DNA from: Microbispora catharanthi
GTDB taxonomy: Bacteria; Actinomycetota; Actinomycetes; Streptosporangiales; Streptosporangiaceae
DNA: 64,000 nucleotides
NCBI RefSeq assembly: GCF_006334915.2
Contig: NZ_VDMA02000008.1
Coordinates: 248,001 to 312,000 of the forward strand
Direction of reading: 5' to 3'
A program made the position numbers and the translations under genes. Under the pieces are notes generated by a model. It did not search any database. It was not told the DNA's origin and worked only from the letters and a program-made list of their open reading frames with translations. Positions 1 to 64,000 of this stretch are shown piece after piece. The stretch's first letter is position 1. Every line of letters begins with the position of its first letter.

Positions 1-2211
1 GGGCGTACGGCGTGGTCGTACGAGACCACCTTCACGTGGGAGTTCGCGCAGGACGGCACCGACGACGACCGGGCGGACCTGGTCTGCGAGGGACTCGACA
101 CGGCCGCCACGCTCGTGCTCAACGGCATCGAGATCGGCACGACGGCCGACATGCATCGGTCGTACCGGTTTTCGGTGCGGCACCTGCTGCGCGCCGGTGA
201 GAACACGCTGAGGATCCTTTTCGACCCGCCGTACGGGTACGCGGAGGCGCAGAAGGCTGCCCTCGGCGACCGCCCCGGCGCGTACACCGAGCCGTACCAG
301 TTCATCAGGAAGATGGCCTGCAACTTCGGCTGGGACTGGGGACCGACGGTGGTCACCGCCGGGATCTGGCGGCCCATCGGCATCGAGACCTGGAGCACCG
401 CCCGGATCGCCGAGGTGCGGCCCTTCGCCTCGGCGGACGGCACCGTCGAGGTGCACGTGGCGGTCGAGCGCGCCACCGAGCGGCCGCTCACGCTCACGGC
501 CTCGGTGGGGGGAGTGACCGAGACCGTCACCGTCGGCGCCGGGCAGCGCCGGGCCGTCGTCACGCTGACCGTGCCGGACCCGGAGCTGTGGTGGCCGCGC
601 GGATACGGCGAGCAGCCGCTGTACGACCTGACCGTGCACCTTGAAGATCAGGAGTGGACCGGCCGGATCGGATTCCGGTCCGTCGAGCTCGACCGGACCG
701 GCGACGCGTTCACCTTCGTGATCAACGGGAAGCCGGTCTTCGTCAAGGGATTCAACTGGATCCCCGACGACTGCTTTCCCAGCCGGATCACCCGGGAGCG
801 GCTGGCCGAGCGGTTCGCCCAGGCGGCCGCCGCGGGCGCCAACTGCCTGCGGGTGTGGGGCGGCGGGATGTACGAGAGCGAGGACTTCTACGACCTCGCC
901 GACGAGATGGGCCTGCTCGTCTGGCAGGACTTCCCGTTCGCCTGCGCGGCCTACCCCGAGGAGGGCCGCTTCACGGCGGAGGTCGAGGCCGAGGCCCGCG
1001 AGCACGTCGCCCGCCTGGCCCGCCACGCCAGCCTCGTGCTGTGGTGCGGCAACAACGAGAACATCGAGGGCCACGCCGACTGGGGCTGGCAGGACTCGCT
1101 GGAGGGCCGCAGCTGGGGCGGCGGCTTCTACTACGACCTGCTGCCCCGGGTCGTCGCCGAACTCGACCCGACCCGGCCGTACTGGCCGGGCAGCCCCTAC
1201 TCGGGGGCCCCCGACCTGCCGCCGAACGACCCGTCCAAGGGCACGGTCCACATCTGGACGGTCTGGAACCACCAGGACTACACCCACTACGCGACCTACA
1301 CGCCGAGGTTCGTGGCCGAGTTCGGCTTCCAGGGCCCGCCGACGTACGCGACGCTGCGCGCCGCGGTCTCCGACGACCCGCTGACGCCGGTCTCCCCCGG
1401 GGTGACCCACCACCAGAAGGCCATCGACGGCAACCTCAAGCTGCTGCGCGGCCTCGGGGAGCACCTGCCCCAGCCGGACGGGTTCGACGACTGGCACTAC
1501 TACACCCAGCTCAACCAGGCCAGGGCGATGGCGTTCGGCATCGAGCGGTTCCGGGCGCTCGCGCCTTACTGCATGGGCACGATCGTGTGGCAGCTCAACG
1601 ACTGCTGGCCGGTCACCTCGTGGGCCGCGGTGGACGGCGGCGGGCGGCGCAAGCCGCTGTGGTACGCGCTGCGCCGGGCGTACGCCGAACGGTTGCTGAC
1701 CTTCCAGGGCGACGCGCTGGCGGTCGTCAACGACACCGACGAGCCGTGGTCGGGCGAGCTCGCCGTCGACCGGCTCAGTCTGGCGGGGGAGATCCTGGCC
1801 AAGGAGCGTTTCGACGTGTCGGCGCCGGCGCGCGGCACGGCGTCCGTGGAGCTGCCCGAGGGGGTGGCGCGAGCCGGGAACCCGGCGGGCGAGGTGCTGG
1901 TGGCCACACTCGGCGACGTACGCGCGCTGCGGTTCCCCGGCGAGGATCCGGCCATGGACTACCCGCCGGCGGAGATGGACACGGTGGTCGAGGAGATCGA
2001 GGGCGGGCTGCGGGTGCGGGTGACCGCGCGGACGATCGTGCGCGAGCTGGCGATCTTCCCCGACCGGCTCGACCCCCGCGCGACCGTGGACGACCAGCTC
2101 GTCACGCTGCTGCCGGGGGAGACCGCGGTCTTCCACGTAACGGGCGGTGATGTGGACCCCGGCGCGCTCGTCCGTCACCCCGTGCTCCGGTGCGTCAACG
2201 AATCCCGTTAG
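1..2211 (+). CDS. beta-mannosidase, glycoside hydrolase family 2 (5' end missing)
   Basis: This enzyme should release terminal beta-linked mannose from oligosaccharides. The reading frame is open from base 1, so the N-terminus lies outside the window; 736 residues are visible, against roughly 800-850 for the family. The N-terminal sugar-binding/jelly-roll part comes first (GLDTAATLVLNG), then the TIM barrel with RVWGGGMYE and LVWQDFPF. WCGNNEN carries the presumed acid/base Glu (codon near 1056) and FVAEFGFQ the presumed nucleophile Glu (1318-1320). No signal peptide can be judged. manA follows after 52 bp, which fits mannose released here being fed into glycolysis. Beta-galactosidase or glucuronidase of GH2 is less likely because the sequence blocks are of mannosidase type. 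Confidence 0.9.
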   Translation, partial: GRTAWSYETTFTWEFAQDGTDDDRADLVCEGLDTAATLVLNGIEIGTTADMHRSYRFSVRHLLRAGENTLRILFDPPYGYAEAQKAALGDRPGAYTEPYQFIRKMACNFGWDWGPTVVTAGIWRPIGIETWSTARIAEVRPFASADGTVEVHVAVERATERPLTLTASVGGVTETVTVGAGQRRAVVTLTVPDPELWWPRGYGEQPLYDLTVHLEDQEWTGRIGFRSVELDRTGDAFTFVINGKPVFVKGFNWIPDDCFPSRITRERLAERFAQAAAAGANCLRVWGGGMYESEDFYDLADEMGLLVWQDFPFACAAYPEEGRFTAEVEAEAREHVARLARHASLVLWCGNNENIEGHADWGWQDSLEGRSWGGGFYYDLLPRVVAELDPTRPYWPGSPYSGAPDLPPNDPSKGTVHIWTVWNHQDYTHYATYTPRFVAEFGFQGPPTYATLRAAVSDDPLTPVSPGVTHHQKAIDGNLKLLRGLGEHLPQPDGFDDWHYYTQLNQARAMAFGIERFRALAPYCMGTIVWQLNDCWPVTSWAAVDGGGRRKPLWYALRRAYAERLLTFQGDALAVVNDTDEPWSGELAVDRLSLAGEILAKERFDVSAPARGTASVELPEGVARAGNPAGEVLVATLGDVRALRFPGEDPAMDYPPAEMDTVVEEIEGGLRVRVTARTIVRELAIFPDRLDPRATVDDQLVTLLPGETAVFHVTGGDVDPGALVRHPVLRCVNESR

Positions 2212-2263
2212 TCTCGGATCGCCCCCGCGCCGACGCGCCGTGCCCGCCAAGCAGAGGACTCAC

Positions 2264-3370
2264 GTGGATCTGCTCACCAACGTCATCAAGGACTACCCCT
2301 GGGGCTCCCGGACGGCCATCGCCGAGCTGACCGGGCGGCCCGCCTCGGGGCCGGAGGCCGAGTTGTGGCTGGGTGCCCACCCGGCCGCGTCCTCCCGGCT
2401 GACCAGGGACGGGGCCGAGACCACGCTCGCCGACGCGGTCGCGGCCGACCCGGTGGGGACCCTCGGGGAGGCGGTCGCCGGACGGTTCGGGGAGCGGCTG
2501 CCGTACCTGATGAAGCTGATCGCGGTGGACGCGCCGCTGTCGCTGCAGGTCCACCCCGACGCCGAGCAGGCCGCCGACGGCCACGCCCGGGGGGACGCGA
2601 ACTACACCGACCCCTGGCACAAGCCGGAGCTGGTCTGCGCGCTCACGCCGTTCACCGGGCTGGCCGGGTTCCGGCCGCCCGAGCAGTCGGCGATGCTGGT
2701 TGAGCGGCTGCACGTCGACGCGCTGCGGCCGGTGGTCGCGGCGCTGCGCGACGGCGACGTGCTCGGCGCGCTGCGGGTGCTGCTGGAGTGGCCGGGCTCC
2801 CGGCGTCAGCTGGTCGAGTCGGTGGTGTGGGCGGCCTCCGCCGTCCACATGCCCGACTACGCGCTGGTGGTGCGGCTGGCCCGGCGTTATCCGGAGGACC
2901 CGGCCGTGCTTGCGCCGCTGCTGATGCGCCGTCACACGCTGGCCCCCGGTGAGGCGCTGTTCCTCGGGGCCGGGGTGTTGCACTGCTACCTCGACGGCTT
3001 CGCCGTGGAGATCATGGCCTGCTCCGACAACGTGCTGCGGGCGGGCCTGACCGGCAAGCACATCGACGTGGAGGAGCTGCTGCGGATCGCCGACGCCGCG
3101 GCGCAGCCCGTGGCGGTGGAGCCGGTCGGCGGTGCGTACGTGCCGCCGGTCCCGGAGTTCCTGCTCCGCAGGATCGCATCCGGCGCGAACGAGACGCTCT
3201 CGGGGGGCCTGCCGAGGATCGTGCTGTGCACCGAAGGCGTCGTGAACGTGGGCACGGCCGGCTCGGAGGTCAAGCTGCGGCCCGGCGAGTCGGTGTTCGC
3301 CGCCGCGTCGGAGGGCTCCGTCGAGATCGGCGGGGACGGCGTCGCCTTCTGTGCCGAGCCCCACCTGTGA
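2264..3370 (+). CDS. manA: mannose-6-phosphate isomerase, class I
   Basis: This cytosolic, zinc-dependent cupin interconverts mannose 6-phosphate and fructose 6-phosphate. At 368 residues it is a little shorter than typical type I enzymes. Diagnostic blocks are YPWGSR near the N-terminus, LQVHPD and HKPE (zinc ligands Gln, His, Glu) and GAGVLHCYLDG followed by EIMACSDNVLRAGLT. I chose GTG 2264 because the encoded VDLLTNVIKDYPWG matches the usual family start; the same frame is open further upstream into the preceding gene, but that part looks noncoding. Only a weak AGAGGA lies before it. The 52-bp gap to the beta-mannosidase suggests a shared transcript for mannoside catabolism. Confidence 0.93.
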   Translation: MDLLTNVIKDYPWGSRTAIAELTGRPASGPEAELWLGAHPAASSRLTRDGAETTLADAVAADPVGTLGEAVAGRFGERLPYLMKLIAVDAPLSLQVHPDAEQAADGHARGDANYTDPWHKPELVCALTPFTGLAGFRPPEQSAMLVERLHVDALRPVVAALRDGDVLGALRVLLEWPGSRRQLVESVVWAASAVHMPDYALVVRLARRYPEDPAVLAPLLMRRHTLAPGEALFLGAGVLHCYLDGFAVEIMACSDNVLRAGLTGKHIDVEELLRIADAAAQPVAVEPVGGAYVPPVPEFLLRRIASGANETLSGGLPRIVLCTEGVVNVGTAGSEVKLRPGESVFAAASEGSVEIGGDGVAFCAEPHL

Positions 3371-3467
3371 CTCACTTAGCGTGATGTTTGTCCTACGCCG
3401 CGTGATGTGAACACGTCCCGCGGGTAGGAGCCCCTCATCGTCAAGCGCGGCCCGATGAGGGGGATCC

Positions 3468-4523
3468 ATGGGGCGCTTCAGGGTTGCCGGCATCGCCGCG
3501 GCGTCGTTGGGGGCGGTTGCGCTCTCCGCCTGCGCCGCCGGTGGGGGCAAACACATCACGCACGCGAGCCCGGCCGGTCACCAGCAGAACAACGCGGCGG
3601 CCGGGGCGGCGCTGCGCAAGTCCGAGACGGCCGCCGCCGCCCAGGTGAAGGCCAACGAGCTGGGACAGGTTCCGGTGATCATGTATCACCGGATCGTCAA
3701 GAACCCGCCGCCGGGCGACGACCGCAGCCCGAAGGACTTCCGCGACGAGCTGGAACGGCTCGCGGCGGAGGACTACGTGCCGGTCACCGCGGCCGAGTAC
3801 GTCACCGGAAAGATCGACATTCCGGCGGGCAAGCACCCGGTGGTGCTGACCTTCGACGACTCCTCGCCCTCCCAGCTCACGCTCGACGGCATGGGCAACC
3901 CGGCGCCGGACTGCGCGATCGGCATCCTGATGGACGTCGCGAAGAAGCACCCGGGCTTCCGGCCGGTGGCGACCATGTACGTGATCAAGGATCTGTTCGG
4001 CAAGGCCCGGCAGGAGGAGCAGATCCAGGTCCTGCAGTGGCTCAAGGACCACAACTTCGACGTCGGCAACCACACCCGCGACCACCTCAACCTGCTCGGC
4101 AAGCCGAAGGACCAGGTGGAGAACCAGATCGCGGCCGGGCAGACGCTGATCACCTCGCTGATCAAGACGCCGCCGGTCACGCTCGCCCTGCCGTACGGCA
4201 ACCAGCCGCACGAGAAGAAGTGGGCGTTGCAGGGGGCGTCCGGCGGCACCCGCTACGACTACAGGGGCGTGTTCCTCGCGGGCTACACCCCGGCGCCGTC
4301 GCCGTACACCAAGGACTTCGACCCCGTCGGCATCCCGCGGATCAGGTCGAAGGAGAAGGTCGGCGACTGCAAGAAGTTCTGCTCGATGGCGTGGCTCGAC
4401 TGGCTCAAGGCGAACCCCACCGACCGCTACACCTCGGACGGCAACCCCAACACGGTCGCCTTTCCGAAGTTCAAGGCGGCGTTCGTCGCACCGTCGTTCA
4501 CGTCCCGTGCGCTGCCGTACTGA
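3468..4523 (+). CDS. polysaccharide deacetylase lipoprotein (NodB fold, CE4)
   Basis: A 351-residue exported protein with a lipoprotein signal peptide: a basic start, a hydrophobic run and lipobox LSAC with Cys22. The mature part contains the carbohydrate esterase 4 signature: TFDD with Asp130 and Asp131 (motif 1) and HTRDH with His202 and His206 (metal-binding motif 2). It probably removes N-acetyl groups from a cell-wall or extracellular glycan at the outer face of the membrane. A purine-rich GATGAGGGG precedes the ATG. The 97 bp before it contain a direct repeat of GCGTGATGT but no clear promoter. The real substrate cannot be told from the sequence. Confidence 0.85.
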   Translation: MGRFRVAGIAAASLGAVALSACAAGGGKHITHASPAGHQQNNAAAGAALRKSETAAAAQVKANELGQVPVIMYHRIVKNPPPGDDRSPKDFRDELERLAAEDYVPVTAAEYVTGKIDIPAGKHPVVLTFDDSSPSQLTLDGMGNPAPDCAIGILMDVAKKHPGFRPVATMYVIKDLFGKARQEEQIQVLQWLKDHNFDVGNHTRDHLNLLGKPKDQVENQIAAGQTLITSLIKTPPVTLALPYGNQPHEKKWALQGASGGTRYDYRGVFLAGYTPAPSPYTKDFDPVGIPRIRSKEKVGDCKKFCSMAWLDWLKANPTDRYTSDGNPNTVAFPKFKAAFVAPSFTSRALPY

Positions 4524-4550
4524 CGGGACGGATGACCGTGCGGGGGCGGC

Positions 4551-4562
4551 TACCCTGCCAGC
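4551..4562 (+). promoter_or_regulatory. candidate leaderless -10 element for the CPBP protease gene
   Basis: TACCCT (matching TAnnnT) at 4551-4556 is followed by exactly 6 nt and then the ATG at 4563, which would place the transcription start on the A of the start codon. No Shine-Dalgarno sequence is present and no good -35 box is visible, so this is a positional inference. Confidence 0.4.
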
Positions 4563-5348
4563 ATGGACGACGCCACCGCCGACGCGACCGCCCTGCGCGG
4601 ACTTACGCCGCGGCTGATCGGCCCGGAGATCATCGCGGTCTTCGCGGTCTCGCTCGGCGCCAGCGCCCTGCTGTCGCTCATCCGCCTCATCGGCGCACTG
4701 ACCGCGCCGAAGGACCTGGGCGACCAGCACGCGGTGCTCGTCGGCTCGCTGGCCCCCGGCCGCCCGTGGCTGGATCTCTCGCTGCACCTCGCGGGGATCG
4801 CGGTGAACGTGGCGCCGGTGGGGCTCGCCGCCTACCTGCTGGCGCGATCGGGCGAGTCCATGCGCACGATCGGGGCCGACTGGCGCGAGCCGGGCCGCGA
4901 CACGCTGCGTGGCGCCGTGCTGGCGGCGGTGATCGGCGGCACCGGGCTGCTGTTCTACCTGTTCGCCTTCCGGTCCGGGTTCAACCTGAACGTCGTGCCC
5001 GACAGCCTGCCGGACTTCTGGTGGCGGATCCCGGTCCTGGTCGCCGAGGCCGCCCAGAACGGCGTGCTGGAGGAGGTGCTGGTCGCCGGTTATCTGTTGC
5101 ATCGATTGGGGCAGCGCGGCTGGTCGCCGTGGCGCGCGCTGGGGGCGTCGGCCGTCCTGCGCGGCTCCTACCACCTCTATCAGGGCTTCGGCGGTTTCGT
5201 CGGCAACATCGCGATGGGCGTGGTCTTCGGCCGGCTCTACCAGCGCTGGGGGCGGACCATGCCGCTGATCATCGCGCACACGCTGATCGACGTGGTCGCC
5301 TTCGTCGGGTACGGCGTGCTGCGCGGTCGCGTCTCCTGGCTGCCCTGA
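4563..5348 (+). CDS. CPBP family intramembrane metalloprotease
   Basis: A 261-residue integral membrane protein of the CAAX-protease/bacteriocin-processing (Abi) family. Several hydrophobic helices surround the three conserved blocks: an EE pair (GVLEEVLVAGYL), an R-x3-YH-type block (RGSYHLYQG) and AHTLID near the C-terminus. Members cleave or process membrane peptides, and some act in bacteriocin self-immunity; no peptide precursor is visible next to it. It starts 40 bp after the deacetylase stop. There is no ribosome binding site, but a TACCCT hexamer ends 6 nt before the ATG, the layout of a leaderless actinobacterial mRNA. Confidence 0.82.
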   Translation: MDDATADATALRGLTPRLIGPEIIAVFAVSLGASALLSLIRLIGALTAPKDLGDQHAVLVGSLAPGRPWLDLSLHLAGIAVNVAPVGLAAYLLARSGESMRTIGADWREPGRDTLRGAVLAAVIGGTGLLFYLFAFRSGFNLNVVPDSLPDFWWRIPVLVAEAAQNGVLEEVLVAGYLLHRLGQRGWSPWRALGASAVLRGSYHLYQGFGGFVGNIAMGVVFGRLYQRWGRTMPLIIAHTLIDVVAFVGYGVLRGRVSWLP

Positions 5349-5865
5349 TCTCCTGTCTAATCGGGCGGAATGCGTTCTCTCCGGCGCGCCTGATTGATTT
5401 GGGCCCGATCCCGGTGCATCGTTGACGGGCCGCCGCACGTCTGGATCCCCCCGGGCAAAACCGGCCTGTCCTGGCCGTATTTATATTCGGGGAATTCGCA
5501 TGAGGCGTTTATCGATACGCATTCCATATCCGGCGCGCCGTCGCGCCGCCGTCGACCGCAGGCCCGGAGGTCCCACCCGGCCGCCCGGCCGCGAACGTCC
5601 GGCCGGCCTGCCGTACCGGTGCCCAGTGGGGGGCCCAGTGAGAGGCCCAGTGGGGGGCATGGTGGGAGGCAGAGTCGCACGCCGGGGCTCCGCCGCGCCC
5701 GTCGCCGCGAGTGCCCTCACTTCGAGGGTCGTGACCGTGCGTGCGGCCCTGCCCGTACGGCCCGCTCCCGGGAACACCGGGTCGTGGGCGGCGGTCCCGC
5801 CGAGGCGGGAGACGAGCGTCTTATTACCACCGGTGCCGAGGGCGCGGTCCGATCCGTTATGTCCC
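5349..5865. other. long intergenic stretch without a convincing gene
   Basis: Between the CPBP protease stop and the downstream terminator I find no reading frame with a family signature or a good ribosome binding site. The stretch holds an unusually AT-rich patch at about 5475-5530, including GCGTTTATCGATACGC with a TATCGATA core, then a GC-rich half with four 12-bp units at 5621-5668. Open frames run through it on both strands, but their translations are Arg/Pro/Gly rich and continue antisense into the neighbouring gene, so I do not call them. Confidence 0.5.
5621..5668. repeat. four tandem 12-bp units
   Basis: GCCCAGTGGGGG occurs at 5621-5632 and 5645-5656, with variants GCCCAGTGAGAG at 5633-5644 and GCATGGTGGGAG at 5657-5668. 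The array is intergenic and looks like a slippage-prone minisatellite. Confidence 0.75.
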
Positions 5866-5899
5866 ACACGCCGGGTGCCCGCAGGGGCGCCCGGCGTGT
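5866..5899 (-). terminator. strong intrinsic hairpin terminator
   Basis: A 15-bp stem (ACACGCCGGGTGCCC pairing with 5885-5899, one G-U pair) closes a GCAG loop. It lies 38 bp beyond the stop of the minus-strand mycothiol-dependent enzyme, so it most likely ends that transcript. There is no U-tract, as is usual in high-GC actinomycetes. Confidence 0.75.
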
Positions 5900-5937
5900 C
5901 TCGTCTTGTCGCCGGAGCCGCGTTTCCGGCGCGCGGC

Positions 5938-6654
5938 TCAGGCGAGGCAGCGCAGCGCGCCCCGGACGCGGGCGTCGAGAGGATGCCCGGCGGGCAGCCG
6001 GCCGACCGTCGCCTCGACGAACTCCTCGGGGGAGAGGTCGGCGGTCAGGCCGTCGTCCACCTGCACCTGCACCCGGCCGCAGGCGTGTTCGATCCGCGCC
6101 TTGGACCCCTGCTCCTCCAGCACGAACATGCCCACCCGGACCCGCCAGCCGAGGCGGTCGCCGGCCTCGTCGGGCGTCACCGGAGCCCCGACGTCGTCGG
6201 CGTGCGTGGCGTACTCCGAGTCGTAGTGGAAGGTCTGGAGACCGGCCGGGTAGGGGCCGGCCGACGTGTGGAGCGTGCCGTCGCGGCCGAGGGCGCGCAT
6301 CCGCCTTCGCGTCTCCCCGTTCCTGGTCCGCCACTCGTCGAGCACCTGCTCCACCGGCTGGCCGTGCCGCTTGCGCACGCACCACTCGTTGAAACCGTCG
6401 AAGCCGCCGCGCACGCCCTCGTGTTCGAGCAGCTCGTAGAACCCGTCGATGTCGTCGTCCAGGCACGCGTGGTTGTACAACTCCTCACCGACCAGGTGTG
6501 CGAGCACGTCGCGCACCGTCCAGCCGTCGCACCGGGAGGGGCGGTTCCAGCCGTCCTCGTCGAGGGAGGAGAAGAAGCGGTCCAGCCGCGCCGCCTCGGT
6601 GTCGAAGATGTCGAAGGGGTCGAGCCCCGCCAGTTCGTCCCGTGCAGAGGTCAT
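5938..6654 (-). CDS. maleylpyruvate isomerase family, mycothiol-dependent (DinB fold)
   Basis: A 238-residue cytosolic protein. The N-terminal DinB-like four-helix metal-binding domain contains the family hallmark RCDGWTVRDVLAHLVG with a metal-site His, followed by a smaller C-terminal domain. Relatives use mycothiol, the actinobacterial low-molecular-weight thiol, as cofactor for isomerisation or conjugation; the substrate is unknown. It is a single-gene unit followed by a strong terminator. The ATG is preceded in minus orientation by a GC-rich 236-bp region shared with the divergent secreted-protein gene. Confidence 0.8.
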   Translation of the reverse strand: MTSARDELAGLDPFDIFDTEAARLDRFFSSLDEDGWNRPSRCDGWTVRDVLAHLVGEELYNHACLDDDIDGFYELLEHEGVRGGFDGFNEWCVRKRHGQPVEQVLDEWRTRNGETRRRMRALGRDGTLHTSAGPYPAGLQTFHYDSEYATHADDVGAPVTPDEAGDRLGWRVRVGMFVLEEQGSKARIEHACGRVQVQVDDGLTADLSPEEFVEATVGRLPAGHPLDARVRGALRCLA

Positions 6655-6890
6655 GCCTGAGCCGTACCCTGACCCGCCCCACCCTCACTTCGCGACGGTA
6701 CGGCGGGCGGCATCGGGCGGTGTCAGGACATTTCTCTCATAAGACGGACATTTAAACCTGCGGCGCTCTCAACAATGCGCAGGGGAAGGGAAAGACCGGG
6801 TCTTAGCTCGTTTGTCCGGTGATCTGCGCGGAAACCCCGAGATCGGTAAGCACGGTGGTTCTTCTGCGGTTGTTCTAGGGGGAAAACGAA
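6655..6890. promoter_or_regulatory. divergent promoter region with repeated GGACATTT
   Basis: This gap separates the minus-strand mycothiol enzyme from the plus-strand repeat protein. GGACATTT occurs at 6726-6733 and 6747-6754, 21 bp (two helical turns) apart, within the only AT-rich patch of the gap. This could be an operator pair; no consensus promoter is obvious. Confidence 0.35.
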
Positions 6891-7826
6891 ATGGCAAACA
6901 GCACGAGCGTCGCCGGGATCCTCGCGATCGGCGCCGTCCTCGCCGGTGGCGCCGTGATCGCGAGTGTTCCTCTCGTCGCGGCTCAGGCGGGGGCCGCCAC
7001 GATGTCCGCGCAGCACGGCCTCGTCCGGTTCGGCCATCCGCACTCCCGGGGCCAGCGCAACAGCCAGAAGAACGGGCACCGGCACAATCAGCGACTGCGG
7101 GAGCAGCAGCGTCAGCATCAGTTCCTGATGCGTGACCTCACGCTGGTCCTCACGCCGTTCCAGAAGGAGACGACGGGTGCGGCCGCGCTGCCGTACAACT
7201 GGCAGAACGGCAGCACGGTCGCCCAGCAGTACGCCGACCAGGACCGGCTGGCCGCGTTGCAGGACACGCCGGAGACGGTCGAGATCAACCGCGACGGCCA
7301 GGAGGAGAACGGCAAGACGACGGTCTCCCCGCAGGTGGAAAAGCGCGACGTGGACCTTTCCGCCAACGTGAAGAAGGACGAGAAGAAGGACGGCAAGCAG
7401 GACGCATCGGCGCCCCGGCCGCCCGTCGACCCCGGCAAGCGGCCCGCCGACGTCACGCCCACGCCCGCCGTGTCGAAGCCCGACCCGGCACCGCTCGTGA
7501 AGCCGGTGGTGAAGCCGGTCGTCAAGCCCGCCCCGGCTCCGGCTCCGGCGCCCCTCGTGAAGCCGGTCGTCAAGCCCGTGGAGAAGCCGGTGCCCGCTCC
7601 CGTCGTCAAGCCGGTCGTCAAGCCGGTCGCCAGGCCCGTCGAGAAGCCCGTGCCCGCGCCCGCGACGTGCGCTCCCGCCTGTTCGCCCGGTCTCACCCTG
7701 CCCCTGACCCTCTCGCTCACGGCCAAGGTGTCCCTCGCGGCGGACGCGGGTGCGAGCACGGCCGCGAAGCCGGCCACCGCGACCACCGCGGCCCCTGGGG
7801 CCTGCGCGCCGCTGAGCGCGAGCTGA
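6891..7826 (+). CDS. secreted Lys/Pro/Val-repeat protein of unknown function
   Basis: I do not recognise a family. The 311-residue product has a cleavable signal peptide (hydrophobic ILAIGAVLAGGAVIA and an alanine-rich end). A His/Arg/Gln-rich segment follows, then a charged, Lys-rich region, then about 60 residues of KPVVKPV-, KPVEKPV- and PAPAPA-type repeats. The C-terminus is Ala/Thr-rich with three cysteines (TCAPACSP and GACAPL). Pro-Lys repeats of this type commonly form extended stalks through the cell wall, so a wall-associated surface protein is plausible. GGGGGAAAACGAA before the ATG serves as ribosome binding site. It converges on the exporter permease gene with only 4 bp between. 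Confidence 0.65.
   Translation: MANSTSVAGILAIGAVLAGGAVIASVPLVAAQAGAATMSAQHGLVRFGHPHSRGQRNSQKNGHRHNQRLREQQRQHQFLMRDLTLVLTPFQKETTGAAALPYNWQNGSTVAQQYADQDRLAALQDTPETVEINRDGQEENGKTTVSPQVEKRDVDLSANVKKDEKKDGKQDASAPRPPVDPGKRPADVTPTPAVSKPDPAPLVKPVVKPVVKPAPAPAPAPLVKPVVKPVEKPVPAPVVKPVVKPVARPVEKPVPAPATCAPACSPGLTLPLTLSLTAKVSLAADAGASTAAKPATATTAAPGACAPLSAS
7488..7665 (+). repeat. repeat array encoding KPVVKPV-type units
   Basis: Imperfect repeats of about 9-21 bp (gtg/gtc-aag-ccg-gtc patterns) encode alternating Lys-Pro-Val and Pro-Ala stretches in the middle of the secreted protein. Synonymous differences between units show it is not a very recent duplication. Confidence 0.7.
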
Positions 7827-7830
7827 GTCG

Positions 7831-8613
7831 TCAGGCGTCCCTGCGGGCCAGCAGGACGGCGGCCACCGTGTACGGCACCGCCACCCAGGCGACCGTCACC
7901 GCGAGCGCGGCGAGCGGCGAAAGGAGCGCGCCGCCGAGCGACTGGGGGTTGCCGGTGCCGGCCAGCTGGCCCGCCAGGGCGCCCGGCAGGATCGAGCCGA
8001 TGCGCTCGTTCCAGGGCGCCGGGACGTTGTTGACGACGATCGGGAGCACGTACCAGACCGCCACGAGCGCGGCGACGGCGGCGACCGCCGACCGAGTGAT
8101 CGCGGCCAGGCACAGGCCGAGCAGCGCGAACATCGCGATGGACAGGCTCAACGCGAGGAAGAGCGGCATCTGCCGGCTCAGCTCCTCGGCCGACTGCCCC
8201 CGGATGGGCCGATCGCCGATGATGAGCCGCCCGGCGGCGTACGTCGCGAGCACGGCCGCGAGCCCCGTGCAGAAGGCGACGACCGCGACGACGCTTGCCT
8301 TGGCGGCCAGCACCCGCCCGCGTGACGGCAGCACGGTGAACGTGGTTCGGATCATGCCGGTGCCGTACTCGCCCGAGAAGGCGAGGACGCCCAGCACGGC
8401 CAGGCACAGCGAGGCGAGCCAGTTGGCGAGCTCGGGCAGCGACGACACCTCCAGGCGATCGCGCCGGCCGGGCGGCAGGCCCTCCCACAGGTGGACGGCA
8501 TACCACGCCAGCAGGGCCATGAGAGCGACGACGACACCGACCACGCCGAGGACGACGAAGGTGGACCGGAGGGTGCGGAGCTTGAGCCATTCGGCGGCGA
8601 GGGCGTCGATCAC
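7831..8613 (-). CDS. ABC-2 type exporter permease
   Basis: A 260-residue membrane protein with about six hydrophobic helices. The N-terminal EWLKLRTLRSTFVV segment is typical of ABC-2 permeases beside DrrA-like ATPases. It overlaps the upstream ATPase gene by 4 bp, so the two are translationally coupled and should form one exporter. Divergent transcription from a histidine kinase/regulator pair suggests an antibiotic- or stress-induced efflux unit; the substrate is not predictable. Confidence 0.85.
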   Translation of the reverse strand: MIDALAAEWLKLRTLRSTFVVLGVVGVVVALMALLAWYAVHLWEGLPPGRRDRLEVSSLPELANWLASLCLAVLGVLAFSGEYGTGMIRTTFTVLPSRGRVLAAKASVVAVVAFCTGLAAVLATYAAGRLIIGDRPIRGQSAEELSRQMPLFLALSLSIAMFALLGLCLAAITRSAVAAVAALVAVWYVLPIVVNNVPAPWNERIGSILPGALAGQLAGTGNPQSLGGALLSPLAALAVTVAWVAVPYTVAAVLLARRDA

Positions 8614-9506
8614 CGGCCGGCACCCCCACCCGTGAGCTCAGCCGTGAGCCGCATGTAGGTCTCCTCCAGCGAGGCGCCGCGCGGGGTGACCTCGTGGAGG
8701 GGGATCGCGTGCCGGGCGGCGAGGTCGCCGATCTCCTTCGGATCGAGGCCGCGCACCGACAGGCCCCCGCCGTCCTCGGCGGTGACCGTCCCGCCCGCGG
8801 CCGCAAGTGCGGTGGCGAGGTCACCGGCGCGGCTGCTGCGGACGAGGACGTCCCTTACGGCGGTCAGCTCCCGCATCGGGGTGTCCGCGATGAGCCGCCC
8901 GCGGCCGATGATGACGAGGTGGTCCGCGGTGAGCTCCATCTCGCTCATCAGGTGGCTCGACAGGAGCACCGTGCGTCCCTCGGCGGCGAGGCCGCGCAGC
9001 AGTTCGCGGATCCAGCGCACGCCGTCCGGATCGAGGCCGTTGACCGGCTCGTCGAGCAGCAGCACCGCGGGGTCGCCGAGGAGCGCGGCGGCGATCCCGA
9101 GGCGCTGGCGCATGCCGAGCGAGAAGCCGCCGATCCGCTTGCGGGCGGCGCCGGCCAGGCCCACCTGCTCGATGACGGACACGACCCGGTCGCGGCCGAT
9201 GCGGTTGGCTCGGGCGATCCAGCTCAGGTGGCCGAGGGGCGTACGGCCGCCCTGGACGGCGCCGGCGTCAAGGAGCGCGCCCACCTCCCGCATGGGGTGG
9301 CGGATGCGGTCGTAGCGGCGGCCGTTCACCAACGCCTCGCCGCTCGCCGGGTGGTCCAGGCCGAGGATCACCCGCATGGTCGTGGTCTTGCCCGCGCCGT
9401 TCGGCCCGAGAAACCCGGTCACGCGGCCTGGTTTCACGTGGAACGTCAGCCCGTCCACGGCGACCGTGCGCCCGAAGCGCTTGGTCAGCTCTCTGACTTC
9501 GATCAT
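8610..9506 (-). CDS. ABC exporter ATP-binding protein (DrrA/CcmA type)
   Basis: A 298-residue cytosolic ATPase with Walker A GPNGAGKTTT, a Q-loop region, signature SLGMRQRL and Walker B LLLDEPVNGLDPDG followed by the switch His in SSHLMSE. The C-terminal extension after residue 220 is typical of exporter ATPases of the drug/lantibiotic type. It partners with the overlapping downstream permease. The 131-bp gap to the divergent kinase gene should hold the promoters of both units. Confidence 0.9.
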   Translation of the reverse strand: MIEVRELTKRFGRTVAVDGLTFHVKPGRVTGFLGPNGAGKTTTMRVILGLDHPASGEALVNGRRYDRIRHPMREVGALLDAGAVQGGRTPLGHLSWIARANRIGRDRVVSVIEQVGLAGAARKRIGGFSLGMRQRLGIAAALLGDPAVLLLDEPVNGLDPDGVRWIRELLRGLAAEGRTVLLSSHLMSEMELTADHLVIIGRGRLIADTPMRELTAVRDVLVRSSRAGDLATALAAAGGTVTAEDGGGLSVRGLDPKEIGDLAARHAIPLHEVTPRGASLEETYMRLTAELTGGGAGR

Positions 9507-9625
9507 GTCCCGACGGTCTCGCGGGGCGCCCGTTCTCCGCGTCGGAGCGGAGTGCGATCCGCCGGCCGCGCCTCAGACCGTGGCATGACAGACCAGGGCA
9601 GGAGGCGGGCGTGCGCGCGGACGGC

Positions 9626-9637
9626 TAGCGTGAGCGC
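9626..9637 (+). promoter_or_regulatory. candidate leaderless -10 element for the kinase gene
   Basis: TAGCGT (TAnnnT) at 9626-9631 lies exactly 6 nt before the GTG at 9638. No Shine-Dalgarno sequence is present. A matching -35 box is not visible, so a leaderless start is inferred from spacing only. Confidence 0.35.
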
Positions 9638-10822
9638 GTGGACGATCCGGACGTGCGGCCGTTGTTCCCCCGGCCGCTGCGCCCCCGTGAGCTGGTCGCG
9701 CTCGACCTGCCGGCCGCGCTGGGGTACGCGTTGGTGCTGGTCGTCAACTCCCCGGACCTGCATCACCCGGCGGCCTGGGCCCTGATCGCCGCGATGACGC
9801 TGCCGCTCGCGGTCAGGCGGCGGTGGCCGCTGCCGGTCTTCTGCGTCGTCGCGGTCGCGTCCGCGGCGGCCATGGCGCTCGGCGTCGCGCGGGAACCGCT
9901 TGCCGCCATGGCGTACGCGCTCTACCCGGTCGCGCTCACGACGCGGCGGCGCCGGTGGGAGCCGACGGCGGCGATCGGCGTCCTGACCGTCGGGGCGCTG
10001 CTGCTGGCGGCGTTCGGCGGCGTGGCGGCCGAGCCGGAGGTCAGGCGGATCGTGGAGACCGTCGTGCTCGGCTCGCTCGCGCTGGGCGGCGCCTGGACGA
10101 TCGGCCGGGCGGTGCGGGAGCGCCGGGCGTACGCCGCGCGCCGGGCCGAGCAGGCCGCCGAGCGCGCCGTCACCGAGGAGCGGCTGCGCATCGCCAGGGA
10201 GATGCACGACGTGGTCTCCCACACCCTCAGCCTCATCGGGGTCAAGGCCGGGGTCGCCGCGCACGTGGCGGACCGGCGGCCGGAGGAGGCACTGGAGGCG
10301 CTGCGGGTCATCGAGACCACGAGCAGGCAGGCGCTGAGCGAGATGCGGCACATGCTCGGCGTGCTGCGTACGGCCCCCGGAGATGGCACTGGCGATGGCA
10401 CTGGCGATGGCACCGGCGCGCTGTCTCCGGCGCCGGGCATCGAGGCGCTGCCGGACATCGCCGAGCGTGCGGCGGCCGCGGGCGTACGCGTGGACCTGGA
10501 CGTGCGGGTGACGGACGGCCTGCCCCCGGCGCTGGAGCTGGCGGTCCACCGGATCGTCCAGGAGGCCGTCACCAACGTGGTCAGGCACGCGGCCCCGGCG
10601 GCCTGCCGGGTTTCGGTGCACGACGAGGGAGAACAGGTGCGCGTCGAGGTGACCGACGACGGGCCGGGCCGCCGGGTCCTGCCCCCCGGTTCGCCCGGCC
10701 ACGGCCTGATCGGCATGCGCGAGCGCGTCACGGCGCACGGCGGGGTCTTCACGGCGGGTCCGCTGCCCGGCGGCGGGTTCCGCGTGCTCGCCCGCCTGCC
10801 GCTGGGAGGGGAGGGGACGTGA
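9638..10822 (+). CDS. sensor histidine kinase, HisKA_3 (NarL/DesK type)
   Basis: A 394-residue membrane kinase. Its first about 160 residues form several helices with little extracellular sequence, the usual intramembrane-sensing layout. The dimerisation/phosphoacceptor block REMHDVVSHTLSL carries His190, followed by an HATPase_c domain (VTNVVRHA N-box, DDGPG G1-box, GHGLIGMRERV). The linker holds a triplicated GDGT from a 12-bp DNA repeat. Its stop overlaps the regulator start (GTGA). It is divergent from the ABC exporter, which is the likely regulatory target. Confidence 0.9.
   Translation: MDDPDVRPLFPRPLRPRELVALDLPAALGYALVLVVNSPDLHHPAAWALIAAMTLPLAVRRRWPLPVFCVVAVASAAAMALGVAREPLAAMAYALYPVALTTRRRRWEPTAAIGVLTVGALLLAAFGGVAAEPEVRRIVETVVLGSLALGGAWTIGRAVRERRAYAARRAEQAAERAVTEERLRIAREMHDVVSHTLSLIGVKAGVAAHVADRRPEEALEALRVIETTSRQALSEMRHMLGVLRTAPGDGTGDGTGDGTGALSPAPGIEALPDIAERAAAAGVRVDLDVRVTDGLPPALELAVHRIVQEAVTNVVRHAAPAACRVSVHDEGEQVRVEVTDDGPGRRVLPPGSPGHGLIGMRERVTAHGGVFTAGPLPGGGFRVLARLPLGGEGT
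10382..10417 (+). repeat. three tandem 12-bp units inside the kinase linker
   Basis: GATGGCACTGGC occurs twice and GATGGCACCGGC once, encoding three copies of a Gly-Asp-Gly-Thr unit between the phosphoacceptor and ATPase domains. The in-frame units could change linker length by slippage without breaking the gene. Confidence 0.85.
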
Positions 10823-11517
10823 ACGAGTCCGAGCCGATCCGGGTGCTGCTCGCCGACGACCAGGAACTGCTGCGCGGCAGCCTGCGCCTGCTGGTCGACA
10901 GCACGCCGGGGCTGGTCGCGGTCGGCGAGGCGGGCACCGGGACGCGGGCCGTCGAACTGGCCCGCGCCGAGCGTCCCGACGTCGTGCTGATGGACGTGCG
11001 GATGCCCGGCATGGACGGCATCGAGGCGACCCGGCAGATCTGCGCCGAGTCGTGCGGCGCGAAGGTGCTGATCCTCACCACGTTCGACCTCGACGAGTAC
11101 GTCTACGCGGGGCTGCGGGCCGGGGCGAGCGGGTTCCTGCTGAAGAACACCCCGCCCGCCGACCTGCTCACGGCGATCCGCGTCATCGCCGCGGGAGAGG
11201 GGCTGCTGGCGCCGAGCGTGACGCGGCGGCTGATCGCCCAGTTTGCCCAATTCACGCAGTTCGCCAGGACCGCCGCGGACCGGCCTCGATCCGACCCCTT
11301 GCTCGACGGCCTCACCGCCCGCGAGCGTGAGGTGCTCACGCTCGTCGCGCGCGGTCTGTCCAACCTGGAGATCGCGGCGAACCTGCATGTGAGCACGGCC
11401 ACCGTGAAGACCCACATCGGTCACCTGCTCGCCAAGCTCGGCGCGCGCGACCGGGCCCAGCTGGTCATCGCCGCCTATGAAGGGGGGCTCGTCTCCACGT
11501 CACGGGGGCACCCGTGA
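10819..11517 (+). CDS. LuxR/NarL-family response regulator
   Basis: The 232-residue cognate regulator of the kinase. It has a receiver domain with DDQ acidic pair, Asp59 as phosphoacceptor in LMDVRMPG and Lys in FLLKNT. A linker containing QFAQFTQFAR follows, then a C-terminal LuxR helix-turn-helix (LTAREREVLTLVARG, then VSTATVKTHI). GTG 10819 overlaps the kinase stop in GTGA. It probably activates the divergent exporter genes. Twelve bases separate its stop from the start of the next gene, which may be co-transcribed. Confidence 0.9.
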   Translation: MNESEPIRVLLADDQELLRGSLRLLVDSTPGLVAVGEAGTGTRAVELARAERPDVVLMDVRMPGMDGIEATRQICAESCGAKVLILTTFDLDEYVYAGLRAGASGFLLKNTPPADLLTAIRVIAAGEGLLAPSVTRRLIAQFAQFTQFARTAADRPRSDPLLDGLTAREREVLTLVARGLSNLEIAANLHVSTATVKTHIGHLLAKLGARDRAQLVIAAYEGGLVSTSRGHP

Positions 11518-11530
11518 CAGGGTGGAGCCC

Positions 11531-12958
11531 GTGGAAGTCTTCGATGTGATCGTCATTGGCGCGGGTCCGGCGGGCGAGGTCGCGGCGGGACGGATGGCGG
11601 CGGCCGGCCTGAGCACCGTCATCGTGGAGAGCGAGCTGGCGGGAGGGGAGTGCTCCTACTGGGCCTGCATGCCGAGCAAGGCGCTCCTGCGGCCGGTGGA
11701 CCTCGCGGGTGAGGTGGGCCGGGTCACGGGGCTGCGGCTGGACACGTCAGCCGGGGGCGGGCCGATCGACGCCGCCGCGGTGCTGGCCCGGCGCGACGCC
11801 GTGGTCTCGAACTACGACGACGCCGGGCAGGCGAGGTGGCTCGACTCGGCGGGCGTGACGCTCGTGCGCGGCACGGGACGGCTCGCCGGCCCCCGGCGGG
11901 TCGAGGTCACGACGGCCGACGGCGGCACCCGCACGCTCGTCGCGAACCACGCCGTCATGCTGGCCACCGGGAGCCGCCCGGTGATCCCGCCCGTGGCCGG
12001 TCTCGCCGCGGCCGAGCCGTGGACGAACCGTGAGGCGACCGGCGTGCGTGCCGTACCGGACCGGCTCGTGGTGATCGGCGGTGGCGTGGTGGCGTGTGAG
12101 ATGGCCCAGGCCATGCGCGGGCTCGGGGCCAGGGAGGTCACGATGCTCGTCCGGGGCGGCGAGCTGCTGACGAGGATCGAGCCCTTCGCCGGGGAGATGG
12201 TCGCGCGGTCGCTGTCGGACCAGGGCATCGCCATCCGCACGCACGAGAGCGCGGAGAAGGTCGAGCGGCCGGAGCCGGGCGGCGAGGTCACGGTGCGGCT
12301 CGCGAGCGGGGGGACGGTCACGGCCGACGAGATCCTGGTCGCCGCCGGCCGCCGGTCCGCCGTCGGCGACCTCGGCCTGGCCTCGGTCGGGCTGCCGGAG
12401 TCCGGTCCGGTCGAGGTGGACGAGAGCATGCGGGCCACCGGCGTGGCGGACGGCTGGCTCTACGCGGTGGGGGACGTCAACGGCCTCGCGCTCCTCACGC
12501 ACATGGGTAAATACCAGGCGCGAGTGGCCTCCGACGTGATCGTCGCCCGGGCCCGGGGCGAGGCTGACGACCGGCCCGGCATGCGCGACCGCGCCGACCG
12601 CGCCGGGGCGCCGCAGGTGGTCTTCACCGATCCCCAGGTGTGCGCGGTGGGCCGCACGGAGGCGCAGGCCCGCGCCGAGGGCTTCGACGTGCGAGTCCTG
12701 GAGTACGACATGGAGCAGGTGGCCGGTGGCTACCTCCTCGGCGACGGCTATCGGGGCAAGGTCAAGGCGGTGGTCGACGAGCGCCGCCGGGTGCTGCTCG
12801 GCGTGACCTTCGTGGCCCCGGGGGCGGCCGAGCTGCTGCACGCCGCGACGATCGCGGTCACCTCCGGGGTGACCCTGGACGACCTGTGGCACGCCGTCCC
12901 GGCGTACCCGACCGTCAGCGAGGTGTGGCTGCGCCTGCTGGAGGAGTACGGGCTCTAG
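11531..12958 (+). CDS. FAD/NAD(P)-dependent pyridine nucleotide-disulfide oxidoreductase
   Basis: A 475-residue cytosolic flavoprotein of the lipoamide dehydrogenase/mercuric reductase group. It has an FAD-binding GAGPAGE near the N-terminus, a redox-active disulfide Cys41-x4-Cys46 in GGECSYWACMPSK, a second GxGxxA/G NAD(P) fold (VIGGGVVACEMA) and a C-terminal dimerisation domain ending in HAVPAYPTVSE, with the His-Glu pair of the active site. The YWAC variant is not that of lipoamide dehydrogenase, so the disulfide substrate is unknown. GTG 11531 is preferred because GGTGGAG precedes it; GTG 11522 is an alternative. Confidence 0.85.
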   Translation: MEVFDVIVIGAGPAGEVAAGRMAAAGLSTVIVESELAGGECSYWACMPSKALLRPVDLAGEVGRVTGLRLDTSAGGGPIDAAAVLARRDAVVSNYDDAGQARWLDSAGVTLVRGTGRLAGPRRVEVTTADGGTRTLVANHAVMLATGSRPVIPPVAGLAAAEPWTNREATGVRAVPDRLVVIGGGVVACEMAQAMRGLGAREVTMLVRGGELLTRIEPFAGEMVARSLSDQGIAIRTHESAEKVERPEPGGEVTVRLASGGTVTADEILVAAGRRSAVGDLGLASVGLPESGPVEVDESMRATGVADGWLYAVGDVNGLALLTHMGKYQARVASDVIVARARGEADDRPGMRDRADRAGAPQVVFTDPQVCAVGRTEAQARAEGFDVRVLEYDMEQVAGGYLLGDGYRGKVKAVVDERRRVLLGVTFVAPGAAELLHAATIAVTSGVTLDDLWHAVPAYPTVSEVWLRLLEEYGL

Positions 12959-12967
12959 AAACCGGCT

Positions 12968-13594
12968 CTAGAGACTGACTACCGCGGGGTGGCGCGGGTC
13001 CTCGACGCGGACGACCACGTCGGCGGCCCGCACCGGGCCGGTCTCGCGCTCGTACCGCTCGTAGGCGGGCAGCGTCCACCGCTCCTCTGGCGGTGTACGG
13101 CGGGCCAGCGCGGCGGCCGACATGGACAGGTGGACGGTCAGGTCGAACGGCAGGCCGCGCCCGAGCAGCAGCGCGCCGTCGAGCAGCACCACCCCGCCCG
13201 GCTTCAGCGTCACGTAGCCGGCGCGGGTGGCCCGGTCGCGCTCGCTGTCCCACAACGAGGGCAGCACCCGGCCCGTACGGCCAGGTTCGAGTGGCCCGAG
13301 CACCTCGCGGACGAGGCCGCCCACGTCCAGCCACTCGTCGTGGAACACGTCGGGGTCGTTCCGGCCGAACTCCAGCCGGAGCGAGGCCGGGCGCAGGAAT
13401 CCGGCCGCGGGCACCCGCAGGACCTCCCGGCCGCGCAGGCGCAGCGGCTCCACCAGATCGTCGGCCAGCCGTCCCGGTTCGGCGGCGGGGGCGCCGTCCA
13501 CGGCGACGCGCACCCACGCGTCGCGCGGCCGGTCGGCGATCAGGCCGGCGAGTTCCTCCACGAGCAGGGACGGGGAGACGGGACGCGCACGCAC
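12968..13594 (-). CDS. uridine kinase-like protein with degenerate P-loop
   Basis: A 208-residue protein with the layout of the phosphoribulokinase/uridine kinase family: the beta-strand VRVAVDG leads into the nucleotide-binding loop, followed by an FHDEWLD block and a late R-rich lid (ERYERETGPVRAADVVVRV). The loop reads GAPAAEPGR and lacks the GK[ST] of a working Walker A. It may bind a nucleotide without phosphotransfer or have another role. GTG 13594 is inferred from the conserved N-terminal RARPVSPSLL; no good ribosome binding site precedes it. It converges with the flavoprotein gene, 9 bp between stops. Confidence 0.65.
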   Translation of the reverse strand: MRARPVSPSLLVEELAGLIADRPRDAWVRVAVDGAPAAEPGRLADDLVEPLRLRGREVLRVPAAGFLRPASLRLEFGRNDPDVFHDEWLDVGGLVREVLGPLEPGRTGRVLPSLWDSERDRATRAGYVTLKPGGVVLLDGALLLGRGLPFDLTVHLSMSAAALARRTPPEERWTLPAYERYERETGPVRAADVVVRVEDPRHPAVVSL

Positions 13595-13626
13595 AGGTCC
13601 ATCATCGCCAACGGTCCCGAGGGATC

Positions 13627-13640
13627 GTGACCAAGGTCCT
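13627..13640. promoter_or_regulatory. weak DosR/DevR-type box upstream of cydA
   Basis: GTGACCAAGGTCCT keeps the 5-4-5 layout of the DosR core (GGGAC-n4-GTCCC) with one mismatch in each half. It lies 85 bp before the cydA ATG. Alone it would be unconvincing, but two better copies occur near the DevR-like gene. Confidence 0.3.
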
Positions 13641-13724
13641 CTCCCAGTCGGGTCCGCCAGCCCTGGGGCGGTGATCCGGGCTGGGCCAGGCTTCAGACGT
13701 CCCTCATCAGCGTGTGGAGCCCCT

Positions 13725-15113
13725 ATGGACGTCCTGGATCTGTCCCGGTGGCAGTTCGGCATCACGACCGTCTACCACTTCCTGTTCGTGCCGCTCACGA
13801 TCGGCCTGTCGGTTCTCGTGGCCGGGTTCCAAACGGCCTGGCACCGTACGGGCGACGCGGCGTACCTGCGGATGACGAAGTTCTGGGGCCGCCTCTTCCT
13901 GATCAACTTCGCGATGGGCGTGGTCACCGGCATCGTGCAGGAGTTCCAGTTCGGGATGAACTGGAGCGCCTACTCGCGGTTCGTCGGCGACGTGTTCGGC
14001 GCGCCGCTCGCGATGGAAGGGCTGATGGCCTTCTTCCTGGAGTCCACCTTCCTGGGCCTGTGGATATTCGGCTGGGACAGGCTGCCGAAGAGGGTCCACC
14101 TCGCGACCATCTGGCTGGCCGCGATCGGCACGAACATCTCCGCGTACTTCATCCTCGCGGCCAACTCCTGGATGCAGCACCCGGTCGGCTACCGGCTCAA
14201 CCCGGCCACCGGGCGCGCCGAGCTCACCGACATCTGGGCGGTGCTGACGAACGTCACCACTCTGGCGACGTTCCCCCACGTCATCTTCGGCGCGTTCGTG
14301 ACGGCCGGGGCGTTCGTCATCGGGGTGAGCGCCTGGCAGCTCGCGCGCAGGCGCGAGGTGGACCTGTTCCGCGCCTCGGCCCGCGCCGCCCTCGTCGTCA
14401 CGCTCGTCGCGTCGGCCGGGGTGATGCTGAGCGGCCACTGGCAGGCGCAGATCATGACGGAGCAGCAGCCCATGAAGATGGCCGCCGCCGAGGCCCTGTG
14501 GGAGGACGAGACCTCCGCGGGCTTTTCGATCTTCGCGGTCGGCGACGTGGAGAACGGCCGCAACCACATCAACGTCCAGATCCCGTACGGCCTGAGCCTG
14601 CTGTCCACCAACACCCTGGACGGGAAGGTCGAGGGCATCAACGACATCCAGGCGCGCTATGAGAAGACATACGGCCCCGGTGACTACCGGCCGGTCGTCG
14701 GCCTCGCGTACTGGTCGTTCCGGCTGATGATCGGCTTCGGCGCGCTGGCCGGGCTGCTGGCGCTGGCCGGTCTGTGGTTCACCCGCCGCCGCAGGCTGCC
14801 CGGCAACCCCTGGTTCTACCGGATCGGCGTGCTCGGCATCGGGCTGCCGTTCCTGGCCAACACGCTCGGGTGGATCTTCACCGAGATGGGCCGCCAGCCG
14901 TGGACCGTGTTCGGCGTCATGCGGACCGCCGCGGCCGTCTCCCCGGGCTCCGACGTCGGTGAGGTCGCCACCACCCTGATCGGCTTCACGCTGGTCTACG
15001 CCGTGCTGGCGGTCATCGAGGTCCGCCTGCTGCTGAAGTTCATCCGTCAGGGGCCCGAGCCCGAGGACGCGGTCCATCAGGACGAGCCCGCTCTCCCCGC
15101 CCTGTCGTACTGA
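13725..15113 (+). CDS. cydA: cytochrome bd ubiquinol oxidase subunit I
   Basis: A 462-residue integral membrane subunit of the high-affinity terminal oxidase that reduces oxygen to water with quinol electrons. It begins LDLSRWQFGITTVYHFLF, with the family-conserved heme-ligand His18, and retains the GHWQ and GRQPW blocks of CydA. The quinol-binding Q-loop is short. ATG 13725 follows TGTGGAG; the frame is open upstream but that part is antisense to the uridine kinase-like gene. cydB follows after 11 bp. A DosR-like box upstream would fit induction under low oxygen. Confidence 0.95.
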   Translation: MDVLDLSRWQFGITTVYHFLFVPLTIGLSVLVAGFQTAWHRTGDAAYLRMTKFWGRLFLINFAMGVVTGIVQEFQFGMNWSAYSRFVGDVFGAPLAMEGLMAFFLESTFLGLWIFGWDRLPKRVHLATIWLAAIGTNISAYFILAANSWMQHPVGYRLNPATGRAELTDIWAVLTNVTTLATFPHVIFGAFVTAGAFVIGVSAWQLARRREVDLFRASARAALVVTLVASAGVMLSGHWQAQIMTEQQPMKMAAAEALWEDETSAGFSIFAVGDVENGRNHINVQIPYGLSLLSTNTLDGKVEGINDIQARYEKTYGPGDYRPVVGLAYWSFRLMIGFGALAGLLALAGLWFTRRRRLPGNPWFYRIGVLGIGLPFLANTLGWIFTEMGRQPWTVFGVMRTAAAVSPGSDVGEVATTLIGFTLVYAVLAVIEVRLLLKFIRQGPEPEDAVHQDEPALPALSY

Positions 15114-15124
15114 AGGACGATCCC

Positions 15125-16099
<975 letters not shown>

Positions 16100-16109
16100 C
16101 GCACGGCAA

Positions 16110-16142
16110 GAACGCCCACCTCGGGAGACGAGGCGGGCGTTC
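16110..16142. terminator. bidirectional hairpin between cydB and the PPOX gene
   Basis: GAACGCCCACCTC at 16110-16122 pairs with 16130-16142 (13 bp, one mismatch) around a 7-nt loop. It lies 10 bp after the cydB stop and 11 bp after the convergent PPOX-gene stop, so it can serve both. Confidence 0.75.
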
Positions 16143-16153
16143 CTGTCGGAGAG

Positions 16154-16561
16154 CTATCTGTTGAGCCGGCGGCCGGAGATCTGCTCGGGGGCCATCACGA
16201 TGAAGTGGTCGCGGCTTCCGGGCACCCACGGCGTGAGCGGCAGCGCCGACAGGCGGGCGATCTCCTCCGGTTCCGAGACCGCGCGGGCGTGCCCGACCGC
16301 GGTCACCGACCAGCCCGTGCGGAACGCCGCGTCGAAGTCGTCGGCCTCGAAGGCCACGACGGCGTTCCGCGCCGCGGCGGCGAGCTTGGAACCGGGGGCG
16401 GTGCGGATGACGATGTTCCCGTCGAGCAGGCAGAAGTTGACCGGCTGGACGGCGGGGAGGGCACGATCGGTGAAGACGATCCTGCCGATGGGGGTGGAGG
16501 CCAGCAGGTCCAGGCATTCCCCTCCGCTGAGGATCTCCAGGCCGGCCGAGTCGAGCTTCAT
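16154..16561 (-). CDS. pyridoxamine 5'-phosphate oxidase-fold protein
   Basis: A 135-residue split-barrel flavin/F420-binding protein. The GRIVFTDRALPAVQPVNF segment is typical of actinobacterial PPOX-family proteins, several of which belong to DevR/DosR dormancy regulons in mycobacteria. The reaction is unknown; these proteins are usually not true PNPOx enzymes. A perfect-half-site DosR-type box lies 38 bp upstream of the ATG, and the adjacent upstream gene is a DevR-like regulator, so direct regulation is likely. Confidence 0.8.
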   Translation of the reverse strand: MKLDSAGLEILSGGECLDLLASTPIGRIVFTDRALPAVQPVNFCLLDGNIVIRTAPGSKLAAAARNAVVAFEADDFDAAFRTGWSVTAVGHARAVSEPEEIARLSALPLTPWVPGSRDHFIVMAPEQISGRRLNR

Positions 16562-16598
16562 GTCTGCAAGCCTGGGGGATCGACCGCCACGCGGGTTA

Positions 16599-16612
16599 GG
16601 GACGAAGGTCCC
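16599..16612 (-). promoter_or_regulatory. DosR/DevR-type box for the PPOX gene
   Basis: GGGACGAAGGTCCC has both perfect half-sites of the DosR core at the correct 4-bp spacing. It covers -38 to -51 relative to the ATG at 16561, the position of an activator overlapping a -35 region if the transcript is nearly leaderless. Confidence 0.6.
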
Positions 16613-16637
16613 GTTGTCGACGTCGATCGGCCCCGGC

Positions 16638-17279
16638 TCAGCTCTCCTGCCCGGCCTTGAGGCGGGCGGCGAGCGCGGCGGCCTGGGTGCGGCGCTGCAT
16701 GTCGAGCTTGCTCAGCAGGTTGGACACGTAGTTCTTGACCGTCTTCTCGGCCAGGAACATCCGCTCGCCGATCTGGCGGTTGGTCAGGCCCTCGCCGATC
16801 AGCTCCAGGATCTGCCGCTCCTGGTCCGACAGCGCGGCCAGCGGGTCCTTCTTCGTGGCCTGGTCGCGCAGCCGGTGCAGCATCGCGGCCGTGGTCTGCG
16901 GGTCGAGCAGCGACTGCCCGCCGGCCACCGTGCGCACCGCGCCGACCAGGTCCGAGCCGTGGATCTGCTTGAGCACATAGCCGGCCGCCCCGGCCATGAC
17001 CGCGTTGAACAGCGCCTCGTCGTCGGCGTAGGAGGTCAACATCAAGCAGGCCAGGCCGGGCAGCTTCGAGCGCACCTCACGGCACACGTCCACCCCGCTG
17101 CCGTCGGGCAGGCGCACGTCGAGCACCGCCACATCCGGCTTCAGCGCGGGGATGCGGGCCACGGCCGACTCGGCCGTCCCCGCCTCGCCGACGACCTCGA
17201 TGTCGTCCTCGGCGTCCAGCAACGCCGCCACACCACGCCGCACGACCTCGTGGTCGTCCACCAGGAACACCCGAATCAT
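16638..17279 (-). CDS. DevR/DosR-like response regulator
   Basis: A 213-residue regulator closely resembling mycobacterial DevR: it begins with [14 protein letters not shown], Asp54 lies in [10 protein letters not shown], and Lys in GYVLKQI. The C-terminal LuxR-type DNA-binding domain reads [20 protein letters not shown], nearly the mycobacterial sequence. DevR responds to hypoxia, NO and CO through DevS/DosT kinases, which are absent from this window, making it locally orphan. A TAACGT hexamer lies 7 nt before the ATG, and an almost perfect DosR-type box lies 37 bp upstream, suggesting autoregulation. Neighbouring cydAB and PPOX genes are plausible targets. Confidence 0.88.
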
Positions 17280-17286
17280 GACCTGG

Positions 17287-17329
17287 ACGTTAGCCTTCCT
17301 TGGGCCGCCGGAGAAGTGACGAAGGTCCC
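17287..17329 (-). promoter_or_regulatory. candidate autoregulated promoter of the DevR-like gene
   Basis: On the minus strand TAACGT (17292-17287) lies 7 nt before the ATG. GGGACCTTCGTCAC (17329-17316), a DosR-type 5-4-5 box with one mismatch, sits immediately upstream of the expected -35 position. The box-to-ATG distance (37 bp) nearly equals that of the PPOX gene (38 bp). Confidence 0.5.
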
Positions 17330-17346
17330 GCGTGACCGCCTCGGTC

Positions 17347-18750
17347 TCAGTGGCGGGACAGGCGGCGCAGGGCGCTCCTGATCCTGCCGCCGAACGGCGC
17401 GCGCCGCCGGGGCTGGGCGTCGCGGGCCACCCGCAGCTCCACGAGGGCCGTGGCCGCGTCCGGGCGCTTGGCCGGTGTGGGGTCGCGCATCCGCCGTACG
17501 AGGTCCATGACCTCGGGGGCGACGCCGCCGGCGTCCGGCTCGGCGTCCACGCCGGGCGCGGGCAGCTCGCCGGTGAGGAGCTGGAAGGCGATCACCCCGG
17601 CCGAGTACACGTCGGCGGCGGGGGTCATCCGATCGGGGCGCGCCCGGCATTCGGGGGCGACGTAGTGGACGTCGAGGATGTTGGGCAGCTCGTTGGCCAC
17701 GGTGTGCTTGCGCGGGCCGGGCTTGGCGTAGTCGAAGCCGGTCAGCATCGCGTTCCCGTCGTCGGTGACGAGCACGCAGGCGGGGGTCAGCGACCGGTGG
17801 ATGACGTTGTTGGCGTGGACGTGGGCGAGGCCGTCCAGCATGTCCTCCATCACGCCGAGCTTGGCGTCGATGCCCAGCCTCCGCCCGGTCAGGTGCAGGT
17901 GCAGGGCCTGCCCGTGGACGTCGTCGAGCACGAGCACGAACCGGCTCTCGTCGTCGATCGCGAAGAAGTCCCGCGAGCGTACGACGCAGGGATGCGGCGG
18001 GATCTTGGCGAGCGACTGGTAGGCGTTGGCGATCCGCCGCTGCTCGGCCACCCGCCGCCGCTGCTCGGCCATCGGATCGGCGCGGTAGACCCGCAGCAGC
18101 ACGGTCCCGCTGGTCGGGGCGGTCGCGTTGACGGCGCGATACTCGGTGACCCGGCTGTCGCCGCCGAGCTGCTCCTCCACCTCCCAGTTGCCGAAACGAG
18201 GGGGCGCGGTCGACCGGCGCACGGTGCCGTTCAGCGCCTCGAGGATCGCGGTGCGGTAGGGCTCGGCGTCGCGGCTGCACCCGTGCCGCACCCGGGAAAC
18301 GTCGCTGAGCATGGGGATGAGCCCGGCGATCGTGGTGACGTGCCGGGCGTCGCGGCCGCTGGGGTCGACGAGGACGGCGCCGGGGGCGGTCAGCACCACC
18401 ACGTTGTCGACGTACAACCGCTCCAGCTCGCGGTGCTCCTCGATCAGCAGGCCCTTCAGCGCCCGCGCGGTGCCGCGCAGCTTGGCCACCGGCGAGCCGA
18501 ACGCCTCCCGGTGCTGGGGGAACCACCGGGTGCCCGACACCTCGAACCGGCCCCGGGCTCCCTTCACGTCGATCACCACGAGCGAGTGGCCGGTGAGCAC
18601 GACCACGTCCACCTCGAACTGGTCGGCCCCGCGCGGGATCTCGATGTTGTGCAGCAGCAGCCAGTCGTCAGGGGCGTTGTCCCGCAGGTGCGCGATGACC
18701 CTTCGCTCGGCGTCATTGACGGGGCGTCCGCCACCGACGATCTGAGCCAT
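17347..18750 (-). CDS. NERD-domain protein fused to a pseudokinase
   Basis: A 467-residue cytosolic protein. Residues about 10-130 form a nuclease-related NERD domain that keeps a PD-D/ExK-like core: VDVVVLTG then VIDVKG. Residues about 190-430 follow the Ser/Thr kinase fold, but the catalytic loop is [11 protein letters not shown] instead of HRDLKPxN and the metal loop is TGFD instead of TDFG, so the kinase should be inactive. PglW of BREX defence has a NERD plus kinase arrangement in a much longer protein; no other BREX gene is nearby. The start at 18750 has GGAG 8 nt upstream; an ATG at 18822 is an alternative. Confidence 0.75.
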
Positions 18751-18971
18751 CTCTGCTGCTCCGCCTCTCTGACCAGATTGAGAACTTAATCCTCCTAGGT
18801 AGCGGTATTCCCGCGCCACCACTGATTCCCCCGCATTGTCCCAGGGGAAATCTGGAACCCCATCTTCGGACCCGCTCCAGCCGGGCGACCACGAAGCGCA
18901 TGATCACCCAATTGTCGGGGATGGGCGCTATCGCGGTTTGTAGCGGCTGATGCCAGGAAACGGAGTATTTC

Positions 18972-20018
18972 ATGCGAGTTGTCGTGGTTGGTGCGAGCGG
19001 AAACGTCGGCACGAGCGTGCTCGCCGCCCTCGAGTCCGAGCCGAGCGTGACCTCGATCGTCGGGGTCGCCAGGCGGATGCCGGCCTGGCAACCGGCGAAG
19101 ACCGAATGGCGTACGGCCGACGTCTTCAGGGACGACCTCGATCCGATCTTCGCCGGCGCCGACGCGGTCGTGCACCTGGCCTGGCTGTTCCAGCCCACGC
19201 ACGACCCGGTCACTACCTGGAACTCCAACGTGCTCGGCAGCATGCGCGTCTTCGACGCCGCCGTCCGGGCCGGGGTCTCCGTCCTCGTCCACTCGTCGTC
19301 CGTCGGGGCGTACTCGCCGGGGCCCAAGGACCCGCCCGTCGACGAGTCCTGGCCGACCCACGGCTGGCCGAACGCCGCGTACGGGCGGGAGAAGGCCTAC
19401 ATCGAGCGCGTGCTCGACATCTTCGAGCGCGACCACCCGGACATCCGCGTGGTGCGGATGCGCCCGGGGTTCATCTTCAAGGAGGAGGCCGCGACCGAGC
19501 AGCGGCGGCTGTTCGCCGGGCCGTTCCTGCCGCAGCGGCTGGTGCGGCCGGAGCTGATCCCGTTCGTGCCGGACATGCCGCGCCTGCGGTTCCAGGCGCT
19601 CCACTCGCGGGACGCCGGCGAGGCGTTCCGGCTGGCGCTCACCCGTGACGTGCGGGGGGCGTTCAACATCGCCGCCGACCCCGTGATCGACCCCGCCGTG
19701 CTGGCGGACCTGCTCGGCGCGCGGCGGGTGCCGGTCCCGGCCGCGGTGGTCCGCACGGCGGTGTCGGCCGGCTGGCACCTGCGGCTGATCCCGGCCTCGC
19801 CCGGTCTGGTGGAGATGGTCCTGCAGGTCCCGATCATGGACACCACCCGCGCCCGCGAGGAGCTGGGCTGGCAGCCCCGGCACAGCGCGGTGGACGCGCT
19901 GCGCGCCGTGATCGAGGGAATGCGGCGAGGTGCCGGCATGGAGACCCCGCCGCTCGCGCCCGACTCGGGCCGGGAGCGGATCAAGGAGGTCACGACGGGC
20001 GTGGGCCTGCGGCCGTAG
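18972..20018 (+). CDS. NAD-dependent epimerase/dehydratase (extended SDR)
   Basis: A 348-residue Rossmann-fold enzyme. The cofactor loop is GASGNVGTS and the catalytic pair is Tyr-x3-Lys in YGREK, with a serine-rich HSSSVGAYSPG block before it. The early AWLFQP and WNSNVLG motifs match atypical extended SDRs of actinobacteria whose sugar or other substrate is unknown. A GGAG is placed well before the ATG. It is divergent from the pseudokinase gene across 221 bp, and a small unknown gene follows 30 bp later. Confidence 0.85.
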   Translation: MRVVVVGASGNVGTSVLAALESEPSVTSIVGVARRMPAWQPAKTEWRTADVFRDDLDPIFAGADAVVHLAWLFQPTHDPVTTWNSNVLGSMRVFDAAVRAGVSVLVHSSSVGAYSPGPKDPPVDESWPTHGWPNAAYGREKAYIERVLDIFERDHPDIRVVRMRPGFIFKEEAATEQRRLFAGPFLPQRLVRPELIPFVPDMPRLRFQALHSRDAGEAFRLALTRDVRGAFNIAADPVIDPAVLADLLGARRVPVPAAVVRTAVSAGWHLRLIPASPGLVEMVLQVPIMDTTRAREELGWQPRHSAVDALRAVIEGMRRGAGMETPPLAPDSGRERIKEVTTGVGLRP

Positions 20019-20048
20019 AAGGCATCGGCGATCGGCGAGGGAGGCACG

Positions 20049-20297
20049 ATGGCGCTGCTGGACCCCGACTGCGTACGGCGGCTGCTGGAGTCGGCCGACC
20101 CGGATGTCGCGCTGGTCTTCGTCCGGGGCGAGTGCCGCGTGATGCCGCTCGACGAGATCGACGAGAGGCACCGCAAGCTCGTGGTGGTGCGCCGCGCGGA
20201 CCTGCCCGAGGCCCACGGCGACGAGCCGGTGACGGAGGAGCGGGTGGAGGCGCTCACGCGGTGCCTCGAGAACACCGTTCGCGACCTCGGGGCCTGA
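20049..20297 (+). CDS. small conserved-looking protein, unknown function
   Basis: An 82-residue acidic protein without signal peptide or membrane segment; I do not recognise a family. The central RGECRVMPLDEIDERHRKLV looks like a beta-hairpin plus helix. A strong GGGAGG lies 6 nt before the ATG, and codon usage resembles that of the neighbours, which supports a real gene. It lies 30 bp after the SDR gene and is probably co-transcribed with it. Confidence 0.6.
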   Translation: MALLDPDCVRRLLESADPDVALVFVRGECRVMPLDEIDERHRKLVVVRRADLPEAHGDEPVTEERVEALTRCLENTVRDLGA

Positions 20298-20795
20298 AGC
20301 CGCCACCGGACTGTTGATGCGTGACGGAGGCGTCACGTTCGGTAACATCGTCTCGGGCATCCCCCATCCGAGCGCGGTCCCAGCCTCCTGGGGACGTGGC
20401 GCGGGCGGCCCGGATATGCCGCCCGATGCCGTCCTCTGAGACAAATGACGGCGTGTCGCGCGCTGACCCAAAATTCCGGAAAGCGCTGCGGACAAATCGG
20501 ACAGATAACTTCGCATCGGCGGACAAATCAGGATCAAAAGCTATCGCAAGCTGTGATCTGATCGTCACTCTTCGTACGGAACCTCGAATCCCACTCGTCT
20601 TCGTTGCGTGCACGGCGGGTCACCTGTGAACATCAGGGAAAGGTCCGGAATCCCTCCTACCGGGTCGGCGGCGCGACGGCGGCGGGGATTCCGCCCATGG
20701 CGCGCCCCGGACCGGCCGGGAACGGATTCCTGATCGGGCCGATCGACAGGTCCGAGACGTCGATCTCGGACAGCGCATATGGGGAGGGGGCCCCG
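20298..20795. other. 498-bp gap with dyad and GACAAAT repeats
   Basis: No convincing gene is visible. The first part has a 7-bp dyad CGTGACG/CGTCACG around GAGG (20320-20337), possibly a terminator of the preceding gene. A relatively AT-rich section (20430-20580) contains GCGGACAAATC twice at 20488-20498 and 20519-20529, starting 31 bp apart, plus a GAGACAAATG at 20438. These direct repeats could be binding sites upstream of the small membrane-protein gene. Confidence 0.4.
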
Positions 20796-20984
20796 ATGAC
20801 TGCTATCAGGCCCCGCGGGAGCGGGGGACGCCGTCACGAAGGGCGGATTCACGACCCGGAGTTCGGCTCGTGGATCGGAGAGGTGGCCAGAGCGGTCCGG
20901 GACGTGGTCGACAGCACACCCCGGACCATCCGCCTCTGCGCCCTGATCGCGGTTGCCGCCGCGTCATGGGCATTCCTCAGGTAG
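20796..20984 (+). CDS. small tail-anchored membrane protein
   Basis: A 62-residue protein with a basic, Gly/Arg-rich start, a soluble amphipathic middle (GSWIGEVARAVRDVVDS) and one C-terminal transmembrane helix after TPRTIRLCAL. I do not recognise a named family. ATG 20796 is chosen because GGGGAGGGGG precedes it with good spacing; the same frame is open upstream but lacks a start signal. It stands alone, followed by an intergenic inverted repeat. Confidence 0.6.
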   Translation: MTAIRPRGSGGRRHEGRIHDPEFGSWIGEVARAVRDVVDSTPRTIRLCALIAVAAASWAFLR

Positions 20985-21008
20985 CCGTCCAGCAGCCATG
21001 AGGAGGTG

Positions 21009-21120
21009 GTCGCGGACCCAGGTTAAGGCGGCCGGAGAGCCGTGACGGCCCGGTTTACGGGATCGGGACAATAACCAGGGCCAACCAGGGGTCGACCCGG
21101 GCGCTGCCTGGGTCCGCGAC
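21009..21120. repeat. 14-bp perfect inverted repeat enclosing 84 bp
   Basis: GTCGCGGACCCAGG (21009-21022) is the exact reverse complement of 21107-21120. The enclosed segment contains a GGGTCGACCC palindrome (21089-21098), a duplicated AACCAGGG and a short CCG-TGA-CGG hairpin, so its RNA could fold into a closed multi-branched structure. It lies between the converging small membrane-protein and anti-sigma genes. It may be a structured 3' region, a small RNA or the remnant of a miniature element; no target-site duplication is visible. Confidence 0.6.
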
Positions 21121-21135
21121 GGGCCGCCGCTTGCC

Positions 21136-21161
21136 GACAGAGCCAGGCGACAGAGCCAGGC
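21136..21161. repeat. tandem 13-bp duplication
   Basis: GACAGAGCCAGGC is repeated head to tail at 21136-21148 and 21149-21161, just downstream of the minus-strand anti-sigma gene. Confidence 0.7.
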
Positions 21162-21201
21162 AGCAGGCGGCAGGGGCCAGGCGATGGGGGCAGGCGCCCG
21201 C

Positions 21202-21639
21202 TCAGACGGGGTGGGCGCTGCGCCCGAGGGAGGCGGCGTCCCCGTCGGCGGCGCCGTCGTCGACCTGCATGGACAGCCGGATCGTCGACTGCCCGGGGAC
21301 CCGGTCGATGGTCACCGAGTCGCACAGCTCGCCCATGAGCCACAGGCCGAAGCCGCGGTCGCCGCGACCGCTGGGCCGCTCGCTCGGCACCGCGCCGGGC
21401 CGCAGGACGCCGACGTGGTCGGCGACGTCGACGGCGAGCACGCCGCCGTCGCAGGAGATCGCCAGAGTGCCGGCTCCCCCTCCGTGTTCGAGCACGTTGA
21501 TGGCGGCCTCGTTGGCGGCGATGACGAGGTCGTCCAGCCGGGGGCCGGTGAGGCCCGCCTGCACGGCGTACCGCTGGATGTTCTCGCGCAGCGCCGCGAG
21601 ATCATCCGTTATCGGCCACTGCCGGCGGTGATCCACCAC
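21202..21639 (-). CDS. anti-sigma factor / serine kinase, RsbW-like HATPase
   Basis: A 145-residue GHKL ATPase. It has an N-box NEAAINVLEHG, a reduced G1 region VDVADHVG and a G2 loop GRGDRGFGLWLM. Such proteins bind sigma factors of the sigma-B type or phosphorylate STAS antagonists in partner-switching circuits. The STAS gene lies 72 bp upstream on the same strand and should be its partner. No sigma factor gene is in this window. The start codon is assigned to the end of the open frame; a slightly later start is possible. Confidence 0.82.
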   Translation of the reverse strand: MVDHRRQWPITDDLAALRENIQRYAVQAGLTGPRLDDLVIAANEAAINVLEHGGGAGTLAISCDGGVLAVDVADHVGVLRPGAVPSERPSGRGDRGFGLWLMGELCDSVTIDRVPGQSTIRLSMQVDDGAADGDAASLGRSAHPV

Positions 21640-21711
21640 CTGTCCTCCTCGCCGCTTGGGTCTGCCGCCCGATGTCTTCGAGGCTACCGTCTCGTTACTC
21701 GTTCCCTGCCT

Positions 21712-22086
21712 TCACCTGGGGGTCGACCGCGCGCTGACCGCGTCGACGGCCTCCGCCAGGCCCGGCACGACGATAAAGGCGCTGATCAGTCCGGTGACTC
21801 TGAAGATCCTCGCCAGCCGGGCGTTCAGGCTCGCCAGCGTCACCGCCCCGTTGCGCTCCTGTATCAGCTTCCGTACGGACAGCAGGATCCGGATGCCCGT
21901 GGAGTCGCAGAAGTTCACGCCGCTCAGGTCGAGGACGAGCTCGCGGTGCTCCTCGCCGAGGGCCGCCTCGACGTCCTGGCGCAACCGCTCGGCGTTCGTG
22001 TAGTCCAGGGCGCCGTCGAGCGCCACGACCAGCACATGGTCGGCGACTGGGGCGGACACGGGGGTCAGTACGACGGCGGCGGTCAC
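21712..22086 (-). CDS. STAS-domain anti-sigma factor antagonist
   Basis: A 124-residue single STAS domain. LDLSGVNFCDSTGIRILLS holds the phosphorylatable Ser of SpoIIAA/RsbV proteins. When dephosphorylated it should sequester the downstream RsbW-like kinase and free a sigma factor. GTG 22086 is chosen because GAGG lies 8 nt upstream; the frame is open further 5' without a signal. The promoter region up to 22359 is shared with the divergent YbdK-type gene and holds a 7-bp dyad ACGCCCC/GGGGCGT at 22198-22217. Confidence 0.82.
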   Translation of the reverse strand: MTAAVVLTPVSAPVADHVLVVALDGALDYTNAERLRQDVEAALGEEHRELVLDLSGVNFCDSTGIRILLSVRKLIQERNGAVTLASLNARLARIFRVTGLISAFIVVPGLAEAVDAVSARSTPR

Positions 22087-22359
22087 GGAGCACACCTCGG
22101 CGGACGCTGCGGGGACGGTCGGGCGGTGGGGGGAAGGGGGACAGGGGGGACAGGGCCTGGCCGGAGTACCGGCCAGGTTCGTCAGTCTAGAGCAGCGACG
22201 CCCCTGAACCGGGGCGTACGGCCTGCGGAAGGCCACGAATGGAGGATCAAGCCGGACGGTCGAGCTGGACGGTCAAGAAACGCCATATGTGGTTTTTCGC
22301 CCGATGGTCGGGGGGAATGGGGGACTGACCGACTGGACCCCTCCTGAAAAAGACCGCTT

Positions 22360-23589
22360 ATGCCAGACGTGACAAGGGAGGTCCAGTTCGACACCGTGCA
22401 CGGACCCTCCCTCGTCGCGCAGGCAACCGTGAGTTCGGCGACGCTCACGCTCGGAGTCGAGGAGGAGTTCCTGCTCGCCGACCCGCGAACCGGGCGGGTC
22501 GCCCCGGCGGCGCGGGAGATCCGCGAGCGGGCGGCCGGGCCGGGGGCGGACCGGCTGGTGTTCGAACTGACACAGTTCCAACTGGAGAGCAACACCGCCG
22601 TGCACACCAGCCTGCGGGACCTGCACGGCGACCTGCTCGAGATGCGCCGCGCGGCCGCCTGCGCCGCCGCGAACGCGGGGCTCGCGCTCGTCGCGTGTGG
22701 CACCGCTCTGGACGGCAACAGAGGAGTGCCGCCCCTCTCCTCGTGCCCTCGCTATCAGACCATGCTCCGCGAGTTCGGCGCGATCATGGACGGTCAGGGC
22801 GTCTGCGGCTGCCACGTCCACGTCGGGATCGCCGACCGCGAGGAGGCGGTGCGGGTCAGCAACCACCTGCGGCCCTGGCTCCCGGTCCTGCAGGCGCTCG
22901 CGACGAATTCGCCGATCTCGGACGGCAGGGACACCGGCTACGCGAGCTGGCGTGCGCTGATGATGGGCAGGTGGCCGAGCGCGGAGCCGCCGCCGTTCTT
23001 CCGCTCGGTCGAGCACTACGAGAGCCTGGTCGCCGGCATGCTGGCCGGGGGTACGATCCTCGACCGGAAGATGATCTACTGGCTGGTCCGCCCGTCCGAT
23101 CATGTGCCGACGCTGGAGATCCGCGCGGCCGACGTGTGCCCGACGGCCGGGGAAGCCGTGCTGCTGGCCGGACTGGTGCGGGGGCTGGCCGAGACGGCGC
23201 TGCGCGACGTACGCGCAGGCGTGCCCGCCCCCGATGTCGAGGACACCCTGCTGCGGGCGGCCTACTGGAGGGCCGCCCGCGACGGCGTGGACGGCGAGGC
23301 CCTCGATCTGCTCGGCGCCGGGGTTTCGAGGGGCGCCGGGGTTTCCATAGGCGCCGGGGTTTCCATAAGCAGGGTGCCGGCCTGGCGGCTGGTCGACCGC
23401 CTGCTCGAGTATGTGCGGCCGGTGCTGGAGGAGAACGGCGACTGGACGCCGCTGACCGACCAGCTCGAGCGCCTACGCCGCAGCGGGTCGGGGGCGGCGC
23501 GTCAGCGGGCGGCGTACGCCCGGCGCGGTCGGCTGTGTGACGTGGTCGAGTTGCTCATGGCGCAGACGGCCGCCTCCTGCTGGGCCTGA
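22360..23589 (+). CDS. YbdK-type carboxylate-amine ligase (glutamate-cysteine ligase family 2)
   Basis: A 409-residue enzyme of the GCS2 family. The start of the domain, LTLGVEEEFLLADP, and HVHVGI near residue 150 are diagnostic. Family members have weak gamma-glutamylcysteine ligase activity in vitro; in a mycothiol-using organism the real substrates may differ. The start is uncertain: ATG 22360 gives an N-terminal extension, whereas GTG 22429 would start just before the conserved domain. An 18-bp triplication near the C-terminus encodes GAGVS repeats. It converges on the decarboxylase gene. Confidence 0.8.
   Translation: MPDVTREVQFDTVHGPSLVAQATVSSATLTLGVEEEFLLADPRTGRVAPAAREIRERAAGPGADRLVFELTQFQLESNTAVHTSLRDLHGDLLEMRRAAACAAANAGLALVACGTALDGNRGVPPLSSCPRYQTMLREFGAIMDGQGVCGCHVHVGIADREEAVRVSNHLRPWLPVLQALATNSPISDGRDTGYASWRALMMGRWPSAEPPPFFRSVEHYESLVAGMLAGGTILDRKMIYWLVRPSDHVPTLEIRAADVCPTAGEAVLLAGLVRGLAETALRDVRAGVPAPDVEDTLLRAAYWRAARDGVDGEALDLLGAGVSRGAGVSIGAGVSISRVPAWRLVDRLLEYVRPVLEENGDWTPLTDQLERLRRSGSGAARQRAAYARRGRLCDVVELLMAQTAASCWA
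23314..23367 (+). repeat. three tandem 18-bp units in the YbdK-type gene
   Basis: GGCGCCGGGGTTTCCATA occurs at 23332-23349 and 23350-23367, with the variant ending CGAGG at 23314-23331. The units encode Gly-Ala-Gly-Val-Ser plus one residue, three times, in a surface-loop position. The near identity suggests a recent expansion. Confidence 0.85.
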
Positions 23590-23590
23590 C

Positions 23591-23641
23591 GTACTGGTCC
23601 TGACCGTGCTGGTCCTGATCGTGATCGTGCTGGTCCTGATC
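23591..23641. repeat. 15-bp tandem repeats in the convergent gap
   Basis: GTGCTGGTCCTGATC occurs at 23606-23620 and 23627-23641, with GTACTGGTCCTGACC at 23591-23605 and a 6-bp GTGATC insert between. The array fills most of the gap between two converging genes. Confidence 0.8.
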
Positions 23642-23663
23642 GGGCGTTCCCGTCATTCCCCCG

Positions 23664-25112
23664 TCACTCGGCGACGACGCGCAGCGTCTTCAGACTGGGG
23701 TCGCTGACGTCGGGGATGTTCATGCCGCCTTCGAGCCCGCTGGTCAGGTAGCTCAGCACCGGCTGCGTGATGCGCTCGCCCGGGCACAGGGCGGGTGCGC
23801 CCGGCGGATACGGCGTCACCATCTCGGCCACGATCCGGCCCACCGCCTGACCGGTTGGCACGATCTCGACCCGGCCGAAGAACGCGTCCCTCGGCAGCAT
23901 CGCGATGTCCAGCTCCAGCTCCCCCGGCTCGGGCACGTCGATCACGGCCGCGGGCGGCAGGTCGCGGGCCGACGACAGGGTGCGCAGCGCGTCGAGCAGC
24001 ACGCCGACCGTCTCCTCACTGTCGGCGACGGTGATCTCGGCGCTGACGCGGCGGTGGTCGCTCAGCGAGAGGTTGACGTGGCAGCGCTCGCGCAGCCAGT
24101 CTGCGGCGTGATAGCCGTCGACGCCGAGCCCCGACACGTCGACCACGATCTTCAGCGGGTCCATGTCGAAGGCGCGGGTGTTCTCCTTGCTCAGCACCCA
24201 CAGGCCGTGCATCTTGTCGATCTCCCTGCGGACCGACTCCGCGAGCTCCAGCGTACGGTCGAGCAGGTCCTTGCCGTGCTCCACCATCTGCCTGCGCCAG
24301 CCGTCGAGCGCCGCGTAGATCAGAGTCGAGGGGCTGGTCGTGCCGAGCAGGTCCTCGCGGGCCTTGAGCACGGCCGGGTCCACCCGGTTGCCCTGCAGGT
24401 GGAACACCGAGCTCTGCTCCAGCCCGTTGCCCATCTTGTGGACGCTCGTCACGCACAGGTCCGCCCCGGCGTTCATGCCCCACGTGGGCAGGTCCTCGTG
24501 GAACGGCAGGTGGGCGCCCCAGGCCTCGTCCACGATGAACGTCCGGTCATACCTGCGGCACACCTCGTCGATGCCCTCCAGGTCGCCGCAGGTTCCGTAG
24601 TCCACCGGGCTGGCGACGATGACGCCCTTGGCGTCGGGGGCCGCCTTGAACGCCTCCTCCACCGCCTCCGGCGTGGGCGGATACGACATGTGCAGATCGC
24701 CGTCCCAGTCCCCGTGCACCCAGACCGGCTCGACGCCGCTGAGGATCAGTGCCGAGATGACCGACTTGTGGGCGTTGCGAGCGACCAGCAGTTTCTCCCC
24801 GGGACCGGCCACGGAGAGCATGGCGCTCTTGATGGACAGGGAACTGCCGCAGGTGGAGAAGAACGCCTGCTCGGCGTTGACCGCCTCCGCCATGAGCTGC
24901 TGCGCCTCTTCGAGTACACCGTTGCTCTGCAACCGGTCGTCCAGGCCGTTCATGATCATCACGTCGTCCCTGAAAAGGTCCTCGCCCAGGACTTCCAGGA
25001 CCCGCGGATCCACCCCCCGCCCCTGCTTGTGGCCCGGAGGCGTGAAGCTGAGGTCTCCCCGCCGGCGATAGGCGGTGAGCGCCTCCAGCACGGGTGCGCG
25101 GGACTGATCCAT
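23664..25112 (-). CDS. Orn/Lys/Arg decarboxylase family PLP enzyme
   Basis: A 482-residue fold-type I PLP enzyme. It has TPPGHKQG near the N-terminus, STCGSSLSI and the SVHKMGNG block whose Lys should bind PLP, followed by the C-terminal decarboxylase domain starting near residue 370. It resembles SpeA/Cad-type proteins of Gram-positive bacteria that make agmatine or cadaverine; the amino acid substrate is not certain. ATG 25112 is supported by GGGGAGGA 8 nt upstream. It is transcribed away from the STAS gene behind a terminator, so it should have its own promoter. Confidence 0.88.
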   Translation of the reverse strand: MDQSRAPVLEALTAYRRRGDLSFTPPGHKQGRGVDPRVLEVLGEDLFRDDVMIMNGLDDRLQSNGVLEEAQQLMAEAVNAEQAFFSTCGSSLSIKSAMLSVAGPGEKLLVARNAHKSVISALILSGVEPVWVHGDWDGDLHMSYPPTPEAVEEAFKAAPDAKGVIVASPVDYGTCGDLEGIDEVCRRYDRTFIVDEAWGAHLPFHEDLPTWGMNAGADLCVTSVHKMGNGLEQSSVFHLQGNRVDPAVLKAREDLLGTTSPSTLIYAALDGWRRQMVEHGKDLLDRTLELAESVRREIDKMHGLWVLSKENTRAFDMDPLKIVVDVSGLGVDGYHAADWLRERCHVNLSLSDHRRVSAEITVADSEETVGVLLDALRTLSSARDLPPAAVIDVPEPGELELDIAMLPRDAFFGRVEIVPTGQAVGRIVAEMVTPYPPGAPALCPGERITQPVLSYLTSGLEGGMNIPDVSDPSLKTLRVVAE

Positions 25113-25207
25113 GTCCGTGTTCCTCCCCTGAACGACGTGGGCCGTTCCCCCTCGTCCGCGCGTACCCGGACCTGACCGGCACAAACGACCGCGGCGGGCG
25201 GTCAGAA

Positions 25208-25236
25208 GCCCCCGCCCTCGGCGAGAGGGCGGGGGC
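25208..25236 (-). terminator. intrinsic terminator after the STAS gene
   Basis: A perfect 12-bp stem (GCCCCCGCCCTC with 25225-25236) closes a 5-nt loop. It lies 43 bp after the stop of the minus-strand STAS gene and isolates it from the decarboxylase gene. Confidence 0.8.
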
Positions 25237-25279
25237 GGCGGTCAAACGGCCGGACCGTGAACGTTCAGGCAGTGAACCT

Positions 25280-25660
25280 TCAGACCATGGACACGTCATG
25301 CGAGGCCGACAGCACCATGGCGGCGACGGCCTCGACGGGCGTGCCGTCGATGGTGAACGTGTCGCGCAGCCGGGTCGCCTCAAGGACGATCTTCAAGATG
25401 CCGTGAACTCCGGTGAGCCGCATCGAACCGGCGGCCTTCTCGATGTCGTCCCGGGCGTCCAGCAGCGCTTCCAAGCCGCAGGAGTCGCAGAACCGCAGAC
25501 CGGACGCATCCACCACGATCTTGATGCGACCCTGGCGGACAAGATGTCTGATCGCCCTCCGGAGCGTGTCCCCGCTGGCGATGTCGAGTTCACCTCGCAG
25601 CGCGACCACGACGGCCGGCTGGTGATCGCTCACAGTAATCTCGAGCTGCTGCGTTGTCAT
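25280..25660 (-). CDS. STAS-domain anti-sigma factor antagonist
   Basis: A 126-residue STAS protein. DASGLRFCDSCGLEALLD carries the conserved Ser in a DSCG variant of the usual DSTG. It is similar in role to the other two STAS proteins of the window but has no kinase beside it. ATG 25660 has GAAGG 7 nt upstream; an in-frame ATG at 25678 is less well placed. A terminator follows. Confidence 0.8.
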   Translation of the reverse strand: MTTQQLEITVSDHQPAVVVALRGELDIASGDTLRRAIRHLVRQGRIKIVVDASGLRFCDSCGLEALLDARDDIEKAAGSMRLTGVHGILKIVLEATRLRDTFTIDGTPVEAVAAMVLSASHDVSMV

Positions 25661-26208
25661 ATACGCGCCTTCATCCATATTTTTCGGGCGTACTGTCTTG
25701 AACGACGCTACCCGGCGGAGTGTCAGGTCCCGGTAATGCGCGACGGTCGATGGTATGCGGGTCAGTCCGGCAATCCCACCTGTACGCCAGAATGTGGCAA
25801 ATAGGTAAAGAAGTCGGGCTCTGGGGGGATCTTTGGTGGTGTGTCCCGAACCTCCCGGGATCACGGGAAACCCCTGTCCCATAGGGGCTCGCGGCCTTCG
25901 GATGATCGCCGGAGGCGGGTGCCCGGACGCGGTGACCGCTGCGCGTCGCCCGGTCTCGCGGGGGTGGAGACTGGAGCACTTCAAACATACCAGCTAGCCA
26001 GACAAATGAGGCGTATCCCGCCTTTCTCGAAAAATGCTTACTCTCCCCATTCCTTCTTGATGAGCGCATTACCGACCATGCCGAGCCCATGGCCCGAACC
26101 TGACCGGTGCATCCGGAAGGTCACGGGAACGCCAGGATCCGGCGCTTGACCCGTCCGCGCGCGGGTAGAGGGCCGGTTCCCGGAAGTACGGCGAACGGGA
26201 GGATCGGC
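25661..26208. other. 548-bp divergent gap, no gene seen
   Basis: The gap carries the promoters of the STAS gene (minus) and the small WYGERT protein gene (plus). It has AT-rich patches around 25670-25690 and 25980-26060 and only short dyads, such as CCCCT/AGGGG near 25876-25892. Open frames on both strands lack start signals and look Arg/Pro rich, so I do not call any. Confidence 0.4.
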
Positions 26209-26538
26209 ATGGCGGACGAGATCACCGCGGGCAGGAACGCGGCGCGGGCACTGGCGGCCAGGACGCCAGGCTGGATGGTCTGGTACGGCGAGCGCACCGG
26301 AAACTTCTGGGCCGTCCCCCGGGCCGGGACCGCGATCGTGCCCCGCATGCTGGAGGCGCCGACGGCGGACGACCTGGAGAACGAGATCCGGCAGGCCGAG
26401 GGCCGCCCCGCGCGGGAACAGGCGCAGGAGAAGCCGCAGCCCGGACAGCCGGAGAGGGCGCGGCAGGGGACGGCGGAGGCCGCCCGGCACCGCCGGTCGG
26501 CCGAGGCGCCGGATCCCCGGATCCCCGTAGGACGCTGA
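26209..26538 (+). CDS. small actinobacterial protein with WMVWYGERTGNFWA core
   Basis: A 109-residue cytosolic protein. The N-terminal half has an aromatic core (GWMVWYGERTGNFWAVPR) that I have the impression of seeing in short actinobacterial proteins; no function is known to me. The C-terminal half is a disordered Gln/Glu/Arg-rich tail. CGGGAGG lies 6 nt before the ATG. It converges on the GH42 gene with 13 bp between stops. Confidence 0.6.
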   Translation: MADEITAGRNAARALAARTPGWMVWYGERTGNFWAVPRAGTAIVPRMLEAPTADDLENEIRQAEGRPAREQAQEKPQPGQPERARQGTAEAARHRRSAEAPDPRIPVGR

Positions 26539-26551
26539 CCGCGCGTCGCAC

Positions 26552-28468
26552 CTATAGGGGCACGACGACGTACCCGCCGGGGTCGAGCCTGCCGTCGACG
26601 GGCTTGCCGGTGATCAGGTCGGTGCCGTCGACCGGCACGGGCTGCTCGTCCTCCGTGTGGTTGATGGCGAAGATACGGTCCCGCTGCCGCACGACCTCGA
26701 CGCCGGGGGTGCCGCTCCCGGCCAGCCCGGCGTGCGCGAGGACGCGGGCGTAGCCGGGGTCGTCGAGCCGCGTCGAGACGTACCATGCCGTGCCGCCGCC
26801 GAGGCGGTGGCACGTGACGGCGGGCCCGCCGCCGGGGTAGCGGGCGACCGTTTCGGCCCCGTCCAGGTGGACGACCTCGCTCCACACCGTCGCGCGGCCG
26901 AATTCCGGCAGTTCGATCGCGTCGGCGAGCGGGCGGAACTCCTCCACGCGGATGCCGAGGATCTCGCGCAACGCCCCCGGGTAGCCGCCCAGCCTGATCC
27001 GGGGGTGCTCGTCGGCGATCCCGCTGAAGAACGACACGACGAGCGTGCCGCCGCCCTCCACGTACGCCGCGAGGTTCCGGGCGGCCTCGTCGGAGATCAG
27101 GTAGAGGCTCGGCACGAGGACGGCCCGGTACGCCGACAGGTCGTGCGACGGATGGGCGAAGCAGGCGGCGAGGCCCTGCCGCCACAGCACCCGGTGGGCC
27201 TGCTCGGCGGCCGCGAGGTAGTCGATCTCGGCGGACGGCAGGCCGGGCCCCTGGACGGCCCACCACGCCTCCTCGTCCCACAGGATCGCGACCTCCGCCT
27301 CGACGACCGGCGGCCCGTCGAGTGGCCCGTCGAGCGGCGCGGGGACGCGCTTCAGCGCCTCGCCCAGGGCGCAGATCTCACGGAAGACGCGGGAGTCGGG
27401 GCCGGTGTGCGGGACCATGCCGGGATGCCACTGCTCGGCACCGCCGCGGGAGGCTCGCCACTGGAAGAACATCGCGCCCTTCGAGCCCCGGGCGACGTGT
27501 TGCAGGCTGTGCCGGGCGATCTCGCCGGGCTCCTTGGGCGACGTGCGCGGGCCCAGAACATACCCCGTGGCCTGCTCCATCAGCAGCCAGGGCCGCCCGC
27601 CCGCCCACGATCGGGCCAGGTCGGCGGCGAAGGCGGTCTGCTCGGCCGCCGCCATGCCCTGCCCCGAGGGATAGTCGTCGATGGCGACCAGGTCCACCTC
27701 GCGCGACCACTTCCAATGGTCGACGCAGGCCCAGCCGGCCAGCACGTAGTTGGTGGTGACGGGCACCCCGGGGGTCGCTTCGCGAAGCAGGTCGCGCTGT
27801 TCGGCGAAGTGGGCGAGCATCTCGTCGGAGACGAACCGGCGGAAGTCGAGCGCCTGCGCCGGGTTGGGGAGGTACTGAGTCGCCCGGGGCGGGGTGATCT
27901 GCGCCCAGTCGGAGTAGTGCTGGCCCCAGAACGCGGTCGTCCAGGCGTCGTTCAGCGCGTCGAGGCCGCCATACCGCTTCCGCAGCCAGGCCCGGAACGC
28001 CGCGGCGGCGTGGTCGCAGTGGCAGGGCGTGCCGTACTCGTTGTGCACGTGCCACATGGCCAGCGCGGGGTGGTCGCGGTAGCGCTCGCTCAGGGCGCGG
28101 GTGATCCGCGACGACGCCTCGCGGTACGCCGGGGCGCTCACGCAGTAGGTGTCGCGGCTGCCGTGCGTGAGCCGTACGCCGTCCCGGGTGACGGTGAGCG
28201 CGTCGGGGTGCGCCAGGGAGAACCACGGCGGGGGAGAGGCGGTCGGGACGGCCAGGTCCACGCCGATCCCGCCGTCGGCGAGCAGGTCGAGCACCCGGTC
28301 GAGCCAGCCGAAGGTGTAGCGGCCCTCGGACGGCTCCAGCCGCGACCAGGAGAAGACGCCGACGGTGACGAGGGTGACCCCGGCCCGGCGCATGAGCGCG
28401 ACGTCCTCGGCCCAGACCTCCTCGGACCACTGCTCCGGGTTGTAGTCCCCTCCGTACCACAGCCGCAT
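26552..28468 (-). CDS. beta-galactosidase, glycoside hydrolase family 42
   Basis: A 638-residue, apparently cytosolic enzyme without signal peptide. It opens with LWYGGDYNPEQW, typical of GH42. The acid/base is Glu144 in WHVHNEYG and the nucleophile Glu298 in LLMEQATGYV. Cysteines of the CHCDH block match the zinc cluster seen in some GH42 enzymes. A trimerisation domain and a small beta domain follow. It should cleave beta-galactosides or alpha-arabinosides taken up by the adjacent importer. A hairpin separates it from the permease genes, so it may depend on read-through or its own promoter. Confidence 0.9.
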   Translation of the reverse strand: MRLWYGGDYNPEQWSEEVWAEDVALMRRAGVTLVTVGVFSWSRLEPSEGRYTFGWLDRVLDLLADGGIGVDLAVPTASPPPWFSLAHPDALTVTRDGVRLTHGSRDTYCVSAPAYREASSRITRALSERYRDHPALAMWHVHNEYGTPCHCDHAAAAFRAWLRKRYGGLDALNDAWTTAFWGQHYSDWAQITPPRATQYLPNPAQALDFRRFVSDEMLAHFAEQRDLLREATPGVPVTTNYVLAGWACVDHWKWSREVDLVAIDDYPSGQGMAAAEQTAFAADLARSWAGGRPWLLMEQATGYVLGPRTSPKEPGEIARHSLQHVARGSKGAMFFQWRASRGGAEQWHPGMVPHTGPDSRVFREICALGEALKRVPAPLDGPLDGPPVVEAEVAILWDEEAWWAVQGPGLPSAEIDYLAAAEQAHRVLWRQGLAACFAHPSHDLSAYRAVLVPSLYLISDEAARNLAAYVEGGGTLVVSFFSGIADEHPRIRLGGYPGALREILGIRVEEFRPLADAIELPEFGRATVWSEVVHLDGAETVARYPGGGPAVTCHRLGGGTAWYVSTRLDDPGYARVLAHAGLAGSGTPGVEVVRQRDRIFAINHTEDEQPVPVDGTDLITGKPVDGRLDPGGYVVVPL

Positions 28469-28498
28469 GCACGTGCCCTTCTTTCGGATGGAGGCCGG

Positions 28499-28534
28499 CG
28501 ACGCCCCGCCGGTGGGAGGTGCGGCGGGGCGTCG
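28499..28534 (-). terminator. hairpin between transporter operon and GH42 gene
   Basis: CGACGCCCCGCC (28499-28510) pairs perfectly with 28523-28534 around a 12-nt loop. It lies 33 bp after the permease stop and 30 bp before the GH42 start. It should reduce GH42 expression relative to the transporter. Confidence 0.7.
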
Positions 28535-28566
28535 GTCCGTGGGGTGGAGCGTCCGGGGGAAGGGGG

Positions 28567-29478
28567 TCAGCCCTTGATGGCGCCGATGATGACGCCCTTG
28601 GTGAAGTGACGCTGCACGAACGGATAGATGATCAGGGCGGGCAGCACGGCGATGGCGACGATGGCCATCTTGATCGCAAGGGTCGGCGGCGCGACGTGGC
28701 CGAAGCCGTTGACGCCGACGGTGGCCGTGGGCAGGGGGTTGGAGTCCACGACGTACGACCGCAGGATCAGCGCGAGCGGCCACTTGCGGGTGTCGTCGAT
28801 GAACAGCATGGCGTTGAACCACGCGTTCCAGTAGCCGACCGCGTAGAACAGGCCGATGACCGCCGTGACCGCCTTCGACAGCGGCAGCACGATCCGCCAC
28901 AGGATGCGGAACTCCCCGGCGCCGTCGATGCGGGCGCTGTCGAGCAGCTCGCGCGGGATGTTCATGAAGAACGCGCGCAGCACGACGACGTTGAACGCCG
29001 ACACGGCCGACGGCAGGATCAGCGACCAGTACGAGTCCTTCAGCCCGAGCGAGGCCACCATCAGGTAGGTCGGGATCAGGCCGGGGAAGAACACGAACAT
29101 CAGCAGCACGCAGAACAGGATCGGCCGGTGGAACAGCGTCCCCGGCCGCGACAGCGCGTACGCCCCGAGGACGCTCACGCCGAGGCTGACCGCGGTGCCC
29201 GCGACGGTGACGCCGGTGCTGACCAGCACCGCGCGGCTGACCACGCTGTCGGAGAAGATCTGGCGGTACGCGTCGAACGTGATGCCGTCCGGCACCAGCA
29301 CCAGGCCGCCGGCCCGGTTCACCGTGTCGGCGGACGACAGGCTGGTCAGCACGATCGTGTAGAGCGGCAGCAGCACGGCGAGCGCGATGAGCGCCAGCAC
29401 GCCGCCCTTGCCGATCCGGCCCGCGGCCGATCCCGGCTCCTCCCAGGGCGCGAGCCCGGACACCTTCGTCTTGCTCAT
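28567..29478 (-). CDS. carbohydrate ABC importer permease (CUT1, MalG/LplC type)
   Basis: A 303-residue inner-membrane permease with six predicted helices. The conserved cytoplasmic EAA-like loop reads IPRELLDSARIDGAGEFRILW. It pairs with the upstream LplB-type permease, overlapping it by ATGA. The long periplasm-facing segment and similarity to LplC/YtcP point to oligosaccharide uptake. The real start is ATG 29478; the open frame further 5' is a shadow of the neighbouring gene. Confidence 0.9.
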   Translation of the reverse strand: MSKTKVSGLAPWEEPGSAAGRIGKGGVLALIALAVLLPLYTIVLTSLSSADTVNRAGGLVLVPDGITFDAYRQIFSDSVVSRAVLVSTGVTVAGTAVSLGVSVLGAYALSRPGTLFHRPILFCVLLMFVFFPGLIPTYLMVASLGLKDSYWSLILPSAVSAFNVVVLRAFFMNIPRELLDSARIDGAGEFRILWRIVLPLSKAVTAVIGLFYAVGYWNAWFNAMLFIDDTRKWPLALILRSYVVDSNPLPTATVGVNGFGHVAPPTLAIKMAIVAIAVLPALIIYPFVQRHFTKGVIIGAIKG

Positions 29479-30482
29479 GATCGCGAATACACCCCCCGCT
29501 CGCCCAGGGCGTGCGCCACCCGGTTGGCCACCAGGATGAGCGCGAGCCCGACCAGGCCCTTGAACAGCCCGGCCGCCGCGCCATACCCGAAGTCGCCCGT
29601 GCGCAGGCCGGACCAGTAGACGAAGGTGTCGAAGACCTCCGACACCTTGCTGCCGACCGCGCCGCGCTGCAGCATGAACTGCTCGAAGCCGACGTTGAGC
29701 GCGTCGCCGAGCCGCAGGATCAGCAGCAGCACGATGACCGGCCGCAGGCCCGGCAGCGTGATGTGCCACATCCGGCGCCACCGGCGGGCCCCGTCGACCG
29801 CGGCGGCCTCGTACAGGTTGGGGTCGATCGTGCTGAGCGCGGCGAGGAACACGATCGTGCCCCAGCCGGCGTCCTTCCAGACCGTCTCCGCGGTCACGAG
29901 CAGGATGAACGTGTCGGAGTTGGTCATCCAGTCGATGCCCGCGTGCCCGTGGTCGCGCAGGATCTGCGCGATGAGGCCGGCGCCGCCGAACATCTGCTGG
30001 AAGATCGCGACCACCAGCACCCACGAGAAGAAGTGGGGCAGGTAGACGACGCCCTGGATGAAGGCCCGCAGCCGCCCGGAGACCACGCTGTTGAGCAGCA
30101 GCGCGAGCGCGATCGGCACCGGGAAGTAGAAGACGAGCTGGAACGCGGTGATACCGACCGTGTTCACCACCGCCCGGATGAACTGCGGGTCGCCGAACAG
30201 CTGGGCGAAGTTGGTGAAACCGATGATCGGGCTGCCCAGGATGCCGCCGCTGAACGGGTTGTAGTCCTGGAAGGCGATGACGTTCCCCAGCGCGGGGACC
30301 CACCAGAAGGCGGTGACGATCACCAGCATCGGCATGGCCATGACCAGCAGCGGCCAGTCCCGGCGCAGCCGCGCCGCGAAGGAGTCCCGCCGCGTGTCCT
30401 TCTGCGCGCCGACGGCCGGTCCGGCCTGGGTCGCCCCGGGCCGGACCTCCGTCGCGCTCCTCGTGTCCGCGTCGGCACTCAC
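29475..30482 (-). CDS. carbohydrate ABC importer permease (CUT1, LplB type)
   Basis: A 335-residue permease with about six helices after a charged N-terminal tail. LIRxxGIxWMTNSDTFI-like sequence and the loop DPNLYEAAAVDGARRWRRMWH (the EAA motif) identify the LplB/YteP group. GTG 30482 overlaps the stop of the binding-protein gene (GTGA), and its own stop overlaps the next permease start. No ATP-binding gene is present, so a shared MsiK/MsmX-like ATPase encoded elsewhere is expected. Confidence 0.9.
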   Translation of the reverse strand: MSADADTRSATEVRPGATQAGPAVGAQKDTRRDSFAARLRRDWPLLVMAMPMLVIVTAFWWVPALGNVIAFQDYNPFSGGILGSPIIGFTNFAQLFGDPQFIRAVVNTVGITAFQLVFYFPVPIALALLLNSVVSGRLRAFIQGVVYLPHFFSWVLVVAIFQQMFGGAGLIAQILRDHGHAGIDWMTNSDTFILLVTAETVWKDAGWGTIVFLAALSTIDPNLYEAAAVDGARRWRRMWHITLPGLRPVIVLLLILRLGDALNVGFEQFMLQRGAVGSKVSEVFDTFVYWSGLRTGDFGYGAAAGLFKGLVGLALILVANRVAHALGERGVYSRS

Positions 30483-32143
30483 AGCCGCCCGTTCTCCCTG
30501 GCGACCTTCATGTAGAACTCGCGGGCCTCGTTGCCGCCCTGCTCCTGCCAGTCCTTGACGATCTGTGCCCACTCCGAGACCGGCCGCTTGCCGCGGAAGA
30601 TCTCGTTCATCTTGTCCTCGGTCGGCTGGGTCAGCCCGGCCATCTTGGACGGTCTTTCGACCCGGACGCCGACGAACGGGTCGTTCTCCAGGTATCGCGA
30701 GGCCGTCTGCTCCCAGCCGTGGTAGGCCTCGACGTAGCCGGGATACTGGTTCTCGGTGATCGCGCCGGGCCGTCCGGACAGGAACAGGTACGTCGGGGCG
30801 ACCTCCTTGCGGCCGAGCGCGGTCTGCTGGACCTGCCCGTCCTTCAGCGTGAAGTGCTTGCCCTCGACGCCGTTGTTGATCAGGTCGTACTCCTGCGTGC
30901 CGTACGGCGCGGAGCACCAGTTGGCGATGCCGAGCAACTCGCGGGTGCGGGCGTCGCCGAGGCCCTTCCTGATGAAGCAGAACATGCCGGCGGGCTCGTT
31001 GCGCCACACGATGACCTTGCCGCCCGGATGGGCCGGGTAGGGGTCCACGGCCCGCACGTCGATCTTCGGGGTGCTGGGCAGGTAGCGGCCGAGGATTTCG
31101 TGGATCGCGCCGAGCCCGTCCTTGTACATGACGAGCTGCCCGGTGCCGAAGGGCTCCTTGTGGTCGGCGAACTGGTTCGCCACGACGTCGGGGTGGACGT
31201 ATCCGGCGTCGAACAGCTTGGTCATGAGCTCGATGGACTGCAGGAACTCCGGCGTCTCGTACTTGTAGATGAGCGTGCCGTCGGGCTGCTTGCGCCACTC
31301 GCGCGGGGCGCCGAACGCCCGCTGGACCTCCTGGTCCATGCCGCCGAACGCCCAGCGCTTCTTCTTCGGGTTGGTCAGCTCCTTGCCCAGCGCGAGCAGG
31401 TCGTCGGCGCTCTTGGGCGCGGACAGGCCGAGCTCGTCGATGATGTCCTGGCGGGCGATCGTGGCGAACGGGTAGGGCGCGTTCTGCCACGGGATGCCCT
31501 GGAGCACGCCGCCGAACACGCCGTACGTCCACGCGGCGGTGTCGTAGTTGGCCAGCAGCGGGAACTCCTTGGCCTTGTCGCCGGCCAGATAGGGCGACAG
31601 GTCGGCGAAGAGCTTGTTGGCCGCCTCGGTGAAGTGGGCGATGGAGTCGATGTTCCAGCCCGGGATCTGGATCATCTCGGGGACGTCGCCGCTGGCGAGC
31701 AGGGTGTTCAGCTTGTCGACGTAGGTGTTGCCGTCGGAGATGTTGAACCGGACGACCCCGCCGAGCCGCTCGTTGACGGCGTCGTAGTAGGAGTTCTCGC
31801 CGAGGCCGGGAGGGACGGTGCCCCACAGCGGGGTCATCGCCTTCACCTCCGTGCCGCTGGTGATCGGCTTGGCGGTGACGGCCTGGACCATCGTGCCCGG
31901 CCTGGTCAGGAAGCCGGGTTCGACGAATTCGCTGCCCGGCAGGTCGGGCGTCAGGCCGGTCACCTGGAACGGCACGCGGGTGGGCACGAGGCCCTTGAGC
32001 TTGTCGGCGGCGACGGCGGTGCCCTTGGACACTTCCTTCTTGGCCGCGCAGCCGGTGAGGCCGGCGGCGGCGAGCGCGCCCGCGCCGACCATCCCGAGGA
32101 ATCCGCGGCGGCTGGTCAGGGGGCCGCCGGGGGGTTGGCTCAT
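30479..32143 (-). CDS. Tat-exported solute-binding lipoprotein of the CUT1 importer
   Basis: A 554-residue extracellular binding protein. The signal has a twin-arginine motif (TSRRGFLG) and a lipobox LTGC, so it should be Tat-translocated and lipid-anchored. Its large size fits the LipO/YtcQ subgroup that binds longer oligosaccharides. It is the first gene of the transporter operon and the most strongly expected to be expressed. A GGGAGG lies 9 nt before the ATG, and a cluster of palindromes lies just upstream. Confidence 0.9.
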   Translation of the reverse strand: MSQPPGGPLTSRRGFLGMVGAGALAAAGLTGCAAKKEVSKGTAVAADKLKGLVPTRVPFQVTGLTPDLPGSEFVEPGFLTRPGTMVQAVTAKPITSGTEVKAMTPLWGTVPPGLGENSYYDAVNERLGGVVRFNISDGNTYVDKLNTLLASGDVPEMIQIPGWNIDSIAHFTEAANKLFADLSPYLAGDKAKEFPLLANYDTAAWTYGVFGGVLQGIPWQNAPYPFATIARQDIIDELGLSAPKSADDLLALGKELTNPKKKRWAFGGMDQEVQRAFGAPREWRKQPDGTLIYKYETPEFLQSIELMTKLFDAGYVHPDVVANQFADHKEPFGTGQLVMYKDGLGAIHEILGRYLPSTPKIDVRAVDPYPAHPGGKVIVWRNEPAGMFCFIRKGLGDARTRELLGIANWCSAPYGTQEYDLINNGVEGKHFTLKDGQVQQTALGRKEVAPTYLFLSGRPGAITENQYPGYVEAYHGWEQTASRYLENDPFVGVRVERPSKMAGLTQPTEDKMNEIFRGKRPVSEWAQIVKDWQEQGGNEAREFYMKVARENGRL

Positions 32144-32158
32144 TGGTGCGATCCTCCC

Positions 32159-32211
32159 GGAAACGAGTTTCCATTTAGTTCGTCAATTGACCAAACAAAT
32201 TAACCGGTTAA
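32159..32211 (-). promoter_or_regulatory. three abutting palindromes upstream of the importer operon
   Basis: GGAAAC-GA-GTTTCC spans 32159-32172. A 28-bp imperfect dyad spans 32173-32200, centred on GTCAATTGAC (32182-32191), with 11 of 14 pairs matching. TTAACCGGTTAA lies at 32200-32211. The CG-centred third element looks like a LacI-family operator, and the second resembles sites of ROK/GntR-type repressors. They lie 16-68 bp before the binding-protein ATG, where repressors would block the promoter. Confidence 0.6.
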
Positions 32212-32309
32212 CGGGTCGGCGACAAGATTCGATGAAACGTTCATCGCCGTCGCGGGATCGCTCGTACGGGCGATCCGCCGATCCCCCGGGCTGGCGATAC
32301 TGAGGCGTT

Positions 32310-33458
32310 GTGTCACTCTCGTCCCTGAAGACCCGATTGCAGAGCCGATTGCGGCGCCGGTTACGGAGCCTGCCCCCGCCCGTCGTGGACGCGGCCCTCG
32401 TGCTGGCGGTGCTCGCCGGGCAGTCCGCGCCCTTCCTCTTCACCCAGCCCGGTCCGGGCCGCCCGCCCTGGACCGTCGCCGAGTATCTGCCGGTGCTCGG
32501 GGCCTCGATCCCCCTGTTGTGGCGGCGCCTCGCGCCCGTCACCTGCCACGTCGTCGTCGCCGCCTCCATGGGCTGGTACGCGTTGTACGACCCGGTCCAG
32601 CCCGCGCAGCCCATCTGGTACGGCTCGCTCGTCGCGATGTACACGGTCGCGGAGAAGAGCCCGCCCGTGCGCCGTTACCTGTCGGGGGCGTTCGTCGGCC
32701 TGGGCTTCCTCATCCAGACCGGGCCCGTCACCACGGCGCGCGGCGTGGTCCTGTGGGCCGGCGCGTACGCCGTCGGCCGGGCCGCCGCGATCCGGCAGGC
32801 GTACGCCGCCGAGCTGGAGGCCCGGGCGGCGGAGCGGGAGCGGGCCAGGATCGCCCGCGACATGCACGACATCCTCGCGCACGCGGTCAGCCTGATGGTC
32901 GTGCAGGCCGAAGCGGGCCCGGTGGTCGTGCGCAGCGACCCCGACCGGGCCGAGAAGACCTTCGACGCGATCGCGGCGGCGGGCCGGGACGCGATGGCGC
33001 AGCTCAGGCGGATGCTCGGAGTCCTCAAGGAGACCGAGGCGTCCCGGGACCCGCAGCCGACCCTCGGCAGGCTGCCCAACCTGGTCGCCGCGGTCTCCGC
33101 GACCGGGCCGCGCACGACGCTCACCGTGCGGGGGCGGCCGCGGCCGGTCCCTCCAGACCTCGACGTCGCGGCCTACCGGGTCGTCCAGGAATCGCTCACC
33201 AACATCGTCAAGCACGCCCGGGCCGCGTCGGCGACCGTGGCGGTCGACTGGGAGGACGACGCTCTCGTGATCACTGTCACCGACGACGGACGCGGACCGG
33301 GAACGCCGAACCCGGCGGGCGGAGGCAATGGACTGATCGGCATCAGGGAACGGGCCGCCGCCTGCGGCGGTCAGGCCGCCTTCGGCCCGGGGCCGGACGG
33401 CACCGGCTTCCGGGTCCGCGTACGGCTCCCGCTGGTGGCGACGGCGGTGGCCCGGTGA
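32310..33458 (+). CDS. sensor histidine kinase, HisKA_3 type
   Basis: A 382-residue membrane kinase. Four to five helices occupy the first 150 residues, then ARIARDMHDILAHAVSL with phosphoacceptor His186, then an HATPase_c domain (LTNIVKHA, DDGRGPG, GNGLIGIRERAAACGG). GTG 32310 follows a GAGG. It overlaps the regulator gene by GTGA. The adjacent serine hydrolase or the divergent sugar importer are possible targets, but nothing in the sequence decides this. Confidence 0.88.
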   Translation: MSLSSLKTRLQSRLRRRLRSLPPPVVDAALVLAVLAGQSAPFLFTQPGPGRPPWTVAEYLPVLGASIPLLWRRLAPVTCHVVVAASMGWYALYDPVQPAQPIWYGSLVAMYTVAEKSPPVRRYLSGAFVGLGFLIQTGPVTTARGVVLWAGAYAVGRAAAIRQAYAAELEARAAERERARIARDMHDILAHAVSLMVVQAEAGPVVVRSDPDRAEKTFDAIAAAGRDAMAQLRRMLGVLKETEASRDPQPTLGRLPNLVAAVSATGPRTTLTVRGRPRPVPPDLDVAAYRVVQESLTNIVKHARAASATVAVDWEDDALVITVTDDGRGPGTPNPAGGGNGLIGIRERAAACGGQAAFGPGPDGTGFRVRVRLPLVATAVAR

Positions 33459-34117
33459 TCAAACCGAGGATCAGGGTAGTGGTGGCCGACGACCAGGAAC
33501 TCGTCCGCGGCGGGTTCGCGATGATCCTCGACGCGCAGCCGGACATCGAGGTCGTCGGCGAGGCGGGCGACGGCCGGGCCGCCGTCGAGGCCGTGCTGGC
33601 GCTGCGGCCCGACGTCGTGCTCCTCGACATCCGGATGCCGCACATGGACGGCATCGAGGCCGCGGGCGTCATCGCGGCCGAGACCGGCTGCAAGGTGGTC
33701 ATGCTGACCACGTTCGACCAGGACGACTACGTCTACGACGCCCTGCACGCGGGGGCCAGTGGCTTCCTACTGAAGGACGTGCGACGCGACGACCTCGTGC
33801 ACGCCGTACGCGTCGTCGCGGCGGGGGAGTCGCTGCTCGCGCCCTCGGTCACCCGCCGCCTGATCAGCGACATGGTGAGCAGGGGGACGCGTCGCCTGGA
33901 GCCGACCGGCCTCGACGCGCTGACCGCCCGCGAGCGGGAGACGCTGGAACTACTCGGCCGGGGGCTGTCAAACGCGGAGATCGCCGAACGCCTCGTCGTC
34001 AGCGAGCACACGGTGAAGACGCACGTCAGCAACGTGCTGTCCAAGCTGGGCCTGCGCGACCGGGTGCAGGCGGTGATCCGCGCCTACGAGTCGGGGCTCA
34101 TCCTTCCCGGGAGCTGA
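33455..34117 (+). CDS. LuxR/NarL-family response regulator
   Basis: A 220-residue regulator with Asp58 in VLLDIRMPHMDG as phosphoacceptor and Lys in GFLLKDV, and a LuxR-type DNA-binding domain (LTARERETLELLGRGLSNAEIA, VSEHTVKTHVSN). GTG 33455 overlaps the kinase stop. It is followed by a GC palindrome that can end the transcript and by a 10-bp-arm dyad that might be its binding site. Confidence 0.9.
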   Translation: MIKPRIRVVVADDQELVRGGFAMILDAQPDIEVVGEAGDGRAAVEAVLALRPDVVLLDIRMPHMDGIEAAGVIAAETGCKVVMLTTFDQDDYVYDALHAGASGFLLKDVRRDDLVHAVRVVAAGESLLAPSVTRRLISDMVSRGTRRLEPTGLDALTARERETLELLGRGLSNAEIAERLVVSEHTVKTHVSNVLSKLGLRDRVQAVIRAYESGLILPGS

Positions 34118-34119
34118 AT

Positions 34120-34133
34120 CCCCCGCGCGGGGG
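34120..34133 (+). terminator. short GC palindrome after the response regulator
   Basis: CCCCC-GCGC-GGGGG immediately follows the stop codon. The stem is short and has no U-tract, so it may only partly terminate. Confidence 0.45.
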
Positions 34134-34140
34134 AGAAGGA

Positions 34141-34162
34141 AGATCGCCGATGTCGGCGATCT
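34141..34162. promoter_or_regulatory. perfect dyad with 10-bp arms before the serine hydrolase gene
   Basis: AGATCGCCGA and TCGGCGATCT are exact reverse complements separated by TG. The element lies 69 bp before the serine hydrolase ATG. It is either an operator, possibly for the upstream two-component regulator, or the second part of a terminator. Confidence 0.5.
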
Positions 34163-34230
34163 CCGCGAGGGGTCCGTCCAGAAACGATGGGGTCGTCCCC
34201 AAACGAGATCCCCGTCAAGGAGCATGAGAT

Positions 34231-35415
34231 ATGTTCACCCGGATCGCCGCCCTCGCCCTCGCCGCCGCGCTGCCCACCTGGGCTCTGGCCGCCCCCGCTC
34301 TGGCCGCCGCGGCTCCCGCCGCGAAGTGCTCGGCCGCCACCCGGCCGTCGGAGCGGACGTCGCTGCCCGCGCTCAACGCCGCGGCGCTGTGTGAATCCAT
34401 CTCCGGCCTGCCGAACGGCCAGGCGACCTACTCCCTGGTCCGGGTGCGGGGCGAGGCGGGCTCCTGGACCGGCTCGTCCGGCGTGCGCGACGTCGACAAG
34501 GGCGGCCGGGTGCCGGACGACGCCCGGTTCCGGATCGGCAGCGTGACCAAGATGTTCACCGCCACCGTGGCGCTCCAGCTCGTGGGCGAGGGGAAGCTCG
34601 ACCTCGACGGCACGGTGCAGCACTACCTGCCCGGTCTGCTGCCCGCGAGCTACCCGCCGGTGACGGTCGCCCAGTTGCTGAACCACACGAGCGGCCTGCC
34701 CAGCCCGACCCTGCCCCACGACGACCAGTGGATCCTCGACCACCGGTTCGACAAGTGGACGCCCCAGCGATGGATGGACGGGGTGGGGAAGAACCCGATG
34801 GAGTTCACGCCGGGGACGAAGCAGCACTACCTCAACACCAACACCATCGTCCTCGGCATGCTGATCGAGAAGGTCACCGGGCGGCCGTACGGCGACGCGG
34901 TGCGCGCGCGGATCATCCGCCCGCTCGGCCTGCGGCACACCACGATCCCGGGCGAGGACGTGCGGATCCCCGGCCCGCACGCCCAGGGCTACATGGCGGT
35001 CGACGGCAAGCTGGTGAACGTCACGGAGATGAGCCAGACGATGCCCTGGGCGGCCGGAGAGATGATCTCGACCACCGAAAACCTCGACCGGTTCATGGTC
35101 GCGCTGTACGGCGGCAGGCTGCTGAAGCCCGCGCTGCTGGACAAGATGTTCACGCTGCCCGAGGGCGTGCCGATGTACGACGGGAACGACGACCCGTCCG
35201 ACGACAAGCCGGCGACGTACACGATGGGCCTGTCGGCGACGACCCTGCCTGGCGGCGTGACGATCTACGGCAAGACCGGCGGCCGGTATGGCTACAGCAC
35301 CGGCGTGTTCGCCACCCGTGACCTCAAGCGCAGGCTCGTCGTCTCGGTGGGCTCGACCACCAAGGGCGACTCGGCCATGCTGCAGACCATAGGACTGGCC
35401 GCCTTCGCCTCCTGA
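34231..35415 (+). CDS. secreted serine hydrolase, beta-lactamase/DD-peptidase fold
   Basis: A 394-residue exported protein with an alanine-rich signal peptide. It has the three active-site motifs of class C-like enzymes: SVTK with Ser104 and Lys107, HYLNTN (the Tyr-x-Asn motif) and KTGG starting at Lys348. It could be a D-alanyl-D-alanine carboxypeptidase, an esterase or a beta-lactamase relative. AAGGAG lies well before the ATG. Its position behind a two-component pair suggests cell-envelope-responsive expression. Confidence 0.87.
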   Translation: MFTRIAALALAAALPTWALAAPALAAAAPAAKCSAATRPSERTSLPALNAAALCESISGLPNGQATYSLVRVRGEAGSWTGSSGVRDVDKGGRVPDDARFRIGSVTKMFTATVALQLVGEGKLDLDGTVQHYLPGLLPASYPPVTVAQLLNHTSGLPSPTLPHDDQWILDHRFDKWTPQRWMDGVGKNPMEFTPGTKQHYLNTNTIVLGMLIEKVTGRPYGDAVRARIIRPLGLRHTTIPGEDVRIPGPHAQGYMAVDGKLVNVTEMSQTMPWAAGEMISTTENLDRFMVALYGGRLLKPALLDKMFTLPEGVPMYDGNDDPSDDKPATYTMGLSATTLPGGVTIYGKTGGRYGYSTGVFATRDLKRRLVVSVGSTTKGDSAMLQTIGLAAFAS

Positions 35416-35447
35416 GGGCGCCGTCTCCCCCGGCGTGAGGAGTGGCC

Positions 35448-35954
35448 GTGACCGGCGCGATGGCGGCGGACGAGGCGGGCAACGAGCTGACCGCGTTCCA
35501 CCGGGTGGCGGAGCAGGCGGTGTTCTCCGACGCCCCGACGCCGCTCGCGCTGGTCGCGGCCTGGCACCGGCTCGCGCACCTGGACCGGTTGCTCCTGGTC
35601 TTCAACCGCTACCGGCAGTGCTGGGAGCTGCCGGGCGGCCTGATCGATCCCGGGGAGACGCCCCGCCAGGCGGCCGTACGGGAGCTGCGCGAGGAGTCCG
35701 GGCTGCGGGCGGAAGACCTGACCTTCGCCGGATACGCCCGGTTCGTGCTGGGAGCCGAGCGGCGGATGGAGTACGCAGCCGTGTACGCCCTCCGCGTCCC
35801 CGGACCGCACGGCGGGTTCGTGCCCAACGCCGAGATCGCCGCGATCGGCTGGTGGGACGGCACGACCCCGTTGCCGGGCCGGGTGCAGCACCTCGACGTC
35901 CTTCTGGGCCGGCTGGCCCGGGAAACGATTTCCGATTGCGGCTGGGCGAAATAG
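35448..35954 (+). CDS. Nudix hydrolase
   Basis: A 168-residue cytosolic protein. The Nudix box is complete: GGLIDPGETPRQAAV followed by RELREESGL, supplying the metal-binding Glu residues. Such enzymes hydrolyse nucleoside diphosphates linked to another moiety; the substrate is unknown. GTG 35448 has GAGG 7 nt upstream and is preferred over GTG 35442. The stop is followed at once by the palindrome GGACCGGTCC. Confidence 0.85.
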   Translation: MTGAMAADEAGNELTAFHRVAEQAVFSDAPTPLALVAAWHRLAHLDRLLLVFNRYRQCWELPGGLIDPGETPRQAAVRELREESGLRAEDLTFAGYARFVLGAERRMEYAAVYALRVPGPHGGFVPNAEIAAIGWWDGTTPLPGRVQHLDVLLGRLARETISDCGWAK

Positions 35955-36259
35955 GACCGGTCCAAAATTGACATGGGCCCGCAAACGCGATTGACATTGT
36001 CCGTAATGCAATGAAATGGCGGCGATAGCGCGAGATTCAACTACCCGCCAGTACAATTTTCCTGCCTGGGACCACTGCTGACCTGCGCATATGCCCCTAA
36101 TGTCGATGCCTGATGCCCAATATCTGATATTGCGGACGGATTTCCGGATCAGAATGACATAATGCGTGGGAGCGCTCCCGCGCTCCCGGCTGCATTCTCC
36201 GCAGCGCCATCCGGCACGCCTGCCCGCAGGGCACGTTGGAAGGAAGGTGCCGCGTCTTC
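35955..36259. promoter_or_regulatory. AT-richer control region before the glycan operon
   Basis: No gene is seen here. ATTGACAT occurs twice (about 35965 and 35987), the second as TTGACA of a possible -35 box. A perfect 15-bp odd dyad CAATATC-T-GATATTG lies at 36118-36132 and a CebR-like palindrome at 36167-36180. This is the only substantial gap upstream of eight coupled genes, so it should hold their promoter and operators. Confidence 0.5.
36167..36180. promoter_or_regulatory. CebR-like LacI-family operator, one mismatch
   Basis: TGGGAGCGCTCCCG matches 13 of 14 bases of the Streptomyces CebR box TGGGAGCGCTCCCA. It lies 80 bp before the first gene of the glycan operon. No LacI-family gene is in the window. 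Confidence 0.6.
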
Positions 36260-36970
36260 ATGACGGCATTCGGCAAAAGTCCTCCGTCCCGGCCGCATCT
36301 CGACGGAGATGTTCCGGCGGACGTCGTCCGCGCCGGCTCCCGCCCCTGGGCGCCCCACCTGTGGTGGATGGCCCTGGCCGTCGGGGCGCTCGGTTTCGCC
36401 TTCGTGTGGCTGGCCACGCCGCACGCCAGGGAGATCGGCTCACCCTGGGAGCTGGTGGCCAAGCTGGTCGCGTTCGCCTGCCTGTGCGTGGCGATCGCGG
36501 TCTTCCCCTGGGTGTCGCCGCGGTTGAACTGGCTGCTCTACGTCCCGTTCGTCTTCTTCACCGGCTATCTCATCCCGCGGATCAGCTGGTTCTACTACGG
36601 CGACGGCGCGCGGGCCCAGGGCGACAGCTTCTATACGCACCTCTATCTCCTGCTCTATCCGGGCATCGTGCTCACGGTCGCCGCCGCGTACCGCATCGGC
36701 GGGGGCACCCCGGGACGCTGCCTGAAGATCATGTTGAGCGGGATCCTCATCGTGTTCTCCGGTTTCCTCGACCTCATGTGGTTCGTGGTCAACCCGGTCG
36801 AGATCCCCGAGGTCATCGACGCGCCGCACATCAACCTGTTCACCGGGGGACCGATCTCGTACGGCGCGACGATCGTGTTCGCGCTCGTACACATCCCGAT
36901 CATCGTCGGGGTCAACCTGCTTCCCCTCGACCGCTGGATCGGCCGCCTGCTGGGGGCGGGTGACCCGTGA
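36260..36970 (+). CDS. six-helix membrane protein, unknown function, first gene of glycan operon
   Basis: A 236-residue integral membrane protein with about six helices; I do not recognise the family. ISWFYYGDG and FSGFLDLMWFVVNPVEIPEV sit at helix ends and look conserved-like. ATG 36260 is chosen, although GGAAGGAAGG is somewhat far upstream; TTG 36236 is an alternative. Its stop overlaps the next glycosyltransferase start. It may be a lipid-carrier or glycan-modifying membrane component. Confidence 0.65.
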   Translation: MTAFGKSPPSRPHLDGDVPADVVRAGSRPWAPHLWWMALAVGALGFAFVWLATPHAREIGSPWELVAKLVAFACLCVAIAVFPWVSPRLNWLLYVPFVFFTGYLIPRISWFYYGDGARAQGDSFYTHLYLLLYPGIVLTVAAAYRIGGGTPGRCLKIMLSGILIVFSGFLDLMWFVVNPVEIPEVIDAPHINLFTGGPISYGATIVFALVHIPIIVGVNLLPLDRWIGRLLGAGDP

Positions 36971-37740
36971 GCGTCGCCGTGAACATCTCCGTGGCCGCGC
37001 CCGCGTACAACGAGGCGGACACCATCGCGGCGGTGGTGGGCGAATGGCAGGACTACCTGGAGAACGCCCCGGCCGTGGGCGACTGGGAGATCGTCGTCTG
37101 CGACGACGGGAGCGGTGACGCGACCGGCGAGATCCTGGCCGGCCTGCGGGCCCGGTGCCCGCGGCTCGTCGTCGTCACGTTCGAGCGCAACCGGGGCGCG
37201 GGCGCTGCCATCGCCGCCGCGATCGCCCACACCCGGCTCGACTGGGTGGTGCTGCTCGATTCGGACGGCCAGTTCCCGATCGCCAACCTCGACCGCGTCC
37301 TGCCGCGCGTTCAGGCCGGGGAGGCCCTGGCGTTCTCCGGCGCCCGGATCAGGAAGGCCGACGGCGTGGCCTACCGGTGGGGGTCGGCGGCCAGCGGCGC
37401 GGTCAGCAACCTGCTCCATCGCACGCGCTACCGCGACTTCAACTCGATCTTCAAGGTGGTGCACGGCCCGCTCTTCCGGTCGCTGCCGCTGGAGTCGGGC
37501 GGGATGAACTGCTCGACCGAGATCACCGCGCGGGTCGCCGAGATGGGCCACGCGTGGGTGGAGGTCCCGATCGAGCACCGGGAGCGCGGCGGCGGCGGTC
37601 GCGGCTGGCGATACTGGCGCGGCGCCCGCGACCGGGCCCTGTTCGTCGCCTATCTCGGCTACCGCCACTGGCTGCTGCGCCGGGGCGTCCTGCGCCGGCC
37701 GGCCGCTCGTGAGGAGATCTCGCGTGAGGGGATCCGATGA
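36967..37740 (+). CDS. family 2 glycosyltransferase (polyprenyl-phosphate type)
   Basis: A 257-residue GT-A fold enzyme. It has a nucleotide-binding VAAPAYNEADTI, DDGSGD and the metal-binding DSDGQF, like dolichol/polyprenyl-phosphate glycosyltransferases. No transmembrane helix is evident, so it probably works at the inner membrane face, loading a sugar on a lipid or starting a chain. GTG 36967 overlaps the membrane-protein stop (GTGA), and its stop overlaps the YvcK/CofD-like gene. Confidence 0.82.
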   Translation: MSVAVNISVAAPAYNEADTIAAVVGEWQDYLENAPAVGDWEIVVCDDGSGDATGEILAGLRARCPRLVVVTFERNRGAGAAIAAAIAHTRLDWVVLLDSDGQFPIANLDRVLPRVQAGEALAFSGARIRKADGVAYRWGSAASGAVSNLLHRTRYRDFNSIFKVVHGPLFRSLPLESGGMNCSTEITARVAEMGHAWVEVPIEHRERGGGGRGWRYWRGARDRALFVAYLGYRHWLLRRGVLRRPAAREEISREGIR

Positions 37741-38963
37741 ACGTCGCGGTGACGATGTTCAGCGGCGGGCGCGGGGCGGCCGGCATCGCGAGGGGCATGC
37801 TGGGCACTCCGGGCGTCGGCCTGTCGCTGGTCGTCAACGGCTACGACAACGGCCTGTCCACCGGCGCGCTGCGACGCTATCTGCCCGGGATGCTCGGACC
37901 GTCGGACTTCCGCAAGAACCTCCTGCTCCACCTCGACCCCGCCGATCCGGCGCAGGCCGCGGCGGCGGCCGTACTCGAACAGCGCCTGCCGGGCGGGACG
38001 ACGCCCGCGGGGCTCACCGCCGTCATCGAGGCGATCGCCGCGCGGCGCGGCCCGTTCGCCGCGCTGCCCGAGGCGGCCCGCGAGGCCGTCACGGCGGACC
38101 TGCGCGTGTTCGCCCGGCGGCTCGCCGCGTACCCGCACGGGCTCGACCTCGCCGACTGCGCGCTCGGCAACCTCGTGTTCGCCGGGGCCTACCTGCGGCT
38201 CGGCCGGGACTTCAACGCCGCCGTCGACGCCTGCGCGCGCACGTTCGGCTCGCCCGTACGGCTGCTCAACGTGACCAACGGGGAGAACGCCTTCCTGGCC
38301 GCGCTCAGGCGGGACGGCAGTCTGCTGGCCGACGAGGCCGACATCGTCGCGCCGCAGGGCCCCGGAGTGATCACTGATCTGTTTCTGCTGCGCGAACCGC
38401 TCGGCGCGCGGCGGCGGGCCGAACTGGAGGCGCTGCCGCCCGCATGGACCAGGGAGGTCCTGGGTCGCGAGCGCGCCGAGGTGACGCCGAGCCCGCGGGC
38501 GCTTGAGGCGATCCGCGACGCCGACCTCATCGTCTACGGTCCCGGCACCCCGCACTCCTCGCTCCTGCCCAGTTATCTCACGCCGGGCGTTGCCGACGCC
38601 GTCGCGCGGAGCCGGGCGGCGGCCAAGGTGTTCGTCGTCAACACCCGGAGCGACCACGACATCCGGGGGCTGAGCGCGCCCGACCTGGTGGACCGCACGC
38701 TGGCCTACCTCGGCGACCCCCGCAACGGGCGGCGGCTGGTGACCCACGTGCTGAGCCATCGCACGTCCGCGCCGGACGCCCCCGCGGTGCCTCACGGCGT
38801 GCTCGACCGGGGAGAGTGGGCGGGGGCCCGCTGGGTCACCGCCGACCTGGAACACCCTGCCGACCCGAAACACCCTGGCCGCCCGGGCCTGCACCACCCG
38901 GAGCGTACGGCCGAGGCCCTGCTCGCGATCAGGGACGAGGCGGCCTTGGCGCGGGCCCAATGA
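37737..38963 (+). CDS. YvcK/CofD-like protein within the glycan operon
   Basis: A 408-residue Rossmann-like protein of the CofD/YvcK superfamily: an N-terminal TMFSGGRGAAGIARGM, a NGYDNGLSTGALRR block equivalent to the DDGGSSGxLR of YvcK, DCALGNLVFAG and YGPGTPHSSLLPSYL. CofD transfers a phospholactyl or related group from a GDP-linked donor to Fo; YvcK binds UDP-sugars. The housekeeping actinobacterial yvcK lies next to whiA and rapZ, which are not here, so this is a specialised paralogue. Its place beside a nucleotidyltransferase suggests a role in making or transferring an activated glycan substituent. Confidence 0.75.
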   Translation: MNVAVTMFSGGRGAAGIARGMLGTPGVGLSLVVNGYDNGLSTGALRRYLPGMLGPSDFRKNLLLHLDPADPAQAAAAAVLEQRLPGGTTPAGLTAVIEAIAARRGPFAALPEAAREAVTADLRVFARRLAAYPHGLDLADCALGNLVFAGAYLRLGRDFNAAVDACARTFGSPVRLLNVTNGENAFLAALRRDGSLLADEADIVAPQGPGVITDLFLLREPLGARRRAELEALPPAWTREVLGRERAEVTPSPRALEAIRDADLIVYGPGTPHSSLLPSYLTPGVADAVARSRAAAKVFVVNTRSDHDIRGLSAPDLVDRTLAYLGDPRNGRRLVTHVLSHRTSAPDAPAVPHGVLDRGEWAGARWVTADLEHPADPKHPGRPGLHHPERTAEALLAIRDEAALARAQ

Positions 38964-39622
38964 CGGCGTTCCTGGCGGAGGCGTGTGCCCGCCGCGTCTG
39001 GCTCTTCGACCTCGACGGCACGCTCGTGGACTCCTGCCCGGCCCACGAGGCGGCCTTCCTGCAGGCCATCGACGAGGTCGCGCCCGACCTGCGCGCGTCC
39101 TTCCGGTACGCCGACCACGCCGGCGCGAGCACCCGCGAGGTGGCGGTGCGCCTGCTGGGCGACACCGGGGACGCGGACCGGCTGGCCCGGTTGAAGCAGC
39201 GGCTGTACCGCGAGCGGGCCGGTGCGGTGGCCGTGTTCCCCGGCGCGCGGCGGCTGCTCGGCCGCCTGGTCGCGGGGGGCCGCGACGCCTACCTCGTCAC
39301 CAGCGGCAGCCGGGCGTCGGTCGCGCGGGTGCTGGCGGCCTGCTCGCTGGGCGCGTACTTCCGTGGCGTGCTCACCAGCGACGACGTCCCGGCGAGCAAG
39401 CCCGATCCGGCCTTCTACGCGTACGCGTGCGAGCACTGGGGGCTCGATCCCGGCGCGGCCGTGGTGCTGGAGGACTCCGCGCACGGGGTGGCGTCGGCGG
39501 TGGGCGCGGGCCTGGCGACCCTGCACGTCCACGTGGCCGAGCCCGCTCCCGGGGCGGTGGCCGTGGGCGACCTGGAACAGATCGTGTCTCTCCTGTTGGC
39601 GGAGGTGGGCGGTGCCGGCTGA
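38960..39622 (+). CDS. HAD-superfamily phosphatase/phosphomutase-like protein
   Basis: A 220-residue HAD protein of subfamily I. Motif I is LFDLDGTLVDS with the nucleophile Asp, motif II VTSGS, motif III Lys in SKPDP and motif IV LEDSAHGV. The cap matches beta-phosphoglucomutase-like enzymes. It likely dephosphorylates or isomerises a sugar phosphate before nucleotide activation by the next gene product. ATGA overlap with the YvcK/CofD-like gene; 11-bp overlap with the nucleotidyltransferase gene. Confidence 0.83.
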   Translation: MTAFLAEACARRVWLFDLDGTLVDSCPAHEAAFLQAIDEVAPDLRASFRYADHAGASTREVAVRLLGDTGDADRLARLKQRLYRERAGAVAVFPGARRLLGRLVAGGRDAYLVTSGSRASVARVLAACSLGAYFRGVLTSDDVPASKPDPAFYAYACEHWGLDPGAAVVLEDSAHGVASAVGAGLATLHVHVAEPAPGAVAVGDLEQIVSLLLAEVGGAG

Positions 39623-40367
39623 ACGGTTGTGCGCGGTGATCCCGGCGGCCGGGCGGGGCACCCGCCTCGGCCTGGGCATCCCCAAGATCATGGTGGAGAT
39701 CGCCGACGGCGTCACCGTGTGGCACGTGCTCCACCAGCGGCTGCGGCCGTACGTCGAGCACGTCCACGTGGTGATGTCTCCCGAGGGGGAGGGGCCGTTC
39801 CGCGCGCTGGCGGCGGACCGGATCGCGACCGGCGCGGTCTCGGTGAGCGTGCAGGACACGCCTACCGGGATGGGTGGCGCGATCTTCGGTGCCGCACCGC
39901 ACTGGGAGGCCTACGGCGCGATCCTCGTGGTCTGGGGCGACCAGGCGGGCCTGTCCCCCGACACGGTCGGCCGTGTCGCCGGAGCGCACGAGAAGGGGTT
40001 CACGCTCCCGCTGGTGCCGATGGCCGACCCGTACGTGGAGTACGAACTGGACGACGACGGGACGCTGCTGCGGGTGCGCCAGTCGCGGGAGGGCGACGAG
40101 TGCCGCCCCGGCGGGCTCAGCGACGTCGGCGTCTTCTGCCTGGACACCGAAGGGCTCCGTGAGGAGTGGACGCGTTACCTGGGCGAGGCGGCCGCGGGCG
40201 CCCGCACCGGAGAGGTCAACTTCCTGCCGTTCCTGCCCTATCTGTCGGCAGAGCGGAACTGGCCGCTGACGGTGGTGCCGGTGACCGACCCCGATGAGGC
40301 GCGCGGCGTCAACACGGCCGACGACCTCGAGTTCGCCCGGCGGGCACACCTGCGGTGGGCGCGCTGA
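39612..40367 (+). CDS. sugar-phosphate nucleotidyltransferase-like protein
   Basis: A 251-residue NTP-transferase fold protein. The signature loop is VIPAAGRGTRLGLGIPKIMVEI, with Arg and Lys in the positions that bind the nucleotide and activate the phosphate. VVWGDQAG replaces the usual LxGD metal site. It is about half the length of GlmU and nearer the LicC/HddC size class. GTG 39612 lies inside the HAD gene end. It should make an NDP- or CMP-activated building block used by the operon. Confidence 0.8.
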   Translation: MPAERLCAVIPAAGRGTRLGLGIPKIMVEIADGVTVWHVLHQRLRPYVEHVHVVMSPEGEGPFRALAADRIATGAVSVSVQDTPTGMGGAIFGAAPHWEAYGAILVVWGDQAGLSPDTVGRVAGAHEKGFTLPLVPMADPYVEYELDDDGTLLRVRQSREGDECRPGGLSDVGVFCLDTEGLREEWTRYLGEAAAGARTGEVNFLPFLPYLSAERNWPLTVVPVTDPDEARGVNTADDLEFARRAHLRWAR

Positions 40368-41617
40368 CGGACCGGGCGGCCGGGCTCCTGGCCGCCCACC
40401 GCTGGGCCGCCGGACCCACGCTGGTGAGCACCGTGGCCAGCGGCACGGCCGCCGCGACCACGCTCGTCATCGCACGAGGGGTGGGCGCCGCCGCGTTCGG
40501 CCACTTCACTGTCGTCCTGTCGATCGCGCTGATCGTCACCGTCGGCATGCTGACGAGCCTCAACTACGTCATGTTCCAGGAGCTGCCGCGGGCCGAGCCG
40601 GGTGCGCGGCCCGCCCTCGTGACGACGGCGCTGCTGGCCACGCTCGTGCTGGGCGCGGTGGTGTTCATCGCGGGTCTCGCGGCCGCTCCGCTGCTGACCG
40701 CCGCGCTCGGTGTGGACACCCGCACGCTCGCCTTCGCGCTGGCGCTGGCGCTGTCGATGACGCTCAACCAGCTCACCGAGAGCTTCCTGCGCGGGCTGAA
40801 GAGGTTCCGCCTGGTCGCCGGGCTCAAGCTCGCCGTGGCCGTCGTCTACCTGGGCGCCGCCGCGTGCTGCCTGCTGGTCTTCGGCGTGCGGGACGCCGAG
40901 CCCTACCTGGTCGCGCTGATCGGCACCAACCTGGTCTTCGCCCTGGTCTCCGTCGCCGGGTTCGAGGTCGTGCCCCGGTCCTGGTCGTGGGCGCTGGCCC
41001 GCTCGCTCTACCGGCACGGCGCGTACGTCACCGCGATCGCCGCGCTCACGGCGGTGGTGTTCGGGGTGGACGTGATCTTCCTCAACCACTGGGCGCCCCG
41101 GGCCGACGTCGGCGTCTACTCCGTCTACAACGGCTTTCCCAAGCGGCTGCTCGGCGTGGTGTTCACCGACGGCGTCGGCCTGGTGCTGCTGCCCACCCTG
41201 GCGACGTCGGACAAGCCCGCCGTGATGCGGCGGATCGCCCGGCTCGCCCCGGTGGTGTTCGCGGCGACCGTCGTGTTCTCGTTCGCGGCGAGCACGGTGT
41301 TCTTCCTGCTCATGGGGGGCGAGTATCCGTACTCGCTGGGCCTGATGGCGCTGTCGGCGCTCGGGATCGGCGCGCACACGGTCTTCAACCTCCAGCAGGT
41401 CGCCCTGACCATGGACGGGGTGCGGGGGGCGAAGGTGCTCATCGGCTGCCTGCTGGCCGGGACGCCGCTCGCGCTCGCCTGCCAGGCGGCGCTCATCGCC
41501 TGGCAGGGGCTGGCCGGCGGGCTGGTGGCCTTCGCCCTGAGCAATGTCGTCCTCGTGGCCGTCGTGACGGCCGTCTCCGCCCGGCTCTACCGGCCTGCAA
41601 TGGAGGTGCGCGGGTGA
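40355..41617 (+). CDS. polysaccharide flippase (MATE/Wzx-like)
   Basis: A 420-residue membrane protein with about 12 helices, consistent with lipid-linked oligosaccharide flippases. The early GTAAATTLVIARGVGAAAFG matches the Wzx/polysaccharide-biosynthesis protein family. It should carry the lipid-linked glycan made by the operon to the outer face of the membrane. It overlaps the preceding gene by 13 bp and the next by 4 bp (GTGA). Confidence 0.82.
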   Translation: MGALTDRAAGLLAAHRWAAGPTLVSTVASGTAAATTLVIARGVGAAAFGHFTVVLSIALIVTVGMLTSLNYVMFQELPRAEPGARPALVTTALLATLVLGAVVFIAGLAAAPLLTAALGVDTRTLAFALALALSMTLNQLTESFLRGLKRFRLVAGLKLAVAVVYLGAAACCLLVFGVRDAEPYLVALIGTNLVFALVSVAGFEVVPRSWSWALARSLYRHGAYVTAIAALTAVVFGVDVIFLNHWAPRADVGVYSVYNGFPKRLLGVVFTDGVGLVLLPTLATSDKPAVMRRIARLAPVVFAATVVFSFAASTVFFLLMGGEYPYSLGLMALSALGIGAHTVFNLQQVALTMDGVRGAKVLIGCLLAGTPLALACQAALIAWQGLAGGLVAFALSNVVLVAVVTAVSARLYRPAMEVRG

Positions 41618-42870
41618 GGATCGCCCACGTCATCAACCAGTTCCCGCCCAATATCACGGCGGGGCTCGGCCGGTATGCCGAGCTGATCGCGCCGCATCTG
41701 GCCCGCGATCACGAGATGGCGGTCTTCACGCTGAACGACGGCCGCCTGCCCGTGTGGGAGCGGATCGGTGATGTCACCGTGTATCGGCCGCGCGGGCGCG
41801 TGCTCGGCGCGATCGCGCGCCGCCGGCGGCTCAACCGCACGCGGGGCCTGGAGTTCCTCCTGCTCGCACTGACCGTCGTGGTGAGCAACTGGCGTTACTT
41901 CCTGCTCCTGCGGCGGCTGCGCCCCGACCGGCGGCCCGGCCTCGTCGCCGTGCACGACTCGACGAACTTCCTGTGCGGCCTGCTGTGCCACTACGTGCTG
42001 CGGCTCCCGGTCGTGTTCCACGTCCACACCACCGAGTACGGCGTCGCCCCGCAGCGCAGCATCACCGACCCGCTCAACCTCTTCGCCGCGCTGGAGCGGT
42101 GGCTGGCGCGGATCTCCCGGCGGGTGGTGGTCGCCACGCCGGAGGTGCGCGAGCAACTGCTGGAGGCGGGCTGGGACCGCTCGCCGATCGACGTCGTCCG
42201 CCTCGGCGGCACGTACGAGCGGGTGGTCGCCGATCCCGCGTTCGACCGCGACAAGCTGCGCCTCGGCGCGGCGGACCTGCGCGCCAGGCTCGGCATCGCC
42301 GAGGAGGACCCGGTGCTGCTGTTCGTCGGCCGCCTCGAACGGCAGAAGGGGATCTACCCGCTCCTCGAGGCCATGCGCGACATCGCGCCCGCCGTGCCGG
42401 GGCTGCGTCTGGTGCTCGTGGGGGAGGGCGACGAGGCGGGCGTCGCGCGGATCGTCACCGAGACGGGGCTCGACGGCCGGGTGCTGACCTCCGGCGGTTT
42501 CGTGGACGGGCGGGCGCTGCTGGAGTACTACGCGATGGCCGACGCCTGCGTGTTCCCCTCGCTCTTCGAGCCGTTCGGGCTGGTGGCGACCGAGGCGATG
42601 GCCCTGGCCCGGCCGGTGATCCTGGGCGACGGCTTCTCCCGGATCTTCCTCGGCGACCCCGCGCGCCCCGCCGTACGGTTCGTGCGGGCGGCCGATCCCC
42701 GCGACATCGCCGACGGGGTGATCGAGGTCATGACCGATCCCGGGCTGCGCCGCGCCCTGGCCGAGCGGGGCGAGCGGCTGGTGCGGGAGACGCTGAGCTG
42801 GAGCCGCGCCGCCGGGGAGACGCTCGCCGTCTACGCGCGGGTGCTCTCGGCGGAGGGGACGGGGCGATGA
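41614..42870 (+). CDS. family 4 glycosyltransferase (GT-B)
   Basis: A 418-residue retaining glycosyltransferase. N-terminal VINQFPPNITAGLGRYAE is the acceptor-domain glycine-rich loop; the donor domain has LLFVGRLERQKGIYPLLEA and the EX7E motif in FPSLFEPFGLVATEAMA. It should add a sugar from an NDP-donor to the growing lipid-linked glycan at the cytoplasmic face. GTG 41614 overlaps the flippase stop, and its stop overlaps the next start by ATGA. Confidence 0.88.
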   Translation: MRIAHVINQFPPNITAGLGRYAELIAPHLARDHEMAVFTLNDGRLPVWERIGDVTVYRPRGRVLGAIARRRRLNRTRGLEFLLLALTVVVSNWRYFLLLRRLRPDRRPGLVAVHDSTNFLCGLLCHYVLRLPVVFHVHTTEYGVAPQRSITDPLNLFAALERWLARISRRVVVATPEVREQLLEAGWDRSPIDVVRLGGTYERVVADPAFDRDKLRLGAADLRARLGIAEEDPVLLFVGRLERQKGIYPLLEAMRDIAPAVPGLRLVLVGEGDEAGVARIVTETGLDGRVLTSGGFVDGRALLEYYAMADACVFPSLFEPFGLVATEAMALARPVILGDGFSRIFLGDPARPAVRFVRAADPRDIADGVIEVMTDPGLRRALAERGERLVRETLSWSRAAGETLAVYARVLSAEGTGR

Positions 42871-43871
42871 TCTCGCTGGTCGTGCCGTGCTACAACGCGG
42901 CCAGGACGCTGCGGCTGTGCCTGGAGTCGGTGCTGGCGCAGACCCGCGTGCCCGGCGAGATCGTCGTGGTCGACGACGCGAGCACCGACGGCTCGGCGGA
43001 GATCGCCGAGGAGCTGGGCTGCCGGGTCGTGCGCCTGCCGGAGAACCGGGGCGTGTCCGCCGCCAGGAACGCCGGGATCGACGCCACCACGGGCGAGGTC
43101 GTCTTCTTCCTCGACTCCGACGTGGCGCTGCGGCCCGACGCCGTCGCGAACGCGATGGAGATCCTTGAGCACGATCCCGAGGTGGGCTGCGTCCACGGGG
43201 TCTACGACACCGTGCCGCTGATCGACGACGGGCCGGTCGAGTGGTATCGCATCCTCCACGCGGTGCACTGGCGCCGCCGCCACCTGGGGGAGGTCAACAG
43301 CGTCGTGTTCGCCCTCGCCGCCGTCCGCCGCGACGTGCTGCTCGCTGTGGGCAGGCTCGACGAGCGGCTGCGCGACTGTGAGGACGTCGAATACAGCAGC
43401 AGGCTCGCCGTACGCAGCCGGATCGTGCTGACGGACACGGTCGTGGGCCGTCACGACGACGGCAGCCGCCTGCTGCCGATCCTGACCGAGCAGTGGCGGC
43501 GGGCCCTGCCGCTGATCCCGCTCGCGCTGACCACCACCCGGCGCGGTGCGGCCAAGCCGGAGCACGCCAACAGCCCGGCCGGCATCCTGTCCTGCGCGCT
43601 CGCCCTGGCCGGCCTGGGGCTGGTGGTGCTGAGCCTGCCGTTCGGGCTGTTCCACCCCCTTCTGCTCGCCCTTCCCGCCGTGTTCGTCGCCGGGTTCGTC
43701 CTCGCCGATCCGGAGCTGGTCGGGTTCGTCCGCCGGCAGCGGGGGCCGGTCTTCGCCGCCTACTTCATGGCCGTCCACCTGGTCGTCCACGTGGTGCTCG
43801 TCACCGGTCTGGCCGTCGGCTCGCTGCGCCTGCTGACCGGTCCGCGGGACAGCCGCGCCGAGGCCGCTTGA
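42867..43871 (+). CDS. family 2 glycosyltransferase with C-terminal membrane helices
   Basis: A 334-residue enzyme. The GT-A domain has VVPCYNAARTL, VVVDDASTDGS and FFLDSDVAL (the DxD-like metal site) and a catalytic LRDCEDVEYS (ED-type) block. Two to three hydrophobic helices at the end (about residues 240-320) anchor it in the membrane. It is the last gene of the coupled operon and converges on the secreted Cip1-like gene with 28 bp between stops. Confidence 0.85.
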   Translation: MISLVVPCYNAARTLRLCLESVLAQTRVPGEIVVVDDASTDGSAEIAEELGCRVVRLPENRGVSAARNAGIDATTGEVVFFLDSDVALRPDAVANAMEILEHDPEVGCVHGVYDTVPLIDDGPVEWYRILHAVHWRRRHLGEVNSVVFALAAVRRDVLLAVGRLDERLRDCEDVEYSSRLAVRSRIVLTDTVVGRHDDGSRLLPILTEQWRRALPLIPLALTTTRRGAAKPEHANSPAGILSCALALAGLGLVVLSLPFGLFHPLLLALPAVFVAGFVLADPELVGFVRRQRGPVFAAYFMAVHLVVHVVLVTGLAVGSLRLLTGPRDSRAEAA

Positions 43872-43899
43872 GAGGCCGCTCTGGAGGCCGCGTGAGACG

Positions 43900-44706
43900 T
43901 CAGGCGCAGCCGACGCGCTGGGTGCTCAGGGCGATGTCGTCCACCCAGAGGTCGTACGCCGCGGGGGAGGGGTTCGGCTGGTAGAGCTGCCAGCCGATCT
44001 TGACGGTGTCGAAGCGGGGGAACACGAAGTCGACGTCGTTGCCGCCGTGGCCGCGGGTGGACACGGTGAGGTCGGGCTTGGGCACGCCGTCGAACCAGAG
44101 CGAGATCGTGTTGTCGGCGGGGTCCATCCGCCACTCGACGCACTGCCACACGTCCGCCAGCGACGGGGCCGACTCGCGCCAGTTGGTCCAGTCGCCGGTC
44201 GGGCCGCCGTCCGCGCCGACGCCCCAGAGGTCTTTGCCCAGCGTGGGGACGTACTGACCGCCGAGCGGCCGGACGATCTCCGGACCCGCGCCGGTGGCCT
44301 CGACCAGTGTGTAGTGGGCCCAGTCGGGGGCGGTGGGGAACGCCTTGACGCGCAGCCGCAGGCGCCCGTAGAAGCCGTTGCCGGGCGGGGCGAAGTCGTC
44401 CACCTTGAGGAACGCCCGGCCGTTGCCCTCGGTGTGGACGTGCAGCATCTTCTGTCCGCGGGCGCCGCGCTCCACCGTCAGCGTGCCGTGCTTGGTGTCG
44501 ACGCCCCATTTGAGGCTCGCCGCGCCGCCGACCGGCAGTGACTGGAAGTCCTCGCAGAACAGCGTGCCGCCCTTCGCGCAGGTCCCCGGCCCGTGCGACG
44601 CGGACTCCGACTTCGACGCCGCATTGGACGCGGAGGCGGCCGGCGCGGCCGTCAGCGGCAGCAGCAGGGTCAGGCAGGACGACACCACGGGTAACAGTCG
44701 TCGCAC
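43900..44706 (-). CDS. secreted Cip1-like / concanavalin-type glycan-binding or lyase protein
   Basis: A 268-residue exported protein with a signal peptide ending near ASA. The mature part starts with GTCAKGGTLFCEDFQSLPVG and continues as a beta-jelly-roll-like sequence (HVHTEGNGRAFLKV, PDWAHYTLVEATG, WVDDIALSTQ). It reminds me of Cip1 of cellulolytic fungi and its bacterial homologues, which resemble glucuronan lyases; this is from memory. It may bind or cleave an acidic polysaccharide. GTG 44706 has GGAG 7 nt upstream. It is divergent from the PL8 lyase gene, with a perfect CebR-type palindrome between. Confidence 0.62.
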   Translation of the reverse strand: MRRLLPVVSSCLTLLLPLTAAPAASASNAASKSESASHGPGTCAKGGTLFCEDFQSLPVGGAASLKWGVDTKHGTLTVERGARGQKMLHVHTEGNGRAFLKVDDFAPPGNGFYGRLRLRVKAFPTAPDWAHYTLVEATGAGPEIVRPLGGQYVPTLGKDLWGVGADGGPTGDWTNWRESAPSLADVWQCVEWRMDPADNTISLWFDGVPKPDLTVSTRGHGGNDVDFVFPRFDTVKIGWQLYQPNPSPAAYDLWVDDIALSTQRVGCA

Positions 44707-44754
44707 GACGCGCTCCTTTTCCCGATGACAACGGCAGAAGTAAGGTACGTCATT

Positions 44755-44768
44755 TGGGAGCGCTCCCA
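44755..44768. promoter_or_regulatory. perfect CebR-type operator between two secreted-protein genes
   Basis: TGGGAGCGCTCCCA is a complete 14-bp palindrome identical to the CebR consensus box. It lies 48 bp before the Cip1-like start and 20 bp before the PL8 lyase ATG, so one bound repressor could silence both. Confidence 0.7.
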
Positions 44769-44788
44769 TAGAGGCGCGTGGAAGATCG

Positions 44789-47128
44789 ATGAAAGGGAGG
44801 GATCGCGCGGATAATCTACGCGTGAAAGGACCTTCCCGGCGATTATTTCTCCAGCTCGGCGGGCTCGCCGCGCTGGCCGCGGCCTGTGCACCCCGCCGTC
44901 CGGCCGACACCGGGACCTTCACCCCGCTCCGCCGCCGATGGCGGGAGGTCACCCTCGGCTACCCGGGGACGTTCGACCCGGAGCGGGAGCCGTACCGGAC
45001 CCGGCTGGCGCGGCTGGGCGCGAAGGCCGCGCGGCACCGCGACGCCATGACGCCCGCGCGCCGGTCGCTCTGGCCCGACCTGCCCTTCCCCTCTCTCGAC
45101 GCGACGCCGGCCCGGCTGCGGGCGATGGCCAGGGCGTACGCGCTGCCGGGCACCGGGCTGACGGCCGAGCCGGGCCTCGGCACCGCCGTCGGCGAGGGCG
45201 TCGAGCACTTCGTGCGGCACGTGTACGCCGCGGACGCCGAGCAGACCGGCAACTGGTGGGACTGGCAGATCGGGACGCCGAGGGCGCTGCTCGACGCGGC
45301 CGTGCTGGCCGCTCCGCACCTGACGGACACGCAGGTCGCGGCGCTGTGCGAGGCGGTGGACACCTTCGTCCCGGAAAGCCGCCTCGACGACTACGAGGGC
45401 AACAGCACCGGGGCGAACCGGGTCGATCTGTGCACGGTGACGCTGCTGCGGGCGATCGCCGGCAGCGACCCCGGTCGTGCCGCGCTCGCGGCCTCCGCGC
45501 TCTCCCCGGTGTTCCTCCACGTCACCGAGGGCGACGGCTTCTACCGCGACGGCTCGTTCATCCAGCACGGTTCCGTCCCCTACCAGGGCGGGTACGGCGC
45601 GGTGCTGCTGAGCGGCCTCGCGACGCTGTTCGCCGTGCTGCGCGGCACGCCGTGGGAGATCACCGACCCGGCGGCGCGCACCGTCCTCGACGCGGTGGAC
45701 CGGGCGTTCGCGCCCTTCGTCCATGACGGCGCCTGCATGGACCTCGTCCGCGGACGGGGCATCGACAGGCGGCCGTACGGCGACCACAGGAGGGGCAGGG
45801 AGATCGCCGCGGCGGTCCTGCTGCTGGCCGAGACCGCTCCGGACCCGGACCGGGCCCGCTGGCGGGCCATGGTCAAGGGCTGGGCCGTGCGCGACACCGC
45901 GAAGCCGATGCTCCGAGCGGCTGAGGGGGCGGCCGAGGGAGGCGACCTGGCGTTCCACGCGCGCCTGTCGGCCGTGCTGGGCGACGCGACCGTCCCGGCC
46001 GCCGCCGAGCCCATCGGGCACCGCCTGTTCCCCATGAGCGCCCGCGCCGTGCACCGCAGACCCGGCTGGTGCGCGGCGGTCAGCATGGCCTCCTCCCGCG
46101 TCGCGCACTACGAGTACGGCAACGGCGAGAACCTGCGCGGCTGGCACACCGGCTCAGGAATGCTCTACTGGTGGACCACCGGCCCATCAGCGCAGGAACA
46201 GGGCGAGCAGTACTCCGACGCCTTCTGGCCCACCGTGGATCCCTACCGGCTGCCGGGCACGACGGTCTCCACCCGGCGGCTTCCGGACGGCGCGGGCGGC
46301 GAGTGGGGCGACACCCGCCCGCCGGCCGAATGGGTGGGCGGCGCGACCGACGGCGTGTACGCCACCGTGGGCCAGCACCTCTACGGCCTGGAGAGCACGC
46401 TGGAGGCGTTCAAGTCGTGGTTCTTCCTCGACGACGCCGTGGTCTGCCTCGGCGCCGGCATCACCTGCCGCGACGGCGTGCCGGTCGAGACCGTCGTGGA
46501 CAACCGCAGGACCGGCGCCCGGCTCACCGTGGACACCGGATGGGCTCACCTGGACGGCCACGGCGGTTACGTCGTGCCGGCCGGGCAGCCGCTGCGCACG
46601 CTGTGCGAGGACCGCACGGCCGCGGGGGTCACCCGGGCCTACGCGACACTGTGGCTGGACCACGGCGTGGACCCGGACGCGGCCGGTTACGTCTACCACC
46701 TGATGCCGGGGTCGGGCCCGGTGGAGACCGCCGCCCGCGCCGCCGATCCGGGCTGGGCCCGGGTGCTCGCCAACACCTCCGCGCAGCAGGGGATCGAGGT
46801 CCCGTCGCTGGGCGTGACCGCGGTCAACTTCTGGACGGGCGGACGGGCCGGGGGACGGGCGGGCGGCCTGACGGCCTCCGATCCGTGCGCGGTCCTCGTG
46901 CGCGACCTCGGCGACGGCACGGCCACGGTGACGGTGGCCGACCCCCGGCGCGCCCTCGACGGGCTGACGGTGACGTGGGACCGCCCGGTGGCCGGGGTCA
47001 CGCGCGGCCACCCGCTCCTGCACCGCGCGGAGACCGGCGCCCGGCTCACGCTCACGTTCGGCGGGCCGGCCGGTCACGAGGGCGCCTCCTGCACGGTGAC
47101 CGTGCGGTTCGGCGCTTCGACAGCCTGA
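44789..47128 (+). CDS. Tat-exported polysaccharide lyase family 8
   Basis: A 779-residue lyase of the hyaluronate/chondroitin AC/xanthan lyase family. The signal is twin-arginine (PSRRLFLQLGG) with a following Ala-rich Cys (AAACAP), suggesting a lipoprotein or cleaved Tat substrate. The alpha-toroid carries NWWDWQIG, the catalytic Asn of NSTGANRVDL and the His and Tyr of SFIQHGSVPYQGGYG; beta domains follow. It eliminates uronic-acid-containing polysaccharides outside the cell. ATG 44789 has GGAAG 5 nt upstream; GTG 44822, behind a GATAAT at 6-nt spacing, is an alternative leaderless start. Confidence 0.87.
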   Translation: MKGRDRADNLRVKGPSRRLFLQLGGLAALAAACAPRRPADTGTFTPLRRRWREVTLGYPGTFDPEREPYRTRLARLGAKAARHRDAMTPARRSLWPDLPFPSLDATPARLRAMARAYALPGTGLTAEPGLGTAVGEGVEHFVRHVYAADAEQTGNWWDWQIGTPRALLDAAVLAAPHLTDTQVAALCEAVDTFVPESRLDDYEGNSTGANRVDLCTVTLLRAIAGSDPGRAALAASALSPVFLHVTEGDGFYRDGSFIQHGSVPYQGGYGAVLLSGLATLFAVLRGTPWEITDPAARTVLDAVDRAFAPFVHDGACMDLVRGRGIDRRPYGDHRRGREIAAAVLLLAETAPDPDRARWRAMVKGWAVRDTAKPMLRAAEGAAEGGDLAFHARLSAVLGDATVPAAAEPIGHRLFPMSARAVHRRPGWCAAVSMASSRVAHYEYGNGENLRGWHTGSGMLYWWTTGPSAQEQGEQYSDAFWPTVDPYRLPGTTVSTRRLPDGAGGEWGDTRPPAEWVGGATDGVYATVGQHLYGLESTLEAFKSWFFLDDAVVCLGAGITCRDGVPVETVVDNRRTGARLTVDTGWAHLDGHGGYVVPAGQPLRTLCEDRTAAGVTRAYATLWLDHGVDPDAAGYVYHLMPGSGPVETAARAADPGWARVLANTSAQQGIEVPSLGVTAVNFWTGGRAGGRAGGLTASDPCAVLVRDLGDGTATVTVADPRRALDGLTVTWDRPVAGVTRGHPLLHRAETGARLTLTFGGPAGHEGASCTVTVRFGASTA

Positions 47129-47143
47129 GCGGAGCCGGGCATC

Positions 47144-48142
47144 ATGAACGCCGTGTCCACCCTGCCTGATGACCTGGACGACGCGCTGGAAGCGTCGCTC
47201 GGCGGCTTCCCGACGGCCGAGCTGACGCGGAGCGTGCAGACGCTCATCCGGCAGTATCGGGAGGGCTTCGACCGGAGCGTGCCCGCGCTGAGCTCGGAGG
47301 TCGCGGTCGCCGCGTACGCCGGATATCGCATGCCGGCGACCTACAGCGCCGTGCGCGCGGCGCTGCGCCAGGTCGCCCTGCTGGCCCCCGGTTTCGCGCC
47401 GGAGACGCAGGTGGACGTGGGCGGCGGCACGGGCAGCGCGCTGTGGGCCTCGAGCGCGGTCTGGCCGTCGCTGCGCACGGTCACCGTCCTGGAGCAGTCC
47501 CCCTCCGCCATCGCCTTCGGGCGGCGGCTGGCCGGTCACGCGCCCGCGGCGGCCGTACGGGAGGCGCGCTGGCAGCAGGCGTTCGTCGACCGGAGCGCGC
47601 CCGCGCCGGTGGCCGACCTGGTCACGATGTCCTACGTGCTCGGCGAGCTGTCGCCCGCCGTCCAGGAGGACGTGGTCGGGTCTCTGGCCCGCAGCGCGGC
47701 CATGCTGGTGATCGTCGAGCCCGGCACGCCCGCCGGCTACGCCCGGATCGCGGCGGCCCGGCGGCTGCTGGCGGAGTCGGGCCTGCACCTGGTCGCCCCC
47801 TGTCCGCACGACGGCGAGTGCCCGATCCGCCCGGACCAGGACTGGTGTCACTTCGCGGTCCGCCTCAACCGGACCGCCCTGCACCGGCGGATCAAGGACG
47901 GCACGCTGAGCTTCGAGGACGAGAAGTTCTCCTATGTCGCGGCGTCGGCCCGGCCATGGCCGCGAGCGGAGAGCCGGATCCTGCGCCACCCCCTCAAGCG
48001 CAAGGGGCTGGTGACGCTGCGCCTGTGCACGGCCGAGGACGGGCTGGCCGACCGTGCGGTCTCCAAGCGCCAGGGTGAGACCTACCGCGAGGCGCGCGAC
48101 GTCGTCTGGGGCGACGCCTGGCCGCAGTTCAACGATACGTAG
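47144..48142 (+). CDS. Rsm22-like small ribosomal subunit methyltransferase
   Basis: A 332-residue SAM-dependent methyltransferase of the Rsm22 family. The SAM loop is VDVGGGTGSALWA. The cysteine-bearing segment CPHDGECPIRPDQDWCHF is a hallmark of the group and may bind a metal or iron-sulfur cluster. Eukaryotic relatives act on mitochondrial ribosomes; the bacterial role is little known. It follows the PL8 gene by only 15 bp, so the two may share a transcript despite unrelated functions. Confidence 0.82.
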   Translation: MNAVSTLPDDLDDALEASLGGFPTAELTRSVQTLIRQYREGFDRSVPALSSEVAVAAYAGYRMPATYSAVRAALRQVALLAPGFAPETQVDVGGGTGSALWASSAVWPSLRTVTVLEQSPSAIAFGRRLAGHAPAAAVREARWQQAFVDRSAPAPVADLVTMSYVLGELSPAVQEDVVGSLARSAAMLVIVEPGTPAGYARIAAARRLLAESGLHLVAPCPHDGECPIRPDQDWCHFAVRLNRTALHRRIKDGTLSFEDEKFSYVAASARPWPRAESRILRHPLKRKGLVTLRLCTAEDGLADRAVSKRQGETYREARDVVWGDAWPQFNDT

Positions 48143-48201
48143 GATAGGGCAAATCGTTCACCAGGCAGGCGGGCTTCAGGGCCCCGGTCCGGTGAGAGCG
48201 G

Positions 48202-48216
48202 AAGGAGCCCGAGGTC
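48202..48216 (+). promoter_or_regulatory. ribosome binding site facing a GTC instead of GTG
   Basis: AAGGAG at 48202-48207 is followed after 6 nt by GTC (48214-48216), in frame with the phosphatase. A stop lies at 48193-48195, and no ATG, GTG or TTG occurs in frame before 48289. Either a non-canonical start is used, the base is a sequencing error, or a mutation lowered expression. Confidence 0.5.
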
Positions 48217-48288
48217 AGCACCGTCGACGAAGCGCCCGGCAGGCCGACGCCGCTCGCCTCCGCCACGGAGGCCGGCCGTCTCGCGGCC

Positions 48289-49545
48289 GTGCGCCGCTAC
48301 GCGGCCCTGGAGACCGCCTCCGGCGCCGCGTTCGACCGGGTGGCGGCCCTGGCCGCGCGGATCTTTCGCGCTCCCTTCGCCACGGTGACGATCGTCGGCG
48401 ACGACACGGTCCGCGTCGTCGCCGCGCACGGGCTGCCACCGCGCCATGGGCTCGTCGAGAGCCTGTGCGCCGCGGCCGTACGGCACGGCGGCCCCTACGT
48501 CGTCCGCGACGCGCTGCTGGACCCTCGAGCGGCCGGCGACCCGGCGGTGCGCGGTGAGCCGGGCATCCGTTTCTACGCCTCCGCGCTGATCACGACGCCC
48601 GACGGCGAGGCACTGGGCAGCGTCAACGTCATGGACGTCCGCCCCCGTGAGGCCGGCGACGAGGAGCTGGCCTGCCTGCGGGACCTGGCCGGCCTCGTCA
48701 TGGACGAACTCGAGGTGCGACTGGCCACGCACCGTACGGTCGAGGTCGAAAGGGAGCTGCGCGCGGGCGCGGAGCGGCTGGCCCGCACCCTGCAGCGCAC
48801 CCTGCTCCCGCCGGCGCTGCCCCGGGTGCCCGGACTGTGCGCGGCCGCCGCCTATCACCCCGTCTCGGCCGACGAGGTGGGTGGCGACTTCTACGACCTG
48901 TTCCCCCTCGACGACGACCGGTGGGGCTTCTTCCTCGGCGATGTCTGCGGCAAGGGCGCCGACGCCGCCGCGCTGACGTCACTGGTCCGCTACACCCTGC
49001 GCGCCGCGGCCGTCTACGACGCCGACCCGCACGCGGTGCTGGCCAATCTCGACGCGGTCCTGCAACAGGAGCACGCGGGCGGCGAGGCCCCGGTGCCGTA
49101 CTGCACGGCGGTCTTCGGCGTCCTGGAGCCCGACGGTGACGGGTTCGGCGTCACGCTCGCCACCGGGGGCCATCCCCCTGCGCTGGCGGTGCGGGCGAAC
49201 GGCGCCGTCGAGCCCATCCACCCGGCGGGCGGTCAGCTGATCGGCATCCTGCGCGATCCCCACTTCGCCCAGGTGAGCGCGCGCCTGAACGCCGGTGACG
49301 CGCTGCTGCTCTACACCGACGGCCTCACCGAGGCGCGGACGCCGTCCGGCTCGATGCTCGACGAAGACGGACTGACCGCGCATCTCGCCGCCACCGGGCC
49401 CACGAGCGCCGACGCCCTCCTCACCACCGTGCACGACCTGATCACGGCCCTGGGCAAGGGGGTGTCAGACGACACCGCGGTCCTCGCCCTGTCCGTCCCG
49501 CCCGCCACTCGAACGCCGTCCTCCGGGAGCCTCGGTGCAGCATGA
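48289..49545 (+). CDS. GAF-domain PP2C-type phosphatase (RsbU/SpoIIE-like)
   Basis: A Ser/Thr phosphatase that should dephosphorylate a STAS antagonist, most likely that encoded by the overlapping downstream gene. Residues 1-150 form a GAF sensor domain; the SpoIIE domain holds VGGDFYDLF and GDVCGKGADAA metal-binding Asp residues and LLYTDGLTEAR, SDDTAVLAL. The first usable start codon, GTG 48289, cuts into the first GAF helix. In-frame coding-like sequence extends back to 48214, where an AAGGAG sits 6 nt before a GTC, so the true start is probably there. Confidence 0.85.
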   Translation: MRRYAALETASGAAFDRVAALAARIFRAPFATVTIVGDDTVRVVAAHGLPPRHGLVESLCAAAVRHGGPYVVRDALLDPRAAGDPAVRGEPGIRFYASALITTPDGEALGSVNVMDVRPREAGDEELACLRDLAGLVMDELEVRLATHRTVEVERELRAGAERLARTLQRTLLPPALPRVPGLCAAAAYHPVSADEVGGDFYDLFPLDDDRWGFFLGDVCGKGADAAALTSLVRYTLRAAAVYDADPHAVLANLDAVLQQEHAGGEAPVPYCTAVFGVLEPDGDGFGVTLATGGHPPALAVRANGAVEPIHPAGGQLIGILRDPHFAQVSARLNAGDALLLYTDGLTEARTPSGSMLDEDGLTAHLAATGPTSADALLTTVHDLITALGKGVSDDTAVLALSVPPATRTPSSGSLGAA

Positions 49546-49894
49546 CAACGGTCTGACCGTCAGCCTCCAGCCGCACACCTCCGGGCCGCACCTGCTGGTC
49601 GTGGCCGGTGACCTGGATCATCACACGACTCCACGCCTACGGGCGGCCCTGGAGGAGGTGAAGTTCGCCCCGGACGCCGATCTGGTGATCGACCTGTCCG
49701 GCCTGACCTTCTGCGACTCCACCGGCATCGCCATACTGGTCGCGGCCCACCAGCGCGCCGCCGACGCGGGCGCCGCCCTGCTCCTGGCGGGCCTGGACCC
49801 CGACATCGCCCGCGTCTTCCAGATCATGGGCCTGGACCGGCTGCTCTCCTTCTACGACAGCCCGGAAGAGGCCGTACGCGCGCTGAGTAAGTGA
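49535..49894 (+). CDS. STAS-domain anti-sigma factor antagonist
   Basis: A 119-residue STAS protein. IDLSGLTFCDSTGIAILVA contains the phosphorylatable Ser. Its GTG overlaps the phosphatase gene by 11 bp, so the two are translationally coupled, giving the phosphatase-antagonist half of a partner switch. The matching kinase is not here; the RsbW-like gene at 21.2 kb is one candidate. Confidence 0.85.
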   Translation: MQHDNGLTVSLQPHTSGPHLLVVAGDLDHHTTPRLRAALEEVKFAPDADLVIDLSGLTFCDSTGIAILVAAHQRAADAGAALLLAGLDPDIARVFQIMGLDRLLSFYDSPEEAVRALSK

Positions 49895-49914
49895 GCAGAG
49901 GCAGGTGAGGAGGG

Positions 49915-50238
49915 CTACAGGGGCGCGGCGACGGCGACCGCGATGTTCTGCCTGATGTCGCAGTTCCTGGCCCGGCGGCAGAAACCGTCCGCCACGCTGG
50001 TCGCCCCGCCCGCGGTGCTGGCCGCGGTGTGCTGGTGACCGCGATTGCGCGTGGGGCTGTCCAGATAGACGATGTTGCGGTTGCGGGTGCCGTTGCCGAC
50101 GGAGGCCGGGCCGTCCCCGTCCCCCCGCCCGGCCCGCGCGTTCGCGGGAGCGGTGAGAAGGACCTGCGCGGCGGTGGCCGCGACGAGGACGACGGCGAAC
50201 AGCGGGACACGCCGAGATGCGCCGCAGGAATGAAGCAT
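49915..50238 (-). CDS. small secreted protein, Cys-pair family member A
   Basis: I do not recognise a named family. The 107-residue product has a signal peptide ending near ANA, a Gly/Asp/Asn-rich stretch (GDGDGPASVGNGTRNRN) and a C-terminal Cys87-x5-Cys93 (CRRARNCDIRQNI). It aligns with the other three small secreted proteins of this region with one extra residue between the GNG and the first Cys. This is the most divergent copy. It converges on the STAS gene with 20 bp between. Confidence 0.65.
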   Translation of the reverse strand: MLHSCGASRRVPLFAVVLVAATAAQVLLTAPANARAGRGDGDGPASVGNGTRNRNIVYLDSPTRNRGHQHTAASTAGGATSVADGFCRRARNCDIRQNIAVAVAAPL

Positions 50239-50353
50239 CCGCCACCGCCCGTCCGCCGATTCGAAGCCTGGTCACACCGTAGCTTCCGCAGCGGTCCTGC
50301 CGGTGATCCCCGGCGCGCGTGTCCCGCCATGTTCCCGGCAGTTTCGCGGCGCG

Positions 50354-50764
50354 TCAGCGTCCGTTGATCACGGTGCCGTTCGTCCTGGGCGAGCTCTGGT
50401 TGCGGCCCCGGAGGTTCTGGGAGCCCCTGCAGCCGGGCCGGTGCAGGCAGTTGGAGGCCTGCGTGTTCACCGACGCGTCCACGCCCGTGATGACCTGCTG
50501 AGCGCCCGTCGTGTTCCGCTGGCTGCCGACGAGCAGGGAGTTCAGGTTGTTCTGACCGTTGTTGATCACATACCTGGAGTTGGCGCCGTTCCCGTCGCCG
50601 CCGCCCCATCCCCGGCTCGTCGCCGCGTCCGCGCTCACGGGGGAGAACGCGAGGCCGGCGCTCGTGAAGGTCAGCGCGGTCAGCGCCAGCAGTCGCGCCG
50701 CCGGGCCGGTGAGCGAGTGCCGCCCCCTGTTGTGAGCCCAGTGACGAGCCCTGTGACGAGCCAT
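50354..50764 (-). CDS. small secreted protein, Cys-pair family member B
   Basis: A 136-residue product with a long basic n-region and a signal peptide cleaved near ADA. The mature part is GDGNGANSRYVINNGQNN, then VGS, AQQ and GVD at 10-, 20- and 24-residue steps, then Cys106-x5-Cys112 and an Asn/Arg-rich tail. The Asn/Gln/Gly periodicity resembles curlin (CsgA) repeats. GGGAGAAC immediately before the ATG gives a ribosome binding site. Transcription is away from the SMP-30 gene. Confidence 0.65.
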   Translation of the reverse strand: MARHRARHWAHNRGRHSLTGPAARLLALTALTFTSAGLAFSPVSADAATSRGWGGGDGNGANSRYVINNGQNNLNSLLVGSQRNTTGAQQVITGVDASVNTQASNCLHRPGCRGSQNLRGRNQSSPRTNGTVINGR

Positions 50765-50992
50765 GTTCTCCCGCGCCTTCCCCGTCGTCCGTCAAGGAGA
50801 TCCGTTCGCACGGACCTGCCGGGCATCTACCCCGGGGTGGCGCGCTCGTCACGGTCGCTGAACGAGGATTAGGACCTCCCAGCGGAACGATCTCCGTTGT
50901 GCTCTGATCCCTCGCGGCGCCGGTGAGAAGCACGCGGAAACTGTCGTAGCGGCCGCGTACTGTCCGATCGAACGCGGCGATGGGAGTCTTCG

Positions 50993-51832
50993 ATGACGGA
51001 ATTGCGCACGTGGCTCACCGGTCTCGGGCTGGTCGAGTCGCCGCGCTGGCACGACGGCCGCCTGTACTTCTCGGACTGGACGGCGCACGAGGTGATCGCG
51101 CTCGGCCTGGACGGCACGCACGAAGTGGTGGCCCGGGTGGACTCGCTTCCGCTCTGCACGGCGTGGCAGGCCGACGGACGGCTGGTGATCGTCGATTCCG
51201 CGCGGGGGCTGCTGCAGCGGCTGGAACCCGACGGCTCGTCGACGACCCTGGCCGACCTCACCGGTCTCGGGCGCGGCTGGAACGACATCGTCATCGACGG
51301 CCGCGGCAACATCTACGTCAACCGGATCGGCTTCGACATGCTCAGCGGTGCGGCGTTCGACCCCGGATACGTCGTGCACGTCGGCCCCGACGGCTCGGCG
51401 CGCCAGGTGGCCGACGACATCGCCTTTCCCAACGGCATGGCCGTGACGCGGGACAACTCGACGCTGATCGTGGCCGACTCGTACGGCAACAGGCTCCTCG
51501 CCTTCGACATCGAGGCGGACGGCGGCCTGTCCCATCGCCGGGTCTGGGCCGGGACCGGCGAGGACCACCCCGACGGCATCTGCGTCGACGCCGAGGGCGC
51601 CGTCTGGTACGCCGACGTCGGCAACAGGCGCTGCGTCCGGATCCGGGAGGGCGGCGAGGTCCTCCAGACCGTCGAAGTCGACCGGGGATGCTTCGCCTGC
51701 ACGCTCGGGGGCCAGGACGGGAAGACGCTGTTCATCGTGGCGGCCGAGTGGCGCATGCCCGAGATGGTGCCACCCGGAACCGGGCAGGTGCTCTCGACCC
51801 GGGTCACGGTGCCCGGCGCGGGCTGGCCGTAG
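50993..51832 (+). CDS. SMP-30/gluconolactonase/LRE family protein
   Basis: A 279-residue six-bladed beta-propeller, probably cytosolic. It begins GLGLVESPRWHDGRLYFSDW, with the metal-ligand Glu in ESP, and has NDIVIDGRGNIYV and ADSYGNRLLAFD with further metal-site residues. Relatives hydrolyse sugar lactones. GGGAG lies before the ATG. It sits inside the small secreted-protein cluster and overlaps convergently with member C by 29 bp, so it looks inserted among them rather than functionally linked. Confidence 0.85.
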   Translation: MTELRTWLTGLGLVESPRWHDGRLYFSDWTAHEVIALGLDGTHEVVARVDSLPLCTAWQADGRLVIVDSARGLLQRLEPDGSSTTLADLTGLGRGWNDIVIDGRGNIYVNRIGFDMLSGAAFDPGYVVHVGPDGSARQVADDIAFPNGMAVTRDNSTLIVADSYGNRLLAFDIEADGGLSHRRVWAGTGEDHPDGICVDAEGAVWYADVGNRRCVRIREGGEVLQTVEVDRGCFACTLGGQDGKTLFIVAAEWRMPEMVPPGTGQVLSTRVTVPGAGWP

Positions 51833-52256
51833 AAGCCCGGCGCAAGGGCGACGACCCGATGCCCCGCCGGGTTCGCGTCTCCGGAAGGCGGACCACGTCG
51901 TTCTGCCGGTCCGACGCCCGCACCCGCTGCGTCAGGTCGCAGAGGCGGGACCACCGGCGGCACATGATGCTCTGCGCGTTCGCCAGGCCGCCGACGCCGA
52001 CCGTCCTCTGCTGGATGCCGGTCGCGCTTCGCGCGCTGCCCACCGTCAGCTGACTGACGTTGCGGATCCCGTTGCCGAGGCGGACGGTGGCGCTGTTGCC
52101 GTTGCGGTCGCCGTTCCCGGCCGCATGGGTGACCGCCGCCTGTGCGGCGGCGGCAGGGGGCAACGCGGCGGCAGGGGGCGACGCGGCGGCAGGGGGCGAC
52201 GCGGCGAGCGCCGCCGTCGCGATCGTGACCGCCGCCAGGGCGAGACCGCAGCGCAT
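51804..52256 (-). CDS. small secreted protein, Cys-pair family member C
   Basis: A 150-residue product with a signal peptide followed by a Pro/Ala-rich linker built from 18-bp DNA repeats. It aligns without gaps to member D: GNG at 61-63, GS at 73-74, Gln83, GVGG at 87-90, Gln95, Cys99 and Cys106, then LTQRVRA. I count 27 identities over 65 residues. The last about 35 residues are Arg-rich, overlap the SMP-30 gene and may be an extension created by loss of an earlier stop. It starts 7 bp after member D, so they form an operon. Confidence 0.65.
   Translation of the reverse strand: MRCGLALAAVTIATAALAASPPAAASPPAAALPPAAAAQAAVTHAAGNGDRNGNSATVRLGNGIRNVSQLTVGSARSATGIQQRTVGVGGLANAQSIMCRRWSRLCDLTQRVRASDRQNDVVRLPETRTRRGIGSSPLRRASTASPRRAP
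52147..52200 (-). repeat. three tandem 18-bp units in member C
   Basis: GCGGCGGCAGGGGGCGAC is repeated at 52165-52182 and 52183-52200, with a one-base variant at 52147-52164. On the coding strand it gives the Ser/Leu-Pro-Pro-Ala-Ala-Ala linker after the signal peptide. Confidence 0.85.
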
Positions 52257-52263
52257 CAGCGGG

Positions 52264-52632
52264 TCACCGCCGGGTGGCCCTGGCTCTGGTGGCGCGGATG
52301 TCCTGCGACAGCGCGCAGAGCCGGCCGCGCGGCCTGCACAGGCCGCCCTGCACGCTGCTGAGCCCGCCCACTCCCGCCGAGAACTGGTGCAGGGCGCCGC
52401 GCAGGTGCGTGCTGCCCATCGCCACCAGGTTGCGGTTGGCCGAGCCGTTGCCCACGCGTACGGCGGAGCCGTTCCCGTTGCCGTCACCGGCCGCCGCCGC
52501 GCCCGCGGCCACCGGCGCCACCAGGGCCAGAGCCAGGGCCAGGGCCGGCGCGAGGGCGAGCGTCGCCGCCGTCGTCGCGGGCCGTCGCGGAAGGGAGTCA
52601 GGAAATCCCGTGAGGGTGTGGATGATCGGCAT
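52264..52632 (-). CDS. small secreted protein, Cys-pair family member D
   Basis: A 122-residue product with a signal peptide (LALALALVAPVAAG) and the mature motif series GDGNGNGSAVRVGNGSANRN, AMGS, Gln83, GVGG, Cys99-x6-Cys106, LSQDIRA. The pattern of Asn, Gly and Gln about every ten residues is like curlin repeats, and the paired cysteines could form a disulfide after export. AGAGG lies 8 nt before the ATG. It is the first gene of a two-gene operon with member C. The function is unknown. Confidence 0.65.
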   Translation of the reverse strand: MPIIHTLTGFPDSLPRRPATTAATLALAPALALALALVAPVAAGAAAAGDGNGNGSAVRVGNGSANRNLVAMGSTHLRGALHQFSAGVGGLSSVQGGLCRPRGRLCALSQDIRATRARATRR

Positions 52633-52711
52633 CGGAATGCCTCTACCCCGCCCGCGGGCCCGCGCCCCGGCCCCGGCGCAAACCGCAGCGGATCATTCCC
52701 CGCGCATTGAG

Positions 52712-52740
52712 CGGCCGCCCCTTGGGTGAAGGGGCGGCCG
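52712..52740 (-). terminator. intrinsic terminator after the GH43 gene
   Basis: A perfect 12-bp stem (CGGCCGCCCCTT with 52729-52740) closes a GGGTG loop, 9 bp beyond the stop of the minus-strand GH43 gene. Confidence 0.85.
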
Positions 52741-52748
52741 GTCGCCGG

Positions 52749-55055
52749 TTATCGGCTGGTCACCTCGTACGTCCGCAAGTAGTCGAACGTCGCGGTGGCG
52801 CCCGCCGTGTTCATCGAGACCAGGCCGATCTTCACCGGCCCGGTGCGCGGGAGCGACCAGGTGCCGCCCCAGATCCAGTGGGTGCCGTCGGTGCTCGACG
52901 CCATCCGGACGTCGTGCTCGCCGTTCTCCTGGTCGTAGTGATACAGCAGCCGCAGCCAGGTGGTCTCCGCGGCCGGGCCGCCGAACATGGGCGCGTTGGC
53001 GACCGCGGTGGGAGGGGTGGTGCCCGGACGCGGGCCCTCCTTGCCGAACTCGGTCTGGTGGAGCACCGCGCCGTTGCCCTGGTTGAGCGGCAGGATCGAG
53101 TGGGTCAGCTTCAGCCACCGGTCGTCGTTCTCGTACAGCAGCAGACCGGCCTGCTGGTTGCCCTTCGTGCCGTTGAAGGTGAGCTTCGTCTCCACGGCGA
53201 AGTCACCCTGCGGTGCGTCGCGGAGCAGGATCGACGCGCTGTTGTTGCCCAGGTACAGCTCGGCGTTCTGGGTCGGCCAGACCAGGGAGCCGTTCGACAG
53301 GGTGGCCGACGGGTTGCGGACCTTGGTCCAGCCGGTGGGCGAGCCGGTGCCGTCGAACTCGTCGGAGTACGCCGGGAGCCGCGTGCCCAGGACGGGGTCG
53401 GGCACTCGCTCGGTCACCGGCTGGTACAGCGGAGCGGCGCCCACGTTGTCGGCGTCGGCAGCGCCGCGCGTGGTCACGCCGATGGCACCCGAGGTGGGCG
53501 CGCCGTCGGGCAGCGTCATGGAGACCGTCGCCAGCGGGTCCCCGAGCCGGTCGGCCGACACCGACACGACCAGCGCGTTCCCGCGCCGCTCGGCGGCGAC
53601 GTTGTGCCAGGAGCCGTAGTCGAACGAGGCCGGCAGCGGGCTGGAGGCCGTCGTCGTCTTCCCGTTCACCTTGGCCGTCACCACGAGCGCGCCCTGCTCC
53701 CGGTCGAGCCACGCGGTGATGTTCCGCGCGCCGTTCTCGCGGGTCACGAAGAGCCCGGCGGCGTCGCCGTCCGCGCCGAGGCGCAGGTCGGCCTCCACAC
53801 GCACGTCGCCCTGGACCCGGTCGTCGCTGAGTTCGCTGGTCACGCCCTTGCCGCTGAGGTAGCCGAGCGAGTCGGGGTCGGAGGCGAGCTTCCACGGCCC
53901 GGTCCACCCGTCCTTGCCCTCGTTGAACGTGCCGCCCACGGTCCACGTGGTGACCGGCGCCGGCTGCTCGCCGGTGGACGGCCCGGCCCCGGCCCGTACG
54001 ACCGGCCAGCCGTCGATCCAGTCGAGCCGGTCGATCATGAGGGGACGTCGGCTCAGGTTGCCGATGGTCGTGCCCCAGGTCGTCGTGACCGGCCCGAACT
54101 CGGGGGCCGACGAGGGGATCGCGTGGTAGACCAGCCAGTCCTGCCCGCTGAGGTCGGTCTGGACGGCGTTGTGGCCCGGGCCGGCCCAGCCGTTGCCGTT
54201 GGCCGCGAGGACGATGCCGTCCTTGCTGGTCAGGTCCATCAGGTCGACGCCGGTCGGCGTGGTGAACGGCCCGAGCGGGCCGTCGGAACGGCCGACCTTG
54301 ACCGTGTAGCCGCTGAACGCGCCGTCGCAGCACCCCGCGTCGGAGAAGAACAGGTAGTACTTGTCGTCGCGCCGGACGACGAAGCCGCCCTCCATGCGGC
54401 GCCCGCGGGCGATCTGCGTGACCGGGCCGGTGACCTCGGTCGCCTCGGCGTTCATCTTCGCGCCGCAGATCGTGTCGTAGCTGCCCCAGTAGAGGTAGTT
54501 GTCACCGTTCACGTCGGTGTACATGGCCTGGTCGATGTTGCCCGTGGGGCAGCCGCTGCCGCCCGCCCGGACGATCATGCCGTGGTCGGTCCAGGGGCCG
54601 GTCGGGTGCGGGCTGGTCGCGAGCCCGACGCCGCCGGTGGAGAGCGCGTACGTCAGGTGGTAGGTCCCGTCCACATACCGGATGTCCGGTGCCCAGGGGC
54701 GCGTGCCGTTCGGCCACCACGAGGGGTGGTCGTCTCCGGTGTAGACGTCTCCCGCGTACGTCCAGTGCACCATGTCGGGGGACGTGAGCATCGGCAGGAT
54801 GTGCTCGTTCTTCCCGTCGATCGGGTTCGTGGTGCCGTAGGCGTACCAGAGGCCGTCTTTGCCGCGGATCATCGTCGGGTCGGGGAAGGTCTGCACCGCC
54901 CCGCCGCTCACCGGGTTGGCGTAGGTGGGGCCGGACGCCGCCTGCACTGTCGATGACTGCGCTGTCGATGCCTGCGCTGTCGATGCTTGGGCGGGCAGCG
55001 TCGCCGGGACCACGGAGGACGCGAGGAGTAAGGCTCCGATCACCAGTTGTCTCAC
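52749..55055 (-). CDS. secreted glycoside hydrolase family 43 protein with C-terminal jelly-roll domains
   Basis: A 768-residue secreted protein. A signal peptide ends near AQA, and a 15-bp repeat encodes the following ASTAQ units. The five-bladed propeller starts with NPVSGGAVQTFPDPTMIRG (catalytic-base Asp in FPDP), then the RPWAPDI and MEGGFV (acid Glu) blocks. Two later domains, including a DUF1349/concanavalin-like C-terminus, may bind the polymer. Expected activity is arabinofuranosidase or xylosidase on plant polysaccharide. GTG 55055 is chosen because TACGGT lies 7 nt upstream (leaderless). It is divergent from the ROK regulator. Confidence 0.85.
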   Translation of the reverse strand: MRQLVIGALLLASSVVPATLPAQASTAQASTAQSSTVQAASGPTYANPVSGGAVQTFPDPTMIRGKDGLWYAYGTTNPIDGKNEHILPMLTSPDMVHWTYAGDVYTGDDHPSWWPNGTRPWAPDIRYVDGTYHLTYALSTGGVGLATSPHPTGPWTDHGMIVRAGGSGCPTGNIDQAMYTDVNGDNYLYWGSYDTICGAKMNAEATEVTGPVTQIARGRRMEGGFVVRRDDKYYLFFSDAGCCDGAFSGYTVKVGRSDGPLGPFTTPTGVDLMDLTSKDGIVLAANGNGWAGPGHNAVQTDLSGQDWLVYHAIPSSAPEFGPVTTTWGTTIGNLSRRPLMIDRLDWIDGWPVVRAGAGPSTGEQPAPVTTWTVGGTFNEGKDGWTGPWKLASDPDSLGYLSGKGVTSELSDDRVQGDVRVEADLRLGADGDAAGLFVTRENGARNITAWLDREQGALVVTAKVNGKTTTASSPLPASFDYGSWHNVAAERRGNALVVSVSADRLGDPLATVSMTLPDGAPTSGAIGVTTRGAADADNVGAAPLYQPVTERVPDPVLGTRLPAYSDEFDGTGSPTGWTKVRNPSATLSNGSLVWPTQNAELYLGNNSASILLRDAPQGDFAVETKLTFNGTKGNQQAGLLLYENDDRWLKLTHSILPLNQGNGAVLHQTEFGKEGPRPGTTPPTAVANAPMFGGPAAETTWLRLLYHYDQENGEHDVRMASSTDGTHWIWGGTWSLPRTGPVKIGLVSMNTAGATATFDYLRTYEVTSR
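54941..54985 (-). repeat. three 15-bp units after the GH43 signal peptide
   Basis: CCTGCGCTGTCGATG-type units at 54941-54955, 54956-54970 and 54971-54985 encode Ala/Ser-Ser-Thr-Ala/Val-Gln repeats in the linker just after the signal peptide. Confidence 0.8.
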
Positions 55056-55062
55056 GGCGAGC

Positions 55063-55091
55063 ACCGTAGACAGGTGAAATTTTTCCGTCGA
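55063..55091 (-). promoter_or_regulatory. candidate leaderless promoter of the GH43 gene
   Basis: On the minus strand TCGACG (55091-55086), a 17-bp spacer and TACGGT (55068-55063) are followed by 7 nt and the GTG at 55055. No Shine-Dalgarno sequence is present. Confidence 0.45.
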
Positions 55092-55240
55092 GACGCCGTC
55101 AGAATCCCGTGTCCCAGGGGCCTCAGCGGCCTCCGGCGGGTGCGGCAGGATGCCTGGGAGCTTGTCGGGGAGGTGTCCGTGCTGGTCAGAGGCTTTCGTC
55201 AAGATTCCGGACATATTTATCGAATCTTTTTGTCGGATGG

Positions 55241-55270
55241 TTGACGTAAAAAACAGACGAACCTTAGGTT
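55241..55270 (+). promoter_or_regulatory. candidate leaderless promoter of the ROK gene
   Basis: TTGACG (55241-55246), an 18-bp spacer and TAGGTT (55265-55270) are followed by 6 nt and the GTG at 55277. The site lies in an AT-rich patch, and no ribosome binding site is present, so transcription should start on the start codon. Confidence 0.5.
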
Positions 55271-55276
55271 TCCAGC

Positions 55277-56452
55277 GTGTCAACGACCCCCAACGGCGTG
55301 CATGCCCTCGTGCGCCGCTCCCATGAGGAGCGGGTGTTGCGCGTGCTCCGCCAGAACGGCGCGCAGAGCCGCAACGAGATCGCGGCCCGGGTCGGCCTGT
55401 CACGCACCACGGTCTCCGAGATCACCAGCGATCTCCTCGGCCGCGGTGCCATCCGCGTCGTCGACACAGACGCCGTGGAGCGCGTGGGCAGCGGCCGGCC
55501 GGCTGAGCGGCTCGCGCTGGACCCGGCCTCCGGGCAGTACATGGGCGTCGACTTCGGCCACCGCCGCGTGAACGTCCTGGTGGCCGACGCCGCGCACGAC
55601 ATCATCGCGTCCGGGACCGCCCGCTACGAGGAGTCGGCACAGTGGCCCGAGCGTCTCGACGCCGGGCTCGCGCTGATCGACAGGCTGAGCGCCGAGACCG
55701 GCGTCCACTACGGGGCGCTTCAGGCGATCGCCATCGGCGTGCCGGGCTGGGGCGACCGTTCGAGCGCCGACGGCGTGGCCGAGGTGTTCGCCACCCGCTT
55801 CCACGCCGGCGTGATCGTCGACAACAACGTGCGCTTCGCCGGGCTGGCCGAGGCCCTGCACGCTCAGTCCGACTCCGTACGCGACCTCATCTACCTGCGC
55901 CTGTCCGACGGCGTCGGCGGAGGTCTGGTGGTGGGAGGGCAGCTCGTCAAGGGCTCCAACGGGTACGCGGGGGAGCTCGGCCACGTGACCGCCGTCCCGG
56001 GCGGCGCGCGGTGCCGCTGCGGCAAGAGCGGGTGCGTGGAGACCGTCGCGTCGGTCCCGGCGATCCTCGGGCGGTGCCGCGAGCTCGGCGTGCCCGTGGA
56101 CACGCTGGACGACCTCAAGGCCGCGGTGGAGATCGCCCACCCGACCGTGGACCAGGTGCTCCGCGAGGCGGGCACGGCGGTCGGCCGGGTGCTCGGCACA
56201 GCGGCCATGACACTCAATCCGGACGAGATCGTGCTCGGCGGCGAGATCATCCAGGTCGCCCCGGCCCTGCTGCGCCAGGTCGCGGACACGGTCACCTACG
56301 AGCTGTCGTGGCGCATCGACGCGGCGCCCGTGATCCGCCCCGCCCTGCTCTCGGACGACGGCGGAGCGCGCGGGGCCATCGCGGCCCTGTTCCACGAGTC
56401 CCCCCTGCTCGCCGGATACGAAGCGAACGTCACGACGGACGGAGGCCGATAG
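55277..56452 (+). CDS. ROK-family transcriptional regulator
   Basis: A 391-residue repressor-type protein. The N-terminal winged helix ([27 protein letters not shown]) binds DNA; the ROK domain has [15 protein letters not shown] (phosphate loop), ELGHV and the zinc motif [13 protein letters not shown] repressors respond to sugars or sugar derivatives. It heads the sulfatase operon, its stop overlapping the permease start, and is divergent from the GH43 gene, so it probably controls both in response to an imported glycan fragment. Confidence 0.9.
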
Positions 56453-57252
56453 TGGCCGTGACCAGTGCGGGCGCCACGAGGGCCGACAACGCCCCCGCCC
56501 GGCCGCGCAAGAACCGGACCTTCCTGGTCCTCAACATCATCTCGATCGTGGCCGGAATCGCGATCTGGTGGGGGCTGTCCCTGGCCGGACTCCAGTTCCC
56601 CACTCCGGCCGAGGTCGTCTCGGCCGCCTGGAAGATGATCCAGGACGGCACGCTGGCCACCGACGTCGGCGCCTCACTCGGGCGCGTGCTGGCCGGGTTC
56701 GCCCTCGGCTCGGTCGCGGCGGTGATCGTCGGCTTCGTGATGGGGTGGTACACGGTGGCCCGCGGCCTGTTCGAGCCGTGGATCCAGTTCTTCCGCACCA
56801 TCCCGCCGCTGGCGATGCTGCCCCTGGTGCTCGTCCTGATGGGCATCGGGGAGAGCCCGAAGATCTTCGTCATCTTCCTGGCGGCGTTCCTGTCCTGCGT
56901 CATCTCCACCTATCAGGGCGTGGTGAACGTGGACAAGACGCTCATCAACGCCGCGCGGGTGCTCGGCGCGAGCGACGGGACCATCTTCGGCCGCGTGGTG
57001 GTGCCGGCCTCGACGCCGTTCATCCTCGTGGGCATGCGGGTCGGGCTCGGCTCGGCCTGGGGGACGCTGGTGGCCGCCGAACTCCTGGCCGCGCAGGCCG
57101 GGCTCGGTCACCGGATGCAGAGCGCGCAGCTCTACTACGACCTTCCGACGATCTTCGTCGGCATCATCGCGATCGGGGTCCTCGGCCTGATCATGGACCG
57201 GCTGCTCATGATCGCCGGCAACAAGCTGACGGCCTGGCAGGAGAACCGATGA
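56452..57252 (+). CDS. ABC importer permease (SsuC/TauC type)
   Basis: A 266-residue permease with about six helices of the nitrate/sulfonate/taurine class. The cytoplasmic coupling loop reads [23 protein letters not shown] 56452 overlaps the ROK stop by one base and has GGAGG 6 nt upstream. It partners with the ATPase and binding protein that follow. In this operon the cargo is more likely a sulfate ester than a sulfonate. Confidence 0.88.
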
Positions 57253-58034
57253 GCACTCCCAAGATCTCCGTACGCGACGTCCAGAAAATCTTCCCGGTGG
57301 GGAAGGAGCCGTTCGTCGCGCTCGGCGGCGTCTCGCTGGACATCGGCGACAACGAGTTCGTGACCGTGGTCGGCCCCTCCGGCTGCGGCAAGAGCACGCT
57401 GCTCAACATCCTCGCCGGGCTGGAGCAGCCCACCGGCGGCACCGCGCTGGTGGACGGCAAGCCGGTCACCGGCCCCGGCCCCGAGCGCGGCGTCATCTTC
57501 CAGCAGTACGCGTTGTTCCCGTGGCTGACCGTCCGCGAGAACGTCGAGTTCGGCATGCGCACCGCGAAGGTCCCCAAGGGGGAGCGGCGGGAGCGGGCCG
57601 AGCACTTCATCCGCCTGGTCGGCCTTGAGCAGTTCGCCGACGCGCTGCCCAAGACGCTGTCGGGCGGCATGAAGCAGCGGTGCGCGATCGCCCGCGCGTA
57701 CGCGGTGAACCCGTCGATCCTGCTCATGGACGAGCCCTTCGGCGCCCTGGACGCGCTGACCCGGGTGCGGCTCCAGGAGCAGCTCCTGGAGACCTGGAGC
57801 AAGGAACGGCGGACGGTCATGTTCATCACCCACGACGTCGACGAGGCGGTGTTCCTCGCCAACCGGGTGGTCGTCATGGCCGCCCGGCCGGGCCGCATCG
57901 CCGAGATCATCGACGTCGACCTCCCCTACCCGCGCGACGAGGACATGAGGCTGAGCCCCGAGTTCGGGGCCCTGCGCAACCGCGTCTGGCACGCGGTGTA
58001 CCACCAGCGGCAGATCAAGGAGCCCGCGAAATGA
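57249..58034 (+). CDS. ABC importer ATP-binding protein (SsuB/TauB type)
   Basis: A 261-residue ATPase. Walker A is GPSGCGKST, signature LSGGMKQR, Walker [16 protein letters not shown], and the switch His lies in FITHDVDEA. It energises uptake through the preceding permease. Both ends overlap the neighbours by ATGA. Confidence 0.92.
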
Positions 58035-59029
58035 AGAAGACACTCCTGGCCGCCGCGGCGGTCGTCGTGGCACTGTCGGCGGCGGCCTGCGGATCGGACG
58101 ACTCCGGCGCCGCGGGCGGCTCGGACGGCGGCACCACCCACGTGGACTTCGGCTACATCGCCGACTTCAACGGCGCGAGCCTGCTCGCCGTGGCCGACAA
58201 GCAGGGCCTGTGGAAGAAGCACGGCCTCGACGCCAAGGTCAGCGTGTTCACCAACGGCCCGCTGCAGATCCAGGCGCTGGGCACCGGCGACCTCGACTTC
58301 GGCTACATCGGCCCCGGCGCCATGTGGCTGCCCGCCTCCGGCAAGGCCAAGGTCGTCGCGTTGAACACGCTCGGCAACGCCGACCGCGTCATCGCCCAGG
58401 CCGGCATCACGTCCCTGGCGGGCCTGAAGGGCAAGACGATCGGTGTGCCCGAGGGCACCTCCGGCGACATGATCCTCACCCTCGCGCTGAAGAAGGCCGG
58501 GCTGACCAAGGACGACGTGAAGATCGTCCCAATGGACGCCTCCACCATCGTGTCGGCGTTCACCTCCAAGCAGATCGACGCGGCCGGCTTCTGGTATCCG
58601 GCCATCTCCACGATCAAGAAGAGCGTCCCCGACCTGGTCGAGCTGGCCAAGAACGAGGACTTCGCCGACACCGTGTCGTTCCCGACCGCGTTCGTCGCCG
58701 GCAACGACGTCGTCGCCAAGGAGAAGGACAAGACCGAGAAGGTCATCGGCGTGCTGCGCGACGCCATCCAGTACCGCAGCGAGCACCTCGACGAGACCGT
58801 GGCCGCGACCGCCGAGATGCTGAAGCTGTCGGCCGACCAGGTCAAGGCCGACGCCGCCAACTCCAAGGTGCTGTCGCTCTCCGACCTGGACGGCTACAGC
58901 AAGGACGGGACGATCGAGAAGTGGCTGAGCGGGATGGGTGACTACTTCGTCGGCGCGGGCAAGCTGCCCTCGGCCGTGGACCCGAAGACGTACTACACCG
59001 GCGATCTGTTCACGGGCGCGGCCAAGTGA
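58031..59029 (+). CDS. ABC importer substrate-binding lipoprotein (TauA/SsuA, NMT1-like)
   Basis: A 332-residue extracellular binding protein. The lipoprotein signal ends SAAAC, followed by a Gly/Ser/Asp linker. Core motifs are GYIGPGAMWL, LKGKTIGVPEGTSGDM and FWYPAIST, as in aliphatic sulfonate/taurine binding proteins. The binding site lacks any direct clue to the ligand; neighbouring sulfatases suggest a small sulfated compound. It overlaps the ATPase gene by ATGA and the sulfatase gene by GTGA. Confidence 0.88.
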   Translation: MKKTLLAAAAVVVALSAAACGSDDSGAAGGSDGGTTHVDFGYIADFNGASLLAVADKQGLWKKHGLDAKVSVFTNGPLQIQALGTGDLDFGYIGPGAMWLPASGKAKVVALNTLGNADRVIAQAGITSLAGLKGKTIGVPEGTSGDMILTLALKKAGLTKDDVKIVPMDASTIVSAFTSKQIDAAGFWYPAISTIKKSVPDLVELAKNEDFADTVSFPTAFVAGNDVVAKEKDKTEKVIGVLRDAIQYRSEHLDETVAATAEMLKLSADQVKADAANSKVLSLSDLDGYSKDGTIEKWLSGMGDYFVGAGKLPSAVDPKTYYTGDLFTGAAK

Positions 59030-60495
59030 ATGTTCTGTTCCTGATGACCGACCAGCACCGGGCCGACACCCTGGGGACGTACGGCAACCGTCTCGCCGCG
59101 ACCCCGGTGCTGGACGAGCTGGCCCGGACCGGGACACGGTTCGACCGCTGGTACACGCCCACCGCGATCTGCACCCCGGCGCGGGCGAGCCTGCTCACCG
59201 GGCAGGCGCCGTTCCGGCACAAGCTGCTCGCCAACCACGAGAGGAACGTCGGCTACATCGAGGACCTGCCCGACGACCAGTGGGCCTTCTCCACGGCCCT
59301 GCGGGACGCCGGGTACAACTGCGGGCTCATCGGCAAGTGGCACGTCGGGCACCACCGCAGGGCCGCCGACTTCGGGTTCGACGGGCCGGACCTGCCGGGG
59401 TGGCACAACCCCGTGGACCACCCCGACTACCTCGACTATCTCAAGGCGAACGACCTGCCGCCTTACGAGATCCACGACCGCATCCGCGGGACGCTGCCGA
59501 ACGGCGGGCCGGGCAACCTGCTCGCCGCGCGGCTGCGCCAGCCGGTCGAGGCGACGTTCGAGCACTACCTCGCCACCCGGGCGATCGAGATGCTGGAGCG
59601 GTACGCCGCCGAGCCGAAGCCGTTCTTCCTGCAGCTCAACTTCTTCGGCCCGCACCTGCCGTACATCGTGCCGGACGAGTACTTCGACATGTTCGACCCC
59701 GAGCTGGTCGAGCTGCCCAAGTCGATCGCCGAGACCTTCGCCGGCAAGCCGCGGGTGCAGGCCAACTACAGCGCGCACTGGACGTTCGACACCATGCCGC
59801 TGGAGGTGACGCGCAAGCTCATCGCGGTCTACTGGGGCTACGTCGCGCTCATCGACATGGAGATCGGCCGGGTCATGGACGCCATGCGGCGCCTCGGCCT
59901 GAACGACGACACGGCCGTGTTCTTCACCTGCGACCACGGTGAGTTCACCGGCGCCCACCGCCTGCACGACAAGGGCCCGGCGATGTACGAGGACATCTAC
60001 CGCACACCCGGCCTGCTGCGGATCCCCGGCCAGCAGCCCGGGGTCGTCCGGACGGAGTTCGTCAGCCTGCTGGACTGCACGGCGACCATCCTGGAGCTGG
60101 CCGGGATCGACCCCGCCCCCGCGGTCGACTCGCGCAGCCTCGTGCCGCTCGCCTCCACCCGCGAGGTGCCGTGGGAGCAGGACATCGTCTGCGAGTTCCA
60201 CGGGCACCACTTCCCGTACCCGCAGCGGATGATCAGGACGGACCGCTACAAGCTGGTCGTCAACCCCGACTCGACCAACGAGCTGTACGACCTGTTCACC
60301 GACCCGGACGAACTGCTCAACGTCTACGACCACCCCGAGATGGCGGAGGTGCGCGGACGGCTGATGCGGCGCCTCTACCAGGTGCTGCGCGACCGGGGTG
60401 ACAACTTCTACCACTGGATGACCTCGATGTACGACGTCGGCGACGTCTCCTACGACCCGACGCTGAGCGGACTGGACGAGGCGACCTACCGGTGA
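59026..60495 (+). CDS. type I sulfatase, cytosolic (Cys-type)
   Basis: A 489-residue arylsulfatase-family enzyme that hydrolyses a sulfate ester to alcohol and sulfate. N-terminal LFLMTDQHRADTLG supplies metal-ligand Asp residues; the active-site motif is CTPAR with Cys49, to be converted to formylglycine; FFTCDHGEF holds the C-terminal metal site. There is no signal peptide, so substrate must be imported first, matching the ABC transporter. The Ala in CTPAR replaces the more usual Ser and is tolerated in the family. GTG start, GTGA overlap on both sides. Confidence 0.9.
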   Translation: MNVLFLMTDQHRADTLGTYGNRLAATPVLDELARTGTRFDRWYTPTAICTPARASLLTGQAPFRHKLLANHERNVGYIEDLPDDQWAFSTALRDAGYNCGLIGKWHVGHHRRAADFGFDGPDLPGWHNPVDHPDYLDYLKANDLPPYEIHDRIRGTLPNGGPGNLLAARLRQPVEATFEHYLATRAIEMLERYAAEPKPFFLQLNFFGPHLPYIVPDEYFDMFDPELVELPKSIAETFAGKPRVQANYSAHWTFDTMPLEVTRKLIAVYWGYVALIDMEIGRVMDAMRRLGLNDDTAVFFTCDHGEFTGAHRLHDKGPAMYEDIYRTPGLLRIPGQQPGVVRTEFVSLLDCTATILELAGIDPAPAVDSRSLVPLASTREVPWEQDIVCEFHGHHFPYPQRMIRTDRYKLVVNPDSTNELYDLFTDPDELLNVYDHPEMAEVRGRLMRRLYQVLRDRGDNFYHWMTSMYDVGDVSYDPTLSGLDEATYR

Positions 60496-61925
60496 GCAGG
60501 CGTCCGAACATCGTCATGATCCTGACCGACGACCACGCGTCGCACGCGGTCAGCGCGTACGGATCGGTCGTCAACCGGACGCCGCGGATCGACGAGATCG
60601 CGGACCTCGGCGTCCGGTTCGACAACTGCTTCGCCACCAACGCGCTGTGCTCGCCGAGCCGGGCCAGCATCCTGACCGGGACCTACTCGCACGTGAACGG
60701 CGTCTCGACGCTGGTCACGCCGATCGACGCGGCGCAGCCGACGTTCGTGAGCCAGTTGAAGGCGGCCGGATATCGCACCGCGATCGTCGGCAAGTGGCAC
60801 ATGGGGGACGGCCCGGGGCACAACCCTCAGGGGTTCGACTACTGGGACGTGCTGATCGAGCAGGGGGAGTACTTCGACCCGTCGTTCCTGTCGGAGGAGG
60901 GCCTTCGGACCGTCCCCGGCTATGCCACCGACCTCATCACGGACATGGCGCTGAACTGGGCCGACTCGCTCGACGGCGACGATCCCTACTGCCTGCTGAT
61001 CTACCACAAGGCGCCGCACCGCCCGTGGGAGCCGGACGACAAGCACGCGGGGATGTACACCGACCCCATCCCGGTGCCCTCGACGTTCGACGACGACTAC
61101 GCGACGCGCTCGTCGTCGGCCCGGCGGGCCGCCATGCGGATCGCCGAGCACCTCAACGCCGAGGACCTCAAGCAGGACCCGCCGGAGGGGCTGTCCTACG
61201 AGGAACTGGCGCTGTGGAAGTACCAGCGCTACATGGAGGACTACCTGGCCGTCGTCGCGTCGGTGGACGACAACGTCGGCCGGGTGGTCGACTGGCTGCG
61301 CGAGCGCGGTGACCTCGACGACACGCTGCTGATGTACTGCTCCGACCAGGGCTTCTTCCTGGGCGACCACGGCTGGTTCGACAAGCGGTTCATGTACGAG
61401 GAGTCGCTGCGGATGCCGCTCGTGCTGAGCTATCCGCGGCGCATCCCGGGCGGCCAGGTGCACACCGGGATCGTCACGAACGTCGACTTCGCGCAGACCG
61501 TGCTGGACGCGGCCGGGGTGGCGCACCACCCCCGGATGCAGGGCCGCAGCTTCCTCGCCGACCTGACCGGCGAGCCGGGCCCGCCGCCCGCGGAGGGCAT
61601 GTACTACCGCTACTGGGAGCACGACGACGTCTTCCACAAGGCGCCGGCCCATTACGGCTACCGGACGTCCCGCTACAAGATCATTTACTTCTACAACGAC
61701 GGCATGGGCATCCCCGGCACGGGCGCGTTCAGCTACCCGGGTGAGTGGGAGCTGTACGACCTGGAGGCCGACCCGGAGGAACTGCGCAACGTCTACGACG
61801 ACCCGGCCTACCGGGAGGTCCGCGAGGAGATGAAGGTCCGCATGTGGCACGCGCAGGCGGCCCTCGGCGACGAGCCGCACCCGAGCCAGCCGGTGCCCCG
61901 ATCGCTGCAATACACGGGGGCCTGA
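60492..61925 (+). CDS. type I sulfatase, cytosolic (Cys-type), second copy
   Basis: A 477-residue sulfatase clearly different from its neighbour. It has [18 protein letters not shown], active-site CSPSR with Cys53, GKWHMGD and [15 protein letters not shown] metal-site motifs. It resembles sulfatases acting on sulfated sugars such as iduronate- or N-acetylglucosamine-sulfate types, but the target is not certain. It has no signal peptide. Two sulfatases of different specificity suggest a substrate carrying more than one sulfate. The FGE gene starts two bases after its stop. Confidence 0.9.
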
Positions 61926-61927
61926 CC

Positions 61928-62845
61928 ATGTCGGGGAGCTGCTGCACGCCCGCGACGCCGGGACAGCCCCGTGAGCCGGTTCGCTTCACCGCGGGGGGCC
62001 GGCACGGGATCGAGCAGGCGCGCCTGCCCGGCGGCGGGTTCCGGATGGGCGACGCCACCGGCGACGGCAACCCCGGCGACGGCGAGGGGCCCGTGCACGC
62101 GGTCACCGTGGCGCCGTTCTCGATCGACGCCACGACGGTGACGGTCGCGGACTTCGCCGCCTTCGCCGAGGCGACCGGCTACCGCACCGAGGCGGAGGAG
62201 TACGGCTTCTCCGCCGTCTTCCACCTGGCGATGCGCGCCCACCCCGACGACGTGATGGGCCCCGTGCCCGGCACCCCCTGGTGGGTGGGCGTGCGCGGCG
62301 CCGACTGGCGTCACCCCGCCGGGCGGCTGTCGCAGGCCGAGCCCGACCACCCGGTGGTCCACGTGAGCTGGAACGACGCGATGGCGTACTGCTCGTGGGC
62401 GGGCCGTCGGCTGCCCACAGAGGCCGAGTGGGAGTACGCCTCCCGGGGCGGCCTCGACGGCGCCCGCTACCCCTGGGGAGACGACCTACCTCAGGACGAG
62501 TGGCGGGTGAACATCTGGCAGGGCGTCTTCCCTACCGAAAACACCCTGGACGACGGTTATCTCACGACCGCTCCGGTTCGTACGTTCACGCCCAACGCGT
62601 ACGGGCTGTGGCAGACGGTGGGGAACGTCTGGGAGTGGTGCGCGGACTGGTACGCGCCCGACTACTACGTCTACTCGCCCTCGGACAACCCACGCGGTCC
62701 GCTACGCGGCAGGGCCCGGGTGCTGCGCGGCGGTTCGTTCCTGTGCCACGACTCCTACTGCAACCGCTACCGCAACTCGGCGCGGTCGTCGAACACCCCC
62801 GACTCCTCCATGGCCAACGCCGGATTCCGCACCGTCGCTCTCTGA
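61928..62845 (+). CDS. formylglycine-generating enzyme (sulfatase-modifying factor)
   Basis: A 305-residue, copper-dependent oxidase that converts the active-site Cys of CxPxR sulfatases to C-alpha-formylglycine. The FGE-sulfatase fold is complete: [35 protein letters not shown] blocks and the catalytic cysteines Cys273 and Cys278 in [11 protein letters not shown] followed by SSNTPDSS. The latter is nearly identical to the S. coelicolor enzyme as I remember it. It has no signal peptide and so works on the two upstream cytosolic sulfatases. Extra cysteines lie at the very N-terminus (GSCCTP). Confidence 0.93.
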
Positions 62846-62859
62846 AGAAACGGCCTGCG

Positions 62860-63984
62860 TCAGAGGGGGAGGCTGCCGGCGGTGCGGAGCGCGTCCCCGG
62901 TGTCCAGGCCGAGCCGGGCCGCCCAGGTCAGCGCCTCGACGAGGGAGGCGTCGTCGTCCGTCAGGCGGGCGGCCGCGAGAGTGTGCGGTGCCTTGCCCTC
63001 GTCGAGCAGGGCGGTCCACTGCCGTGCGGTGAGGGCCAGGTAGCGCAGGTCGGGCAGGTCGGCCAGGACGGTCAGGTCGCGGACGACGGCCCGGGAGAGG
63101 TCCAGGCCGCGCAGGTTGGGGACGGTGCGCAACGCGACGATGTCGATCGGGGTGGTGCTTCCCAGTTCCAGGGAGGTCAGGTGGCGGTGGCCTTCGAGCG
63201 GGGTCAGGTCGCCGCCGTCCAGGGTGACGCGCAGAGATTCGACAGGCAGCGTGCGAACCGGTGCCAAATCGGTGGTTGCGCAGCGATTGAGGTGCAGCAG
63301 CCGCAGGTTCGCGGCGCCGGTGAGCGGGGCCAGATCGACCGGGCTCGCGGCGTCGTTGACGTGGACGGCCTGAAGGCCGGGCGGGACCTCGCCGGGGATC
63401 TCGCCGACGATCCTCTCGGGACCCCGCCTCGGCTCGGGCTCCACCAGCTCGATGTGGTCGTCGTGCTTCTCGTAGGCGCCCAGTTCCAGCAGTTCCAGGT
63501 GGCGGCCGAGCAGCGAGGTCACGGAGTCGGCGACGTATACCGGACACTCGTCGTAGTCGCGGCCGACGCGGATGACCTGGCCCGGGCGGCCGTTCCCGGC
63601 CGGGGCCAGGTCCACCGCCAGGTAGTTGCCGTCCTCGCCGGTGGCGAAGGGCACCCAGGCCGGGTGTCCGCCGGCCCGCCGGACGGTGCCGGGCGGATCG
63701 GCGTCGAAGACGACCGAGTTCCACCCCAGTTCCCAGCCGTACCAGACCGGCTCGCACAGGTCGGCGTGGACGGCGACCAGGTCCTCCAGCGCCAGCCAGC
63801 CGTTGTCGTGGAGCAGGTAGCGGTGCTCGTAGTCGATGCCATCGCCGTCCGCGATCAGATACAGCGCACGCAGGTCGGCGGGCAGCGGCCGGCCGATGCG
63901 GCGCTCTGCCCGGTCGAGTGCGGCGGCTGACGCGGGCGGCGGCAGTTGTTCGGGCCGCCCCAAGATCGCGGCCCGCCGCTCCAT
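62860..63984 (-). CDS. SUKH (SMI1/KNR4)-like protein with leucine-rich C-terminus, probably 5' truncated
   Basis: At least 374 residues. The N-terminal part (LPPPASAAALDRAERRIGRPLPADLRALYLIADG) is a SUKH/SMI1-KNR4 domain, a fold used by many immunity proteins against secreted nuclease toxins. The second half has leucine-rich repeat-like segments (ANLRLLHLNRC, HLTSLELGS, PNLRGLDLS, PDLRYLAL). The frame stays open from the ATG at 63984 to the window edge, and FHAY before it looks like coding sequence, so the real start may lie outside. It converges on the FGE gene, 14 bp between stops. No toxin gene is visible inside the window. Confidence 0.68.
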   Translation of the reverse strand: MERRAAILGRPEQLPPPASAAALDRAERRIGRPLPADLRALYLIADGDGIDYEHRYLLHDNGWLALEDLVAVHADLCEPVWYGWELGWNSVVFDADPPGTVRRAGGHPAWVPFATGEDGNYLAVDLAPAGNGRPGQVIRVGRDYDECPVYVADSVTSLLGRHLELLELGAYEKHDDHIELVEPEPRRGPERIVGEIPGEVPPGLQAVHVNDAASPVDLAPLTGAANLRLLHLNRCATTDLAPVRTLPVESLRVTLDGGDLTPLEGHRHLTSLELGSTTPIDIVALRTVPNLRGLDLSRAVVRDLTVLADLPDLRYLALTARQWTALLDEGKAPHTLAAARLTDDDASLVEALTWAARLGLDTGDALRTAGSLPL

Positions 63985-64000
63985 GTACGCGTGGAACCGT

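Follow-up and report, generated by a model that had tools for sequence, protein, structure and literature searches.

The window analysed here, a 64,000-nucleotide stretch of Microbispora catharanthi DNA, carries a cluster of four small minus-strand genes, A to D, and the question which this locus raises is what kind of proteins they encode. An earlier note on this DNA described them as a family of secreted proteins of 107–150 residues with a cysteine pair and a curlin-like periodicity. The four reading frames are found as described (Table 1), and in all of them a hydrophobic N-terminal stretch followed by Ala-x-Ala-like sites predicts export. By sequence comparison A–D belong to an unnamed family of small exported proteins, restricted in lineage, that share a homologous domain of about 70 residues; export and homology are well supported, and the curlin part of the description did not survive.

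Table 1. Features of the A–D cluster and its surroundings (window positions; E-values from the profile built on other genera)
Feature	Position	Strand	Description
SpoIIE-type phosphatase with GAF-like domain, and STAS protein	48289-49894	converge on gene A	Pfam
Gene A	49915..50238	-	107 aa; QHT branch; predicted export signal, then domain of about 70 residues; short, without C-terminal tail; E = 6.4e-24
Cys-pair motif of A	49948..49992	-	ADGFCRRARNCDIRQ; Ala in place of the first Gln
Gene B	50354..50764	-	136 aa; QQ branch; richest in Asn/Gln (27% of domain); E = 1.4e-7
Cys-pair motif of B	50417..50461	-	QASNCLHRPGCRGSQ
SMP-30/gluconolactonase-like gene	50993..51832	+	between B and C; PF08450, E = 2e-44; outside the family
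Gene C	51804..52256	-	150 aa; ATG at 52256; QQ branch; E = 4.6e-11
Cys-pair motif of C	51927..51974	-	QSIMCRRWSRLCDLTQ
Gene D	52264..52632	-	122 aa; QQ branch; first gene of the cluster; E = 4.4e-13
Cys-pair motif of D	52303..52350	-	QGGLCRPRGRLCALSQ

The homology is carried by a profile of 77 unique domains, all derived from outside Microbispora, which picked exactly A–D among the 684 window frames of at least 45 residues and gave no matches with the same frames reversed; shuffled A–D sequences reached at most 9.1 bits against 27–79 bits for the real ones. Compared pairwise, C and D align without gaps with 29 of 66 residues identical (27 of 65 in the earlier hand count; BLASTP E = 1e-10) and possess Cys99 and Cys106 in both proteins, while the pair has the C-x5-C form in B (residues 106 and 112) and in A (residues 87 and 93). 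Gene A is offset relative to the other three, and A and B show no BLASTP similarity when compared alone, the family profile being the sole link between the two.

In total 222 domains (179 unique, with some genomes represented twice) were collected from fetched loci of about ten genera, and their cysteine spacing is C-x5-C in 123, C-x6-C in 96, and C-x7-C in three. As the domains were located by searching for such a pair inside a profile hit, the fair count is one hit without the pair among 223, and this lone exception stops just after its first cysteine. At L051:5171-5560 (genome G001) a copy ending directly after the first cysteine lies beside two intact copies and is possibly decayed or truncated. 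In an alignment of 83 sequences Cys51 and Cys58 are invariant and Gly32, Gln34, and Gln62 reach at least 90%; glutamine stands four residues before the first cysteine in 83% of the domains and four residues after the second in 89%, the usual arrangement being the symmetric motif Q-x3-C-x5/6-C-x3-Q. The family signature can be given as an export-type N-terminus and a domain of about 70 residues with G-x-Q-[QH] and this motif, which A–D fit, A without the first glutamine. Homologues with both the GNG motif and the cysteine spacing exist in related genomes. A strongly hydrophobic stretch precedes the domain in 92% of the members versus 13% of control frames. The domain itself is basic, not hydrophobic (mean GRAVY -0.67; Arg+Lys 12% versus Asp+Glu 4%), and its mean composition includes 17% Asn+Gln, 12% Gly, and 17% Ser+Thr.

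The absence of a named family with this layout was confirmed, since profile searches matched no characterised family: A–D have no convincing model match in Pfam or NCBIfam, the PDB sequence search gave no match up to E = 10, and among Pfam, NCBIfam, and solved structures there are no relatives of known name. A literature search on Microbispora surface proteins likewise returned nothing useful.

The distribution of the family is narrow, covering about a dozen genera of spore-forming soil bacteria, Microbispora and its relatives. With a profile of the four sequences A–D, 28 of 150 related genomes proved to contain relatives, among them all 14 further Microbispora genomes, and each of 15 Microbispora genomes has at least four copies. 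The M. catharanthi genome contains 14 members at E < 1e-6 and one marginal member: four in the window cluster, one pair on each of contigs C66 and C9, and six that stand alone. In wider samples, where a first filter scored a limited set of candidates and rare distant members could be missed, positive results were obtained for 50 of 251 genomes (11 of 68 genera) of the taxonomic family, 49 of 299 genomes (11 of 62 genera) of the order, 5 of 395 genomes of the class, all Microbispora, and 1 of 397 genomes of the phylum, namely, M. catharanthi itself. A scan of named genomes yielded 24 loci, 11 from Microbispora and the others from Sphaerisporangium, Planotetraspora, Microtetraspora, Actinoallomurus, a strain filed as Actinomadura, and an unclassified member of the Streptosporangiaceae. 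Microbispora, Microtetraspora, Planotetraspora, Sphaerisporangium, and Actinoallomurus are spore-forming mycelial genera.

The origin of the cluster by local duplication, as proposed earlier, holds only in part. In a FastTree phylogeny of 133 domains B, C, and D group with other Microbispora paralogues of the QQ type (support 0.89), so that one branch holds the three together with paralogues encoded elsewhere, while A sits on an older branch which spans genera, together with "GYQHTS" proteins from outside its own genus (this half of the tree has a support of 0.92, and A itself 1.0). The deep nodes of such a short domain are weak, and monophyly of B, C, and D has a support of 0.06. Judged from this tree, A–D are not the product of one simple duplication. 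At least two members occur together in 37 of 49 other loci, always on the same strand (37 of 37) and in the order QQ then QHT in 26 of 37; orthologous loci of related species are among them, which means that the pairs do not amount to 37 independent events. Because members sit together on one strand, usually with QQ first and QHT second, a QQ/QHT hetero-pair appears to have been the ancestral unit, enlarged in Microbispora. The QHT partner often has a Pro/Thr-rich tail, and no Pfam match above the cut-off was obtained for those tailed partners that were searched. QHT-type proteins with such tails, ending in varied hydrophobic segments and in some cases with a second cysteine pair, are encoded at L053:4882-5736, L049:4299-4925, and L084:4819-5490.

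Neighbouring proteins are mostly 80–98% identical to those of related species and A–D about 45–92%, and by this comparison A–D evolve faster than their neighbours. The dN/dS ratio, a rough estimate in high-GC DNA, is mostly 0.15–0.6 for ungapped domains, which for most comparisons points to purifying selection; the ratios above 1 obtained for C versus three genomes (L036, L046, and L047) were discarded as artefacts of unaligned domains being compared one residue out of register.

In most single-contig Microbispora clusters the order D-C-B-A, followed by the converging STAS gene and the SpoIIE-type phosphatase, is kept; the four-gene cluster was not seen in M. corallina and M. oryzae when searched with the four-sequence model. 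The stop codon of D and the start of C are separated by 7 nt, and the two genes may be co-transcribed. The SMP-30 gene and C converge with a 29-nt overlap in which the last codons and the stop of C are antisense to the SMP-30 gene, and the same arrangement is present in M. siamensis. Since this gene lies between C and B only in the window and in M. siamensis and is missing from other Microbispora clusters, it probably entered the cluster in the common ancestor of the two, in agreement with the insertion suggested earlier. Conserved DNA across Microbispora was also observed upstream of the D start (52632; GCGGGGTAGAGGCAC) and upstream of A (50238; GGGACACG...GCTACGGTGTGA), both possibly promoters; a scan for sigma-70 promoters and terminators found none.

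Structure prediction gave only a few short strands, with AlphaFold2 pLDDT of 51.5 and 51.6 for alignments of 83 and 101 sequences, which may mean that the chain is disordered until it assembles or just that the alignments lacked depth. Covariation, measured as mutual information, is weak, and one signal (columns 49-60) is in the register of a hairpin while others are not. The cysteine pair is likely to be disulfide-bonded after export, and the persistence of the glutamine symmetry around it with a loop of either five or six residues suggests that it closes a short β-hairpin with an Arg/Lys-rich loop.

According to these data A–D are tentatively regarded as a two-type, disulfide-braced structural protein of the cell surface or spore coat, a role which many copies of small exported polar proteins rich in Asn, Gln, Gly, Ser, and Thr would fit. 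After export the two cysteines would form the disulfide that closes the hairpin, and the two highly conserved glutamines, each four residues outside its cysteine, would face one another. The subunits would be structural, with QQ and QHT types, the latter often Pro/Thr-tailed, assembling together outside the cell wall. Aerial hyphae or spores would be the most likely site, where the short type would make up the bulk and the long-tailed type could serve as anchor or nucleator. The neighbours across genera include no conserved gene that ties the family to sporulation or to a dedicated export or assembly machine, the shared ones being just a few unannotated frames, several of them antisense to family genes. 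A SpoIIE-type phosphatase and a STAS protein do lie beside the Microbispora cluster, but both are common regulators.

As a special case of the coat role, the proteins could be functional amyloids, which form cross-β fibres and resemble rodlins in behaviour and not in ancestry. This appears unlikely, even though the domain composition is close to that of CsgA (21, 21, and 16% for the same residue groups) and the amyloid peptides of RdlB, NGNGASQYFGNSMTTGN and MSPQMALIQGSFNKP (PMC5314377), resemble "GDGNGANSRYVINNGQNNLNSLLVGSQRN" of B in style. Gln-Gln spacings of 13–15 residues are enriched (x12 0.41, x13 0.87, and x14 0.55 per domain versus 0.19 in shuffled sequences), but this can follow simply from three conserved glutamine positions. 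Moreover, the domains are charged and rich in Arg/Lys, profile similarity to rodlins or curlins is lacking, and no internal repeat has the curlin length of 22-23 residues, offset 28 alone being noticeable (z 3.2, the best of 37 offsets).

Another explanation is that the family represents small secreted disulfide peptides directed against other organisms or enzymes, such as bacteriocin-like or defensin-like peptides or protease inhibitors, which were expanded by competition. Small size, secretion, basic charge, the capacity for a disulfide, the many copies, and an evolution faster than that of the neighbours all agree with it; nevertheless, it is considered improbable, as the members have just two cysteines, occur in tandem hetero-pairs with a strictly conserved polar framework, have no conserved immunity or processing gene alongside, and show dN/dS values in which positive selection was not seen.

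That the proteins are true curlins, the subunits of curli-type amyloid, is hardly credible, despite export and superficial Asn/Gln/Gly steps: PF07012 is unmatched in the M. catharanthi genome (with a positive E. coli control) and in Pfam scans of the 83 members, Q-x10-Q is not enriched over shuffles (0.16 per domain versus 0.21; CsgA 7), the profile comparison with CsgA/CsgB reveals no similarity (hhalign probability 0.1%), and AlphaFold2 gives no confident β-solenoid, with pLDDT 52 against a mean of 83 ± 9 for 2686 curlins in the study from which the sequence criteria were taken (PMC10192328). The N-x-psi-x-psi-x-Q motif occurs 0.16 times per domain versus 0.14 in shuffled sequences and 9 in CsgA, and a tandem repeat of about 23 residues was not found (offset 22, z 0.35). 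On the sequence criteria curlin identity is refuted, and the periodicity claimed earlier is not supported.

Under the surface or spore-coat reading, the family may bear on an observation in Sphaerisporangium cinnabarinum, whose mycelium binds amyloid-conformation antibodies and for which the responsible protein was left unassigned (PMC5968725). The named-genome scan places the family in Sphaerisporangium genomes; the S. cinnabarinum assembly (4.39 Mb) is small versus the 7.5–10.1 Mb Sphaerisporangium genomes examined, and the connection is a lead only. Speculatively, and with little confidence, a two-component extracellular fibre or coat of Streptosporangiaceae could be envisaged, in which paralogous disulfide-hairpin subunits, unrelated to curli, chaplins, and rodlins, would assemble together, needing no dedicated export machine, and might account for the Sphaerisporangium signal. 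The family is multi-copy and present in every Microbispora genome examined, so it is probably of biological importance to these genera. If it does coat aerial hyphae or spores, Streptosporangiaceae would use surface proteins absent from Streptomyces, and the family would become a concrete candidate for the amyloid-like signal, for which no assignment was found.

Among known systems the curlins CsgA/CsgB (PF07012) share with the family export and richness in Asn, Gln, Gly, and Ser; the family, however, has no 22-residue repeat or Q-x10-Q and possesses a conserved cysteine pair, and among its shared neighbours there is no candidate export or assembly set. Rodlins, reported only in streptomycetes (PMC4255298), gave no match in Microbispora when used as a query, with relatives in one genus among 90 sampled. 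Homology to them was rejected at an hhalign probability of about 0.1% or less, which is a weak test with a rodlin alignment of only three sequences. RdlA and RdlB, surface proteins of the sporulating actinomycete Streptomyces, are nevertheless similar in character: they too are small, exported, and rich in Asn, Gly, and Gln, come as pairs of unequal paralogues, and have an NGNG-type stretch near the mature N-terminus and two cysteines; they differ in a cysteine spacing far wider than C-x5/6-C and in the lack of profile similarity. Chaplin identity was also rejected, since PF03777 (ChpA-C) matches neither A–D nor the 83 members, though the model works in this genome. On the contig of the A–D cluster, about 37 kb past the end of the window, a 726-codon frame with seven chaplin (ChpA-C) domain matches (C67:349334-350764) encodes a long multi-domain chaplin-like protein. 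Chaplins (PF03777), coat proteins of organisms that form aerial mycelium, resemble the family in being small and secreted, in their many copies, and in a cysteine pair, but chaplins are hydrophobic, whereas the family is hydrophilic and basic.
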